DNA from: a bacterium
Lineage (GTDB): Bacteria; Patescibacteriota; Patescibacteriia; UBA1558; GWA2-36-10
Assembly: GCA_018653315.1 (NCBI GenBank)
Contig: JABIAL010000015.1
Coordinates: 1-37,132, forward strand
Length of the DNA: 37,132 nucleotides
Direction of reading: 5' to 3'
Part shown: positions 1-37,132 of the stretch, one piece after another
Numbering within the stretch: position 1 is the stretch's first letter
Layout of the letters: each line of letters opens with the position of its first letter
Notes under the pieces: generated by a model
Seen by the model: only the letters and a program-made list of their open reading frames with translations
Database searches by the model: none
Told to the model about the DNA's origin: nothing
Program-made: the position numbers and the translations under genes

Positions 1-530
1 AATCATTAAGATCTACATAAACTGGAAAATTAAATACATTTCCACTGACTCCACTGGGCTGTACACTTACCTTGATCCGATTAGTCCAGCCAGAATATGA
101 CCAAGCATCATTAACAATGTCTCTGTAAGAAGTTATAGTTATTGGTGTACTAGATACATTAACGCCCATTACTATGCCTCCTTGCCAATATCCAATATCG
201 GAAAAAGATGCTGCCGTTGTAGTTACTACTTTAGCGCCAGCTACAGTAGAAGATATCTCATAATTACAATTAATATTACCAATATTCAAAGCATAGGTTC
301 CTGTAGCATATACATTATTATTTATTGTATACAAAGCATCTTCCAAGCAAGCATCTCGCTGAGCCAAAAGTTCTTCATTTTCTATCAAATGATAATTTGC
401 TGTTAAATCCGAAATGTTAATCAAAGCTAAACTAACGGCTGAAACCAAAGTTAGACTAGTAATCATGATCACTAGAATCAAAGCTATGTTTCCTTGGGTA
501 TCTTTTATTTTTTTAATAAAATTAAACATA
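1..530 (-). CDS. PilX-like pilus-associated protein, C-terminus beyond window
   Basis: This open frame starts at an ATG at 530-528 and runs off the left edge; 176 residues are visible with no stop. The N-terminus is a short basic leader (MFNFIKKIKDTQG) followed by a hydrophobic helix at about residues 15-40, with no canonical GF-x-LIE prepilin cleavage motif. This resembles PilX-type proteins (Q-G-x-A-L-I-L-V), which sit at the end of minor pilin operons. The segment 'NFPVYVDLND' at the visible end resembles the start of a DUF2341 domain, as seen in the pilin encoded at 3919-5454, but this is too partial to be sure. It lies 7 nt downstream of the previous gene and is the last visible gene of the pilus operon. 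It probably acts in the minor-pilin or adhesin complex; that role is inferred from position and N-terminal shape. Confidence 0.75.
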
Positions 531-537
531 TTTATTT

Positions 538-1860
538 TTACGGGCCAGCTGATGCTCCTTGTGATTGTAATGCCCAAATTTCTTCATCAGATAATTTACG
601 ATTATATATCCTTAGCTCATCTATGGTTCCATCAAAATAATTACCTGGCACGTCAGCAGACATACCAATCATCATGTCTGTATTATAATTAACTAAGTTT
701 TCACGAATAGTATCATAAGTTGTAGTACCAACACCACCTACACCCTCTTCATAAACATACATTTTAATTACTCCATTATCCCGATCAAATGTACAAGCTG
801 TATGATATGTCTTACCCATGGTCATAACATAAGTATCATTAGGACCAGTACAACCAACGTCATCACAAACACGACAATAAAATTTACTAGCTTGCAACCA
901 AGTAGTATAACCAGTTTTATTACTCCAATTATGTTTATGTGTAATAATATCCGCGCCAGTTGCTGACTCTGGCTCCACCCAAGCAGTAATGGTAAAAGAA
1001 CCATTAATATTCAAGCCATCCTCGTTACCTACGTCACATCTGTCAGAACCATCTTGTTCAAAATGAAAAGCACCATCAGAGCCATTGACTAGTCCTGCTA
1101 CTGCATCTGGAGCGGCAGTAGAACAATCACCATCATAACCACTAATACTATCAATCATATTAGAACTTGGAGTGGCGTCATCCATTTTCCACCAAGCTAA
1201 TAGTCCATCTGAAGTTTGATTACGTAAAGTGGCTGTAGAAGTGGCTGTAGAAGTGGCTGCTAATTCTATCTGACTATTAGCTAGATTAGTCATGCTTAGT
1301 ACCGTGGTGACATTCATAAAACTACTAAAAGTAGAACTAGCTGTGGAAGTAGAAAATATTAGACCACTACTTGCCACATTTATTTCTGGTGAGCTTAAAT
1401 AATAAATATTACCAGCCGTAGCAGAACAAGCCTCGTACTGACCATTATTGGTAATATTTGGGTAACAAGTCATTTTAATCCGACCACTATCAGTAGTAAT
1501 TTTTATACCGCCACCATTTTCCACACAAGTGCCTGGTAAATAAGTATCATCGGAAAAATATAAAGCCAAAGTAGTACTGGTCATGCAATGAGCATCTACA
1601 TCTTTAAGTAAACCGTCAGAATTACGAGATAAATAATCGATCATGCTCAAAGATAATCTTCTACCTTGAGAAACATTTAGATTAGCCGTCAGTTTACTAG
1701 TTGTTCCGCCTAAAATTAAACTAAAATTAATTACCGCTACTAATAAAATACCAACAATAGCTAAATATAAAATAACTTCTACCAAACTAAAGCCCGCATT
1801 ACTTTTATTATTGACAAAATAATACTTAAAGAGAGTTAACTTTTTATATAAATTTATCAT
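538..1860 (-). CDS. Prepilin-like protein with C-terminal LamG (ConA-like lectin) domain
   Basis: This is a 440-residue protein. A leader of about 23 residues ends in AG and is followed by FSLVEVILYLAIVGILL, a class III prepilin motif with Glu at +5, so PilD-type processing and assembly into a pilus are expected. Residues about 75-210 are Ser/Thr-rich and unassigned, ending in a short STAT repeat linker. Residues about 217-435 (starting GLLAWWKMDD, with FTITAWVEP and FDGTIDELRIYNRKLSDEEI) are a typical LamG/concanavalin-A-like jelly roll, usually a carbohydrate- or protein-binding module. I chose the ATG at 1860-1858, which overlaps the upstream TGA by one base (TGATG); a TTG three bases earlier is possible but less likely. 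The protein is much larger than a major pilin (about 150 aa), so a tip adhesin role is inferred. Confidence 0.85.
   Translation of the reverse strand: MINLYKKLTLFKYYFVNNKSNAGFSLVEVILYLAIVGILLVAVINFSLILGGTTSKLTANLNVSQGRRLSLSMIDYLSRNSDGLLKDVDAHCMTSTTLALYFSDDTYLPGTCVENGGGIKITTDSGRIKMTCYPNITNNGQYEACSATAGNIYYLSSPEINVASSGLIFSTSTASSTFSSFMNVTTVLSMTNLANSQIELAATSTATSTATLRNQTSDGLLAWWKMDDATPSSNMIDSISGYDGDCSTAAPDAVAGLVNGSDGAFHFEQDGSDRCDVGNEDGLNINGSFTITAWVEPESATGADIITHKHNWSNKTGYTTWLQASKFYCRVCDDVGCTGPNDTYVMTMGKTYHTACTFDRDNGVIKMYVYEEGVGGVGTTTYDTIRENLVNYNTDMMIGMSADVPGNYFDGTIDELRIYNRKLSDEEIWALQSQGASAGP
1229..1258 (-). repeat. 12-bp in-frame tandem repeat in pilin linker
   Basis: The plus strand reads gtggctgtagaa twice, followed by a partial third copy. 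On the coding strand it specifies a Ser-Thr-Ala-Thr repeat at the junction between the prepilin part and the LamG domain. The 12-bp unit keeps frame, so slippage would only lengthen or shorten the stalk. Confidence 0.7.
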
Positions 1861-3908
1861 CAACGATAATTTAATTTAAATGAATAAAGTGTAGGCGTAT
1901 CTGCATTACTATCACAAGCATCCATATCTACTGTATAACGCAACCAACGCTCTCCTTGCATGTCAGTATTTACTTCTTCTGTAAAAACACTAGTGGTGCT
2001 ACTAAAAGCTTGACTAGTAGCTGAACCAAAATTTATATCATCATCCGCTTCCAATGTAATATCAATATCACAACCAGATGGAATATCTTGCGAAATAGTC
2101 ACACTATGTAATTCTTGATCTGTTGACCCGATATCTAACTTTGAAGAAACCAAACTACCAGATGCTGCATAAACTCCTGGAGAAGCTATTTCTTCTTGAT
2201 CAACGAAGGCTGAAAAACGGGTAGCAGAATCATCAAAAGTAATACCACCAAGAATTGCTCCATATTGTTTAGCGCTATAAGCCATCGGATGATAATAAAT
2301 AGAATAAGTACCATAAGTCTCATGATCAGCAAGATCAATGGATAATGATGGACTAGCGCCTGTGGTCACTCCAGAAATCGTAAACATGGTTATTCTAGGA
2401 GCAATGACAGAAACATAGGCCATTACAATAGCCTCATCATTACCGGTATAAGCAACATCTTTAGGATAAATAGTCCCCGTACTCTCAGCACTAAGATCAG
2501 CTCCGGCTACCTTGACAAACTCTGACTCGCTAATATCATCATCTATAATCTGAAATTCATCAGCGCCAGTATCTGAAATAATAATAAAACGATTATCACC
2601 ATCTCCATTGGTGCCAATGTACTTAATATCTGTCATATCATAACTATTAGCATAGCTATAATCTGTCGTTAAAGCAGTCTTACTAGAAACATCTATTCTA
2701 CTCAACGCATAAGTAGAATCATCACTAACAATATATAATGCATCTTCACTATCATCCAGCCAAACTGCATTAACATTAGAAGTCTTAGCCATTGACTGAG
2801 GAATGCCAGATTTACAATTCTGACAAGTCAATGTGCCATCTGCCGCAATAGCCAAGCTCCAAACACTTCCAAGACTACCCACAGCATACATATGAGTGCC
2901 ATCATCTTGAATAGCAAAACCATAAATAGTACCTGCACCTTTAGTTGTAGAATAACTCTGAAGCACTGCAAAAGTACTAGTGCTAACTGTCTTTATTTGG
3001 CCCTCAGTACCACCAACATAATAATGTGGATAAACCGAATTTAATCCTGAGCCATACTGATAAAATCCAACGGCAAGAGAACTTTGACTACCAAAGCCAT
3101 TTGTACGAATATCTGTAATATCATAACGATACGCATTAGAAGAATAAGCACCAAGATAAAATTGATCATTATCATCATCAATTAATGCTGAGAAAGAATA
3201 TACAGCCAAAGTAGTTGAAGCTATATCAGCAACATCATCAGGCCAGAGCCAGGCTAAAGATCCCGGAATATAAGCTAATGTTAAATCACCAATCACAGAA
3301 GTACCATCTACACTAGATGTTGTATAAGCTTTGTTTTCATAAGACCAAAACTCAGTACCAACACCACCGGACCAATCTGTCTGCTCCCAAACCCGATTTG
3401 ACCATGAAGTCAAATAGCTATTCAATACATAATCACTTATTCCTGAACCAGAAACTGTGACTGTCACTTTTTTAGTCAAAGGATCTTCTGCGCCAGCTCC
3501 TTCTGTAATATTGCCATCAGTATCACGCGATACTACGCTAAGTGTGATAACCCTAGTTAAATCACCTAGAGTATTTTCACTACCAGAAAATTCCCATATT
3601 TCATTAGCATCTTTAGCAATGCCTAAATTTGAACCAACATTATCTTCCATGTATTGCCAAGAATTTTCTCTAATAGATCGAACAGCTTCTAAGCCTTCTT
3701 GAGCAAATTCGGCAATTGATTGTTTATCGCCTACACCATAAAAATTTGTGTATGAACTTGTCACTACATAAAGAACACCGCTTGCTAAAATTGCAAAAAT
3801 AGCAATAGCAACAATCAGTTCTATTAAACTAAACCCCGCACCACTTTTAAATTTTTTAAAGTGGTGCTGGGTAAATCCTGCTTGATTTTTATATTTTAAA
3901 AATTTCAT
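1860..3908 (-). CDS. Large prepilin-like protein with beta-propeller-like central region
   Basis: This is a 682-residue protein. The prepilin motif is G|FSLIELIVAIAIFAILASG, preceded by an unusually long leader of 25 residues; a second AGF lies at positions 10-12 of that leader. After the pilin helix comes a PilV/PilW-like stretch to about residue 170. Residues about 220-530 hold repeated blades such as 'FYLGAYSSNAYRYDITDI', 'HMYAVGSLGSVWSLAI' and 'ALYIVSDDSTYALSRIDV', which look like a beta-propeller of WD/LVIVD-like type. The C-terminal ~150 residues form a beta-rich module. The start is the ATG at 3908-3906, 10 nt after the previous gene's stop. It is likely an exposed minor pilin with a protein- or glycan-interaction head; the exact fold is inferred from sequence texture. 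Confidence 0.8.
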   Translation of the reverse strand: MKFLKYKNQAGFTQHHFKKFKSGAGFSLIELIVAIAIFAILASGVLYVVTSSYTNFYGVGDKQSIAEFAQEGLEAVRSIRENSWQYMEDNVGSNLGIAKDANEIWEFSGSENTLGDLTRVITLSVVSRDTDGNITEGAGAEDPLTKKVTVTVSGSGISDYVLNSYLTSWSNRVWEQTDWSGGVGTEFWSYENKAYTTSSVDGTSVIGDLTLAYIPGSLAWLWPDDVADIASTTLAVYSFSALIDDDNDQFYLGAYSSNAYRYDITDIRTNGFGSQSSLAVGFYQYGSGLNSVYPHYYVGGTEGQIKTVSTSTFAVLQSYSTTKGAGTIYGFAIQDDGTHMYAVGSLGSVWSLAIAADGTLTCQNCKSGIPQSMAKTSNVNAVWLDDSEDALYIVSDDSTYALSRIDVSSKTALTTDYSYANSYDMTDIKYIGTNGDGDNRFIIISDTGADEFQIIDDDISESEFVKVAGADLSAESTGTIYPKDVAYTGNDEAIVMAYVSVIAPRITMFTISGVTTGASPSLSIDLADHETYGTYSIYYHPMAYSAKQYGAILGGITFDDSATRFSAFVDQEEIASPGVYAASGSLVSSKLDIGSTDQELHSVTISQDIPSGCDIDITLEADDDINFGSATSQAFSSTTSVFTEEVNTDMQGERWLRYTVDMDACDSNADTPTLYSFKLNYR
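3838..3867 (-). repeat. Inverted repeat inside the prepilin leader coding region
   Basis: The arms gcaccacttt (3838-3847) and aaagtggtgc (3858-3867) are perfectly complementary around a 10-nt A/T loop. The element lies within codons ~15-24 of the prepilin encoded at 1860-3908, just before the cleavage site, and accounts for the unusually long leader. It could form an mRNA hairpin close to the start codon. Confidence 0.6.
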
Positions 3909-3918
3909 AAAAAATTAT

Positions 3919-5454
3919 TTAAGGACTAACAGCATCACCAATAGTATAAAAAGTTGAAGTGCTAAATTGATTATTATATTCTGTTGTAATCCAATCAGCG
4001 CTTCTTGCTGCATTTGAAATACGAATTTCATCTAACCTGCCATCCATCCACTCCGAGCCTTGAAGATAACCGACTACAAAATTGGAAGCATCCAAAATAT
4101 CCCCTGTAGTCAGAGTTTCTGGGCTATTAGTTGTTTCTGAACCAGCGATATAAACACGTAAATTATCACTATCAAAGTTACAAACCAAATAGTACCAAGT
4201 GTCATCTGCCGGATCTTCAGTGCTATAGTTAATAGACCGCCATTCATCAGGATCTGGGTCCATATCCTCGCGCACATAACAAAGTGTTGGCCGTAATTGA
4301 ATATTATTAAATGAAACGACATGTTGACTAGAATCTACTGCATCATGACTCACCCAAGCTGAAAGGGTAAAACCATTCTCTGCTGTACCTATTGGATTAT
4401 TACTGACGAAATCAAATTTGGCAGCTGAGCCATTAAAATTAATCGTATAGCCAATCTGTCCGTCAACTAAATCTCCAGAACTAAAAGTACCGACAGCAGT
4501 ACCATCATGATCATTATCTGTGCTATCGATAATTTGCGGAGCATCACCACTTGGATCTTCATTCATATGTTGCACCATTTGATAATTACTATCCCAAACT
4601 TCAGTTATTCTTTCTTGAGAAGAAGCAATGTCCGGATTACCATAAAATACATGAATCACAGTATTTTCGCCTGTCTTTAATTCTGGTATTTTTACCCAAG
4701 CTATCAACTCTCCAGTAGTTGAAGAATATTTTTCTATCTCATATGGTAATACATGATTACCATTTATATCTGAAGCAAAAAGAATATCATATCCATTATC
4801 ATTTTCTATATTTCCGCCATGAGTAATTGTTTTAAAATAATCATTCGACTCTCCCAATAAAAAAGGAAAGTTAGCTAAACTTGTTGAACCGCTCACTTTT
4901 GTATTATCTACAGCAATGGAACGACGATAATTATAACCATTAGTTCCCTGGTAAATTAATCCCAAAGCATTAACATTAATCATCGTGTCATTACCATAAT
5001 TATTTTTTAAACGAATCATTTGCCCGGTTAACGATCCAGTGGTTGTGCTCAGCCAACCAGAAGTTTTAGCAAAATAAAATTCTGTCTCCTGATCGGCATC
5101 AAAATATGCTCCAGTGTCAAGCAGTAATGTTTCATCATAACCCGTACTACGATTAATATAACTTGTGCCTTTATATAAAATCATACAATCTCCACTTGCT
5201 CCATCACTATAACAATCTGTGCTGTCATCTAATATTTTTATACCCCAATTATCTCCATAATAACCAGTTACTGCATAATTGCGTGCTCTATTTAATAAAT
5301 CAACTATCGACAAAGCCTTAGCTCTTAAATCTTCTTTTACTGTTCTGTTTGATACTAAGCCAACCACAGAAGATAAAATCATTACAAAAATGGCTACTAC
5401 TATAATTATTTCTATCAAAGAAACTCCATCTTGTTTTTTAAGTTTAGCTAACAT
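3919..5454 (-). CDS. Prepilin-like protein (GspH/FimT-like) with DUF2341 and LamG domains
   Basis: This is a 511-residue protein. It has a short basic leader MLAKLKKQDG, cleavage before VSLIEIIIVVAIFVMILSSVV (Glu at +5), and a GspH/FimT-like pilin segment to about residue 165 (ALSIVDLLNRARNYAVTGYY). Residues about 175-285 match the DUF2341 pattern (YNYRRSIAVDNT, NFPFLL, YDILFASDINGN, LPYEIEKY, AWVKIPEL, FYGNPD). Residues about 290-505 are LamG-like (FTLSAWVSHDA, WYYLVCNFDSDNLRVYIAG, MDGRLDEIRISNAARSADWI). The start ATG overlaps the upstream pilC stop by one base (TAATG), implying coupled translation. DUF2341 next to LamG is a known surface-protein combination. Here it is fused to a prepilin, suggesting a pilus-borne adhesin. 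Confidence 0.88.
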   Translation of the reverse strand: MLAKLKKQDGVSLIEIIIVVAIFVMILSSVVGLVSNRTVKEDLRAKALSIVDLLNRARNYAVTGYYGDNWGIKILDDSTDCYSDGASGDCMILYKGTSYINRSTGYDETLLLDTGAYFDADQETEFYFAKTSGWLSTTTGSLTGQMIRLKNNYGNDTMINVNALGLIYQGTNGYNYRRSIAVDNTKVSGSTSLANFPFLLGESNDYFKTITHGGNIENDNGYDILFASDINGNHVLPYEIEKYSSTTGELIAWVKIPELKTGENTVIHVFYGNPDIASSQERITEVWDSNYQMVQHMNEDPSGDAPQIIDSTDNDHDGTAVGTFSSGDLVDGQIGYTINFNGSAAKFDFVSNNPIGTAENGFTLSAWVSHDAVDSSQHVVSFNNIQLRPTLCYVREDMDPDPDEWRSINYSTEDPADDTWYYLVCNFDSDNLRVYIAGSETTNSPETLTTGDILDASNFVVGYLQGSEWMDGRLDEIRISNAARSADWITTEYNNQFSTSTFYTIGDAVSP

Positions 5455-6659
5455 TAACGACCAACTTTACTGGTTAATTCATAAATTGGATTGATAATTG
5501 ACATAGCAACAAAACCAACTACTAAACCAATAGTTACTAACAATGCTGGCTCTAACATGGTAGATAAATTTTTAGTGGTCTCATCAACTTCAGTCTCATA
5601 AAAATCTGCTAAATATTCTAGTGTTTCGGACAATGTACCAGATCGCTCACCTACTTTGCCCATGCGAGAAATTAAAATTGGAAAATGCTTATCTTTAGCT
5701 ACTATTTCTGAAAAAGAGGTTCCTTTTAATAATTGATGATAAATAATAGTAATTCTTTTTTTGTAAACATCATTAGTTACTGTATCAGCTGTAATCCGTA
5801 AGGCCTGATCAATTGTAATACCACTATCTAATAGTGAAGCTAGGGATCTACAAAAAATAGCTAGATTCATATTTCTACTGATCTTGCTAAAAATGGGTAA
5901 TTTCAAAATTATCTGATGTAAAACAAAACGTGTACCACCAAAACGAGCCATCACTTTAATAGCAATGATAAATAATATTATGCCACCAAAAAATTGGGGC
6001 CAATAACTTACAAAAAAATCTGAACCTGCCATTAAAATTTTAGTGGAAAGTGGCAATGTAGCATTTAGGGTAGTAAAAAATCCTAATAATTTAGGTAAGA
6101 CGAATACTGAGATTACTACCAATAAACCTAAAATAGCAAAAAATACTACACTTGGATAAAGCATAGCCGCTTTAATTTTACTACGTAAGGTATAATTTTT
6201 TGATTGCTGTATGGCAACAATCTCTAAATTCTTTTCTAAACGACCACTAGCCTCACCAGCCGCTATCATATTAACAAACATATTATCAAAAACACGTGGA
6301 TATTTTTTCAAAGCAGCTGACAATGGATTACCTTGTTTAATATGAACAGACACTTTTTTTAGCAATCTCGCCATAGCATTTGAACTTTGTTGGGTTAATG
6401 TATCCAAGGCTTCATCAAGTGGCATGCCAGCTTTTATCATCACTGATAAATGCTTAGCAAAAACCATTTTATCTAATAATTTCACCCGGCCAATGGCAAT
6501 ATCCATGTGTAAACTAATTTTTTTCTTAGCGGGCTCCATTTTCAAGACATTGGCGCCTTTTGCACTCAATTTAGTACGAGCAGCAGCTAAATTAGTTGCC
6601 TCAATCCTTCCTTTGACTACTTTGCCCTTTTGATTAACAATTTGATAAGCAAATAACAT
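5454..6659 (-). CDS. pilC: Type IV pilus inner-membrane platform protein PilC (GspF family)
   Basis: At 401 residues this is full length for PilC/GspF (about 400). The N-terminal ~60 residues (FAYQIVNQKGKVVKGRIEA, AARTKLSAKGANVL) form the usual cytoplasmic beta domain. Two T2SSF repeats follow, around residues 65-190 and 265-390, each with the family signature (FAKHLSVMIKAGMPLDEAL, then FCRSLASLLDSGITIDQAL; AAGEASGRLEKNLE, then VGERSGTLSETLE). Hydrophobic segments at about 170-195, 220-235 and 370-390 are the membrane anchors. The protein couples PilB ATPase movement to pilin insertion into the fibre. It lies 33 nt downstream of pilB and its stop overlaps the first prepilin start. Confidence 0.95.
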   Translation of the reverse strand: MLFAYQIVNQKGKVVKGRIEATNLAAARTKLSAKGANVLKMEPAKKKISLHMDIAIGRVKLLDKMVFAKHLSVMIKAGMPLDEALDTLTQQSSNAMARLLKKVSVHIKQGNPLSAALKKYPRVFDNMFVNMIAAGEASGRLEKNLEIVAIQQSKNYTLRSKIKAAMLYPSVVFFAILGLLVVISVFVLPKLLGFFTTLNATLPLSTKILMAGSDFFVSYWPQFFGGIILFIIAIKVMARFGGTRFVLHQIILKLPIFSKISRNMNLAIFCRSLASLLDSGITIDQALRITADTVTNDVYKKRITIIYHQLLKGTSFSEIVAKDKHFPILISRMGKVGERSGTLSETLEYLADFYETEVDETTKNLSTMLEPALLVTIGLVVGFVAMSIINPIYELTSKVGR

Positions 6660-6692
6660 ACAAATAATTTATTTTAAAAACCTTTTTTAAAT

Positions 6693-8378
6693 CTATTGAC
6701 GAGTAACACGTAATATTTCTTCTAATGTTGTCTGACCAGATACTGCCTTATTAAATCCATCCTCCAACATTGTGATCATACCATTAGCTTGAGCTTGCTC
6801 TTTTATCTTATCTGCGTCTGCATGAGCAGTAATAAGATCACGAATATTGTCATCTACTTCTAAAACTTCAAAAATACCCATCCGACCAGTATAACCAGTG
6901 TTATTACATTTATCACAACCCTTACCTTTATAAAGACGAATATCTTTTAATTTATCTAGATCCAAAAATTTTTCAATAGCAACCATTTTCTTTAGATTGT
7001 CTATTTCTTTATCAGTCAAAGTATAACTAATAATACACTTCAAACAAATACGGCGAATTAAACGCTGAGCAATAATAACATTAACAGTAGAAGCTATTAA
7101 AAATGGCTCAATACTCATATCCAATAAACGAGGTAAAGCAGTAGCCGCATCATTAGTATGCAAAGTAGACAATACCAAATGTCCAGTCATGGCAGAATTA
7201 ACAGCAATACCAGCTGTTTCTTCATCACGAATCTCACCAACCATCATAATATCTGGATCTTGCCGCAAAAGTGATTTTAAGCCCGCAGCAAAAGTCAAAT
7301 TAGTTTTAGAATTAACCTGGATCTGATTAATACCATCCAAATCATACTCAACTGGATCTTCAATAGTGCAGATGTTAACCTCTCGTTTATTAATAATCCT
7401 AATCAAAGCATAAAGACTGGTGGTTTTACCAGAACCAGTTGGACCAGTCACTAACAACATGCCAAATGGTCTCAAAATAGCCCTATTTACTATTTCCATA
7501 TCTCGGCTATTCATTCCTAAATCAGTCAAGTCTAACTGCTGACCCTTGGAGGCCAATAAACGCATAACCACCTTTTCACCTTGCGTAATTGGAACAATAG
7601 AAACACGAATATCCACTTTGTCTCCTTCAACTTTGGTAACAATTTTACCATCTTGAGCACTACGTGTTTCATCAGTTCTTAATTTAGCCAAAATCTTTAA
7701 ACGAGTAACAATTAATTCTAAAATGCTCTTTGGCAAGGTTAAAACATCATGTAAAACTCCATCTATTCTAAAACGAATTTTTACATTTTCAGCTGTTGGC
7801 TCAATGTGAATATCTGAAGCGTGATTGGTGTAAGCATAAGAAAATAAATCATCTACCAAGCGCACAACAGATACATCTTCAGCTCGAGAACCCTGTGCTT
7901 CCACGGCATGCTTTTGGATCGTATTGGCATATTCTTGTTGAATAGCTTTGCGATAAAGTCCGAATGTATTTTTAATATCATGCCCAGTAGCGTAATAAGG
8001 AATCACTTTATCGCCAACTTTTTTCTCCAACATTTTAATCATGTTGTAATCAAAGGGATTATTCATGGCTACTTTTAGACCTTCTGCATCATGACGGAAA
8101 ATAACCATTTTTTGCTTACGAGCAACTATCTCTGGTAATAATTTTAATATTTCTATTTTAATTTGCTCTTTTGCTAAATCAACAAAGCGAACATGAAGAC
8201 TATTAGATATTAACTGACCAACTTCTTTTGATTTAATTAAGTCTTGTTTAATCAAAAAAGTAACAAAATCTTGTTTTTTATCCCTAGCCGTCTTAAGACT
8301 AGCATCCAAAACACCAGGATCTATTAAACCTACCTTACTAATAATATTATGTATTTTTTGATCTGAAATAATTGCCAT
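6693..8378 (-). CDS. pilB: Type IV pilus extension ATPase PilB (GspE family)
   Basis: This is a 561-residue protein, the normal size for PilB. The N-terminal ~135 residues are a MshEN/T2SSE_N-like domain. The ATPase core shows Walker A GPTGSGKTT (312-320), an Asp box (TIEDPVEYDLDG, 338-349), Walker B (DPDIMMVGEIRDEET, 374-388) and a His box (GHLVLSTLHTND, 399-410). A tetracysteine zinc site follows: C445, C448, C488 and C491 (RRICLKC ... GCDKCNNTGYTGRMGIFE), typical of PilB rather than PilT. It powers pilus extension from the cytoplasmic face of the membrane. It sits 9 nt after the response regulator gene, so the regulator and motor should be made together. No pilT retraction ATPase gene is in the window. 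Confidence 0.96.
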   Translation of the reverse strand: MAIISDQKIHNIISKVGLIDPGVLDASLKTARDKKQDFVTFLIKQDLIKSKEVGQLISNSLHVRFVDLAKEQIKIEILKLLPEIVARKQKMVIFRHDAEGLKVAMNNPFDYNMIKMLEKKVGDKVIPYYATGHDIKNTFGLYRKAIQQEYANTIQKHAVEAQGSRAEDVSVVRLVDDLFSYAYTNHASDIHIEPTAENVKIRFRIDGVLHDVLTLPKSILELIVTRLKILAKLRTDETRSAQDGKIVTKVEGDKVDIRVSIVPITQGEKVVMRLLASKGQQLDLTDLGMNSRDMEIVNRAILRPFGMLLVTGPTGSGKTTSLYALIRIINKREVNICTIEDPVEYDLDGINQIQVNSKTNLTFAAGLKSLLRQDPDIMMVGEIRDEETAGIAVNSAMTGHLVLSTLHTNDAATALPRLLDMSIEPFLIASTVNVIIAQRLIRRICLKCIISYTLTDKEIDNLKKMVAIEKFLDLDKLKDIRLYKGKGCDKCNNTGYTGRMGIFEVLEVDDNIRDLITAHADADKIKEQAQANGMITMLEDGFNKAVSGQTTLEEILRVTRQ

Positions 8379-8387
8379 AAAAATTTC

Positions 8388-9059
8388 TTAACTTTCTAAT
8401 TTATATCCACAACTTGGACAAAATTTATAATTATCTTTCAAATGTTTGCCGCAACTTGGACAAAAATTAAACCTTTTTTTATTTTCTGTATCTACTGCAA
8501 CGCGTTCCTTAGGTTCCTGCTTCTTTAAACTTTTTTTCACTATTCCCTTGGCTACTGCTTGTAAAGATTTGGAACTAAAATCTTGTATCGCTTTTTCCCC
8601 TGCTTTTAATATTGTCTCCGTCTTAGCTTCTTTTATAGCCACTTGATGACTTTTAGCTAACACTTCTTTACTATAGGTCTTGGAATTCAAAATATGATTT
8701 ATCTTGTTTATAATAACTCCCAAAGTAGCACTGTCTTTCACTAAATAATCAGCTGCCCCTAAATCAATCCCCTTTTGCCGATCAATTGCTTGACCTAAAT
8801 TAGATAAAATAATTACTGGAATAGCTGCGGTTTTTGGATCATTTTGTAAGGCCGTTAATACTTCAAAACCATTTTTTTTTGGCATAATCATATCCAAAAT
8901 AATCAAATCAGGATCTTCACTATGCGCCTTATCTAAACCATCTTGACCATCTACGGCCAAAACTACATCAAACTTTTGCTCGCTTAATTCTGCGTCATAA
9001 ACTTTACGCAAAAAACTATCATCATCAACAAATAAAATTTTTCTTTTTTCTTCTGGCAT
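8388..9059 (-). CDS. Response regulator (REC) with C-terminal zinc ribbon
   Basis: This is a 223-residue protein. Residues 5-125 form a CheY-like receiver: acidic triad at D12-D14, phospho-acceptor D56 (LIILDMIMP), S86 at the Thr/Ser switch position and K108 (DYLVKDS). Residues ~130-190 are a charged Lys/Ala-rich linker, and the last ~25 residues carry two CPSCG knuckles (FNFCPSCGKHL, FCPSCGYKLES), a zinc ribbon. The gene lies between cheA (2 nt upstream) and pilB (9 nt downstream), so the partner kinase is almost certainly the adjacent CheA. The ribbon may mediate protein contact, for example with PilB; there is no DNA-binding or cyclic-di-GMP domain. A receiver plus zinc ribbon is an uncommon output arrangement. 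Confidence 0.9.
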   Translation of the reverse strand: MPEEKRKILFVDDDSFLRKVYDAELSEQKFDVVLAVDGQDGLDKAHSEDPDLIILDMIMPKKNGFEVLTALQNDPKTAAIPVIILSNLGQAIDRQKGIDLGAADYLVKDSATLGVIINKINHILNSKTYSKEVLAKSHQVAIKEAKTETILKAGEKAIQDFSSKSLQAVAKGIVKKSLKKQEPKERVAVDTENKKRFNFCPSCGKHLKDNYKFCPSCGYKLES

Positions 9060-9061
9060 AT

Positions 9062-10627
9062 TTAATCAAACAAATAATCAACATTCAAGACCAAAACCGG
9101 ACGACCATCAGCTGCAACGGCCACAAAACTAACTATCTTATTATTTTTCAATACCTTTGGCGTGCGTTTAATAATAATATCCTCTTCTTTGGTTATCTGT
9201 GGTAAGGGTAACAATATTTTTTTATTATCATGTTTTATAATAGCTAAATTTTGTGTAACTATAGATAATTTCTTAATTTCCAACACCTTAGCCAACGATA
9301 TCAGTGAATATTTAATATTTTTATGGACAAAATTTGTTTGTTTATCAAAAACAATTAGTTTTGGTAAACGTATTATTTTTATAACAGAAGCATTGGGCAA
9401 GGCTAAATAAAAATTACCAATTTGAAAAACTAAACTCCGCAAGACAGATACTGGTAATGGCAATAAAATAGTAAAACGAGCACCTTTATTTTTACTACTA
9501 TCGACTACCACACTTCCTCTTAAATCCTTGACTCTTTTTTGTACTAAACTAAGCCCAACTCCTCTACCTCCTCTGATACTTGTAGTGCTACTAGAAGAAA
9601 AATGGCCATCAAAAATCAATTGTTTGATATCTGATAGTTTCATTTCTTTACTTTGAGCGGTGGTTATTATCTTTTTCTTTAAGGCAATAGCTAAAATTTC
9701 CTGCCAATCAATGCCTTGTCCATTATCAGCAACTACTATTTTAACAGAATCATTGACTATTTCTGTCTGCACAATAATTTGACCATCTTTTTGCTTAGTA
9801 GTAATCCCATGTACCATTGCGTTGCGTAATAACTGAACAATAATATCTATCATATCATCCAAGATAGTTTTATCTAGAGACAAACCATTATCCTCAATAA
9901 TCAAATTAACATTTTTCTTCTCTGCTTTAGCTAACTCTCTGACTAAGCGGGGCAAAGGTGAAAAAATTTGAGCCAAAGACATTGTCCTTAATTCTTTAAC
10001 TTCACGACGTAAATCAGCAACTATTCTATCTATCTCTAGACAAGATTTAGTAGAATCAGGATCATGAGATATTAAACATTGCAAATTCATTTTAGCTACA
10101 AAGAGAGAATCAACGATCCTTTGTAGTTTGTCCAGACGATCTGTAGGTACTACTATTTCTAATGGAGTATATAAATCAGAACCAGAATGAGTAATATAGC
10201 TCAAAGAAGCTCTGGCTTGTTTTTTAATTTTAGTTTTTGTCTTAGTTGCGTTATTTTTAATAACTTGTTTTAAACTTTTAATATGAATATCTAAATTAGC
10301 CTCTTTCCCTTGTGAGATGATGTTCTTTATATTCTTGTCTAATACTTGCAAAGTTTTAAATAAAATATCTAGTACTTTCTCACTAAGCTCTAATTCTTTG
10401 TGTAATAAAGCATAAAAAATATCTTCTGCTAGATGTAAAACTTTGACTGTTTTATTGTATTCCATAGTAGCAGCTGCGCCCTTCATAGAATGAGTAATGC
10501 GTAAAATATCTTCAATTAAATAAAGATCTTTTGAATGTTTTTCCCAAGCTAAGAAAAGATTGGACAATTTTTTTAATTGTTCAACACTTGTGTCAATATA
10601 AAAAGTTTTATATTTATTATTTGGCAT
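9062..10627 (-). CDS. cheA: CheA-type chemotaxis histidine kinase
   Basis: This is a 521-residue protein with the CheA order. P1 Hpt occupies residues 1-110 with phospho-His H46 in THSMKGAAATM; a Lys-rich linker covers 110-155, with no recognisable P2 CheY-binding domain. P3 dimerisation follows at 155-217. P4 ATPase spans about 218-388, with N-box QLLRNAMVHG (265-274), G1 DNGQGID (301-307) and G2 GGRGVGL (353-359). A CheW-like P5 runs from 390 to 521. It should phosphorylate the response regulator encoded 2 nt downstream. The length is short compared with E. coli CheA (654 aa), mostly because P2 is missing. The ATG at 10627 lies inside the end of the upstream cheW-like gene (11-nt overlap). 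Confidence 0.93.
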   Translation of the reverse strand: MPNNKYKTFYIDTSVEQLKKLSNLFLAWEKHSKDLYLIEDILRITHSMKGAAATMEYNKTVKVLHLAEDIFYALLHKELELSEKVLDILFKTLQVLDKNIKNIISQGKEANLDIHIKSLKQVIKNNATKTKTKIKKQARASLSYITHSGSDLYTPLEIVVPTDRLDKLQRIVDSLFVAKMNLQCLISHDPDSTKSCLEIDRIVADLRREVKELRTMSLAQIFSPLPRLVRELAKAEKKNVNLIIEDNGLSLDKTILDDMIDIIVQLLRNAMVHGITTKQKDGQIIVQTEIVNDSVKIVVADNGQGIDWQEILAIALKKKIITTAQSKEMKLSDIKQLIFDGHFSSSSTTSIRGGRGVGLSLVQKRVKDLRGSVVVDSSKNKGARFTILLPLPVSVLRSLVFQIGNFYLALPNASVIKIIRLPKLIVFDKQTNFVHKNIKYSLISLAKVLEIKKLSIVTQNLAIIKHDNKKILLPLPQITKEEDIIIKRTPKVLKNNKIVSFVAVAADGRPVLVLNVDYLFD

Positions 10628-11030
10628 CCAAATTAATATCCTTTAACACTGGTTTCACCTCTAAAACCTTAATCTTTTTCTTATTAACTAAAATATATTC
10701 TTTCAAAATATCTTGAGTTCTACTCTTATTCAATATTGCGCTCACTATATCTCCAGCTGATTTAATAATCCAGCCATAATAGTGATGGTCAAATTTGACC
10801 ATAGCACACTTTTCATTGCTATTTTTTGTCATTAAAGTAAAAATTTTAGCAGTATCTAATAGAGTTACAAGATGACCATTATGATAAGTAAAACCAATGA
10901 TGCGCTTGTCCATCTGTGGAATAGGTGTGATTTGTCGAATATGAAAAAAATGATAACTACTAGACAAAGGTACAGCGTATTGTTGTCCATCGACATTGAC
11001 TAAAATAAATTTTTGTTTTTTATTAGGCAT
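10617..11030 (-). CDS. cheW: CheW-like coupling protein
   Basis: This is a 137-residue single CheW domain (KQKFILVNVDGQQYAVPL at the start; IGFTYHNGHLVTLLDTAKIF, the signature of the second half). It should bridge the receptor encoded at 11032-12171 and the CheA P5 domain in a signalling array. I chose the ATG at 11030-11028, one base after the receptor gene's stop; an in-frame start 36 nt further upstream would lie inside the receptor gene and add residues not typical of CheW. It overlaps cheA by 11 nt. The sequence is divergent but the length and hydrophobic pattern fit. Confidence 0.88.
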   Translation of the reverse strand: MPNKKQKFILVNVDGQQYAVPLSSSYHFFHIRQITPIPQMDKRIIGFTYHNGHLVTLLDTAKIFTLMTKNSNEKCAMVKFDHHYYGWIIKSAGDIVSAILNKSRTQDILKEYILVNKKKIKVLEVKPVLKDINLDAK

Positions 11031-11031
11031 A

Positions 11032-12171
11032 TTATTTTGATCCCAACAAAGATGATAAGCTATCAATCACTCGCTGTAAATTATTAAATGATCGATTTAA
11101 AGTACCAATTGCATAGACCTGTTTTTTTACTGAATTACTTACTTGATTAATATTTTTTGACAAATTCTTGCTATCCTTATCAAGTATAGTAGTAGTACTA
11201 TCGATTTTTTCTATGCTTTGGCGAACATCTTTAGTCTCTTGATCAATAATTTTAATATCTTGACAAATATCTTTAGTTTGTTTACTAATTTTAGTCAAAA
11301 AATTTATAGTCTGTCCAATAGTGGTAATATTTTTATCTGCCGAGCCTTGTTTATTAACCGCTCTTTGCTGGCTTTGTTTTAATTGCCTTTGCATATCTTC
11401 GGTCAATCCTTGAATATTAACAGCTACCTGCTGACCAACAGAATTAAGTTGTCGTATTTGACCTACTAAACTACTAAATTCTTCAGAATCTGCTGTTTTA
11501 TGAGCCTCAACAGCTGTATTTAGACTCAAATAATGAGCCAAATCTGCCATTGATGCTACTCGCTGAGCAATAAACTGTATTTTATCGGTATAAGCATCTA
11601 AGGCCACGTAAAGCTTCTGATTATCAGTAGATAATTGTTTTATCACTACTAGACTATCTAGAGCACTTTGTGATTTATTCTCACTATTTGTGGCCAAATT
11701 ATCTATCATTACTGTGCTTTGAGCTGTTTTGTTTATTTTGTTAGCAATTTGTTTGATAGAACTTTTTATTTCTGTACCAGTCTGATTATTAACCTTAAAA
11801 CCTGTCTGACAACTTTTTATATTTAACGACAATACTTCAATATTCTCTTTGTTATCTTTGTTAATATTGCTGAGATTATTTAAAGATTTTTTAAAAGTTT
11901 TAATAATTTTTCTTATCTCTACGATTTGCTCTTGAACAACACCATGATTAGGTAGGTTGATTTTACGAGCAGCAATAATAGCTAAAATAATAACTGAGGC
12001 TATGGTAAATACAAGCGATAATACAATTTTATCTATAGCTAAATAAAATAAATTTAAATCTTTAGCGATAACTGACCAAAAAATAGCTAATATAATAGCT
12101 GTGGTAAGCAAGGCCACGATTAAAAACCAAGCAATAAAGCGCCAATAAATTTTATTTTTGCTAATATACAT
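11032..12171 (-). CDS. Methyl-accepting chemotaxis-type receptor without external sensor domain
   Basis: This is a 379-residue protein. There are two transmembrane helices (about 11-34 and 47-68) separated by a loop of only about a dozen residues, so no ligand-binding ectodomain. A long Gln/Asn/Lys-rich coiled coil follows. The hairpin tip is recognisable at about 205-245: VASMADLAHYLSLNTAVEAHK followed by FSSLVGQIRQL, which parallels the family pattern IA-x-QTNLLALNAAIEAARAG ... FAVVA-x-EVRKLA but is strongly diverged. The ATG at 12171 is preferred over a TTG at 12192 because an AGCAGG sequence lies about 10 nt upstream of it. This is the first gene of the pilus operon. It may sense through the membrane or through partner proteins such as the pilus machinery. 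No cheR or cheB is present in the window. Confidence 0.87.
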   Translation of the reverse strand: MYISKNKIYWRFIAWFLIVALLTTAIILAIFWSVIAKDLNLFYLAIDKIVLSLVFTIASVIILAIIAARKINLPNHGVVQEQIVEIRKIIKTFKKSLNNLSNINKDNKENIEVLSLNIKSCQTGFKVNNQTGTEIKSSIKQIANKINKTAQSTVMIDNLATNSENKSQSALDSLVVIKQLSTDNQKLYVALDAYTDKIQFIAQRVASMADLAHYLSLNTAVEAHKTADSEEFSSLVGQIRQLNSVGQQVAVNIQGLTEDMQRQLKQSQQRAVNKQGSADKNITTIGQTINFLTKISKQTKDICQDIKIIDQETKDVRQSIEKIDSTTTILDKDSKNLSKNINQVSNSVKKQVYAIGTLNRSFNNLQRVIDSLSSLLGSK

Positions 12172-12218
12172 AGCGTGAATACCTGCTAACAATTTAATGA
12201 AATCATTAGTAAGTTTTT

Positions 12219-12238
12219 CCTGCCTGCCGGCAGGCAGG
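12219..12238. repeat. Perfect 20-bp GC-rich palindrome
   Basis: The sequence cctgcctgccggcaggcagg is exactly self-complementary and 80% G+C in a roughly 30% G+C window. It lies in the 5' leader of the chemosensory/pilus operon, between a terminator hairpin and the receptor start codon. Its composition suggests a dispersed repeat or a strong RNA hairpin rather than a protein operator. Confidence 0.85.
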
Positions 12239-12271
12239 TATTTGTTAGTTTGTTATTTTATTTAAAATAAA

Positions 12272-12303
12272 ATAATAAGGTAAGAAAACTCTTACCTTAT
12301 TAT
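12272..12303 (-). terminator. Hairpin terminator after the O-antigen-ligase-like genes
   Basis: Arms 12272-12285 (ataataaggtaaga) and 12290-12303 form a perfect 14-bp stem with a 4-nt loop. On the minus strand the stem is followed by a T-rich run (tattttatttt). It lies about 30 nt after the stop of the gene at 12334-14190 and should separate it from the pilus operon. Confidence 0.7.
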
Positions 12304-12326
12304 AACATATTTACGTGATGAAACAA
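12299..12326 (-). promoter_or_regulatory. Candidate promoter for the chemosensory/pilus operon
   Basis: On the minus strand TTGTTT (12326-12321) and TATAAT (12304-12299) are spaced by 16 bp. The -10 box overlaps the outer edge of the terminator stem, so a transcript starting here would carry a 5' leader of about 120 nt containing most of the hairpin and the GC palindrome. This is a weak -35; the assignment is tentative. Confidence 0.35.
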
Positions 12327-12333
12327 AGAGTAA

Positions 12334-14190
12334 TTAATTTTCTATAACACTTTGTAATAATTTTAATTTTTCTTCTGTTTCTACAATCTCAGGAAATCGC
12401 AAATAATTATCTTGCAAAAGCTCTAGGGCTATTTGCAGATATTCTTGAGCACGATCTTCATCTAACCAGGACAATTGATAATAAGCTTGAGCTAAATTAT
12501 ATATAACATCCGGACGATAGTCTGGTGTTAACTTAAATATAATATCCTGATAATAACCAATTGCTTTTTCGATATCATCTTGAGACGAATTTAAAGTACC
12601 CAGGGCTAAGTAATTATTAGCTATAAGATAATGTAATTTAGCATTCAGAAGATGCTGTTGACTAGCTTGAGCTGCATAAAATGAAACTAAATTATGGCCA
12701 ATATATTTTTCTTCAAGATTCCAATCATCATTAACTATAGTTTGCATCAAAACTAAACTCATATCTTGTTGGTAAGCTGGTGCAAGTTTAGAAATTTTAT
12801 CGGCACTTTGCACTATTTGCAACATTGATCTATTTTGATCATGATGAATTATTTGAATATTTTTTAATTGCCAATTAGCCAACATCGGCTTATAAAATAA
12901 AAAGAAAGCTAAAATAATAAATAAAATCAAACTTATTATTAAACGTAGATAAGATTTATAAATTTTAAACTTTTGTCCTCGGTGACTAAGATAATAAATA
13001 AAGGCTAGATAAATAAAATAAACCAACAACGATACAATGGTATCAAAATTAAAAAATAAAAAGATAGCATTAGCAAATAAACCCAAACCTAGTAACAGTC
13101 GTATTTGGCTAGCATTGCGTTTTAATTTAATTTTCTTTAAATAAATAAATGGTAAAGCTAAGAATATTAGATAGGCTAAAAATCCAATAACACCACCTTC
13201 AACCAAATAATCTACATACTGATTATGTGCTTTATCAAACCACATTCTGGTACCACTACCTTTATAAATATCTAAATCAAGATATTTATTAAATGGGATA
13301 TCAAAATTATTTCTCCCCCATCCTAAAAATGGCTTATCTTGCCAACCAATAAAACCAGACTGCCATGCTACTAACCTGGTTTCTATAGTGGTATCTGTGA
13401 AACTATAATTGGTAAAACGATTAGATAGATTATTTATGCCAACAAGAATTATTATTATTAACAAAAACGCCAAAGCAATACTTTGCAATCTCTTCTTTTT
13501 CCAAAAATGTATTATAAAATAAACACCACAAATAAATAAAGAAATAGCCAAGCTTAAAAAAGCAGCTCTAGATTGAGTTGCTAAAATAGCTGGTATGCTA
13601 AAAATAGCTATGCTAAAATGGATCGATTTAAAACGGCGATCAAAATAAACCAAAACTAGACTCAAGAAAAAGCTTAATAATAAATAGTGAGCTAAAAAAT
13701 TAGCATTACCAATCAAAGCAAAAACTCTACCTGCTTTTTCATCGGCAAATACTGACCAATTAAACATTTGTCCCCAAGACCAAATAATAGTAGCGAGCAC
13801 TACTAACTGATGAATACGCAAAAATTTCAGCCACTGCTTTTTCTTATTAAAAGCCAAAATAAGACCAAAGAAAAATGGTAACCACCACAAAAAATACAAT
13901 AAACCATCCATCCGCTGCCAATCTCCCCACCAACTTTTGATCGGGTCAGTACTAAATAAATTAATTGCTAAGATAATTATAAAAAACAAAATAATCACCT
14001 GTATAAAACGAGACTTCCAAAAATCTTTCTTAGCTGGCAAATAAAAAATAACCAACGGTAAACTGATTAAAATAAAAAATATCAGCCAAAAATACTTCCC
14101 AGTAATATATGGCTGATAAAAACCTAAATGCAAAAAAATAGGGATAAATAGAGTAAATGTTAATAAATACTGAAAAATCTTCTCCTTCAT
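12334..14190 (-). CDS. O-antigen ligase/polymerase-type membrane protein (Wzy_C) with TPR-like tail
   Basis: This is a 618-residue protein. About a dozen hydrophobic helices span residues 1-440. Family landmarks are SRAAF (207-211), RLVAW (272-276), KPFLGWGRNNF (286-296) and FDKAHNQYVDYLVEGGVIGF (318-337), where the Arg and His of the large external loop are the conserved catalytic region of Wzy_C ligases. Residues about 450-618 are soluble, with TPR-like helices (AKLHYLIANNYLALG, VIYNLAQAYYQLSWLDEDRAQEYL). Such enzymes transfer or polymerise lipid-linked glycans outside the membrane; the family also includes pilin O-oligosaccharyltransferases (PglL/PilO). It is a paralogue of the gene 6 nt upstream. 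The exact acceptor is unknown. Confidence 0.85.
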   Translation of the reverse strand: MKEKIFQYLLTFTLFIPIFLHLGFYQPYITGKYFWLIFFILISLPLVIFYLPAKKDFWKSRFIQVIILFFIIILAINLFSTDPIKSWWGDWQRMDGLLYFLWWLPFFFGLILAFNKKKQWLKFLRIHQLVVLATIIWSWGQMFNWSVFADEKAGRVFALIGNANFLAHYLLLSFFLSLVLVYFDRRFKSIHFSIAIFSIPAILATQSRAAFLSLAISLFICGVYFIIHFWKKKRLQSIALAFLLIIIILVGINNLSNRFTNYSFTDTTIETRLVAWQSGFIGWQDKPFLGWGRNNFDIPFNKYLDLDIYKGSGTRMWFDKAHNQYVDYLVEGGVIGFLAYLIFLALPFIYLKKIKLKRNASQIRLLLGLGLFANAIFLFFNFDTIVSLLVYFIYLAFIYYLSHRGQKFKIYKSYLRLIISLILFIILAFFLFYKPMLANWQLKNIQIIHHDQNRSMLQIVQSADKISKLAPAYQQDMSLVLMQTIVNDDWNLEEKYIGHNLVSFYAAQASQQHLLNAKLHYLIANNYLALGTLNSSQDDIEKAIGYYQDIIFKLTPDYRPDVIYNLAQAYYQLSWLDEDRAQEYLQIALELLQDNYLRFPEIVETEEKLKLLQSVIEN

Positions 14191-14196
14191 AAAAGA

Positions 14197-16299
14197 TTAT
14201 TTAAGATAACTATCTATGACATTAACAATATCAAATAATTCCTGAGTCTGCGCTTGATAAGCTATATTATTTAATCTAGCTATTTCACTATCGTCAAAAG
14301 TCCTATTTATTTTATCCATATTTAATACGGACAAATCATCTAATATATTTGCTAACAAAACTACATCTTTTTCAAAGAAGGCAACTTTCATCAGATTCCA
14401 ATAAACGCCATTAACCCACGGAGATAAATCAACTAGTTCTTGTGCTGTTTTTCTAGCCTCTACTATATTACCTTGTGCTAGATAAGAATCAGTCAAGCTT
14501 AAATAAATATCTGGTCGTTGTGGCGCTAAATTGTGTAACTTTTCTAGTAAAGCTAAATTTTTATCTAGAAAACTTGGATCAAATTGAGCAAAATTATAAT
14601 AAAAATTTGCCAAAAATAAATTAGCACGAACATCTTCTGGATAACGATTAGACACTTCCTCCATGTATACTTTAGTTAAATAAAACACCTTATCCTTAGC
14701 TGGACCAGCCACATCTGGTCTAGAGATAACTCCCATAGCCAAACGATACAGATTATCCACCTTTTCTTTATCGCCAATAAAAGACAACTCCCATGACCTT
14801 TGCCATTTGTCTAGTGCTTGATTCATTTGATTTTCTGTCACAGACATTGAGCTAGTTTTTATCGACTCGACCAACATTAAGTTTGATCTTAATGGTTTAA
14901 CAACGAATAAATTAGTCACAAATAAAAATCCTGCGATACAAAATAAGGCCACTAATTTTTTAGGCACCTGTTTTCTACCCTCAAAAAAATGCCATTCTTT
15001 ATCTCCAACAAATAAAAATCCTAAAATTAAATATAAAATAACATTAGTATTTAAACTATCAAAAATAAATAAATCATGAAACAAAAAGCTCAGTAAAAAA
15101 CTAATCCACAAAAAAGGTATTAACCACTGCTGATCTTTTTTATATTTTCTATACAAACGTCTAATTGAATAAATAAATACGGAAAGATATAAGATCAAAC
15201 CCAATATTCCACTTTGCACAAGATGTTGCATTAAAATATTATGTGGCCGATCAAACCAAATCTCTGAACCCAGAGTATGAAATATCTCAATCGGAAAATA
15301 TTTATTAAAAACATATTGAAAATTTTCTTCCCCCCAGCCTAAAATTGGTTTTTCAGCTACACCAGAAAAACTATTACGCCAAATCATCAAACGAGATTGA
15401 GCAGTGGTATCAGTCAAGGAAATATTAGCCACTTTACCAAGCATCGGCACTTTTTTTACCCAATTACTATCTTGCTGTGCAAATAATAAACTTAAAAATA
15501 ATATACCCGCTATAAAAACAGCTAGAATACCATAATACCAGCGATTTCTCTTTTTTCTTTCAAAATATAAATAAAAAATGCCAAATAAAAATATAAAAAG
15601 TAATAAGCCTAAAAACGCACCTCTGGTATGCGTACTTAATAAAATAAACACAAATAAAATAGAACTAATTATATAAAAAATTCTAATCCATAATTGCTTA
15701 TTATTAACAAATAAATAAGCTAACAAAACTATATGAATCATCATATATGAACCAACATAGGCCGCATTACCTAAAGTAGAAGTTAAGCGAACCCCGCCAG
15801 ATGATTCTATTACAAAATCTAATCCCAATCTTTGACCAACCGCTACTAAGGCTACAAACCAAGCAGATAACAATGAAACATGAAAAAATAGGTGCCAATC
15901 TTTTTTGTTTGGTAACACACCAATTAAAACAACTAAATACAAAATAATATGCAGCCAATTTAATAAGCCGTCCATTCTTTCAAAATTACTCCAGAAACTA
16001 AAACCAAAATTTTGTCCAAATAAACTTGAGATTGTAAAACTTATTACAAAAAATACTAAAAACCAAAAACCTTTATTAAACTTTGGCCTCAAATCTTTAT
16101 GCAACCAAGCTAAATATAGATAAATGAAAAAAATTATCTCGACAATAAACCTAAATAAAAAATTACGAGGAGCAATAAAAGGGAAGTAAAAATCCGACAA
16201 AACTACTAATGGTAAAAATAAAATGAGCCCTAGCCCAATCTTTACAATGATTAATAAATAGTCATTATAATCATTATATTTACGAAAAAAATGTGACAT
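14197..16299 (-). CDS. O-antigen ligase/polymerase-type membrane protein (Wzy_C) with TPR tail
   Basis: This is a 700-residue paralogue of the downstream gene, with the same landmarks: TRGAF (225-229), TDTTAQSRLMIWR (296-308), KPILGWGEENF (317-327) and FDRPHNILMQHLVQSGILG (349-367). Helices fill residues 15-470. The C-terminal ~220 residues include a clear TPR-like pair (RPDIYLSLTDSYLAQGNIVEARKTAQELVDLSP). It is first in a two-gene minus-strand operon driven from the divergent promoter region 16300-16372. It probably acts on undecaprenyl-linked glycan at the outer face of the membrane, as ligase, polymerase or pilin glycosyltransferase; these cannot be told apart by sequence alone. Confidence 0.85.
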   Translation of the reverse strand: MSHFFRKYNDYNDYLLIIVKIGLGLILFLPLVVLSDFYFPFIAPRNFLFRFIVEIIFFIYLYLAWLHKDLRPKFNKGFWFLVFFVISFTISSLFGQNFGFSFWSNFERMDGLLNWLHIILYLVVLIGVLPNKKDWHLFFHVSLLSAWFVALVAVGQRLGLDFVIESSGGVRLTSTLGNAAYVGSYMMIHIVLLAYLFVNNKQLWIRIFYIISSILFVFILLSTHTRGAFLGLLLFIFLFGIFYLYFERKKRNRWYYGILAVFIAGILFLSLLFAQQDSNWVKKVPMLGKVANISLTDTTAQSRLMIWRNSFSGVAEKPILGWGEENFQYVFNKYFPIEIFHTLGSEIWFDRPHNILMQHLVQSGILGLILYLSVFIYSIRRLYRKYKKDQQWLIPFLWISFLLSFLFHDLFIFDSLNTNVILYLILGFLFVGDKEWHFFEGRKQVPKKLVALFCIAGFLFVTNLFVVKPLRSNLMLVESIKTSSMSVTENQMNQALDKWQRSWELSFIGDKEKVDNLYRLAMGVISRPDVAGPAKDKVFYLTKVYMEEVSNRYPEDVRANLFLANFYYNFAQFDPSFLDKNLALLEKLHNLAPQRPDIYLSLTDSYLAQGNIVEARKTAQELVDLSPWVNGVYWNLMKVAFFEKDVVLLANILDDLSVLNMDKINRTFDDSEIARLNNIAYQAQTQELFDIVNVIDSYLK

Positions 16300-16317
16300 A
16301 AAAAAATATTTATTTTA

Positions 16318-16347
16318 TTGACAAATTATAGCTATTTCTATTATAAT
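16318..16347 (+). promoter_or_regulatory. Promoter of the plus-strand glycan initiation operon
   Basis: Consensus TTGACA (16318-16323) and TATAAT (16342-16347) are separated by 18 bp, with the first gene starting 25 nt after the -10 box. Both boxes are perfect matches to the sigma-70 consensus. Confidence 0.8.
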
Positions 16348-16368
16348 ATAAAATATTTACTAAGACAA
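16340..16368 (-). promoter_or_regulatory. Promoter of the Wzy_C pair, overlapping the divergent promoter
   Basis: On the minus strand TTGTCT (16368-16363) and TATAAT (16345-16340) are spaced 17 bp. The -10 box overlaps the -10 of the plus-strand promoter, so the two polymerases would compete for the same DNA. Confidence 0.6.
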
Positions 16369-16372
16369 ATCT

Positions 16373-17737
16373 ATGAAAAAAATCCTATTATTATTAGGCG
16401 ACATTATATTACTATACGCCAGTTTATGGCTGACTCTCTGGTTTAGATATGATAACGTAAGTATTGAATTATGGCAAAGTCATTTTTGGCCATTTTCTTT
16501 AGTATTTGCCATTTGGTTAATGATCTTTTTCATCAATGGATTATATGAAATACGCAAAGTAAAAAATGATCATAAATTTTATGGCCAACTAGTCAGTAAC
16601 CTAGCGGTTAATACTTTGTTAGGCTTTTCATTTTTCTACTTGATATTAGGAAGATTTAGCTCACTCAGACCACAAGCAGTCTTAGTTGTTCTGATAATCA
16701 TTTTTGCAATTCTATGGATAATCTGGCGTAAATTATTCTATATTATGATCTCTAGTACTAGATTATCAAATAATATAGCTGTCATCGGAGTAAACAAAGA
16801 ATCTCTACTTTTGGCTGAAGAGATAATCACCAAACCTCACTTGGGTTATAAACTTAAATTAATCATTAACCCTGACAATGCACCTTTACCAGAAAAATTT
16901 CAAATAGCTAAAATAACAAGAGAGCTAGCTAACCTAAAAGATAATCTGCAAAAACAAAATATCAACACAGTAGTGGTGGTCAATGATGCGAAATATGGTC
17001 CAGAAGTAGCTCGTTATTTATTTGAAAGTCTAGATTTAAAAATAAACTACTTTAACCTAACAGATTTCTATGAAAAAATTACTGGTAAAGTACCAGTGAC
17101 AGCCTTAGAAAAGAATTGGTTTTTACAAAACTTTGGTCAGACGAATAATCAATGGTTTTTATTAGTCAAAAGAACATACGATGTTTTCTTTGCCTCACTC
17201 TTTGGTTTAATATCTTTAATTTTTTTACCAATATTAGCTTTGATGATCAAACTAGAGTCCCGTGGACCTGTCATCTATAAACAAAAAAGGATTGGCTTAG
17301 GAGGAAAAGAATTTTTTGCCTACAAATTAAGATCTATGGCACAAAATGCTGAAAAAAATGGCGCACAATGGGCTAAAGAAAAAGATAATCGGGTAACAAA
17401 AATTGGTAAATTTATTCGCAAAACTAGATTAGATGAAATACCACAATTTTGGAATATTATAAAAGGAGAAATGAGTTTTGTTGGACCACGTCCTGAAAGA
17501 CCAGAGTTTGTAGAAATCCTAAAAAAAGAAATTCCATTTTACAATGAAAGACATCTAGCTAAACCCGGTTTAACTGGCTGGGCCCAAATTAATTTTCCCT
17601 ATGGAGCTTCAGTTGCCGACGCTAAAGAAAAATTACAATACGATTTATTTTATATAAAAAATCAAAGTATCTCTTTAGATATTTCAATTATTCTAAAAAC
17701 TATTAATACAATTTTTAATGCCACTCTGGGCAGATAA
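16373..17737 (+). CDS. Polyprenyl glycosylphosphotransferase (WcaJ/WbaP-like), glycan-initiating enzyme
   Basis: This is a 454-residue protein. Four to five N-terminal membrane helices (residues 5-125) are followed by a CoA_binding_3-like Rossmann region (130-245) and the C-terminal catalytic domain of the bacterial sugar transferase family. That domain has a re-entrant helix (VFFASLFGLISLIFLPILAL, 271-290), YKQKRIGLGGKEFFAYKLRSM (302-322), the catalytic pair D354-E355 in TRLDEIPQFWNII, GPRPERPEF (371-379) and KPGLTGWAQIN. It transfers a sugar-1-phosphate from a UDP-sugar to undecaprenyl phosphate, the first step of surface polysaccharide synthesis. It is first in an operon with an epimerase and a flippase, behind a near-consensus promoter. 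Length and motifs are complete; the sugar is not deducible. Confidence 0.93.
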   Translation: MKKILLLLGDIILLYASLWLTLWFRYDNVSIELWQSHFWPFSLVFAIWLMIFFINGLYEIRKVKNDHKFYGQLVSNLAVNTLLGFSFFYLILGRFSSLRPQAVLVVLIIIFAILWIIWRKLFYIMISSTRLSNNIAVIGVNKESLLLAEEIITKPHLGYKLKLIINPDNAPLPEKFQIAKITRELANLKDNLQKQNINTVVVVNDAKYGPEVARYLFESLDLKINYFNLTDFYEKITGKVPVTALEKNWFLQNFGQTNNQWFLLVKRTYDVFFASLFGLISLIFLPILALMIKLESRGPVIYKQKRIGLGGKEFFAYKLRSMAQNAEKNGAQWAKEKDNRVTKIGKFIRKTRLDEIPQFWNIIKGEMSFVGPRPERPEFVEILKKEIPFYNERHLAKPGLTGWAQINFPYGASVADAKEKLQYDLFYIKNQSISLDISIILKTINTIFNATLGR

Positions 17738-17741
17738 TATT

Positions 17742-18695
17742 ATGCAAAAAAATATAGTCTTAGTTACTGGTGGAGCAGGCTTCATTGGTTCAAATATTGT
17801 GAAAACTCTTGTAGAAAGAGCTTATGTTATCAAAGTGTTAGATAACATAAGTACTGGCTACTTAAAAAACTTAGATAGCATCATGGATAAAATAGAATTT
17901 ATCGAAGGTGATATAAATGACTCTGAATTATTAAATAAAATATTACCTGGTGTTAACTTTGTTTTACACCAAGCAGCTTTACCATCGGTACCTAGATCCA
18001 TAGATGATCCAATAAAATCTCATCACAACAACGTTACTGGTACTCTAAATTTATTAACAGCCGCTAAAAAAAATAAAGTGCAAAGAGTCGTCATCGCTTC
18101 TTCTTCATCTGTTTATGGTGATCGAGAAGAAGAATATAAAGTAGAGACCCTGAAACCTCAGCCACTTTCTCCATATGCTGTTACTAAATATGCTAGCGAA
18201 GTTTACTGTAAGGTTTTTTCTCATATTTATGATCTAGAAACTGTTTGCTTGAGATATTTCAATGTTTTTGGACCACAACAAGACCCAAATTCACCTTACT
18301 CTGCTGTCATTCCTTTATTTGTAAAAGCTATTCAAAATAATCAAGCACCAACTATTTTTGGTGATGGAAATCATAGTAGAGATTTTACTTTTGTCCAAAA
18401 TAACGTCGAAGCAAACATACTAGCCATGCATTCAGATAAAGTGGGCAAAGGAGAAACAATAAATATTGCTTGCGGAAAATCTTTTAGCCTTATTTATTTG
18501 ATGGATCAAATAAATAAAATTTTAAATAAAAATATTAAAGCAAACTTTACTGACAATAGACCTGGTGATATAAAAAAATCATTAGCTGATATTTCTAAAG
18601 CTGAAAAACTTTTGGGGTACAAACCTGTTATTAATTTTGACGATGGCCTAAAACAAACAGTCGATTGGCTAGTTAAAAAAAATGAAAAAAATTAG
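17742..18695 (+). CDS. NAD-dependent sugar epimerase (extended SDR, WbpP-like)
   Basis: This is a 317-residue protein. It has an NAD-binding TGGAGFIGSN at residues 9-18, a Ser-rich active-site segment (ASSSSVYGD, 119-127) and the catalytic Y145-xxx-K149 pair (SPYAVTKYASE). 'LHQAALPSVPRSIDDP' and 'FGDGNHSRDFTFVQN' are typical of UDP-GlcNAc/GalNAc C4-epimerases of the WbpP type, though UDP-glucose or UDP-glucuronate epimerases are also possible. The ATG at 17742 is chosen because it directly precedes the Rossmann strand and follows the previous stop by 4 nt; an upstream in-frame ATG would overlap that gene. It supplies a nucleotide sugar to the neighbouring pathway. Confidence 0.9.
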   Translation: MQKNIVLVTGGAGFIGSNIVKTLVERAYVIKVLDNISTGYLKNLDSIMDKIEFIEGDINDSELLNKILPGVNFVLHQAALPSVPRSIDDPIKSHHNNVTGTLNLLTAAKKNKVQRVVIASSSSVYGDREEEYKVETLKPQPLSPYAVTKYASEVYCKVFSHIYDLETVCLRYFNVFGPQQDPNSPYSAVIPLFVKAIQNNQAPTIFGDGNHSRDFTFVQNNVEANILAMHSDKVGKGETINIACGKSFSLIYLMDQINKILNKNIKANFTDNRPGDIKKSLADISKAEKLLGYKPVINFDDGLKQTVDWLVKKNEKN

Positions 18696-19932
18696 AAATA
18701 AAATTTACCACCTCTTAAGACGTAGTGAAAAATATACCAAGACCGACATGGTATATTTAACCAAGGGTGGAATCTGGTTAACCATTGGCCATGTTATTTC
18801 TTTTTGTTCCGCTTTAGCTTTGGCTGTCACGTTTGCTAATTTATTACCAAAAGAAACTTATGGCACCTATAAATACATCATCGCTTTTTTTACTTTATTA
18901 TCAATACCGAGTCTCAAAAAAATTGGTGTAGCATTAATTCAATCTGTTTCCAGAGGCTTTGAAGGAAATTTAAAAGAAATATTACTCACTAAATTAAAAT
19001 GGGGCTCCCTGGGAACTTTAGCTGGACTTTTATTAAGTGCCTATTATTTTATTCAAGGAAACAACGTCTTGGCCATGGCTTTTGCGATTAGTGCTATTAT
19101 AGTGCCATTTTTTAATGGTGCTAATATTTATATTTCTTATCTTAATGGTAAAAAATTATTTAAAAAAATTACTAAATATCGCGGCATTAATCAGATCATC
19201 ACAACCATCGTAGTTATCACAACACTTTTTTTAACCCAAAACATATTTTTAATATTACTAGCCTATCTATTATCTGAAACTATTACGCGCATAATCTCAT
19301 TACTAATTACTATAAAAAAGTTTCCTCCTAATGACAAAAAAGATCCTGGAATCATAAAATATGGCACTCAACTCAGTGTAATTGAATTTATAAAAACCAT
19401 GGCCTCAGAAGCCGACAAGATCTTGATTTATCACTATATTGGTCCTACCGAACTTGCCATCTACGCTATTGCTATAGCACCAGTTGATCAAATAAAAACA
19501 CTTATTTTAAGTCTTCGAACCTTAGCTTTACCAAAATTAAGTGACAATAGCATAGCCTCCATTAAACAAACGCTACCTCGCAAAATATGGAAAGCATCTC
19601 TAATAATCATACCAATAATTATTGTTTATATACTAGTGGCACCGTGGTTATTCTCTGTTTTCTTTCCAGAATACCAATCATCCGTAATACTCTCACAAAT
19701 CTTAGCTATCTCCATAATTCTAGCACCAACCACTCTAATGTCTTCTGGCTTAGCGGCACAAAAACAAATAAAATCACTGACCAAAGTAAAAATTTCCGGT
19801 GCTATTGGTAGATTAGTAATTTATTTTGTAGCTGTTAAATTTTATGGCCTTATCGGTTTAATTGTCGGCCGCATAATTATCGATGTTTATTTAGCATTGC
19901 TCTATCAATATTATTTTCAAAAAATGAAATAA
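18682..19932 (+). CDS. Wzx-like polysaccharide flippase (MOP superfamily)
   Basis: This is a 416-residue protein with about 12 hydrophobic segments beginning around residue 30 (TKGGIWLTIGHVISFCSALALAV) and a loop typical of the oligosaccharide flippase family (LLPKETYGTYKYIIAFFTLLSIPSLKKIG). Wzx proteins move undecaprenyl-linked oligosaccharide across the cytoplasmic membrane. It overlaps the epimerase gene by 14 nt and is the last gene before a bidirectional terminator. Length and topology are normal for the family; the substrate is presumably the glycan begun by the first gene of this operon. Confidence 0.87.
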   Translation: MKKIRNKIYHLLRRSEKYTKTDMVYLTKGGIWLTIGHVISFCSALALAVTFANLLPKETYGTYKYIIAFFTLLSIPSLKKIGVALIQSVSRGFEGNLKEILLTKLKWGSLGTLAGLLLSAYYFIQGNNVLAMAFAISAIIVPFFNGANIYISYLNGKKLFKKITKYRGINQIITTIVVITTLFLTQNIFLILLAYLLSETITRIISLLITIKKFPPNDKKDPGIIKYGTQLSVIEFIKTMASEADKILIYHYIGPTELAIYAIAIAPVDQIKTLILSLRTLALPKLSDNSIASIKQTLPRKIWKASLIIIPIIIVYILVAPWLFSVFFPEYQSSVILSQILAISIILAPTTLMSSGLAAQKQIKSLTKVKISGAIGRLVIYFVAVKFYGLIGLIVGRIIIDVYLALLYQYYFQKMK

Positions 19933-19958
19933 AAAATTGCCCACTTGGACAATTTTTT
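19933..19958. terminator. Bidirectional terminator between convergent operons
   Basis: An aaaaattg/caattttt stem with an internal cc/gg pair lies directly between the flippase stop (19932) and the stop of the minus-strand gene (19959-19961). A-run and T-run tails on both sides let it act in both directions. Confidence 0.8.
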
Positions 19959-20735
19959 TTATCTTAATTCTTTAAATAATTTTTGATGCGGATACTGCCA
20001 AAAAACTCTATAAGCTAAAATTACTAAACAATAAATAATGTGAATAGCATAGAGCTTATAAGCTAATTCAAAATTATTAACACTAATAAATACTACAACT
20101 AAATAATAAAATAAAATCCAAGCATAGAGCATAAAAGTTAGGTAATTTAATAACCTAATCGGAAGAGGCCAATTTGTCTTTTTTTTATTAGTCCGAGGAA
20201 CTAAATCTTTAATGTTTAAATTATTTTTCTGAATAATCTCGCCAATTAAAATTCTAATAGCTCTAAACTCAACTAGAGCAATAGTAATAATACTTAATAG
20301 TATTGTTAAATAAAATAATAAAAATTGACCGGACACAGAGAAAAAATAATGTCCAATTGTAAAGTAAAAAATAAAAGGATAAAAAAGATGTACAGTATAA
20401 TCATAGTACACACCTTTTTGAGTAACGAGCTCTTTAGCCCGTGCTAATTCACCATCGATTTTATCAGTCAAAACCACTAAATATAAGGCTAAAATTTGAA
20501 TGATAGTAAAGTAGCCTGGCCAATCAACAGAGCGAACAAAGTTACTAAAAAAAACTACCAACAAAATTAAAAATGATAAGCCTGTAACATGATTTGCTTG
20601 AATAAAAGGCAAAAACTTGTACAACGACCAACTAATTCTGACGGAAATATTACGCTCCAACCTATAAAGCCTATCTCCAGCCATGTGATCTTTTTTGGGA
20701 GCATGCACTAATTCTTTATATTCTCTGAAATTCAT
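19959..20735 (-). CDS. CDP-alcohol phosphatidyltransferase family protein (variant active site)
   Basis: This is a 258-residue membrane protein with about six helices. The family motif D-x2-DG-x2-AR-x8-G-x3-D-x3-D is present (D91, D94, G95, A98, R99, G108, D112), but the final Asp is His (H116, in DYTVH). That last Asp is proposed as the catalytic base in characterised members, so the chemistry or acceptor may differ. The start is taken as the ATG at 20735, 2 nt after the upstream stop; the longer TTG form would overlap. It is last in the 26272-19959 operon. It likely transfers a phospho-alcohol from a CDP-alcohol to a lipid or glycan. A second family member at 26817 has the same substitution. 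Confidence 0.88.
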   Translation of the reverse strand: MNFREYKELVHAPKKDHMAGDRLYRLERNISVRISWSLYKFLPFIQANHVTGLSFLILLVVFFSNFVRSVDWPGYFTIIQILALYLVVLTDKIDGELARAKELVTQKGVYYDYTVHLFYPFIFYFTIGHYFFSVSGQFLLFYLTILLSIITIALVEFRAIRILIGEIIQKNNLNIKDLVPRTNKKKTNWPLPIRLLNYLTFMLYAWILFYYLVVVFISVNNFELAYKLYAIHIIYCLVILAYRVFWQYPHQKLFKELR

Positions 20736-20737
20736 AA

Positions 20738-21679
20738 TTATCTTATCAAATCTTTTAAGAAGCAATTCTTTGTATTTTTACTTTTAAAATACTTAAACAT
20801 TTCTTCAAGTTGTGTATAAATATTTTCTAATTGTTGTTCAGTCTTGGAATAAGGGCTACCACCCACCATTAACTCACTTGAGTGTATCATAAATTCCATA
20901 ACAGGCAAGTTATTTTTTACCGCTGATTTATAAATCAACTTCCAGTCTTTAGCACTACTACTATCAAAAATTCTCAACCACCTCTGTCTAAAAAACAACT
21001 TATTTAATACCTTTTTTATAAAACTCTCTGGCAAGCTTAAAAAAAGTTTGGCTAATCTTGTGTTTTCTTTTTTAAAAATCCCTGTAAATAAAATCGTCAT
21101 GGGAATCTCTGTGATACCCTCAAATGTATGTGGGTAAACTGAATGAAACCTAAAATCAGGGCCACCATTTTTCTGCGGATCACCAATTGTTTTCTGCCAA
21201 TTTATTTTTGGTGTCACCGAACAATCAACCTTGTACCCAAGAGATTTTAAATGTTTAGCTACTCTTTCATCAAATCCCCAGCGACCAGCTCTAAAACTAA
21301 CTGGCAACTTATTAAATTTTTGACTAATAATGTCTGTCAAATTTTTAAGTTTAATCAATAATTGATTGTCATCTAATTCATGAGGATAGCTGTGAATTTT
21401 ATAATCATGATTTTCTTCATAAGGTGGCGTAGTCCAAGGATGTAAATGCGCTCCTATTTCAGCTAAATTTTTATCCTGCCAATCTTTTAAATCATCTACC
21501 AAATTACTAGCGGCAACTTCGTGAGAAAGTAAATAAGTCGGCTTCATGCCATATTTCTCACACAAAGCTTGAAAACGAGGTAAATGTTTTATATTGTTCA
21601 AACTTAAATCACCCTCGTGCCATTGATTATCTGCCTCAGTATCTATTGTAACAATGAGTTTTATTTTTTGCTTTTCCAT
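20738..21679 (-). CDS. Polysaccharide deacetylase-like (NodB-fold) protein
   Basis: This is a 313-residue protein with no signal peptide. Features of the CE4/WalW-like family are an N-terminal acidic motif (VTIDTEAD, residues 10-17), a His motif (IGAHLHPWTTPP, about 95-106), FRAGRWGF (about 149-156) and a late HSSEL motif. These would bind a metal and a glycan or sugar intermediate. Because it is cytoplasmic and sits among glycosyltransferases, it may deacetylate a lipid-linked or nucleotide-linked amino sugar rather than finished wall polymer; that is inference. Its start overlaps the upstream glycosyltransferase by 19 nt. Confidence 0.78.
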   Translation of the reverse strand: MEKQKIKLIVTIDTEADNQWHEGDLSLNNIKHLPRFQALCEKYGMKPTYLLSHEVAASNLVDDLKDWQDKNLAEIGAHLHPWTTPPYEENHDYKIHSYPHELDDNQLLIKLKNLTDIISQKFNKLPVSFRAGRWGFDERVAKHLKSLGYKVDCSVTPKINWQKTIGDPQKNGGPDFRFHSVYPHTFEGITEIPMTILFTGIFKKENTRLAKLFLSLPESFIKKVLNKLFFRQRWLRIFDSSSAKDWKLIYKSAVKNNLPVMEFMIHSSELMVGGSPYSKTEQQLENIYTQLEEMFKYFKSKNTKNCFLKDLIR

Positions 21680-22785
21680 AAAGACATAAAAAAAATTTCT
21701 AAATCCTCTATTTTCCCCAAAATACTATCTACACTTTTTTTCGATCTTAAACTAAATTCATGCATCAAGGATTTATTTTTATAAAAAAATAAAATTTTAT
21801 TAATAAAATCTTGCTTATGATTATTATCAATTAAGAATCCACTCTCTTTATCCCTAATTACCTCTGAAACACCACCAACATTAAAAGCAATGCAAGGTAA
21901 GCCATTGTTCATTGCCTCTAATAAAACTATGCCAAAGCCCTCCCTTATTGAAGTCAAAATAAATATATCTAACATGACCAAGTATTCTTTGGCTAGACCT
22001 GGATCTTTGATAATTTTAACATACTTTTCTAATTTTTTGACAGCTATCAATCTTAAAAGTTCATCATGTAGAGCACCATAACCAATTATGATAAAATATA
22101 TGTCTTTAATTTTTAAATCATAAACTAAAATCTCAGCCATATCTATAATTTTATACTGAGCCTTTTCTGGACTAAATCTACCTAAACTACCACAGACAAA
22201 AGCATTTATAGGAATATCAAATTGTCTTCTCAGTTCATTTCTATTAAAAATTCCTTCAATACTTATGTCACTAATTTGTTTGATTACTTTAAATTTTTTT
22301 GAATCAATCTTTTCTTGTTTTGATGTGAAATCTGCAACTTCATTACTTACGGCTACTATTTTATCTGTAAAAAATGATAAAAACCAATCAACTTTTTTCT
22401 GCCAATACCTTTTATCATAATAACAACTGTGTTCAGAGCTGACGATCACTTTTGTACCAGCAAATTTTGCCGCTAGTCTACCGGCAAAATTTGCTTCGAA
22501 TAAAGAAGTAAATATAATGTCTATTTTATTTTGCCGAAGAAATTTAGTAAGTCTTATTATTCCTCCAATGTCTAGAGCCCCTAATTTTTGCTTAAAATTA
22601 AAATGAATAATTTTATTATCACTAATTTTTAATTTGTGATATAAATTATCTTTCTTGTTAGTCGAATAAAGTAAGCCAACAAATGGATTAAACTTATTTT
22701 TGTCTATCAAATTTATTTGGTTCACAAAAATCATTTCGGCACCTCCAATCAACAACTTGTTTGTTAGAAATAAAATATTATTCAT
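21661..22785 (-). CDS. GT4-family glycosyltransferase
   Basis: This is a 374-residue GT-B enzyme. The N-terminal half opens with NNILFLTNKLLIGGAEMIFVN, where GGAE is the glycine-rich acceptor-side loop. The C-terminal half has GSLGRFSPEKAQ (donor phosphate-binding region), SIREGFGIVLLEAMNNGLPCI with the E-x7-E motif, and NVGGVSEVI. The donor sugar cannot be told. The ATG at 22785 overlaps the previous stop by one base (TGATG); a TTG 18 nt upstream is less likely. Confidence 0.9.
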   Translation of the reverse strand: MNNILFLTNKLLIGGAEMIFVNQINLIDKNKFNPFVGLLYSTNKKDNLYHKLKISDNKIIHFNFKQKLGALDIGGIIRLTKFLRQNKIDIIFTSLFEANFAGRLAAKFAGTKVIVSSEHSCYYDKRYWQKKVDWFLSFFTDKIVAVSNEVADFTSKQEKIDSKKFKVIKQISDISIEGIFNRNELRRQFDIPINAFVCGSLGRFSPEKAQYKIIDMAEILVYDLKIKDIYFIIIGYGALHDELLRLIAVKKLEKYVKIIKDPGLAKEYLVMLDIFILTSIREGFGIVLLEAMNNGLPCIAFNVGGVSEVIRDKESGFLIDNNHKQDFINKILFFYKNKSLMHEFSLRSKKSVDSILGKIEDLEIFFMSLWKSKK

Positions 22786-23504
22786 CACCTTATCTTTATC
22801 CAAAATTTTAATAAAGGTGAGTATATTTTATGGTAATAATAACAATCTTTTCTAACGCCACCAAAGCTCTCTTTAAATTCAGTAAGTGGGGAGCCTTCAT
22901 CTTCTAAGTCAAGGCCGCCCATATCAAACACTTGCAAATTATTTTTTTTAGCATATTTGATTGCTTCCCAGATTAACATTCTGTTAGCCCAACTAATAAA
23001 ACGTTTATCTTTACCTATGATCTGGCTTAAACGTGAAGAAGCAGTCACCCAAGAACGCATGTGTCTATCGTCGGCTACAAAAATATGTCCAGCGATCATT
23101 TCATCTTTATAATAAGCAGAAAATAATATCCCCTGTTTTAATAAACTAAATCTATCAGTTGATAATTTCTTTTTGCTACGAAAACTTTTATATATTTTTT
23201 TAAATTCTTTAAAATTATTATCCTGTTTAATTACGATGCCCTGTTTCTCACCTTTAGAAATCAATGCTCGTGTAAATTTTTTTCTGATTTTCTCCCAAAT
23301 ATTATCAAGATTTTGATTTAAATCAATAATTGAGGTTAAGCCTTGTTTTTTATGAAAACCTTCTTTATTAACATTATTATAAGAAAAAAAATTTACCATG
23401 GCACTATTTTTGACATCACAAGGATCAGAAAACCAGATCCATTTCTTTTTCAAGATAAATGGTAGAAAAAAACCATAAGAAAAATGTTGCTTATACTTGC
23501 TCAT
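22785..23504 (-). CDS. FemAB/GNAT-like acyl- or aminoacyltransferase
   Basis: This is a 239-residue protein. The C-terminal half shows the FemAB/Acetyltransf_6 pattern: AGHIFVADDRHMRSWVTAS, then FISWANRMLIWEAIKYAKKNN, then VFDMGGLDLEDEG, then LTEFKESFGGVRKDCYYYHKIYSPL. It is shorter than Fem peptidoglycan aminoacyltransferases (over 400 aa), closer to a single GNAT domain plus N-terminal extension. A role adding an acyl or aminoacyl group to a glycan amine is plausible beside the deacetylase-like gene in this operon, but substrate and donor are unknown. Confidence 0.75.
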   Translation of the reverse strand: MSKYKQHFSYGFFLPFILKKKWIWFSDPCDVKNSAMVNFFSYNNVNKEGFHKKQGLTSIIDLNQNLDNIWEKIRKKFTRALISKGEKQGIVIKQDNNFKEFKKIYKSFRSKKKLSTDRFSLLKQGILFSAYYKDEMIAGHIFVADDRHMRSWVTASSRLSQIIGKDKRFISWANRMLIWEAIKYAKKNNLQVFDMGGLDLEDEGSPLTEFKESFGGVRKDCYYYHKIYSPLLKFWIKIR

Positions 23505-23510
23505 ACTTCA

Positions 23511-24203
23511 CTAAGACTTATGAATAATAAAAGAATTTCCATTCCAGCCAAATTTATGAAACTCGCTTACTTTTATGTTTGGATTTTTATCTAGCCACTC
23601 ACTAAATGCTTTTTGCTCTCCTTTGTCTGGACGCCCTTTAAAACAAACCCAATCATCAAACAGAACAATACTACCGTCAACTAAAAAATATTTTATAAAA
23701 TCCAAAACTACCGTAGTTGATTCATACAAATCGCAATCAACCCACACTATCGAAGATTTTTTGCCTTGGTCTTTTAATTTTTGTTTTAACTCTGTGTTTA
23801 GTACTTTATCAAACCAACCAGGGAAAATTTTTACTTTATTGAGATCTACATTATTTTTTATCAATTCATTTTTAAAAATATCTAGATCAGCAGAATATTG
23901 CCCTTCTTTATACATTGGGTCCTCAGCATCTTCATTTTTTATTTCAGGTAACCCCTTGAATGAATCAAAGGCTAAAAACTCTATGTCATTCTTTACATTA
24001 TTTTTAACAAAATGATAAGCCGCAATAAATGTACCGCCTCTATAGACACCAAATTCAAAATAATCTCCAACTACACCATTGGCCTGAATAAACATAGTGG
24101 CTTTCTTCAAAACTTCTTCTCTTGCATTTAAGGCAAACCCTCTAAAACGATTAGAGTATCTAATTTTAGGGCTATAAACAATTTTCTTTAATTTATTAAA
24201 CAT
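23511..24203 (-). CDS. TylF/MycF-type sugar O-methyltransferase
   Basis: This is a 230-residue protein matching the TylF (macrocin O-methyltransferase) family. It has GDYFEFGVYRGGTFIAAYHF (SAM-binding loop), FLAFDSFKGLPE, WVDCDLYESTTVVLDFI and VLFDDWVCFKG, whose acidic residues bind Mg2+ in the family. It probably O-methylates a sugar in the surface glycan. I start at the ATG at 24203, 10 nt after the upstream stop; a TTG at 24239 would add 12 residues overlapping the upstream gene. It lies 6 nt upstream of the FemAB-like gene. Confidence 0.88.
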   Translation of the reverse strand: MFNKLKKIVYSPKIRYSNRFRGFALNAREEVLKKATMFIQANGVVGDYFEFGVYRGGTFIAAYHFVKNNVKNDIEFLAFDSFKGLPEIKNEDAEDPMYKEGQYSADLDIFKNELIKNNVDLNKVKIFPGWFDKVLNTELKQKLKDQGKKSSIVWVDCDLYESTTVVLDFIKYFLVDGSIVLFDDWVCFKGRPDKGEQKAFSEWLDKNPNIKVSEFHKFGWNGNSFIIHKS

Positions 24204-24213
24204 GAAAATTATA

Positions 24214-25125
24214 TTAAGATTTATTTTTTGCTTTAACAATTAACAAATGACCTAACTGATTTACAATAGGTATGTGCTCAGACAATCTAGATAATAGACC
24301 AGCTAGTTTCATGGGGATATTGAGTCTCGCTTCCAAGGGTAACGTTATATCTATGGGGTGAAGATTTACAATATTAAAATAGGTTTTGAGCTCATCTTTT
24401 ATTTCTTTATCAAAAAAATAATGGAAGAAAATACCAAAGGGATGACTTCCTTCTTGTGGTTGTTTTTTTATACGACGACGTAAACTTTGATGATAAACTG
24501 TAGAAATAAAGAGTCCTCCATCAATCAAGGTTTGATGCACACTATTTAACCAGGTCTTTCTCTGCTCTAAAGTAGGAACATGTTCCAAAAATTGAAAAGA
24601 CAAAGCTATGTCAAAAGAATTGTTAACTGATTTAAATTTAGTAGCATCAGCTAAAACTAAACCAATATTATCCTTGTTATCAAACTTGTCTGCTAACAAT
24701 TTTAATGACTTCACAGAAAAATCAACAGCTAATATTTGATCACACCTGGTGACTAATTCTTGAGTTAAACGTCCTGTGCCGCAGCCATACTCTATAACCT
24801 TCTTATTGTGACAATCACCTATTTTTTTAAAAGTAGAAGGCAGCTCTTTGTAATATCTAACACTTAATCTTTTGTCATATTGACCCGCCTCCTTATCACG
24901 AGCAGATATTTCATCTTGCATTAATTGTTCTAGATCGTGCTTATCAATCAACAAATTTACTATTCCATCTTTTATTTCATAATGAGACTGACAAGTAGCA
25001 CAGACAAGTTGCCCGTCAAAAACAGACTGTTCATTTTCTCTAGTGATTTTATCAATGCTCAAAATAGCTCCATCTTTTTGACAGACTAAATCGGAAATTA
25101 ATTTTTTGGAAAATCCACAGGACAT
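24214..25125 (-). CDS. SAM-dependent methyltransferase with N-terminal zinc-binding region
   Basis: This is a 303-residue protein. The first ~65 residues resemble a Trm112-like zinc fold (LVCQKDGAIL ... LVCATCQSHYEIKDGIVNLL). The class I methyltransferase core follows, with motif I VIEYGCGTGRLT (about 110-121), ILAVDFS, DATKFKSVNNSFDIALSFQFLEHVP and DGGLFISTVYH. It is second in the operon, one base after the glycosyltransferase stop. It is likely to modify a glycan or lipid-linked intermediate; no specific substrate can be assigned. Confidence 0.85.
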   Translation of the reverse strand: MSCGFSKKLISDLVCQKDGAILSIDKITRENEQSVFDGQLVCATCQSHYEIKDGIVNLLIDKHDLEQLMQDEISARDKEAGQYDKRLSVRYYKELPSTFKKIGDCHNKKVIEYGCGTGRLTQELVTRCDQILAVDFSVKSLKLLADKFDNKDNIGLVLADATKFKSVNNSFDIALSFQFLEHVPTLEQRKTWLNSVHQTLIDGGLFISTVYHQSLRRRIKKQPQEGSHPFGIFFHYFFDKEIKDELKTYFNIVNLHPIDITLPLEARLNIPMKLAGLLSRLSEHIPIVNQLGHLLIVKAKNKS

Positions 25126-25126
25126 A

Positions 25127-26272
25127 TTAAATATTTATAAAATCTAAAATTGATTGCACACGATTAGACCAGGAAAATTTTTGTACATCTTTATGGGCTT
25201 GTTTAGCTATAGATAAGGCATGCTCTGGATTGTTAAAAATATATTTTATTTTTTTTGATAAATCTTCTGGATTATCTGACCGACAAAAAAGACTATTATT
25301 TTCATTTAAAACTTCTCTAATAGTTGGCAGATCAGAAGTAACGATTGGTTTTTGACTGGCCATATACTCAAACATTTTTATCGGTGACATAAATTCTGCA
25401 TAATGCTTATGGTAAGGAAATGGCATTAATAAAATATCTGCTGCTTTTTGATAATAAGCTAAGTCTCCTTGTGCTACATGACCTATAAAAATAACTCGCT
25501 GATCAACTTTTAAATCTTTAACGATGTTTTGATAATGTTCTATATCTTTATCACTTCCACCAACTGCCAAAAATATAATATCTTCTGACAAATATTTTAG
25601 AGATTTTAAAATATCATGAATCCCCTTGTCCATATTCATGGTTTTAAATTTACCACAATAACAAATAATTTTTTTATTTTCAGGTAAAGCTAATTTTTGT
25701 CTAGCTTGTCCAGTGGGAATATCAATATCAAATTTTTCTAACTTAACTGCATCTGGGGCAATAAAAATTTTCTCTTGCTTGAATCCTTGCTGTAAAAAAT
25801 ACTTTTGCAAGCCTGCTGAAATGACAACTGTTTTATAAAATAACCTTGTCAAAGAAAAAAATACTTTTTGTTTTTTGGGAATACTATGACACTCATAAAC
25901 AACCTTATAACCTAAGAACCACAATAAAGATGCTAAATGGTCCCTAGTATAAACAATAGTGTCTTTTCTGCTCTTGAATAATAGATAAAAAAAGACAGAG
26001 ATATAAAAACTACTAAATTGCACCCAAAAGGCTAATTGACCCAAAATGCTTTCCCAACGCAAAGCCGAAATAGTTGGCAATTTTTTGATAGGAAATTCAC
26101 TTTTTAGGCCATAATAATTTACTATACTAACTTTAATATTATTGCCAATATTAGGCACAATCAACTTAAAATCACCATCTTTGGCATAAAAAAATTCACA
26201 CATGGAGACAATGTTAATTCCATGTGCTTTTTCAGTCGGAATACGGCTATGATTTATGTATAAAAATGGCAT
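25127..26272 (-). CDS. GT4-family glycosyltransferase
   Basis: This is a 381-residue GT-B enzyme. N-terminal: FLYINHSRIPTEKAHGINIV. C-terminal: CYCGKFKTMNMDKGIHDIL (donor loop), FIGHVAQGDLAYYQKAADILLMPFP, then SPIKMFEYMASQKPIVTSDLPTIREVL with the E-x-MA acidic motif. It is the first gene of the 26272-19959 operon. The predicted transcription start coincides with the ATG, so the mRNA may be leaderless. The donor sugar is unknown. Confidence 0.9.
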   Translation of the reverse strand: MPFLYINHSRIPTEKAHGINIVSMCEFFYAKDGDFKLIVPNIGNNIKVSIVNYYGLKSEFPIKKLPTISALRWESILGQLAFWVQFSSFYISVFFYLLFKSRKDTIVYTRDHLASLLWFLGYKVVYECHSIPKKQKVFFSLTRLFYKTVVISAGLQKYFLQQGFKQEKIFIAPDAVKLEKFDIDIPTGQARQKLALPENKKIICYCGKFKTMNMDKGIHDILKSLKYLSEDIIFLAVGGSDKDIEHYQNIVKDLKVDQRVIFIGHVAQGDLAYYQKAADILLMPFPYHKHYAEFMSPIKMFEYMASQKPIVTSDLPTIREVLNENNSLFCRSDNPEDLSKKIKYIFNNPEHALSIAKQAHKDVQKFSWSNRVQSILDFINI

Positions 26273-26278
26273 ATCTGT

Positions 26279-26307
26279 ATTATAGTACCATATTTAACTT
26301 ATTGCAA
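26279..26307 (-). promoter_or_regulatory. Promoter of the minus-strand glycan operon
   Basis: On the minus strand TTGCAA (26307-26302) and TATAAT (26284-26279) are spaced 17 bp. The -10 ends 7 nt before the ATG at 26272, predicting a start of transcription at or next to the start codon. Confidence 0.7.
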
Positions 26308-26330
26308 AATAGTAATTTAAGATGTAAAAT
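26302..26330 (+). promoter_or_regulatory. Promoter of the cytidylyltransferase pair, sharing the same -35 box
   Basis: TTGCAA (26302-26307) and TAAAAT (26325-26330) are spaced 17 bp, with the ATG 27 nt after the -10. TTGCAA is self-complementary, so this -35 also serves the divergent promoter. Confidence 0.65.
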
Positions 26331-26356
26331 GATAATATTAAATTAGTATAATTATT

Positions 26357-26830
26357 ATGAAAATTTCTAAATTAGTCAAGATGTTTAAAAAACAAAAACC
26401 ATTAGTGGGCTATACTACTGGGGTTTTTGATCTATTTCATATTGGACATCTGAATATCCTAAAAAACTCAAAAGCGATGTGTGATAAATTAATCGTAGGT
26501 GTTACCACTGATGAATTGGTCAGTTACAAAAAAAAGAAGGCCTTTATCCCGCACAATGAAAGAATGGAAATAATTAGAAATCTAGGTTTTGTTGATTCGG
26601 TCATAGCGCAAGATAACATAGATAAATTCGAGGCTTGGAAAAAATTAAAATACGATATACTCTTCGTTGCTGATTGTTGGTATGGTGCAGAAAGCTGGAA
26701 AGAATATGAAAGAAAATTAAAAGAAGTAGGTGTAAAAGTTGTTTATTTTCCTTACACAAAATCTACTTCATCAACAGAAATAAGAGAGCTAATAAAAAAA
26801 ATAACTGACCTAGAACATGGAGACTCTTAA
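26357..26830 (+). CDS. TagD-like cytidylyltransferase
   Basis: This is a 157-residue nucleotidyltransferase with GVFDLFHIGHLNIL (HIGH at 28-31), the switch region ERMEIIRNLGFVDSVI and a C-terminal STSSTEIRELI, equivalent to the RTEGISTT motif of the TagD/CCT family. TagD is about 130 aa, so this has short extensions at both ends. It should activate an alcohol phosphate with CTP to a CDP-alcohol (glycerol, ethanolamine or choline types are possible). It overlaps a CDP-alcohol phosphotransferase gene by 14 nt, the expected user of that product. Confidence 0.9.
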   Translation: MKISKLVKMFKKQKPLVGYTTGVFDLFHIGHLNILKNSKAMCDKLIVGVTTDELVSYKKKKAFIPHNERMEIIRNLGFVDSVIAQDNIDKFEAWKKLKYDILFVADCWYGAESWKEYERKLKEVGVKVVYFPYTKSTSSTEIRELIKKITDLEHGDS

Positions 26831-27671
26831 GGAATTAGGCAATAAGCTACACGGTGACAAAAGAGAAAGAATGGGGAAAATGTGGGGCCATCGTAGATGT
26901 AATCAAGATCCAGCTCTACTTTTAAGCTACCTCATTATTAAACATAATATAAAAATAACCCCAAACCAGGTGACTTATATTTTTGTTCTACTAAGCGTTG
27001 CTGCTTCAATATTAATTTTCTTTTCTGGTTTCTGGCTCAAAATAATTTCTATATTTTTATTATGGATTTGCTTGGTTTTAGATGGAGTTGATGGTGACCT
27101 AGCTCGTTATTACAATAATTTTTCTCTCAAAGGACTATATGTTGACGGAGTCTATCATCTAATTGTTCCAGCATTATTCTTATTCGCTTTAGCTTATAAT
27201 ATTTCTCAATCATCTTTATTAAATCCTGACTTAATTCTATTAGCTGGATTCTTTGGCGGCCTATCATGGACACTACTTAAATCTAATGGCCAATTACCTT
27301 TTCATCTTTGTTGCAAATATTACTTAAAAAAACCAACTATTTGGAAGGTCAAAAATAACGAAGTTTCAGAATCTATTGTCAATGAAAAAATTTTAAAACA
27401 TGGATTAATTCGCAAAGTATTATCTATTCGTTTTCAAATCAGGCAATTTTTTATCGCCATGATTATCATTGTACTTAGTTTGATAATAGAAAAAATATTT
27501 TTTGTTAGCCCTGAACTGTACCCTCTAACTTCTTACGTTATAGTAATCTATGGCGCTTTTTTGACATTACACCTTGTGGAAGAGGTACTAAAAGCGATTT
27601 CTTATGTTGAAAAAGTCATTGCTCGCTTAGGTAAAGACTACATTAAAGATGATCAACACGATAGATTGTAA
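26817..27671 (+). CDS. CDP-alcohol phosphatidyltransferase family protein (variant active site)
   Basis: This is a 284-residue protein with about six membrane helices starting near residue 50. The family motif is D89-x2-D92-G93-x2-A96-R97-x8-G106-x3-D110-x3-H114: the last Asp is replaced by His, exactly as in the protein at 19959-20735. It probably transfers the phospho-alcohol made by the overlapping cytidylyltransferase onto a lipid or glycan acceptor. The N-terminal ~45 residues are soluble and charged. Its 3' end overlaps the convergent gene at 27643 by 29 nt. The acceptor is unknown. Confidence 0.88.
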   Translation: METLKELGNKLHGDKRERMGKMWGHRRCNQDPALLLSYLIIKHNIKITPNQVTYIFVLLSVAASILIFFSGFWLKIISIFLLWICLVLDGVDGDLARYYNNFSLKGLYVDGVYHLIVPALFLFALAYNISQSSLLNPDLILLAGFFGGLSWTLLKSNGQLPFHLCCKYYLKKPTIWKVKNNEVSESIVNEKILKHGLIRKVLSIRFQIRQFFIAMIIIVLSLIIEKIFFVSPELYPLTSYVIVIYGAFLTLHLVEEVLKAISYVEKVIARLGKDYIKDDQHDRL

Positions 27672-29352
27672 AATTTCTACTATAATAAACATTTTCTAGA
27701 AAATCCAAATTATCTACTTGCCAATTTGGATTTTTGTTTTTATCCCAAATAAAATAGTCTACTCGATAATTAAATAAATAGTCTTTTAAATCCCCCGCTT
27801 GCATCTGATTTACCAAGTCAATGAACTTGTCAATTTCTGATTGAGGGATTTGTTCATAATCTTTAACAGGTAAAAATAATAATTGCTTTAATTTATTTTT
27901 AGATAAATTATGTCCATACTGATCTATATAATGCACACCCCAAATATAACGTTGGTGATCAAAAATAAATTCTTCATCAAAATTTTCCCAATAATTATTA
28001 ATAATAAATCTTTCCTGAACTTCTTGATCAGAGATAAAAAACAAATTAGCAAAACGGTTATAATAAATATTATTACGTGTATAAACTGGGATTAAATTAC
28101 TTAAGTCACTGTTAGCATAGACAACAGATTCTTTGTTTGAATTTTGGTTTAGCCATTCAAACAAGGGCATGTATTGCTGCCAGTAGATTTCTTGTTCTTT
28201 AGGATGAGCATCTGATAGAATTTGATTTTTTTGATGAACAAAAGCAAATACTAAAACCAAAACTAATAAAATAATAGCAATTTTATTTTGGTATATTTTA
28301 AAACTTGTTTTTTGTAAAAACTTAGCTAATAAATAAAATATTAAAAACACAAAAGAAAAAATACTAACATCCCAATAATGACTAGAAAATTCTAAATTTT
28401 TTCCAGTGATAACATGCTGGTTAACACAAATCACCGCAGCCATAATATTACTGATTAATAAAATCGATAGCTCATTGATTTTTATTATTTTTTTCTTATA
28501 CGCAATAGCAAATAATATTAAGGCTACTATAAATAAAAAAATTATCTTTATACCTGATGGAAAATGAGTATTGATCATGCCTAGACGATAAATTGACTGC
28601 TCATAAAATGGTAATTTGGTACTGATTAACATAGAAATAAAATATGGTAAGCCAATAACAAATCCGCCGATCATCAAAAATATGTAGTTCCATTTGATCT
28701 TCTTTTTCCATAATAAATTTCCGATCAAGAAAACACCCATACTGGCTGCAAAAAATGTCCAATAATATGGGTAGATATAAAACAATAAGCCAAAAATAAA
28801 AGTCGCTAAAATAACAAATATTTTTTTCTTTGTTTGAATATATTTAATTAAAAATAATAATAACAACAAATAAAAAATAAAATTTAACTGCGGACTAGGA
28901 GCTCTGGAAAACACAACAAGAAAAAGCCCTAAATGTAAAAAAGTTGTAGCTGATAATGATAATAATCTATTTTTAGTTAATGAAAATAAAATAGAATAAA
29001 TTAAGATAACTAAAATTATGGACAATAAAAGATCATAAAAAATATAGCCAATCGCAGGCTCAACACCAAAAATAGCTAGTGGCTTAGCCATGATATAGTC
29101 TGGTAGCCAAAACTGCATTGGCGAACTATCTTTATGCTCATATAAATATGGATTGGCTAAAAAATTATGCCCATCGGATATATCTTGAGCACGAGCTAAA
29201 TAATAAATATCATCAGCTGTGTTGATAGGATAAACACCTCTAAAGTCATTACCTATTTTATTAATAGCAAATAATTGCGGCCCAAAAGTAAAAATTGAAA
29301 CCACAATAGCTAATAAAATGATACCAAAATGTTTTTTGAGAAAATTAATCAT
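27643..29352 (-). CDS. GT-C-like polytopic membrane protein
   Basis: This is a 569-residue protein with about ten to twelve hydrophobic helices over residues 8-380 and a soluble ~190-residue C-terminal part. The first external loop carries adjacent acidic residues D47-D48 (PINTADDIYYLARAQD), the position and form of the catalytic Asp pair of GT-C glycosyltransferases. Such enzymes use polyprenyl-phosphate sugars outside the membrane, which fits the polyprenyl-phosphate-sugar synthase encoded two genes upstream. No specific family is recognised, so the assignment is topological. It is last in the run of minus-strand genes from 35477, overlapping the upstream methyltransferase by 8 nt. Confidence 0.65.
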   Translation of the reverse strand: MINFLKKHFGIILLAIVVSIFTFGPQLFAINKIGNDFRGVYPINTADDIYYLARAQDISDGHNFLANPYLYEHKDSSPMQFWLPDYIMAKPLAIFGVEPAIGYIFYDLLLSIILVILIYSILFSLTKNRLLSLSATTFLHLGLFLVVFSRAPSPQLNFIFYLLLLLFLIKYIQTKKKIFVILATFIFGLLFYIYPYYWTFFAASMGVFLIGNLLWKKKIKWNYIFLMIGGFVIGLPYFISMLISTKLPFYEQSIYRLGMINTHFPSGIKIIFLFIVALILFAIAYKKKIIKINELSILLISNIMAAVICVNQHVITGKNLEFSSHYWDVSIFSFVFLIFYLLAKFLQKTSFKIYQNKIAIILLVLVLVFAFVHQKNQILSDAHPKEQEIYWQQYMPLFEWLNQNSNKESVVYANSDLSNLIPVYTRNNIYYNRFANLFFISDQEVQERFIINNYWENFDEEFIFDHQRYIWGVHYIDQYGHNLSKNKLKQLLFLPVKDYEQIPQSEIDKFIDLVNQMQAGDLKDYLFNYRVDYFIWDKNKNPNWQVDNLDFLENVYYSRNFTIYRVDHL

Positions 29353-30220
29353 CTTTTATTTTTTGAGCAATAATAAATATATTATCACGAAGATTTATAG
29401 GAATCTTAACTTTGCGCCAAAATTTATTATCAAACAAATAGGATAAATTTCTATAAATTTTCAATTTTTGCCAATTATATAAAACTTTAAAAATATAAGC
29501 TAAAGAAAATTTCTTGCCAACTTTTTTACTGTCTTTAATTATAAACTTTGTTTGCTTTAATAAAAAAAATAAACTTTGTTTGCTAAAAAACAAAAGATGT
29601 TCTGGCGGAATAATAGCATTCCAGTGCTTACCACAAAGCTTAGCCCAAATACTATCCTTATCAATGGTATTAATAGCCACTAAACCATCTTTTTGTAATA
29701 ATTGATTTACCCGCTGCATATAACTAATAGGCTCTGTGATGTGTTCTAACACGTCCCACATAGTAATACAATCAAATCTCTCTTTAATGTCTAATTGCGC
29801 CAAATCACCTAGAAATACTTGATGGCCTCTTTTTTGAGCTTCTGCAGCTGCGTATTGAGAAATTTCTACCCCATAAGTTTGCCAACCAAGCTCCCTAGCT
29901 AAATCTAGAAAATAACCATTAGCACAACCAATATCTAATATTTTTTTATTCCTAACTGATTTTTCTAATTTTTTTAAATAAGCAATAAAAATATCCTTCA
30001 TTGGCTCCTTGTCCTGATCATAATCACTATAGCCAAAAACACTATTATCTGTTTCATTACCTTTGTAATAAGTCTCTTGATAAATTTCTTGTAAATTTCT
30101 TGGCACTGGCCAAACAAAAACCAATCGACACTGCAGACATCTATGCAAATCATAATTGTCTTTTTTATGGTAAAATTTTATTTGCTCTGAGCGACAAATC
30201 GGACAAATTATCTTTTCCAT
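29345..30220 (-). CDS. SAM-dependent methyltransferase with N-terminal zinc finger
   Basis: This is a 291-residue protein. The first 35 residues form a CPIC ... CLQC four-cysteine finger (CPICRSEQIKFYHKKDNY, HRCLQCRLVFVWP). The Methyltransf_23-like core follows: KKILDIGCANGYFLDLA (motif I), TYGVEIS, FDCITMWDVLEHI (with EH) and PPEHLLFFSKQSL. Proteins with this layout commonly modify sugars or lipids in surface-glycan clusters. Its start overlaps the GT2 gene by 13 nt, so it is probably co-translated. The substrate is unknown. Confidence 0.87.
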   Translation of the reverse strand: MEKIICPICRSEQIKFYHKKDNYDLHRCLQCRLVFVWPVPRNLQEIYQETYYKGNETDNSVFGYSDYDQDKEPMKDIFIAYLKKLEKSVRNKKILDIGCANGYFLDLARELGWQTYGVEISQYAAAEAQKRGHQVFLGDLAQLDIKERFDCITMWDVLEHITEPISYMQRVNQLLQKDGLVAINTIDKDSIWAKLCGKHWNAIIPPEHLLFFSKQSLFFLLKQTKFIIKDSKKVGKKFSLAYIFKVLYNWQKLKIYRNLSYLFDNKFWRKVKIPINLRDNIFIIAQKIKDD

Positions 30221-30924
30221 AATCTTTTGAAAAATAATTTAATAGGCAAAATAACTCCTTCACTAATAACTTGGTTAGAAATTTTTGATTCACCTTGTCG
30301 ACGGCTCTTGAATATGATAGGAATTTCCTTAACACGAGCTCCTAAGGTATATGCGCACATAAATTTGAATTCTATCTGATAAGCATAGCCAGAAGAACTA
30401 ATATGATCAAAGTTTATTTTTTCTAAAATTTCGCGACGAACACAAACAAAGCCAGCTGTTAGATCGTTTATCTTCAAGCCTGTCCAAAATTTGGCATATA
30501 AGTTACCAAAACTACTCAACTTCTTACGGAAAAATTCCCAATCCTCTACTCCACCACCCTTTACATAACGAGAGCCTATAATCAAATCATATTCCTTTAT
30601 ATTAATTAACATAACAGGTAAATACTCTGTTGCATGAGAGCCATCTGCATCCATAGTAATAATCGAATAAATATCTTTATCTCGAATTGACTTTGTGATC
30701 GCATCTTTATAAGCGGCTCCTAGGCCTTGCTTTTCTTGACGCTCTAGAATGTCCAAATTTGGATATTGTTTCATTAAATTTTTGACTACTTCAGCTGTTT
30801 TATCTGGTGAATTATCGTCAATAACTAAAATATGAATATTTGGTAACAACGCAAAAATTTCTTTGATTATAATTTCTACATTTTCTCTTTCATTATAAGT
30901 AGGTAAAAGAATAAGATTTTTCAT
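30208..30924 (-). CDS. Polyprenyl-phosphate mannose synthase-like GT2 glycosyltransferase
   Basis: This is a 238-residue single GT-A domain without the C-terminal membrane helices of bacterial DPMS-like fusions. Motifs are LLPTYNERENVEIII, VIDDNSPDKTAEVV, GLGAAYKDA, TMDADGSHATEYLPVM (DxD-type), IIGSRYVKGGGVEDW and FKSRRQGESKIS. This matches soluble dolichol-phosphate mannose synthase (DPM1). It makes a polyprenyl-phosphate hexose, the donor type used by GT-C enzymes such as the one encoded at 27643-29352. It follows the GT4 gene by one base. Confidence 0.92.
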   Translation of the reverse strand: MKNLILLPTYNERENVEIIIKEIFALLPNIHILVIDDNSPDKTAEVVKNLMKQYPNLDILERQEKQGLGAAYKDAITKSIRDKDIYSIITMDADGSHATEYLPVMLINIKEYDLIIGSRYVKGGGVEDWEFFRKKLSSFGNLYAKFWTGLKINDLTAGFVCVRREILEKINFDHISSSGYAYQIEFKFMCAYTLGARVKEIPIIFKSRRQGESKISNQVISEGVILPIKLFFKRLWKR

Positions 30925-30925
30925 A

Positions 30926-31966
30926 CTATAAATTTTCTAAATTTATTTTTATTTTATCGCTTAACAAGTTAAGACTATGATTATTAATAACATATTGTCT
31001 AAATTGTTCTTTGTATTTTTTTTGTTCTATATCTGATAAAGAAAGAATTTGTTTAATTTTTTCAACCAGATCTTGAATATTATTTTCTTCAAATAAAAAT
31101 TGCTCCGGTAAATCATCACCTAAAGATTGATTACAAATTAAAACAAGATTCTGACAAGACATTGCTTCTAAGATAGTTTTGTCAAAACTTCCGCTTGCTG
31201 TTAAATTAATAAATAAATCATGCTGACTATAAACAGCTGGTGTTTTAAAATTTACTACCGGGGGATGAAAGATAATTTTTTGATCAGCTATCAACTTATT
31301 TGTCGACGTTTTTAATTTATCTAAATATTCCCTGTCTCTAATTGGGGCATCACCATAAATGTTTAGTAAAAAATCAAATTTCTGCTTGTCTAACACCTCC
31401 ATTGCTTCAATTAAGATGTCTATATTTTTGACTGGAGAAATACGACCAATACTTAATAATGTGGGCTTGATTATTTTATCTTCGCTATCTCTCTTGAATA
31501 AATCAGTATCTATACCGACCGGCATGGTAATAGATTTTTTGAAGCGAGCAGGACAAGCAAATGGAGAGGTATGAAAAACTTTACTGACAAAAAACTTACT
31601 TAAATACAATTTAATACCTCCGTGTTTATGATTGTACCAAAGTGTAATTTTTTTACCTAACAATTTCCATAGCCAGCCAACAGTCAAAACATACTCAACA
31701 TTCATGTGCACAAAAACTGCGTCATAATTTTTTCTCTGCTGCCAAATATGCTTATATAAACGGATAATATACTGAAAACGACACTCTTTCTTCTCTTTGC
31801 CTAAAGAAAAAACCTTAACATTGCCAGGCAAGTCATAATCACCAACTCCCAAGGCAATAACGATAACATTTTCAAACTTAAAAGACAACGCCTTTACCCA
31901 ATTATGAAAAAAACCAAGAATGGCATCATTTTTATCTACTTTTTGAGTTAAAATTAATAACTTCAT
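30926..31966 (-). CDS. GT4-family glycosyltransferase
   Basis: This is a 346-residue GT-B enzyme with LLSIGRISPVKNIDILIEAM (donor loop), PVGIDTDLF, and SASGSFDKTILEAMSC-like residues (TASGSFDKTILEAMSCQNLVL, with FDKTILE as the E-type motif). The ATG at 31966 overlaps the upstream TGA in an ATGA; a TTG at 31981 is rejected. The region around its acidic motif is somewhat divergent from the typical EGFGL form. The donor sugar is unknown. Confidence 0.88.
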   Translation of the reverse strand: MKLLILTQKVDKNDAILGFFHNWVKALSFKFENVIVIALGVGDYDLPGNVKVFSLGKEKKECRFQYIIRLYKHIWQQRKNYDAVFVHMNVEYVLTVGWLWKLLGKKITLWYNHKHGGIKLYLSKFFVSKVFHTSPFACPARFKKSITMPVGIDTDLFKRDSEDKIIKPTLLSIGRISPVKNIDILIEAMEVLDKQKFDFLLNIYGDAPIRDREYLDKLKTSTNKLIADQKIIFHPPVVNFKTPAVYSQHDLFINLTASGSFDKTILEAMSCQNLVLICNQSLGDDLPEQFLFEENNIQDLVEKIKQILSLSDIEQKKYKEQFRQYVINNHSLNLLSDKIKINLENL

Positions 31967-33039
31967 ATTATTGTTTTCCAATTTGATGTAATTTTATTAA
32001 TCAACTCTTCTTGAACTAAAATTTTATATTTAAATTGGCTACTATTTTTTCCAAACTCCAACGATAAATTTTTATCGTCAAACAATAACTGCATTTTTTC
32101 TATCAAGACATCTAGTTTGTTTACTGGAATTATAAAACCGTTTACATCATTAACGACTAGTTCTCCTGCTGCTCCAACATCGGTCATGATAATTGGCAGA
32201 TCAGCCAAAACAGCTTCTGCTACCACCATACCGTAACCCTCGCTATCAGAAGTCAATAAAAAACAATCTGCTATTTTGTATATGCCACCCAAATCATCTT
32301 GCCAACCAATAAAATTAACTTGATCTTTTAAATTTAATTCTTCTACTAAATTTTGTAATTTTAGTTTTTCTGACCCTTCGCCAGCAATTACTAATTGTAC
32401 ATTTTTATTATTTATCCTAGCTAGAGCTTTTATTTGTAATTTAATATTTTTTACTGCAACTAACCGTCCTACGGTCAAAAAAATGAATTTATTCTTATAC
32501 TTTTGTTTTAGCTCATTACTTGTATCACTATTTTTTATTTTATCTACATCCACTGCCACGGGGGCTATGTAAATTTTATTTTCTGCAACTTTGAAATCAG
32601 TTATCAATTGCTTTTTTAATCTTTCGCTCACTACCCTAATTAAATCTGCTCGACGTAAATTTTTCTTAGCCAAATATCTTCTGATACCACCTAATTTTTC
32701 AAAGCCATGAACCTGAATTTCAGATTTCAAACAAAATTTATTAGCCAGACACAAACCCAAAGAAGCCAAAAAATAAATATCTTGGATAGTTATTAAATTA
32801 AATTTTTCTTGCTTAATTAAATTTTTTAAATATTTTCTTAACTTAAATAAAGCAATAATCTTATTATTACTCCCCCGAGACTCAACGTGAACATTATCTG
32901 CTAATTCTAAAGATTGATTTTGACCTGGAACTACAACGAAATATTGATCAACTTTTTTACCATAAGCAACAGCTCGTTGAGCTGTTTCAGAACTTTTATC
33001 TAAAATATTTTTGTCTAATCCTAAACTTAATATTTTCAT
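31963..33039 (-). CDS. GT4-family glycosyltransferase
   Basis: This is a 358-residue GT-B enzyme. C-terminal motifs are FLTVGRLVAVKNIKLQIKAL, VIAGEGSEKLKLQNLV, FIGWQDDLGGIYKIADCFLLTSDSEGYGMVVAEAV (E-x7-E) and TDVGAAGELV. The N-terminal domain lacks the usual GG loop (LGLDKNILDKSSETAQRAV). It is joined to both neighbours by ATGA overlaps, so three glycosyltransferases should be translated in fixed ratio. The donor sugar is unknown. Confidence 0.9.
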   Translation of the reverse strand: MKILSLGLDKNILDKSSETAQRAVAYGKKVDQYFVVVPGQNQSLELADNVHVESRGSNNKIIALFKLRKYLKNLIKQEKFNLITIQDIYFLASLGLCLANKFCLKSEIQVHGFEKLGGIRRYLAKKNLRRADLIRVVSERLKKQLITDFKVAENKIYIAPVAVDVDKIKNSDTSNELKQKYKNKFIFLTVGRLVAVKNIKLQIKALARINNKNVQLVIAGEGSEKLKLQNLVEELNLKDQVNFIGWQDDLGGIYKIADCFLLTSDSEGYGMVVAEAVLADLPIIMTDVGAAGELVVNDVNGFIIPVNKLDVLIEKMQLLFDDKNLSLEFGKNSSQFKYKILVQEELINKITSNWKTII

Positions 33040-34148
33040 AAAGATTTAAATAATTTAATATGATCATGAGTAATTTTAGACCAACTATTATCAAAAATGC
33101 ATAGCTCTATTTTTTGTAAAAAATCTTGATAATTTTTATCTTCTAACAAAAAATTAATAGCTTTTGTAATCTCATTAATGGCCTCTGGATTAATCAAATA
33201 AAAATATTTTTTTAGCTCAGCTGGCAATCCATTGTTTTTGGTCAATATTACCGCCTTACCTAGACTTAAAGCTTCTAGGGCAACATTTGGGCTTAGCTCA
33301 GACAATGAAGGTAATACGAATGCGTAACAACCACTAATTCTTTTTAGTAGCTTATCTACTGGCAATGGAGCTTCTATTTTTATATTAGTATAATTTTTAA
33401 TTAAATTTTTTAAATTATTTTTTTCTGGACCATCACCAATTAAAATCAATTTTTTATTTGTTTTTATTTGAGAAAAAGCTTTAATTAAATTTTCTATATT
33501 TTTTAATTTAATAAATCTACCAGCAAATATAATTTCATCGGAATTTATATTTTTATTTTCTAGATTATTCTTTACAAAAAAGTTATGAATTACTGAATTA
33601 TTTTTTTTATTCAAAATGAAATTAGCTTCATATAAATCTTGCTGCCATTGTGTGTTAAAAATAATTTTATTTGCTCGAATAAAAACTCTTTGGAAAATAT
33701 TAAGATAAATTTTTTCTTTTATATTTTTATTAGTAGAGTAATATTTATGCAAAGGAATATTTATTTTTCCTAAATTAACCATTTTTTCCCAAAGAAAATC
33801 GCCACCGACTCTAATCACTAATGGCTTTTTTATTTTTTTAGCAAGTAAACTTGCCGGAATACCAGCGCTAAAATGATCAAAGGCATACAAAAGATCAATG
33901 CTTTCTTTTTTGTTTACATCCTTTAATTTTTTATAGTAACGAAAATAATTAGATAACTTATTCTTTCTTTTTATCCGAAAAACTTTATATGATAAATTAT
34001 CATCAATGTCATAAAAATCTTGATCCGAATAAGTAACCACAGATACCTTATGACCAAGCTTAACAAACTCTTTAGCTAAGTTGGAAATATAAGTAGCTGG
34101 TCCACCTACTTCAGGAATAAATATGCCAGCGGCAATAAGTATCTTCAT
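33036..34148 (-). CDS. GT4-family glycosyltransferase
   Basis: This is a 370-residue GT-B enzyme. N-terminal: AAGIFIPEVGGPATYISNLAKEF with the GGP glycine loop, typical of GT4 mannosyl-/glucosyltransferases. C-terminal: FAGRFIKLKNIENLIKAF, LIGDGPEKNNLKNLI, and AFVLPSLSELSPNVALEALSLGKAVI with the E-x7-E motif. It ends in an ATGA overlap with the next gene. A 20-codon open frame ends 4 nt before its start. Confidence 0.9.
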   Translation of the reverse strand: MKILIAAGIFIPEVGGPATYISNLAKEFVKLGHKVSVVTYSDQDFYDIDDNLSYKVFRIKRKNKLSNYFRYYKKLKDVNKKESIDLLYAFDHFSAGIPASLLAKKIKKPLVIRVGGDFLWEKMVNLGKINIPLHKYYSTNKNIKEKIYLNIFQRVFIRANKIIFNTQWQQDLYEANFILNKKNNSVIHNFFVKNNLENKNINSDEIIFAGRFIKLKNIENLIKAFSQIKTNKKLILIGDGPEKNNLKNLIKNYTNIKIEAPLPVDKLLKRISGCYAFVLPSLSELSPNVALEALSLGKAVILTKNNGLPAELKKYFYLINPEAINEITKAINFLLEDKNYQDFLQKIELCIFDNSWSKITHDHIKLFKSL

Positions 34149-34152
34149 AATA

Positions 34153-34215
34153 TTATATCTGTTGGAATATGACAGCTAAAACTGTTAATGAACCACAAAA
34201 TAATAAAAATTTCAT
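34153..34215 (-). CDS. Possible 20-residue hydrophobic micro-protein or leader peptide
   Basis: This is an ATG-to-TAA frame of 20 codons (MKFLLFCGSLTVLAVIFQQI) ending 4 nt before the start of the glycosyltransferase at 34148. It is hydrophobic and could be a single-span membrane peptide, a translated leader that couples to the next gene, or chance. There is no Shine-Dalgarno sequence, but few genes here have one. Confidence 0.25.
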   Translation of the reverse strand: MKFLLFCGSLTVLAVIFQQI

Positions 34216-34274
34216 ATTGTTTTTTGTATTTAATTTTAATTTATAACGACAATGTATGCGAAAATGTGATTGAT

Positions 34275-35477
34275 TTATTGATTCATCTTATCAAAAACTT
34301 GTTTCATCTTTTTTGCAATAATGTCCCAGTTATATTTTTCGGATACTAATTTTTGTCCAGCGATTTTAATCTGGTTATATAAATCTTGATTATCTATATA
34401 TTTTTCAACAGCTTGAGCAATCGATGATGAATTGTTAATTTTACAAAATAAACCCGTTTTCTCATCAGTCAAAAAATCTGGGATACCACCTATTTCTGTG
34501 CCAATTATTGGCGTACCAACTAACATAGACTCCAAAAAAGAATTACCTAAACCCTCAGATAAAGACGGTCGAATAAATATATCTGCTATTTGTAAATACT
34601 TAGGCAGATCCGTATGATCAAGATGTCCCAAAAAAATAACATTATCTGTTACGCCTAATTTTTGAACTAAATTTCTTAGTTCAAATTCATCCGAACCACT
34701 ACCAAGTAATAACAATTTTACATCTATACCACTTTTATATAACAAAAAATTAACCGCTTTAATTAAATCATCTAAACCATTTTTGCTCACTAAACGAGAA
34801 ACTGAAATTAAAATGATTTCATCTTCTAAACCCAAATGTTGTTTTAAATCTAATTTTCCAGCCAAAGGCTGGTCAGCCTCTGGCTGATCTTCCTCATATG
34901 ATTTTGTTTGAAAAACTTCTAAATCAACACCATTTGGGATTAAAATAATTTCTCCTTTATTGCCCATCTGGCGAGAACGTTTACCAAGATAATTACTAAT
35001 TACCTGGGTCAATTTTGCTCGACGATAAACACGTTTGTACCAAAAACTCCACCACCAAGTACGTTTTTTTAAAAATGTATCACTATCGCCACTTTGTAAT
35101 GTCAAAAGATACGGCACTCTGGTTTTATACCTAAAAAATAAAGAAGTAGCTCCAGCGTAAAAAGCCATAATACTCCATACGAAATCAAATTTAACCATTT
35201 TATGCAAACGCAAAGCATAACGAAAGGCTCTTAAAGGATAGAGATATTTATCTATCTTTTTACCCTTGCCTACACGTCGCACATTAATATTGCCTATTTT
35301 TTCTTCATCAGGCCAATTAGTATCAAATTTATTAGTAATCAAATAATAATCAAAATCGGGATTACGATCAGTAATCTCCTTAACTGCAACTTCAGCTCCA
35401 CCAATAAATGGATAATAAGCCACGGAAAATATTAATATTTTTTTTACCCCGTTAGATACGGGTTGATTTTTATTCAT
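34275..35477 (-). CDS. GT4-family glycosyltransferase with an inserted repeat peptide
   Basis: This is a 400-residue GT-B enzyme. N-terminal: FSVAYYPFIGGAEVAVKEI (GGAE loop). C-terminal: ISVSRLVSKNGLDDLIKAV, LLLLGSGSDEFELRNLV, FLGHLDHTDLPKYLQIADIFIRPSLSEGLGNSFLESM (E-x7-E) and TEIGGIPDFL. Between NGVDLEVFQ and LGLEDEI, where the two Rossmann domains join, lies DQPEADQPLAG, encoded by a GC-rich repeat at 34858-34889. The insertion keeps frame and lies in a surface loop, so the enzyme is probably active. The start overlaps a 15-codon open frame in an ATGA junction. The donor sugar is unknown. Confidence 0.9.
   Translation of the reverse strand: MNKNQPVSNGVKKILIFSVAYYPFIGGAEVAVKEITDRNPDFDYYLITNKFDTNWPDEEKIGNINVRRVGKGKKIDKYLYPLRAFRYALRLHKMVKFDFVWSIMAFYAGATSLFFRYKTRVPYLLTLQSGDSDTFLKKRTWWWSFWYKRVYRRAKLTQVISNYLGKRSRQMGNKGEIILIPNGVDLEVFQTKSYEEDQPEADQPLAGKLDLKQHLGLEDEIILISVSRLVSKNGLDDLIKAVNFLLYKSGIDVKLLLLGSGSDEFELRNLVQKLGVTDNVIFLGHLDHTDLPKYLQIADIFIRPSLSEGLGNSFLESMLVGTPIIGTEIGGIPDFLTDEKTGLFCKINNSSSIAQAVEKYIDNQDLYNQIKIAGQKLVSEKYNWDIIAKKMKQVFDKMNQ
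34858..34889. repeat. GC-rich double-hairpin repeat inserted in frame in a coding sequence
   Basis: Two adjacent hairpins are present, CCAGCC-aaa-GGCTGG (34858-34872) and TCAGCC-tct-GGCTGA (34873-34887), followed by tc. On the coding strand these are two 15-nt copies, GATCAGCCAGAGGCT and GACCAGCCTTTGGCT, encoding DQPEA and DQPLA. The block is about 60% G+C, well above the surrounding gene. Confidence 0.8.
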
Positions 35478-35521
35478 ATACTAACACTGGCAAATCTTCT
35501 CAACTTTGCATTCTTCTTCAT
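35474..35521 (-). CDS. Possible 15-residue leader peptide
   Basis: This is an ATG-to-TGA frame (MKKNAKLRRFASVSI) whose stop overlaps the start of the glycosyltransferase at 35477 in an ATGA junction, the same geometry as confirmed gene pairs here. It is basic, without a membrane segment. It could couple translation or be chance. Confidence 0.25.
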   Translation of the reverse strand: MKKNAKLRRFASVSI

Positions 35522-35573
35522 TTTTTATACAAACTTTGAATATAAGTATAAATTTAAACACATAAAACAAAAT

Positions 35574-36557
35574 CTACACCTCGCTAATTACATCAAAACC
35601 CTTAAAACTACCTGTTAAGGCTAGCCCTATAATCTTTCCTTTGACTAATTTTTTTTCTCTTATTTTTTTAGCTATTTGATTAAAAGTGGCTCCGGAACCA
35701 ACTGCATCATCGATTAATAAAATATTATTAAAAACTTTATTTTCACCTAAAAAAATAGTCTTATCTACATTATTAATTCTATCTTTTAATTTACTTAAAG
35801 TTTTTTGTGGTACAGTAATTTCAGTGTTGACCTTAACAATGTTTATTTTTGGTAATTTAAAAGAAAACTTTTTTTCTAATTCTTTTTGTAATTGAATATT
35901 TCTAGCAACAGTAGGAGGGACAAAAGATACAGCATCAATTTTAGCAATCTTAATTAAATTTAAAACTGGCTGTTCTATAATTTGAAAAATTTTATTGATT
36001 AACTCTCTATTCTGTGATTGTTTCGCATAAAGCAATAATGAACCTAATTTAGTTTTACCAAATCTTTCTATACTATAAAAATCAAGATAATAAACCTGAT
36101 CTATATAAACTTGTTCAAAAGATTGTTTAAATTTCTCTAACCCTGAAATCAATCCTGTTTCATTATTTTTAAATTTATTATATTTATCTAATGTTTTAAC
36201 GTAATCACTTACTGTTTTTTCTACTGGTAAATTATTATGCTCACACCAATAATTAAATCCCTTTACTCCAGCTAAAAAATCTCCATTGGGTGTAATAAAT
36301 AAATAATTTTTTTCTATAATATCAGCATTATTTTTATCTGAAATAGTAATATTCTTAAAATTTGAGAATGTTTTAATCGTATAAAAAACATTCGGAGGTG
36401 TGCCAGTTTTACTTAAAATCTCTTGCTCTAACAATTTTTTTAATTGTCTAAAAACTGCTTGCTTGCTAATTTCAAGATAAGAAACCAAATCATTTGGCCT
36501 AACGCTTTTATTTTTTCTAACAAAATTAACGATTTTTTGTGCTGTGTTAGTTGTCAT
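35574..36557 (-). CDS. Winged-helix regulator fused to a ComFC-like phosphoribosyltransferase domain
   Basis: This is a 327-residue protein. Residues 1-62 form a winged helix (AQKIVNFVRKNKSVRPNDLV, then YLEISKQAVFRQLKKLLEQ, then LSKTGTPPNVFYTI). Residues ~75-130 are an unrecognised segment (YLFITPNGDFLAGVKGFNYW, then LPVEKTVSDYVKTLDKY). The C-terminal half is a phosphoribosyltransferase fold with FVPP and the PRPP-binding loop ILLIDDAVGSGATF (about 279-292), similar to ComFC. The pairing of wHTH and PRT recalls PurR of Bacillus, suggesting DNA binding tuned by PRPP or a nucleotide; that is inference. The start is the ATG at 36557; the longer TTG form would run into the operator. It probably represses its own promoter through the palindrome at 36575-36599. 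Confidence 0.82.
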   Translation of the reverse strand: MTTNTAQKIVNFVRKNKSVRPNDLVSYLEISKQAVFRQLKKLLEQEILSKTGTPPNVFYTIKTFSNFKNITISDKNNADIIEKNYLFITPNGDFLAGVKGFNYWCEHNNLPVEKTVSDYVKTLDKYNKFKNNETGLISGLEKFKQSFEQVYIDQVYYLDFYSIERFGKTKLGSLLLYAKQSQNRELINKIFQIIEQPVLNLIKIAKIDAVSFVPPTVARNIQLQKELEKKFSFKLPKINIVKVNTEITVPQKTLSKLKDRINNVDKTIFLGENKVFNNILLIDDAVGSGATFNQIAKKIREKKLVKGKIIGLALTGSFKGFDVISEV

Positions 36558-36574
36558 ATTTTTATAGTTTACTA

Positions 36575-36599
36575 TTGATAGTTTACTGTAAACTATCAA
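36575..36599. promoter_or_regulatory. 25-bp perfect palindromic operator
   Basis: Half-sites TTGATAGTTTAC and GTAAACTATCAA surround a central t at 36587. A third direct half-copy, ATAGTTTACT, lies at 36564-36573, 14 bp from the equivalent bases. The palindrome covers the -10 region and most of the spacer of the promoter for the regulator gene, as expected for an autorepressor. Confidence 0.8.
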
Positions 36600-36608
36600 C
36601 TATGTCAA
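36580..36608 (-). promoter_or_regulatory. Promoter of the wHTH-phosphoribosyltransferase gene
   Basis: On the minus strand consensus TTGACA (36608-36603) and TAAACT (36585-36580) are spaced 17 bp, giving a leader of about 16 nt before the ATG at 36557. The operator palindrome overlaps the -10 and spacer. Confidence 0.7.
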
Positions 36609-36708
36609 TAAACCTCCTCTTATTTCCTAAATACTCTAAAATTATAACAAATTTAAAGGAAAATAACAATCTAAATTTTTACTAATATTAGCCAAAATTA
36701 ATAAAATA

Positions 36709-36755
36709 TTATTCACGACATTTTCATTACTATTCACGACATTTTTTGATCAAAA
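36709..36755. repeat. 47-bp repeat, copy 1 (two TATTCACGACATTTT elements plus palindrome)
   Basis: Elements TATTCACGACATTTT begin at 36710 and 36731, 21 bp apart, followed by the palindrome TTTTGATCAAAA (36744-36755). It matches copy 2 at 46 of 47 positions. Confidence 0.9.
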
Positions 36756-36783
36756 TATAATAAAAGCTAATAAAATAAGAGGT

Positions 36784-36830
36784 TTATTCACGACATTTTC
36801 ATTGCTATTCACGACATTTTTTGATCAAAA
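36784..36830. repeat. 47-bp repeat, copy 2
   Basis: Elements TATTCACGACATTTT begin at 36785 and 36806, 21 bp apart, followed by TTTTGATCAAAA (36819-36830). It differs from copy 1 only at the purine in CATTRCTATT. A 28-bp AT-rich spacer separates the copies. Confidence 0.9.
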
Positions 36831-36834
36831 ACAC

Positions 36835-36866
36835 TATAATTCTCTTGTTTTATTAGTCTATATAAT
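36835..36866 (+). promoter_or_regulatory. Candidate -10 boxes for the rightmost glycosyltransferase gene
   Basis: TATAAT occurs at 36835-36840 and 36861-36866 upstream of the ATG at 36880; neither has a strong -35 box at proper spacing. If the first is used, the second 47-bp repeat would occupy the -35 zone, suggesting activator dependence or repression. A further TATAAT at 36871-36876 is too close to the ATG. Confidence 0.35.
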
Positions 36867-36879
36867 ATATTATAATACT

Positions 36880-37132
36880 ATGATAAAAGACAAAAACATA
36901 AAAGGCAAAAAAATCCTCTACCTAGTCACTCAGACAAAATGGGGTGGAGCACAAAAATATGCGCTAGAATTAGCCCAATATTTCAGTAAAAACAATGAAG
37001 TTCATATTGCTTTTGGCGAAATAAATGATCAAAATCCAAAATTCTTGGCTTTGGCCAAAAAAATGAAAATCAAAACCATTCCAATCCAAAATCTCAAAAG
37101 AAAAATCGAACCAAAAAAAGAAATATCTGCCG
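36880..37132 (+). CDS. GT4-family glycosyltransferase, N-terminal part
   Basis: The open frame starts at the ATG at 36880-36882 and runs off the right edge; 84 residues are visible. KKILYLVTQTKWGGAQKYALELA contains the GGAQ glycine loop at the start of GT4 enzymes. It reads away from the repeat array and the HTH regulator, so that region may control it. The leader is AT-rich with no Shine-Dalgarno sequence. Confidence 0.85.
   Translation, partial: MIKDKNIKGKKILYLVTQTKWGGAQKYALELAQYFSKNNEVHIAFGEINDQNPKFLALAKKMKIKTIPIQNLKRKIEPKKEISA

What the first reader, a model, noticed from the sequence alone, without database searches (positions are those of the whole stretch)
36600..36879. Four-copy TATTCACGACATTTT array between divergent genes
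Two 47-bp repeats differ at a single base. Each has two 15-bp elements exactly 21 bp apart (two helical turns, so on one face) and ends with the palindrome TTTTGATCAAAA. This is the arrangement of cooperative regulator sites or iterons. The core TTATTCACG is one base from the DnaA-box consensus TTATNCACA, so an origin-like or DnaA-responsive element is possible, though no dnaA or dnaN is near. It is unrelated to the adjacent 25-bp operator, so two regulators may meet here. No gene is seen in this stretch.
Basis: partly seen in the sequence, partly recalled or inferred. Interest (0 to 1): 0.65.

Follow-up and report, generated by a model that had tools for sequence, protein, structure and literature searches.

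The report
LytTR-like operator array before glycosyltransferase gene
A repeated DNA motif in front of a sugar-transferase gene looks like the docking site of a known class of bacterial switch protein (LytTR regulators), yet no gene for such a switch was found in this small-genome bacterium or in any sampled member of its class.

Summary
Two 47-bp units (36709-36755, 36784-36830), one base apart, each carry two copies of TATTCACGACATTTT at a 21-bp period. One full unit and part of another lie on contig C17 before the same glycosyltransferase gene, apparently the allele of a second, related population in a mosaic assembly. The 15-mers are identical across the alleles (0 of 49 aligned sites differ); fourfold sites of the gene differ at 8 of 19. 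The palindrome TTTTGATCAAAA is not conserved. The array is not an origin: dnaA-dnaN and the GC-skew switch are on contig C2, and the window's skew is uniform.

TTCACGACA-N12-TTCACGACA has LytTR-operator geometry. A scan of about 85,000 genomes found it 102 times (about 8 expected). 37 of 79 intergenic-hit loci carry a LytTR gene against 1 of 24 in-ORF loci; 24 lie within 300 bp. In this genome the array is the only such site, and no LytTR gene was found in it or in 381 genomes of its class. Best reading: a cooperative, LytTR-type regulatory array placed between an ancestral promoter and the gene, regulator unknown. It works like a LytTR operator; membership is not shown.

The parts
36709..36755 (+). 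Unit 1 (47 bp): two TATTCACGACATTTT elements 21 bp apart, then TTGATCAAAA
36712..36741 (+). TTCACGACA-N12-TTCACGACA, pair 1 (LytTR-type direct-repeat site)
36784..36830 (+). Unit 2 (47 bp), one base different from unit 1
36787..36816 (+). TTCACGACA-N12-TTCACGACA, pair 2
36835..36840 (+). TATAAT after pair 2, also present in the C17 allele; its -35 position overlaps the downstream half-site
   Evidence: consensus match only
36756..36761 (+). TATAAT after pair 1; TATCAT in the C17 allele
36615..36705 (+). Ancestral promoter/leader shared with relatives (CTCTAAAATTATAAC; ACTAATATTAGCCAAAA, matching the N-terminal codons of relatives, here ending in a stop)
   Evidence: alignment by eye
36880..37132 (+). 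Start of the GT4-family glycosyltransferase gene (cut by the contig end); the C17 allele is full length, 396 aa
35574..36599 (-). Divergent gene: winged-helix plus phosphoribosyltransferase-like protein; the ATG at 36557 is the likelier start. Neighbour, not shown to bind the array

Best explanation
The array is a double operator. Each 47-bp unit holds two 9-bp half-sites (TTCACGACA) with a 12-bp gap, so two protomers of a regulator bind one DNA face cooperatively, in the way LytTR-domain regulators do, and two units give up to two dimers. It sits between the gene's ancestral promoter and its start codon. It most likely controls transcription of a single cell-surface glycosyltransferase gene from promoter elements whose -35 positions overlap the downstream half-sites. 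SHOWN: the repeats, their geometry, conservation between two alleles, uniqueness in the genome, and the match to sites that lie next to LytTR genes elsewhere. INFERRED: that a protein binds it, that this protein has a LytTR-like fold, and the sign of regulation (activation slightly favoured, because the overlapped -35 sequences are poor).
For: Geometry equals the published LytTR operator (9-bp direct repeats, 12-bp gap; PMC6193735). The exact pair occurs in 102 stretches of about 85,000 genomes, against about 7.5 expected at equal base frequencies. 37 of 79 intergenic-hit loci carry a LytTR protein against 1 of 24 in-ORF hits; 24 are within 300 bp, mostly divergent from natAB-like ABC operons or upstream of the LytTR response regulator itself. 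In 34 such genomes, 7 of 9 pairs beyond the one per genome used to pick it also have gap 12, of 31 gaps allowed. Between alleles the 15-mers differ at 0 of 49 sites, the coding stretch at 47 of 252, fourfold sites at 8 of 19.
Against: No LytTR domain in the assembly (curated Pfam model; own profile on 98.6% of the bases, best E 0.21), in 381 class genomes, and in only 3-4 of 380 across the phylum. The exact site is unique to this genome within the class. Bases outside the 18 fixed ones fit the LytTR-site consensus no better than AT-rich DNA. The nearest TATAAT is 19 nt after pair 2, whereas about 30 is seen at the Bacillaceae sites (by eye).
Confidence: 0.58

Rival explanations
1. A cooperative operator of a regulator of another family (for example a winged-helix or lineage-specific protein); the resemblance to LytTR sites is convergence or chance.
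For: LytTR genes are absent from the genome and class; the site is absent from relatives; flanks do not fit the LytTR-site consensus.
Against: Exact 9-mer and exact 12-bp gap of a site class strongly tied to LytTR genes.
Confidence: 0.3
2. Origin of replication or DnaA-responsive iterons.
For: TTATTCACG is one base from TTATNCACA at two of the four elements.
Against: dnaA-dnaN and the skew switch are on contig C2; the window's skew is uniform; a single-contig relative puts dnaA about 330 kb away; no TTATNCACA in the array.
Confidence: 0.02
3. An RNA element: the array is transcribed from the ancestral promoter and acts as a structured or protein-binding leader.
For: It lies downstream of a promoter/leader conserved in relatives; an inverted repeat surrounds unit 2.
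Against: Folding z-score -1.4; no Rfam match; the arms of the inverted repeat are not kept complementary in the second allele.
Confidence: 0.06
4. A selfish or mutational tandem repeat without function.
For: Lineage-specific, absent from 20 family genomes.
Against: 15-mers invariant between alleles while fourfold sites differ at 8 of 19; only two units per allele, at one locus.
Confidence: 0.04

Closest known systems
LytTR-family operators (AgrA, ComE, VirR; HdrR/BrsR of Streptococcus mutans)
   Same: Two 9-bp direct repeats with a 12-bp gap on one DNA face, upstream of a regulated gene.
   Different: Two full sites in tandem 75 bp apart; no LytTR gene in the genome; TATAAT closer than usual.
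The TTCACGACA-N12-TTCACGACA sites between natAB-like ABC operons and LytTR genes in Bacillaceae, and at other loci in Bacteroidota, streptococci and clostridia (one search set)
   Same: Identical 9-mer and gap; T-run after the second half-site.
   Different: There the LytTR gene is often adjacent; here the target is a glycosyltransferase and no LytTR gene is known.
DnaA boxes and plasmid iterons
   Same: Short direct repeats at about two helical turns; TTATTCACG is near the box consensus.
   Different: No origin context, no replication gene nearby, conserved core extends past the box.

Membership tests
LytTR-type operator | Two about 9-bp direct repeats with an 11-13 bp gap | tested here: met
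   TTCACGACA-N12-TTCACGACA twice in the window and again on C17
LytTR-type operator | Half-site sequence shared with sites beside LytTR genes | tested here: met
   102 exact hits; 24 loci with a LytTR gene within 300 bp
LytTR-type operator | A LytTR-domain regulator encoded in the genome | tested here: not met
   None in 98.6% of the assembly; the assembly is incomplete and mosaic
LytTR-type operator | Repeats about 10 bp upstream of a -35 element | tested here: inconclusive
   -35-like hexamers overlap the half-sites; TATAAT at +19
LytTR-type operator | Bound by a LytTR protein | not testable with these tools
   Needs a binding assay
DnaA-box origin / iterons | Located at the skew switch or near dnaA or a rep gene | tested here: not met
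DnaA-box origin / iterons | TTATNCACA boxes | tested here: not met
   None in 36600-36879; two TTATTCACG only

The most novel reading that the evidence does not exclude
A bacterium of a class in which no LytTR domain was detected carries, at one surface-sugar gene, a duplicated LytTR-type operator under purifying selection. It would be read by a protein of another fold that converged on the same DNA code, or by a recently acquired LytTR regulator missing from the assembly.
Probability: 0.3. Interest if true: 0.5.

Novelty: new variant of a known kind. Interest (0 to 1): 0.36.

Why it matters
Gene regulation in these small-genome bacteria is little known. A defined operator with an identifiable half-site, at one surface glycosyltransferase gene and nowhere else, gives a concrete handle. 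Finding the protein that reads it would show either horizontal gain of a LytTR switch or a different protein reading the same DNA code.

Tried and rejected
DnaA/oriC. RNA element. Palindrome TTTTGATCAAAA as operator: not conserved on C17. Tandem duplication of array plus gene as the reason for two copies: considered, then set aside, because several contig ends overlap at 83-88% identity, which points to two populations. Plasmid or phage origin: no convincing similarity; one viral contig holds the pair. A literature search for the 9-mer gave, among the 40 papers listed of 252, nothing on LytTR sites; papers on the NatR binding site were not found in the library. A spacing test over a whole family of genomes could not be run as planned and was replaced. 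Chance matches: about 24 of the collection hits lie inside ORFs and look like chance or coding repeats.

Full report
OBSERVATION. The array is real. 15-mers TATTCACGACATTTT start at 36710, 36731, 36785 and 36806; the two 47-bp units (36709-36755, 36784-36830) differ at one base. The longest exact repeat of the 280-bp stretch is 26 bp against a maximum of 16 in 2000 Markov simulations. Three more copies lie at the end of contig C17, cut by the contig end, upstream of the same glycosyltransferase gene. No other pair with 3 or fewer mismatches of 18 at gaps 11-13 exists in 868,660 of the 880,741 bases.

TWO ALLELES. In family relatives the glycosyltransferase gene is one locus, mostly flanked by a divergent GT4 cluster on one side and, in several, an S-layer-like gene some 5 kb away on the other. 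C35 (the window) holds the left half and C17 the right half of that locus. Their ends overlap at 85.6% identity; other contig ends do the same (C26/C35 86.9% over 1.2 kb, C3/C34 88%, C5/C31 83%). The simplest reading is that the assembly is a mosaic of two related populations, so the two arrays are alleles rather than duplicates. Between them the 15-mers differ at 0 of 49 aligned sites, the 49-bp leader at 3, the inter-unit stretch at 6 of 29, the coding stretch at 47 of 252, third codon positions at 32 of 84 and fourfold sites at 8 of 19. The 15-mers are therefore conserved; the palindrome TTTTGATCAAAA is TTTTGATAAAAA in both C17 units and is not.

PLACE. Relatives share a promoter-like TATAAAATTATA and a short leader just before the gene, whose N-terminal codons (such as ATGCCTAATATTAGCCAAAAC) are visible. 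The window retains CTCTAAAATTATAAC and ACTAATATTAGCCAAAATTAA (now ending in a stop) at about 36630-36705, and the array lies between this relic and the present ATG at 36880. Of the 20 other family genomes none has the 15-mer.

NOT AN ORIGIN. dnaA-dnaN are on contig C2 (7984-10716) with TTATTCACA boxes nearby, and the GC skew of C2 changes sign there; the window's skew is negative throughout; in the single-contig relative G020 the skew switches in the 200-220 kb sample, where dnaA lies (211 kb), while the glycosyltransferase gene lies at 912 kb of 1,035 kb.

WHAT THE SITE RESEMBLES. Two 9-bp direct repeats with a 12-bp gap are the geometry of LytTR-family operators (PMC6193735). TTCACGACA-N12-TTCACGACA was found in 102 stretches of the genome collection against about 7.5 expected at equal base frequencies (own arithmetic; no control word could be scanned), and in one viral contig. 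79 of the loci are intergenic and 24 lie inside ORFs (viral one included). A LytTR profile finds LytTR proteins in 37 of 79 intergenic loci and 1 of 24 in-ORF loci; 24 lie within 300 bp of the site, commonly divergent from it. The first downstream ORFs are ABC ATPases, many followed by an ABC-2 permease as in natAB (16 of 57, against 3 of 57 distal ORFs), and LytTR response regulators (5 of 57 against none among the 25 commonest families of the distal ORFs). In 34 hit genomes, 7 of 9 further pairs again have gap 12 of the 31 gaps allowed. So the 9-mer pair is a LytTR-type operator elsewhere.

THE PUZZLE. No LytTR domain was found in this genome, in 381 genomes of its class, and in only 4 of 380 drawn from the phylum, 3 over the cut-off. 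In the class the exact pair occurs only here. Either a LytTR regulator was gained and is missing from the incomplete mosaic assembly, or another protein reads the array, or the match is chance. I put a LytTR-type reading at about 0.58 and a cooperative operator of any family at nearly 0.9. Because a tested feature (a LytTR gene in the genome) is not met, the array is described as working like a LytTR operator, not filed as a member.

MECHANISM. Likely: two protomers bind each unit on one face; the downstream half-site covers the -35 position of a TATAAT element (36756-36761 for unit 1, 36835-36840 for unit 2), and only the second TATAAT is kept in both alleles. Activation at -35-poor promoters or roadblock/repression of the ancestral promoter are both possible; I lean slightly to activation. 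This part is inference.

Noticed in passing
G000 contigs C26/C35, C17/C35, C3/C34, C5/C31 ends: Contig ends overlap at 83-88% identity; the assembly appears to mix two related populations, so completeness and 'duplicate' genes should be read with care.
   Followed up: partly
36561-36600: ATAGTTTACTATTGATAGTTTACTGTAAACTATCAAC: inverted TAGTTTAC repeats at the start of the divergent winged-helix/phosphoribosyltransferase gene, a likely autoregulatory operator. A 53%-identical homologue exists in one relative (G009:C20), on a different contig from its glycosyltransferase gene.
   Followed up: partly
L008:10508-10668 (C17:17806-17966) and L248:15217-15389 (C38): A roughly 165-bp imperfect palindromic element shared by two contigs at 84% identity, perhaps a small mobile or terminator-like repeat.
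   Followed up: no
L160:1033-1791 (G397:C171): A LytTR response regulator with a LytS-like kinase gene beside it in a distant member of the same phylum: LytTR systems are rare but present in this phylum.
   Followed up: partly
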